DNA of 10,484 bases, taken from assembly GCA_026992695.1 (NCBI GenBank), contig JALWYP010000503.1, positions 1 through 10,484 on the forward strand, written 5' to 3'. The notes below the pieces were generated by a model. It saw only the letters and a program-made list of their open reading frames with translations. It did no database searches and had not been told where the DNA came from. A program made the translations under genes and the position numbers. The DNA comes from Flavobacteriaceae bacterium. Its GTDB lineage: Bacteria; Bacteroidota; Bacteroidia; Flavobacteriales; Flavobacteriaceae. Positions 1-10,484 of the stretch are shown here, one piece after another (within the stretch, counting starts at the first letter, position 1; every line of letters begins with the position of its first letter).

Positions 1-32
1 GCAATAACTTGTGAGAGGTTATTGCTTTTTTT
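1..32 (+). terminator. Rho-independent terminator of a gene left of the window
   Basis: A perfect 8-bp stem is formed by GCAATAAC (1-8) and GTTATTGC (18-25), with a 9-base loop. Seven T follow on the plus strand (26-32). The gene it ends lies outside the window and would converge on deoD. The stem touches the window edge, so it could extend leftwards. If A residues precede position 1, the structure would also terminate deoD transcription from the other side. Confidence 0.75.
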
Positions 33-89
33 AAACAATTAAAATTTGCTTTACATACATTTTTAAAAAGCCTGTTTAAGGTTTTTAAC

Positions 90-788
90 CTACAACGTGC
101 CCAAAGCAATCTCTATCATTTGTTTAAAGGTGGTTTCGCGTTCTTTTGAACTGGTGGCTTCGTGCGAAACCAATGAGTCGGAAATAGTTAAAATAGAAAG
201 TGCTTGGATGTTATATTTTGCTGCGATAGTATAGATTCCGGCGGTTTCCATTTCTACACACAACACACCAAATTTCGCCCATTGTTTATAGCCGTCCTTA
301 TCGTCTTCATAAAATTCATCGGCAGATAGCACATTGCCGGCTTTAATAGGAATGTTGTTTTCTTTAGCAAAATTTGCAGCCTTCATAAACAACTCAAAAC
401 TTGCCGTTGGGGAATAATCGGCATTGATAAATCGGGAGTTGTTTATCCCCGAAGTAGAAGAAGCCGCCATAGCTAGTACAATATCTCGTAGGTGAATGTC
501 GGGTTGGAACGATCCGGCAGAACCTACCCTAATAAGTTTTTTTGCTCCATATTCGGTGATTAATTCGTTACAATAAATTAACGCGGAAGGTATTCCCATT
601 CCGGTTCCTTGCACCGATACCTTTTTGCCTTTATAAGTTCCGGTATAACCAAACATATTTCGAACGCGGTTATAACAAACGGCATTTTCTAAAAATGTTT
701 CAGCTATCCATTTTGCTCGTAACGGGTCTCCCGGCAACAAAACTGTTTCGGCAATTTCTCCTTTTTTAGCTTCAATATGTATGCTCAT
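90..788 (-). CDS. deoD: Purine nucleoside phosphorylase DeoD-type
   Basis: This cytoplasmic enzyme of purine salvage splits (deoxy)purine nucleosides with phosphate to give free base and (deoxy)ribose-1-phosphate; the family works as a hexamer. The 232-residue protein lines up without gaps with the E. coli DeoD active-site positions: His4, Gly20 and Arg24 (in PGDPLR), Arg43, Arg87 and Ser90 (in RVGSAG), Phe159, the VEME stretch at 178-181, Ser203-Asp204 (the proton-donating Asp), and Arg217. It is a few residues shorter at the C-terminus than E. coli DeoD, which is normal for homologues. The start is the ATG at 788, because the conserved His4 leaves no room for a longer start. It stands alone on the minus strand, divergent from the secreted-protein gene, with a TAG stop. 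A weak Bacteroidota-type -7 element (TAACTTTA, minus strand of 811-818) lies upstream, without a convincing -33 TTG. Identity is near certain. Confidence 0.97.
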   Translation of the reverse strand: MSIHIEAKKGEIAETVLLPGDPLRAKWIAETFLENAVCYNRVRNMFGYTGTYKGKKVSVQGTGMGIPSALIYCNELITEYGAKKLIRVGSAGSFQPDIHLRDIVLAMAASSTSGINNSRFINADYSPTASFELFMKAANFAKENNIPIKAGNVLSADEFYEDDKDGYKQWAKFGVLCVEMETAGIYTIAAKYNIQALSILTISDSLVSHEATSSKERETTFKQMIEIALGTL

Positions 789-841
789 AGTTTTTAAAAA
801 TTAAGGCTTGTAAAGTTACGGATTATTTCAATAATAAAACC

Positions 842-868
842 ATTATACCTAATAGCCTATTATACCTA
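842..868. repeat. Small palindrome inside a direct repeat, possible operator
   Basis: ATTATACCTA occurs at 842-851 and again at 859-868, 17 bases apart. Between and overlapping them is a perfect inverted repeat, TAATAG-C-CTATTA (850-862). It lies 54-80 bases upstream of the deoD start and about 160 bases upstream of the divergent secreted-protein gene. The arrangement resembles a binding site for a dimeric regulator, but the sequence is very AT-rich and could be chance. No regulator can be named. Confidence 0.3.
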
Positions 869-940
869 CTCTGTATGTTGTACCGGTTCTTGCTTTTTCA
901 TTAAGGAAATTAAGCACATAAATAAAACTTAAAAATAAAA

Positions 941-970
941 GGGTAACAAAAAAAACTGTTTGGGATATAG
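941..970 (+). promoter_or_regulatory. Shared upstream motif, copy 1 (GGGTAACA-N14-GGATATAG)
   Basis: GGGTAACA (941-948) and GGATATAG (963-970) are separated by 14 bases and end 54 bases before the start of the T9SS-cargo gene. The same two blocks with the same 14-base gap occur before lipoprotein A at 2833-2862. Two 8-mers matching at a fixed gap upstream of two genes is unlikely by chance. The spacing would suit the -35 and -10 boxes of a promoter. The GTAAC core resembles the AAC-containing -35 boxes of ECF sigma factors, but that assignment is inference. Confidence 0.5.
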
Positions 971-1024
971 TAACAAAGGCGGAAACCGAAAAGCCAAAAA
1001 AGAGTAGGAAAATTAAAACCAATT

Positions 1025-2755
1025 ATGATGAAAACAAAACTATTATTCTTCGCACTGATACTCAGCTTTACAAGCTTTGCTCAATTTCAGTTAAACTATG
1101 ATGCTAATGTGCAAAACAACTATCACGATTTAAACATCGAACCGGCAAAAGACGGCTCTTTTGATGTAGTAATGGCAGGCAATTTATTTGACGCTTCTAT
1201 GTCTGCTTTTGTTCCCGTTGTACAACGTTTAAATGTTTCCGGAAACACTATTTGGACACTAACTTTTGATGGGACACCTTTAGGAAAAGCACGTATTTTT
1301 GATATTGAAACAATTTACGATATGGTTATAATAACCGGAAGTATAGATGTAAGCGGAACAAAAAGAGCCTTCGCCGCTAAAGTTGAATTGGCTACAGGTA
1401 ACTTATTAGACACTATATATTATGAAATTGTTTCACCAAATTTTAATTCTACGGCACTTCATATTTCTTACACAAACAAAGATATAGATGGAGACGGTGT
1501 CACGGAACCCGGTTTTATAATAGGAGGGTTTTTTAGTAACTCGTATGCTGTAAACACCAATGCTATGAATATCGGGTTTGTTATTAGAACCGATTTTGAT
1601 TTAGAACCTTATTGGACTATTGAAATTGATAATACAGCCGGTAATAACACAGATTATAACATGGTAAACCACATCACAGAAACCAACGACGGATATTTTA
1701 TTACAGGATCTTCTAACGAAAGTTCAACTAGTCAACAAGCTGTCTTAGCTCATAAAATAGATGTTCAAGGTAATTTTGTTTGGGATGCCGGTTATGTTAT
1801 AGGAAACTCGCAAGATGTTAGTGTAGATGCGTATTACGATACGGCAACAAACCAAATATATATGCTTTCTAACTATTCTGTCACCCATCAGTTTGGTGTA
1901 ACCACAATCGATAATGCAACCGGAACCATTATTCCTGCACTTTCTTGGTATTATACTAATAATGAGTTAAATCACTACGGATTTACCATTATGGAATCTA
2001 TTGCAGACCCGGATTACCTTATGATTGTAGGTTATGATAGAGATGAAAACTGGACAGATAGTAGCGGAAATTCCTATACCAGCCAAAGCAATGTATTTGT
2101 TTTAGAGTTTGAAAAGTCAACCGGAAATCAAGTAGGAGACAGCTATCAATACTTAGTGCCTCATCAAGAGCCTGTTGGTGATGAATACAACTTCTGGAAT
2201 GGGCAAATGCCTCTTATTTATTATCCTGATATTGCAACCATTATCGACGTTCCGGGAGCTTTTGCATCTTATTTTGACGTGGGATATAGAACCCATAATT
2301 CATCTCCTTTCTCTCAAGCAAATCTTTTTAACACACTCGATGATAAAAGAAACTTTTGCGACAGAACAGAATTGTTTTTCACTCCCAACCCTTTAAACAA
2401 AACCGATGTGTCCGTATCTTCAGGGCTTACTCCTAACCAAGCTAATCCCTTTAATTTTACAACCACACCCATAAGTCCTGTTGCTTGGGATTGCGAAAGC
2501 GTACTTTCTATAGAAGATCAAGGTAGCATTCAAGAAAGTACTTTATACCCTAACCCTGCGCAAAATGTAATTTATACTACTGCTGTAAATGCTTCAAAAT
2601 TTACAATTTACGATTCACTAGGCAGAAAAGTTTCTAACGGAATAATACAAGAAAATAAATCCATTTCTTTAGAAACTCTAAAAACCGGTTTGTATTTTAT
2701 TACGGTTATCGATATCGAAAATAACTCACAAACTTTTAAAATTATAAAAGAGTAA
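1025..2755 (+). CDS. Secreted protein with T9SS type A sorting domain
   Basis: This 576-residue protein is predicted to be exported by Sec and then moved across the outer membrane by the type IX secretion system. Residues 1-19 are a signal peptide (two Met, Lys, a hydrophobic core, SFA before Gln20). Residues about 507-576 match the T9SS C-terminal sorting domain: LYPNP (507-511), then FTIYDSLGRKV, a SLETLKTGLYFI segment and a final FKIIKE. The middle (about 60-440) contains repeats of the type 'NGYFITGSS ... AHKIDVQGNFVW', resembling the beta-propeller blades of other T9SS cargo. An acidic DIDGDG loop at 153-158 may bind calcium. No catalytic motif was seen, so the substrate or ligand is unknown. 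ATG ATG at 1025/1028 gives a start ambiguity of one codon. A hairpin terminator follows, so it appears to be its own transcription unit, and its upstream motif is shared with lipoprotein A. Confidence 0.92.
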   Translation: MMKTKLLFFALILSFTSFAQFQLNYDANVQNNYHDLNIEPAKDGSFDVVMAGNLFDASMSAFVPVVQRLNVSGNTIWTLTFDGTPLGKARIFDIETIYDMVIITGSIDVSGTKRAFAAKVELATGNLLDTIYYEIVSPNFNSTALHISYTNKDIDGDGVTEPGFIIGGFFSNSYAVNTNAMNIGFVIRTDFDLEPYWTIEIDNTAGNNTDYNMVNHITETNDGYFITGSSNESSTSQQAVLAHKIDVQGNFVWDAGYVIGNSQDVSVDAYYDTATNQIYMLSNYSVTHQFGVTTIDNATGTIIPALSWYYTNNELNHYGFTIMESIADPDYLMIVGYDRDENWTDSSGNSYTSQSNVFVLEFEKSTGNQVGDSYQYLVPHQEPVGDEYNFWNGQMPLIYYPDIATIIDVPGAFASYFDVGYRTHNSSPFSQANLFNTLDDKRNFCDRTELFFTPNPLNKTDVSVSSGLTPNQANPFNFTTTPISPVAWDCESVLSIEDQGSIQESTLYPNPAQNVIYTTAVNASKFTIYDSLGRKVSNGIIQENKSISLETLKTGLYFITVIDIENNSQTFKIIKE

Positions 2756-2787
2756 TTATTTGCTAACCAAATAATTTCAATGCCCCT

Positions 2788-2822
2788 AAAACCCTGTATT
2801 ATTCAAAGATGCAGGGTTTTTT
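2788..2822 (+). terminator. Rho-independent terminator after the T9SS-cargo gene
   Basis: AAAACCCTG (2788-2796) pairs perfectly with CAGGGTTTT (2812-2820). The last four T of the stem run into two more, giving a six-T tract (2817-2822). The stem can extend inward by further pairs, including one G-U. It starts 32 bases after the stop codon and directly precedes the promoter-like motif of the next gene. Confidence 0.85.
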
Positions 2823-2832
2823 CAGAAAAAAA

Positions 2833-2862
2833 GGGTAACATTTTAAAAACTTTAGGATATAG
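2833..2862 (+). promoter_or_regulatory. Shared upstream motif, copy 2 (GGGTAACA-N14-GGATATAG)
   Basis: GGGTAACA (2833-2840) and GGATATAG (2855-2862) repeat the motif found at 941-970 with an identical 14-base gap. The first box begins only 10 bases after the preceding terminator, and the second ends 36 bases before the lipoprotein A start, which is the expected place for a promoter. In this copy the second box also belongs to a 10-base palindrome, TATAGCTATA (2858-2867), which copy 1 lacks. Confidence 0.5.
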
Positions 2863-2898
2863 CTATAGAAAATACTAATAAAATAAAACATAGAAAAT

Positions 2899-3936
2899 AT
2901 GAAAACACCATTTTTAACATTTGTAAATCGGAATAACAGTACGATAACAAACAACATTATTAAACTATTCATTTTTGTAGTTGTAGCAACCCTCTCATTA
3001 TCATCTTGTACGAAAAAAGATACCGATGAAAATCCTCAACAACAAGAAGAAGAACTGCCGGATGGGCAAGCCTTATCACAAAGGTTTATGGAAAACCGTC
3101 TGGAAAAACTACAAACCTTTACCATCGACGGTTCTACCGGAGGAATTGTTACCGGCGAACAAGGAACTAAAATTATTATCCCTGCCGGAGCACTGGGCTT
3201 AAACGGAAGCCCTGTGAGTGGAAACATAGACATTGAACTTATTGAAATTTACACCAAAGAGCAAATGCTCCTAAACAATATGCCTACCAACGGAGAGCGC
3301 CCAAACGGAGATGTAGAAATGATTAAATCCGGTGGAGAATTTTTTATAAACGCTACACAAAATGGCAATCAATTAGAAATTTTATCTCCTATTCAACTTG
3401 CCAGCAAACCAATAGATTTTGGTGATGTAGATCCCGAAATGGCTCTTTTTAAAGGTGGAGAAAATATGGAAGATAACGATAACTGGCAAGAGGACGAATT
3501 TACACAAGTAGGTATGGGAGAAGTGCAAGGAACTAACGGAGAATGGATGGCAAACTACTTAGTAGATTTAAGCTCATTTGGTTGGACAAATTTAGACCGT
3601 TGGTACAATTACAACGGAACATTAACCACTTTAAACATAGATACTCCCGAAGGATATACCGGAAACACTTGCGAAGTGTACCTTAGTTACGACGGAGAAG
3701 CTTCCGGATTGGCAAGAATGGATGTTTACGACGAACAAACCGGTATGTTTACCGAGCACTTTGGAAAAATTCCGGTAGGACAAGAAGTACACATCATCCT
3801 TGTTGCTGAAATTAACGGGGTATTGCATTATACCATACAAGGTACTACCATAACGCAAAATCATATAGAATTAATGCCTGAACCTCAACCGGGAACCGAA
3901 GCAGATCTTTTAGATAGTATCGCAAATCTGCCCTAA
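2899..3936 (+). CDS. Envelope lipoprotein A, paralogue of the next gene
   Basis: This is a 345-residue predicted lipoprotein with a long signal peptide: hydrophobic core 20-36 and lipobox LSSC with Cys37 as the lipidated residue. No alternative ATG lies between the start and the lipobox. After Cys37 comes TKKDTDEN, a lysine/acidic stretch resembling the lipoprotein export signals known from Bacteroidota, so surface display is plausible. Residues about 79-165 form a compact beta-rich domain with GGIVTGEQGT, IIPAGAL, TNGERPNGDVEMIKSGGEFFI and an NGNQLEI stretch. This pattern recurs in Bacteroidota lipoproteins and somewhat resembles ZU5-like folds; I know no assigned biochemical function. An acidic region (about 175-200) and an FGWTNLDRW motif (228-235) precede a C-terminal beta domain. 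The protein aligns over its full length with lipoprotein B. It is bounded by terminators on both sides and has its own promoter-like motif, so it is probably monocistronic. Confidence 0.85.
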   Translation: MKTPFLTFVNRNNSTITNNIIKLFIFVVVATLSLSSCTKKDTDENPQQQEEELPDGQALSQRFMENRLEKLQTFTIDGSTGGIVTGEQGTKIIIPAGALGLNGSPVSGNIDIELIEIYTKEQMLLNNMPTNGERPNGDVEMIKSGGEFFINATQNGNQLEILSPIQLASKPIDFGDVDPEMALFKGGENMEDNDNWQEDEFTQVGMGEVQGTNGEWMANYLVDLSSFGWTNLDRWYNYNGTLTTLNIDTPEGYTGNTCEVYLSYDGEASGLARMDVYDEQTGMFTEHFGKIPVGQEVHIILVAEINGVLHYTIQGTTITQNHIELMPEPQPGTEADLLDSIANLP

Positions 3937-3969
3937 ATATTAGTCGATTAGGTTTGGTTGTTTTGTTGT

Positions 3970-4006
3970 TTATCCCGAAGTATCTTAGTGTGCTTCGGGA
4001 TAATTT
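3970..4006 (+). terminator. Hairpin terminator between the two lipoprotein genes
   Basis: TTATCCCGAAG (3970-3980) pairs perfectly over 11 bp with CTTCGGGATAA (3993-4003) around a 12-base loop. Only three T follow, so termination may be partial. Some read-through from lipoprotein A into lipoprotein B is therefore possible. Confidence 0.7.
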
Positions 4007-4014
4007 AAAAATAC

Positions 4015-4022
4015 TATCTTTA
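4015..4022 (+). promoter_or_regulatory. Possible -7 element of the lipoprotein B operon
   Basis: TATCTTTA matches the Bacteroidota housekeeping -7 consensus TAnnTTTG at all fixed positions but the last. A TTC at 3994-3996, 18 bases upstream, could stand in for the -33 TTG, but it sits inside the terminator stem. A promoter is expected here because a terminator separates the two lipoprotein genes. The implied leader is only about ten bases. The shared GGGTAACA motif is absent here. Confidence 0.3.
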
Positions 4023-4037
4023 GGGTGAAAAATCTTT

Positions 4038-5024
4038 ATGATGAATTCTATAACATATCTTTTTTGTATAAGTGGGTTGTTTCTTTTTATAGCTTGTTCT
4101 TCAAATCACCAAAATTGTGAAGAAGGTTTGCTACAATACCCTAACGCTGAACAAATTTTTAATGGTTCAGAATACCGCCAAAGCTTGCAAGATTGCCGAT
4201 TACCAAAAGTGCAAACTTATACCTTTATGGCTTTTCAAGGAGCCGAAATTATTGGAAATCAAGGCACCATACTTCATGTCAACCCGTTAAGTTTTACAGA
4301 CCTAAACGGAAATATCATCGACGGAGAAATAACACTTTCGCTACTTGAAATGTATAATCCCAGCGATATGATTGCTTGCCAACTTTCTACCAATGGAATA
4401 AACCCTAACGGAACTATTGAACCACTTTTTAGCGAAGGCATTTTTTATATTGAAATTACATTTAATAGTCAGCCGGTTACAATCACAAATCCGGTTTTGC
4501 TTTTTGTGCCTTCTGAATCTAGCGGATTGCCTTTGTCAAAATTTGAGTCGCCTTCTTGTCCCGACCTACTTTGTGAAGTACTTTGGGAAAGACAAAATAA
4601 TGTTGAAGTATTGGAAGAACCGTATGTTACTGCTGCAGGAATTGTTATTCCGGGGTATCGTACCTCAGTTCAATTAACACAAGGGTGGCATAGTATAGCA
4701 AGATATTCAAGCACTCAAAATAAAACCACTGTCTATAATAAAGCTCCTAACGGGTATAATAAAACAAATAGCAATGTGTTTGTTGTTTACAACTCCCCTT
4801 CATTAACCGTTGGTATGTTTCCCTATTTTAGTGAAACCAACAAAGTTTTTTATCAAAATAATCTTCCGGTAGAGCAAGATGCTTCCATCGTGTTTGTTTC
4901 AAAACAAGAAAACCAATTTGTTTTTGCTTCGCAAACCACAACTATTACACCTAATTTGGTAACAGCAACTTTAGATTCTCAAAATTTTAATACGGAAGAA
5001 GAACTTATTAATTCAATAAACTAA
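4038..5024 (+). CDS. Envelope lipoprotein B, divergent paralogue of lipoprotein A
   Basis: This is a 328-residue predicted lipoprotein with a short signal peptide and lipobox FIAC, Cys20 being the lipidated residue. The following SSNHQN is not an acidic export signal, so it may face the periplasm, unlike lipoprotein A. Residues 67-150 align with the beta domain of lipoprotein A: GAEIIGNQGT, DGEITLSLLEMY, STNGINPNGTIEPLFSEGIFYI. The IIPAGAL segment is replaced here by HVNPLSF. The C-terminal halves also align: GWHSIARY corresponds to GWTNLDRW, then PNGY, LPVEQ, TTTITPN and a final TEEELINSI correspond to PEGY, IPVGQ, TTITQN and TEADLLDSI. No enzymatic motif was seen. ATG ATG at 4038/4041 leaves one codon of doubt. 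The stop is 8 bases before the next start, so it is probably the first gene of an operon with the PKD/barrel protein and the CHAT protease. Confidence 0.82.
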   Translation: MMNSITYLFCISGLFLFIACSSNHQNCEEGLLQYPNAEQIFNGSEYRQSLQDCRLPKVQTYTFMAFQGAEIIGNQGTILHVNPLSFTDLNGNIIDGEITLSLLEMYNPSDMIACQLSTNGINPNGTIEPLFSEGIFYIEITFNSQPVTITNPVLLFVPSESSGLPLSKFESPSCPDLLCEVLWERQNNVEVLEEPYVTAAGIVIPGYRTSVQLTQGWHSIARYSSTQNKTTVYNKAPNGYNKTNSNVFVVYNSPSLTVGMFPYFSETNKVFYQNNLPVEQDASIVFVSKQENQFVFASQTTTITPNLVTATLDSQNFNTEEELINSIN

Positions 5025-5032
5025 CTCTAAAA

Positions 5033-7024
5033 ATGAAGCAACTGGGTATAATTTTTTTGGTAGCATTTTTATTTTTAGAAAGCAATATTTTTTCGCAATC
5101 CCCTGTGGTAGATACGCTAAAAAGAGAAGCACCCATTTTTTATAATGCAAACGGAAATCAAGTAACCTTTAAAGCAGAAATGCCCCCGCTAAACCAAATA
5201 GCCGGAGCACCCAAAGCTTTTTATACCTATTTCTGGGAATATGGAGACGGAACCTACAGCGAAAAAGAAAACCCAACCCATAATTACAAAAACACAGGTG
5301 AATATACCGCCCGATTGTGGTCAACCAATAATTACGACAACGGAAAACCACCCGAAAGCCGACCAAAAAAAGTGGTTGTTAATAAGGTTACCGTTGACGA
5401 AGCGTCGGCAGACGATGCAAAAGCTCCGCTTGTAGGAGAAGAAGATATTTACATAAAAACAAACCGAGACCCGCTACCTAATGAAGAACTGGTTTTGGTA
5501 ACCACATACAAAAACCTAAAAAATTATGAAACCGGAGGAAAACTGTACTTGTTTTATAACGACCAAAAGTTTAAAGAGGATAATTTTATTTTAGAAGATA
5601 CACGGATCTATAATGGCGAAGAAATTATAGAAAATCCGAGTGGATTTGCTGTTTTAAAAAAAGAAGATGCCACTAAAACATATTTAGTATCTTCAGATAA
5701 CCTAAAATCTCAATATATTCCGGTTGTTCAAGATAGCACAAACCGACTTGTACTTCCGGCTACGCTTGAAGAATCAAAAAAATTATACCGAAACTACCAG
5801 CTTATAGAGTTTGAAAACATGCAACCCGGAGAAGAACGCACCATTTTTAGAACTTTAAAAACCACTCCCGAGATGCTTAAAGACACCTCGGCAATAGTTA
5901 CATTACGAACCATTTATGTGCCGGATAACAACTACGGAAACCACACCGTAAAAGACACCGAACTGGAAATTGTCACTTCGCATGACCCTAACAAAATGGC
6001 AACTAGCGGGGCTGTTTTAAACTATCGTTTGGTACGCTTTAAACGAATCAAATTTAAAGTACGGTTTCAAAACAACGGAGAAGGTCCGGCTAATACCATT
6101 AAACTGGATGTGGACACCCCTGAAATGTTTGATAAATCTACCCTTGAAATCATTGACACCTATCCAAAAGTGCCTATCTGTCCCAAAGGAAAGGAAGTTA
6201 ATTATTCGTGTATTGATACAAGCTTCAGTAAGGATAAAATCCTGTTTACTTTTAAAAAGATTTACCTGCCCGGTTCCAACCAAAAAAATGTAGTTGAAAG
6301 AGATTCAACCAAAGGATTTGTAAAATACAGCATGAAATTTGGGAAGGATTTTCACAAGCAAAAAACCCGAAGTCGTACCGCCATATATTTCGATAAAAAT
6401 CCGCCTATTTATACCAATTATGCTGTAACACGATTCACTCCTGGATTATCCATTGGTGCCAAAGCAGGGTATATTTTTACACCAAGTTTAAATAATCATC
6501 GTGAGTATATGGCAGGAATTACCCTCTCACCTTTTAAATCGTATAAAGGGTATTTACAAGCCGAGTTTTTTATCTCGGCAAACTCCTTTGATGAACTTAA
6601 AAACTTTGAAACCATTAACATTAACGACATAGGAATTGAAGAAATCACCCGCTTTACCGAAAAAAATAAAGAAAACGGCATCACAGCTTATTTGGTGCCG
6701 GCATCCTACCGATACAACCTGAATAACTTTCTTGCTGTGGGAGGCGGATTGCAATTAAAACTGGATTTACAAAGTAAATGCTTAAAACAAACTTCGGGAG
6801 AGACATACCTTATTATTCCCGGAGTAGGAGAAATACGGGACGAAACCAACGACACCTATCAAGAAACCGAATGTAACAGCAGTTTTACCAATTTTCAAAC
6901 CGGCGTTTTTGTAGGTCTCAATGTAGGAGGAGTGAGAATTGGTCCCAGTGTAGGCGTGCGATACGTTCAAAATTTTAATGCACCTACTTCGCAAATTCAA
7001 GTCTATGGCATTTGGAAGTTCTAA
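5033..7024 (+). CDS. PKD plus DUF11-like protein with predicted C-terminal outer-membrane barrel
   Basis: This is a 663-residue exported protein. Residues 1-22 are a signal peptide (hydrophobic core, FSQ near 20-22). Residues about 40-118 form a PKD domain with the hallmark FWEYGDG (67-73) and an NPTHNYKNTGEYTA segment. Residues 316-462 match the DUF11-like conserved repeat domain of Bacteroidota surface proteins: SHDPNKM (316-322), VRFQNNGEGPAN (343-354), and AIYFDKNPPIYTN (450-462). In secreted proteins this domain usually precedes a T9SS sorting tail. Here no such tail exists; instead about 195 residues (468-663) follow with alternating hydrophobic, glycine-rich strands (GLSIGAKAGYIF, FLAVGGGLQLKL, VGGVRIGPSVGVRY) ending in WKF, as in outer-membrane beta-barrels with a terminal aromatic residue. 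The likely location is the outer membrane with the PKD part on one side; which side is unknown. Two stops in tandem (TAATAA) end it. The CHAT gene starts inside its 3' end. Confidence 0.85.
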   Translation: MKQLGIIFLVAFLFLESNIFSQSPVVDTLKREAPIFYNANGNQVTFKAEMPPLNQIAGAPKAFYTYFWEYGDGTYSEKENPTHNYKNTGEYTARLWSTNNYDNGKPPESRPKKVVVNKVTVDEASADDAKAPLVGEEDIYIKTNRDPLPNEELVLVTTYKNLKNYETGGKLYLFYNDQKFKEDNFILEDTRIYNGEEIIENPSGFAVLKKEDATKTYLVSSDNLKSQYIPVVQDSTNRLVLPATLEESKKLYRNYQLIEFENMQPGEERTIFRTLKTTPEMLKDTSAIVTLRTIYVPDNNYGNHTVKDTELEIVTSHDPNKMATSGAVLNYRLVRFKRIKFKVRFQNNGEGPANTIKLDVDTPEMFDKSTLEIIDTYPKVPICPKGKEVNYSCIDTSFSKDKILFTFKKIYLPGSNQKNVVERDSTKGFVKYSMKFGKDFHKQKTRSRTAIYFDKNPPIYTNYAVTRFTPGLSIGAKAGYIFTPSLNNHREYMAGITLSPFKSYKGYLQAEFFISANSFDELKNFETININDIGIEEITRFTEKNKENGITAYLVPASYRYNLNNFLAVGGGLQLKLDLQSKCLKQTSGETYLIIPGVGEIRDETNDTYQETECNSSFTNFQTGVFVGLNVGGVRIGPSVGVRYVQNFNAPTSQIQVYGIWKF

Positions 7025-9722
7025 TAAAGACCTGAAAGACCTGCGGGTTTTCTGCCAAAAGCAGACAAGTAAAAACCTACTAGGTTTTATAGAAGACCTA
7101 CTAGGTTTTAGAAACCTAGTAGGTCTAAAATCCATTATACTATTATTTTTTTTAACAGGAATTTTTTCCGTAGCTACTGCACAACCTTCCGAAACCGATT
7201 TGTGGTATCAAAAACTGGATTCTTTTCTTATAAAACCTACTGCTGAAAACCTTACTAAGCTCGAAAAGGAAATTCTTATCTTAAAAGCATCTTCTTCCGA
7301 AACAAAACTAGCCCGAGTAATCACCTATTGTAACATTGGGTATTATGCACAAAAATACAACCGGTTAACCGAAAGCATAGCTTATTACGAAAAAGCAAAA
7401 TCGGTTTTTTTTAACCAAAAACTTTCAGATTATGATATCATTGAGTACTGCCTAAAACCCTTAGGAAATCTTTACACACAAATCAATGCCTTGTCGGAAG
7501 CCGAAAATACCATTAAACACTATCTCTTACTTGCTCAAAAGCAAGGAAGTAAACTCCAAGAAGCTTCGGCATTACTCAATTTGTCTATTGTTTATAAAAG
7601 TCTGGGGCGCTACGACAAAGCCATTACTTTATTACAACAAGCACAAGTCTTAAACCCGAACAATCTGTTTATTCATCTTCAACTATCCGAAAATTATATT
7701 AAAAAAGAAAAATTTTCTCGTGCCGAAATCTTATTAAAAAAAGCAGAAAGTCAATCCCCTAAATTTTCAAAAACCTATTTGTTATTGGCAGAAATAGCCT
7801 ATAAAAACAAACACTATCAAAAAGCCGAAGCATTTTATAAAAAAGCAATCGCACTTCAACAACAAAATCCAAAAACTTCTCGAAGAGAACTTGCTAAAAC
7901 GTATTTGTCATTGGCAAAAGTGCAATTGGATAAAAGTGATTTCTCTCGTTCAAGCGAGAATATAACCAAAACCTATCAAACTCTAATTCCCGCGTTTTCC
8001 AATCATCAACTTATCCCTGAAAAAAATCAGTTATTTGCCGAAAACACTTTGTTGGATGCACTGGACGTTCAAGCTCGGTTGTTTACTCTTCAAAACCAAC
8101 CGGATAAAGCTATTTTAAGCTACCAACGAGCCAATGAAGTATCCCGTTTATTAATCTCTCAAGCCACATTACGTCAATCTAAAATAAATCCGCAAACCCA
8201 ACGTAAAAACCGGTTTGAAAAAATGTTAAGACTCATATATGAGCAATACCAAACCACAAAAGATACTCGCCTGCTACAAAAAGCATTAACTATTGACGCC
8301 GAAAGTAAATCGTTTGTGGTAAATGAAAACCAACGCTTGTTAAACCGCTTAAAAAAACACCTGTCTGACAGTTTGGTCAAGCAATATTTTAAAATAAATA
8401 CACGGTTAGAAAAAATTAAAACCCGATTAGAAACCTTACAATCAACTCACTTTTCGCAACCCGATTCACTTTTAAAATGGCAAAAAAATTATTCGGGTTT
8501 GCTTACCCGGCAACGAACTATCCTCAGGAAAATTAAAGACAAATATCCTGTTGATTCTTCGGTTGTTGGTGTGGTTTCGTTAGAAAAAATTCAACAAAAA
8601 CTTCAAAAATCCAACCAAACGGTAGTGAGTTATTTTTTTGGGACAAACCAAGTGTTTCAATGGATAATAGACGAAAAAAACGTTGTTTTTAATCGAATTA
8701 TTTCTCAAAAAAAAGAACGGGACAGTTTGTTTGATTTATGCGTAAAAATGAACGCCTTTTTTACAAATGCTTCCGAAATAAACAACCATCCGCAAACATA
8801 TTTTACAACGGCACATCAATTATTTACGCGGTTAAACCTTCCTGAGAAAGAAAAAATTACACTCATTCCCGACGGAATTTTATCCTTCATTCCGTTTGAT
8901 GCGTTGGTAACCCATTCGGTTGAAACCTTTGATTACGATAGGGTTCCGTTTTTGGTGAAACAAAGTGAGATGAGTTATCGTCTTTCGGTAAGCAATTTAG
9001 TTGAAGAAGAAAATTTACCTGTGGAAGCCACTACCATTCTGGGAGTTTTTCCGCAGTTTAAAAATTCAGATAAAGAATTAACCTACAGCTTACAAGAAGC
9101 CGAGGTTATTGCATCTCGGTTTCAATCAAAATTATTAAAAAATAAAAACGCAACGGCTCAAAAGTTTTTAAACTACGCCTCTAATTTTGATGTAATTCAC
9201 CTTTCTACACACGCTCGCGGCGGAACATTTACCACACCACCGGCAATTGAATTTATTAACGGAGAGCTTTCGGTAAACTCGTTATACGGCTTACAATTAA
9301 ACACACATTTAGTGATTTTAAGTGCTTGTGAAACCGGCGTAGGAAAATTAATTAAAGGAGAAGGAGTTATAAATTTAGCAAGAGGATTTAATTATGCCGG
9401 AGTACAGCAAGTGTTGTTTACTTTATGGAATGTAAACGATTATGCAACGGCACAAATAATGCAAGGTTTTTATAAAAACCTTTCTGATAATATGCCTTCA
9501 ACCCAAGCATTAACGCTTTCAAAAAGAGCTTACATTAAAGATAAGAATATTGAAAACAATAAAAAATCGCCTTTTTATTGGGCGAGCTTCGTGTATTACG
9601 GAAAACCGGTTTTGGTAAAAAGCAAAACTATACTTACTTGGCAATGGGCGTTGCTTTTAAGTGTTTTATTCGGTGTTTTAATACTTCTTTGGCTTAAGCG
9701 TTTATATAACCGCAATCGATAA
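7005..9722 (+). CDS. TPR-CHAT caspase-like protease, exported and membrane-anchored
   Basis: This is a predicted cysteine protease of the CHAT (clan CD, caspase/separase-like) family. Numbering is from ATG 7005 (905 residues). TPR-type helical repeats cover about 103-391, a charged helical linker about 376-526, and the CHAT domain about 540-870. The domain contains the family block PDGILSFIPFDAL (622-634), the catalytic His736 in HLSTHA, and the catalytic Cys775 in LSACETG; both residues are intact. Unusually, a Sec signal peptide (about 42-59, ATA before Gln60) precedes the repeats, and one transmembrane helix (879-897) with a basic tail (KRLYNRNR) ends the protein. The protease should therefore sit in the periplasm, anchored in the inner membrane. 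The start is uncertain: in-frame ATGs exist only at 6978 and 7005, both inside the upstream gene, and residues 9-41 are encoded by a palindromic repeat cluster. Operon position suggests work with the PKD/barrel protein and lipoprotein B. Its protein substrate is unknown. Confidence 0.88.
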   Translation: MAFGSSNKDLKDLRVFCQKQTSKNLLGFIEDLLGFRNLVGLKSIILLFFLTGIFSVATAQPSETDLWYQKLDSFLIKPTAENLTKLEKEILILKASSSETKLARVITYCNIGYYAQKYNRLTESIAYYEKAKSVFFNQKLSDYDIIEYCLKPLGNLYTQINALSEAENTIKHYLLLAQKQGSKLQEASALLNLSIVYKSLGRYDKAITLLQQAQVLNPNNLFIHLQLSENYIKKEKFSRAEILLKKAESQSPKFSKTYLLLAEIAYKNKHYQKAEAFYKKAIALQQQNPKTSRRELAKTYLSLAKVQLDKSDFSRSSENITKTYQTLIPAFSNHQLIPEKNQLFAENTLLDALDVQARLFTLQNQPDKAILSYQRANEVSRLLISQATLRQSKINPQTQRKNRFEKMLRLIYEQYQTTKDTRLLQKALTIDAESKSFVVNENQRLLNRLKKHLSDSLVKQYFKINTRLEKIKTRLETLQSTHFSQPDSLLKWQKNYSGLLTRQRTILRKIKDKYPVDSSVVGVVSLEKIQQKLQKSNQTVVSYFFGTNQVFQWIIDEKNVVFNRIISQKKERDSLFDLCVKMNAFFTNASEINNHPQTYFTTAHQLFTRLNLPEKEKITLIPDGILSFIPFDALVTHSVETFDYDRVPFLVKQSEMSYRLSVSNLVEEENLPVEATTILGVFPQFKNSDKELTYSLQEAEVIASRFQSKLLKNKNATAQKFLNYASNFDVIHLSTHARGGTFTTPPAIEFINGELSVNSLYGLQLNTHLVILSACETGVGKLIKGEGVINLARGFNYAGVQQVLFTLWNVNDYATAQIMQGFYKNLSDNMPSTQALTLSKRAYIKDKNIENNKKSPFYWASFVYYGKPVLVKSKTILTWQWALLLSVLFGVLILLWLKRLYNRNR
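7029..7126. repeat. Palindromic GACCTACTAGGTTTT-type repeat cluster
   Basis: The cluster contains two units starting GACCTG (7029, 7038), the second being GACCTGCGGGTTTT, then a small hairpin TCTGC/GCAGA (7051-7055 with 7061-7065). Next is a 17-base palindrome AAAACCTA-C-TAGGTTTT (7072-7088). Last is a perfect 15-bp stem, AGACCTACTAGGTTT (7094-7108) with AAACCTAGTAGGTCT (7112-7126), around a 3-base loop. ACCTACTAGGTTTTA occurs at 7075-7089 and 7096-7110, 21 bases apart. Similar short palindromes of the GACCT...AGGTC type are, to my knowledge, common between genes in Flavobacteria. There is no T-tract, so this is not a terminator. It lies within the open frame of the CHAT gene, where it can be read as LLGFIEDLLGF and similar. 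No other copy occurs in the window. Confidence 0.85.
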
Positions 9723-10353
9723 GGTCTTGTTTGTTTTTTATTATTCTTATAACTCCTTCTTTTAACAGATATGCCTTATTAGAAATTGAAGATAAATTGT
9801 GATAGTTATGATCTGCAATGATAATCCCTTTAGAAGAGGAAACTTGTTGAATTAATTCATTGATTTTTTCAATATTAATAGGGCTCAACCCTAAATAGGG
9901 TTCGTCTAAAAGACAAAATTTTGCTTCTTTTAGTAAAATTAATTTTACTTGTAAATATTTTCTCAAACCGTTTGAAAGATGTTTTATTTTTATGTTTAGA
10001 TAAGGTGATATGGTTTCATCTTTTTCGATTTGTTTTATCCTTTTTTGTTCTAACCATTGTGATGCTATATTTTTTACGGTAATATTTCTAGGTAAAAACA
10101 AAAAACTTGGCGAAAAATTTATCAAGTTACATTTTTTATAGGGCTTATTATACACTTTATCATTTATGCTAATAAATTTATTCTGTAATTTTTCAGAACC
10201 AAAAATAATTTTCAACAAGGTCGTTTTTCCACTTCCGTTTCTTCCGTAGAGTGCGATAACATTTCCGGTTTTACAATAAATAGAAATATCTGAAAGAATA
10301 ACGTTTTTATTAAAACTTTTCCTTACGCTATCTACTAGTAACACATTTTTCAT
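9694..10353 (-). CDS. ABC transporter ATP-binding protein, LptB/LivF-like
   Basis: This 219-residue ATPase subunit would power a membrane transporter from the cytoplasmic side. Walker A is GRNGSGKTT (37-45), the signature is LSNGL (126-130, a variant of LSGGQ), Walker B is FCLLDEP (146-152) and the H-loop is DHN (181-183). The GLSPI and DHN segments resemble the LptB/LivF branch, but lptB itself cannot be claimed. The Q-loop lacks an obvious glutamine: the region about 79-92 reads NFSPSFLFLP and then RNIT. The start at 10353 overlaps the stop of the upstream gene as ATGA, so the two are translationally coupled and the partner is probably its membrane subunit. Its 3' end overlaps the CHAT gene tail to tail by 29 bases. 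It is visibly AT-richer than its neighbours: G+C is 15/60 at 9721-9780 and 16/60 at 10021-10080, against 23/60 at 5281-5340 in the PKD gene. The substrate is unknown. Confidence 0.88.
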   Translation of the reverse strand: MKNVLLVDSVRKSFNKNVILSDISIYCKTGNVIALYGRNGSGKTTLLKIIFGSEKLQNKFISINDKVYNKPYKKCNLINFSPSFLFLPRNITVKNIASQWLEQKRIKQIEKDETISPYLNIKIKHLSNGLRKYLQVKLILLKEAKFCLLDEPYLGLSPINIEKINELIQQVSSSKGIIIADHNYHNLSSISNKAYLLKEGVIRIIKNKQDLIDCGYINA

Positions 10354-10484
10354 CGCAGCAAAAAAAGTATAGTTGTTAAAAGAAAATCAACAAAAGAACC
10401 AAATATAAAAAGAGTCATTACAGTAACTCCTGAATTAAAATAATAGTATAGAAGATTTTTCTTAATAAAAAGATGTATCACTTT
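10350..10484 (-). CDS. C-terminal fragment of a membrane protein, runs off the window
   Basis: Reading the minus strand from the window edge gives 44 codons without a stop, ending in TGA at 10352-10350, which overlaps the ATG of the ABC ATPase gene (ATGA). The fragment begins KVIHLFIKKNLLYYYFNSG and continues into a hydrophobic stretch of about 22 residues (VMTLFIFGSFVDFLLTTILFLL) with a final Arg, consistent with a last transmembrane helix. Overlap with the ATPase suggests it is the permease or another membrane partner of that transporter. The fragment is too short to assign a family, and the start lies outside the window. Confidence 0.6.
   Translation of the reverse strand, partial: KVIHLFIKKNLLYYYFNSGVTVMTLFIFGSFVDFLLTTILFLLR

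What the first reader, a model, noticed from the sequence alone, without database searches (positions are those of the whole stretch)
7005..7190. Palindromic repeat cluster sits in frame at the 5' end of the CHAT protease gene and seems to have removed its start codon
Seen: after the upstream stop, a repeat cluster (7029-7126) fills the space up to the codons for KSIILLFFLTG, an ideal signal-peptide beginning. The codon where a Met would be expected before that Lys is CTA (7125-7127), formed by the end of the 15-bp hairpin. No ATG, GTG or TTG lies in frame between 7008 and the predicted cleavage site; the only in-frame ATGs are 6978 and 7005, inside the preceding gene. Inference: a mobile palindromic element inserted at the gene start without breaking the frame. 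The product would then carry an unusually long repeat-encoded leader (LLGFIEDLLGF and similar), or use a non-standard start, or be poorly made. The hairpin could also control translation of a protease.
Basis: partly seen in the sequence, partly recalled or inferred. Interest (0 to 1): 0.75.

Follow-up and report, generated by a model that had tools for sequence, protein, structure and literature searches.

The report
Mobile hairpin repeat inside a signal peptide
A small mobile hairpin repeat that normally sits just behind genes lies where two genes overlap, so it probably now encodes a variable extension at the front of an exported protease-like protein; the start codon was probably not lost but lies earlier, inside the neighbouring gene, and the case is a good new example of a known kind of event.

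Summary
The palindromic cluster is real: a degraded 52-nt unit (7037-7088) and an intact 33-nt hairpin (7094-7126) of a dispersed repeat. The family looks like REPINs. In the same genus 58 of 61 copies examined are intergenic, with 24 convergent against 1 divergent neighbour pair. Four of five RAYT-type transposase genes without internal stops, in three related genomes, have family palindromes on both sides; one pair differs from 7094-7126 only in the loop. No RAYT was found in the window's own, incomplete genome.

No ATG, GTG or TTG lies in frame between 7005 and the signal-peptide core. Yet two sister loci (90% identity) with other repeat states (stop-to-core 28 and 64 nt, against 103 here) keep the one open frame back to ATG 7005. 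Repeat-free orthologues L084, L089, L091 and L092 have their open frame from the homologous overlapping ATG. dN/dS is 0.20-0.28.

Best reading: a REPIN at its usual place just behind a stop codon became coding because the next gene starts inside the previous one. Start removal is not supported. A P-type ATPase linker shows similar in-frame copies in three genomes, one decayed.

The parts
5033..7024 (+). Upstream gene: PKD, DUF7619 and DUF7849 domains, ends YGIWKF*
   Evidence: ORF, Pfam; a gene ending WKF* lies next to the CHAT gene in 41 of 56 loci
6978..6980 (+). In-frame ATG, alternative start, inside the upstream gene
   Evidence: present in all three repeat-bearing loci
7005..7007 (+). 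In-frame ATG, most likely start of the CHAT gene, overlapping the end of the upstream gene by 20 nt
   Evidence: three loci; homologous start position with open frame in L084, L089, L091, L092, L087, L039
7005..9722 (+). TPR-CHAT gene, 905 aa if started at 7005
7029..7034 (+). Short fragment resembling half a repeat arm, shared by all three loci
   Evidence: own reading; alignment
7037..7088 (.). 52-nt palindromic unit with degraded left arm and asymmetric core
   Evidence: same layout at L033 and in other copies
7094..7126 (.). Intact 33-nt hairpin unit, 15-bp arms 7094-7108 and 7112-7126
   Evidence: differs only in the loop from the pair flanking the RAYT gene in L213
7128..7181 (+). Signal-peptide core KSIILLFFLTGIFSVATA; cleavage point by own reading, no predictor was available
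8841..9602 (+). CHAT domain (residues 572-825 counted from 7128)
   Evidence: Pfam PF12770, E 2.9e-48

Best explanation
The cluster is a small array of REPIN-like elements (inverted pairs of roughly 15-nt palindromes) of a family that in this genus is associated with RAYT transposases. Such elements usually sit a few nucleotides behind a stop codon. Here the start of the TPR-CHAT gene overlaps the end of the upstream gene, so an element in its usual place fell into the downstream reading frame. It now encodes part of the n-region of the signal peptide, translated from ATG 7005. The only open frame through the repeat has been kept in three species although units were gained, lost or decayed. 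Shown by sequence: the repeat family, its placement bias, RAYT association in relatives, frame-keeping variation, purifying selection downstream. Inferred: use of ATG 7005, translation through the hairpin, RAYT as the mover, and export with the long n-region.
For: Paired repeat found in 8 of 19 genomes of the genus and 22 of 99 relatives, controls 0 in all 99. 58 of 61 copies intergenic; 24 convergent, 30 co-directional, 1 divergent (convergent against divergent p 1.5e-6); median 12 nt behind the upstream stop in the 30 co-directional cases; by the same measure the first unit here is 15 nt behind it (own count). RAYT genes in 4 of 19 genomes, all among the 8 with the repeat; 4 of 5 RAYT loci without internal stops are flanked on both sides by family palindromes. 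Three loci with stop-to-AAATCC lengths of 103, 28 and 64 nt, all 1 mod 3, each with exactly one open frame, always the CHAT frame. dN/dS 0.20-0.28. Homologous overlapping ATG with an open frame in repeat-free L084, L089, L091, L092. P0001, whose first residues match L031, was called from this ATG in a public source. Independent in-frame copies in a P-type ATPase linker.
Against: No RAYT or Y1 transposase found in the window's own genome nor a RAYT in G003, though both genomes are incomplete (83% and 78%). Only 6 strict pairs in the own genome, few for a REP family. The ATG triplet is partly forced by the upstream Tyr codon TAT followed by G, so its conservation alone proves little. P0002, 91% identical, was called from a later start beyond the signal peptide. 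25 of 41 loci start after the upstream stop and 7 at another overlapping codon. Three lengths equal mod 3 would happen by chance in 1 of 9 cases. The G005 gene is seen in two contig pieces. A 41-residue stretch before the core lysine is long for a signal peptide.
Confidence: 0.7

Rival explanations
1. Non-standard start: translation begins at a rare codon near the core (ATT 7134, or CTG 7032/7041), and the repeat is mostly untranslated or only partly translated.
For: CTG 7032 and ATT 7134 are present in all three loci. 25 of 41 loci start after the upstream stop. A start near the core would give a signal peptide of usual length.
Against: The CHAT frame stays open through three different repeat states, which a start near 7134 would not require. 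Rare start codons are exceptional (general knowledge). Orthologues with the overlapping ATG exist.
Confidence: 0.14
2. Start at ATG 6978, giving a leader nine residues longer than from 7005; otherwise as the best explanation.
For: ATG 6978 is in frame in all three loci.
Against: The loci L084, L089, L091 and L092 show the 20-nt overlap corresponding to 7005; whether they have an ATG matching 6978 was not tabulated.
Confidence: 0.08
3. The start codon was truly lost by the insertion and the gene is decaying or silent.
For: No start codon adjoins the core in any of the three loci; the ancestral start is not known.
Against: dN/dS 0.20-0.28 along the gene, including 0.28 in the first 30 codons though on few sites; no internal stop or frameshift in the two complete sequences.
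Confidence: 0.05
4. A +1 frameshift at the upstream stop fuses the two genes.
For: The CHAT frame is +1 to the upstream frame and open there (own reading).
Against: It would place a signal peptide in mid-protein behind a protein end conserved as WKF*; most loci have separate starts.
Confidence: 0.02

Closest known systems
REPINs/REPs with RAYT (TnpA-REP) transposases, in particular Bacteroidetes subclass 2.6 (RAYT group 5) with atypical palindromes lacking the GTAG foot (PMC6006769 and PMC3116915, passages seen)
   Same: Short palindromes in inverted pairs forming hairpins, dispersed, mostly intergenic, and flanking RAYT genes of relatives
   Different: This array is coding; few strict copies and no RAYT seen in the own genome; the RAYT subclass was not determined here
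Intragenic REPs in frame in genes of several species (PMC3733652, passages seen)
   Same: In-frame copies within genes; family mainly behind genes, between convergent or co-directional ORFs
   Different: Here the copy lies in the n-region of a signal peptide at an overlapping gene junction, with three repeat states in three species
Rickettsia palindromic elements, RPE (PMC10969869 and PMC3733652, passages seen)
   Same: Palindromic element read in frame as part of proteins presumed functional
   Different: RPEs are about 150 bp with a conserved encoded peptide; these units are 33 or 52 nt and are read in different frames at the two loci
Overlapping gene pairs in which the downstream start lies in the upstream gene (here the WKF*-gene/CHAT pair)
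   Same: 9 of 41 loci with the pair have an open frame from the ATG with 20-nt overlap, 7 of 41 from the (A/T)TG with 13-nt overlap
   Different: Among these loci the family repeat was recognised only in the window and its two sister loci (own reading); L087 has another, unrelated long leader

Membership tests
REPIN/REP system with RAYT | Short palindromic repeats occurring as inverted pairs | tested here: met
REPIN/REP system with RAYT | Mostly extragenic, behind genes, avoiding divergent gaps | tested here: met
   58 of 61 intergenic; 24 convergent, 30 co-directional, 1 divergent; ORF heuristic, not annotation
REPIN/REP system with RAYT | High copy number in the genome | tested here: inconclusive
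   4 to 40 strict pairs per genome in the 8 of 19 genomes with the repeat, 6 in the own genome; single cores 43 against 9 control
REPIN/REP system with RAYT | RAYT gene flanked by cognate repeats | tested here: inconclusive
   Met in relatives: 4 of 5 RAYT loci without internal stops. No RAYT found in the own incomplete genome. The proteins match NCBIfam NF047646 below its cut-off (46 and 51 bits against 80)
Canonical GTAG REP | GTAG tetranucleotide at the foot of the hairpin | tested here: not met
   Arms begin AGACCT; GTAG occurs only inside the arms of the ACTAG subtype (own reading). Feature as stated in PMC3733652 and PMC6006769
Bacteroidetes RAYT subclass 2.6 | Phylogenetic placement of the RAYT protein in subclass 2.6 | not tested
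   No reference sequences at hand
Rickettsia palindromic elements | Inserted in frame within protein-coding genes | tested here: met
Rickettsia palindromic elements | About 150 bp with a conserved encoded peptide | tested here: not met
   33- and 52-nt units; different peptides at the CHAT and ATPase loci

The most novel reading that the evidence does not exclude
The arrival of the REPIN moved the gene from one overlapping start to another in a different frame (from a codon matching TTG 7012, the position of the MEIL/LEIL starts of many relatives, to ATG 7005), and the repeat now works as a length-variable, frame-preserving signal-peptide leader that tunes how much of the protease-like protein is made or exported.
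Probability: 0.12. Interest if true: 0.65.

Novelty: new member of a known kind. Interest (0 to 1): 0.42.

Why it matters
It explains a start codon that seems to be missing, and shows how the behind-the-stop habit of REPIN-like elements can turn into new coding sequence where genes overlap. It also warns that gene callers disagree at such junctions: P0001 and P0002, 87% and 91% identical to the window's protein, were called from different starts. Three natural leader versions (28, 64 and 103 nt) make the effect of repeat-encoded n-regions on expression and export directly testable.

Tried and rejected
Rfam at gathering thresholds: no family covers the repeat; the one hit is DUF805b at 976-1010. 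Pfam Y1_Tnp in the own genome: none. In the genus, 5 of 19 genomes have a Y1_Tnp match, all among the 8 with the repeat (Fisher p 0.005); but 7 of the 8 Y1_Tnp loci inspected (of 14 listed matches) carry no family palindromes, so IS200-type TnpA is not the obvious partner; the RAYT-type genes are.

Three of 61 copies overlap ORFs. Two (L164, L174) I read as lying before the true starts of metG-like and murF-like genes (gene names by own recognition, no search). Only the L171 copy is read as coding. Gene context rests on an ORF heuristic (at least 100 aa, longest first). The 60 regions were 36 of G012's 40 copies, 10 of 10 in G005, 10 of 10 in G011 and 4 places in G000; none from G003, G008, G009 or G015. 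Repeated contexts and copies within 250 bases of a stretch end were dropped before the count of 61; one G000 copy (L186) fell out that way, and the window's own cluster is not among the 61.

L087 (G335) has a long leader behind the same overlapping ATG, but the insert is not a copy of this repeat and has only weak partial matches in its genome; unexplained. In one search the figure '128 copies' is inflated by counting adjacent match positions and is not used.

I looked for nearer repeat-free orthologues with DNA: 397 and 394 genomes (two candidates scored per genome), none above 39% identity outside the two sister species. P0003-P0006 (50-67%) are known as proteins only, so the ancestral start is undecided. 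11 of the 18 proteins P0003-P0020 begin (M/L)E(I/V)L, which upstream WKF* codons would dictate.

Papers: searches (listings and abstract starts seen) and passages of five papers. None of these listings showed a report of REPs in signal peptides or of this repeat in this gene; only open-licence papers are held.

Full report
WHAT IS THERE. Between the stop codon of a PKD-DUF7619-DUF7849 gene (5033-7024) and the hydrophobic core of a TPR-CHAT protein (from 7128) lie two palindromic units. The first is a 52-nt form with a degraded left arm (7037-7088). The second is an intact 33-nt hairpin (7094-7126) with 15-bp arms and a 3-nt loop. The region folds far better than shuffles (z -4.6).

THE REPEAT FAMILY. 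The window lies in a genome of 2.29 Mb in 547 contigs, 83% complete; its nearest named loci are MAGs labelled Flavobacteriaceae. The core ACCTNNNAGGT occurs 43 times there against 9 for the reversed control. The paired form occurs in 22 of 99 related genomes, 8 of 19 in the genus with 4 to 40 copies each, and the control was 0 in all 99. Two layouts recur: a 33-nt form, and a form of about 52 nt with an asymmetric core.

PLACEMENT. Of 61 copies examined with flanks, 58 are intergenic by an ORF heuristic. Neighbouring ORFs are convergent in 24, co-directional in 30 and divergent in 1; in 3 a neighbour is missing on one side. Convergent and divergent gaps should be about equally common, so the skew is strong (p 1.5e-6). 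In the 30 co-directional cases the median distance is 12 nt to the upstream stop and 33.5 nt to the next ORF start; the stop is nearer in 25, with 1 tie. By the same measure the first unit here is 15 nt behind the stop (own count). This is the habit of REPs described in PMC3733652 (passages seen).

THE MOVER. A model from three RAYT-like proteins found matches in 4 of 19 genomes of the genus, all four among the 8 with the repeat. Of six matches one has internal stops. Of the five others, four have family palindromes close on both sides, each locus with its own subtype: AACAG in L209 and L210, ACAA/GCAA in L211, ACTAG in L213. The fifth, L212, has an unrelated palindrome. The L213 open frame has no ATG near its beginning, so its start is uncertain. 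The L213 pair differs from the window's 33-mer only in the loop. No such gene was found in the window's own genome or in G003; both are incomplete. PMC6006769 (passages seen) describes a Bacteroidetes RAYT subclass with atypical, non-GTAG palindromes; I did not test whether these proteins belong to it.

THE LOCUS IN RELATIVES. Two sister loci have 90% protein identity: L031 (genome G003) and L033 (genome G005). All three share the flanks but differ in repeats: the lengths from stop to AAATCC are 103, 28 and 64 nt. Each is 1 mod 3, which chance would give in 1 of 9 cases. In each exactly one of three frames is open, always the CHAT frame. Both ATGs are in frame in all three. The gene evolves under purifying selection: dN/dS 0.28 (G000-G003), and 0.22 and 0.20 for the two contig pieces of the G005 gene. 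The genus search found the upstream gene in the same 3 of 19 genomes only.

THE START. In 41 of 56 homologous loci (not deduplicated) a gene ending WKF* lies just upstream. In 9 the CHAT frame is open from an ATG that overlaps the upstream gene by 20 nt; three of these are the repeat-bearing loci. In 7 it is open from an (A/T)TG overlapping by 13 nt; L104, L107 and L108 of these also have a later ATG. In 25 the start is after the stop. L084, L089, L091 and L092 are free of this repeat and have the 20-nt overlap followed directly by a signal peptide; L039 has a later ATG, and L087 has an unrelated long leader. So ATG 7005 is an ordinary kind of start for this gene family. The ATG is partly forced by the upstream codons TAT-G, so the evidence is the open frame behind it rather than the triplet. 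Public gene calls disagree: P0001 starts at this ATG, P0002 beyond the signal peptide.

A SECOND CASE. In a CopA-like P-type ATPase the linker behind the first metal-binding domain carries an in-frame 33-nt copy in G005, a decayed copy in G003, and a different subtype in one G015 gene; five of eight loci, including the one in G000, have none. So in-frame copies in tolerant protein segments have arisen more than once in this genus.

MECHANISM. The simplest account is that an element of a RAYT-associated family arrived at its usual spot just behind a stop codon. Because the next gene starts inside the upstream gene, the element became coding, and selection on the CHAT protein removed versions that closed the frame. 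Arrival by RAYT, translation through the repeat and export with the long n-region are inferred. The hairpin's strength is not conserved (z -5.3 in the window, -0.14 and -0.91 in the sisters), which argues against a selected regulatory role. A bolder reading, that the insertion switched the gene from one overlapping start to another, fits the frame relation between TTG 7012 and ATG 7005 (own reading) and the MEIL/LEIL-type starts of 11 of the 18 proteins P0003-P0020, but DNA of the nearest of them is missing.

VERDICT. In-frame REPs and RPEs are already described (PMC3733652, PMC10969869; passages seen), so this is a new, well-documented member of a known kind, in an unusual position.

Noticed in passing
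window 976-1010 (+): Rfam match to DUF805b RNA (RF02914, 49.5 bits against a cut-off of 35.6), just upstream of the gene at 1025, which carries a Por secretion tail.
   Followed up: no
window 2899-5024 (+): Two genes with lipoprotein-like starts and no Pfam match precede the PKD/CHAT pair in the same direction; possibly one operon with the Por-tail gene at 1025.
   Followed up: no
L199 (G005), L200 (G003), L203 (G015): In-frame copies of this repeat family in the linker of a CopA-like P-type ATPase, of two different subtypes, absent in five other loci.
   Followed up: partly
L087 1319-1460 (G335): Another long leader, GC-rich and hairpin-like, behind the same overlapping ATG of a distant CHAT orthologue; not this repeat, with only weak partial matches in its genome.
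   Followed up: partly
L212 / L198 (G005:C150): A RAYT-like gene flanked by a quite different palindrome (TTCACACCGTGACT type), suggesting a second REP system in the genus.
   Followed up: no
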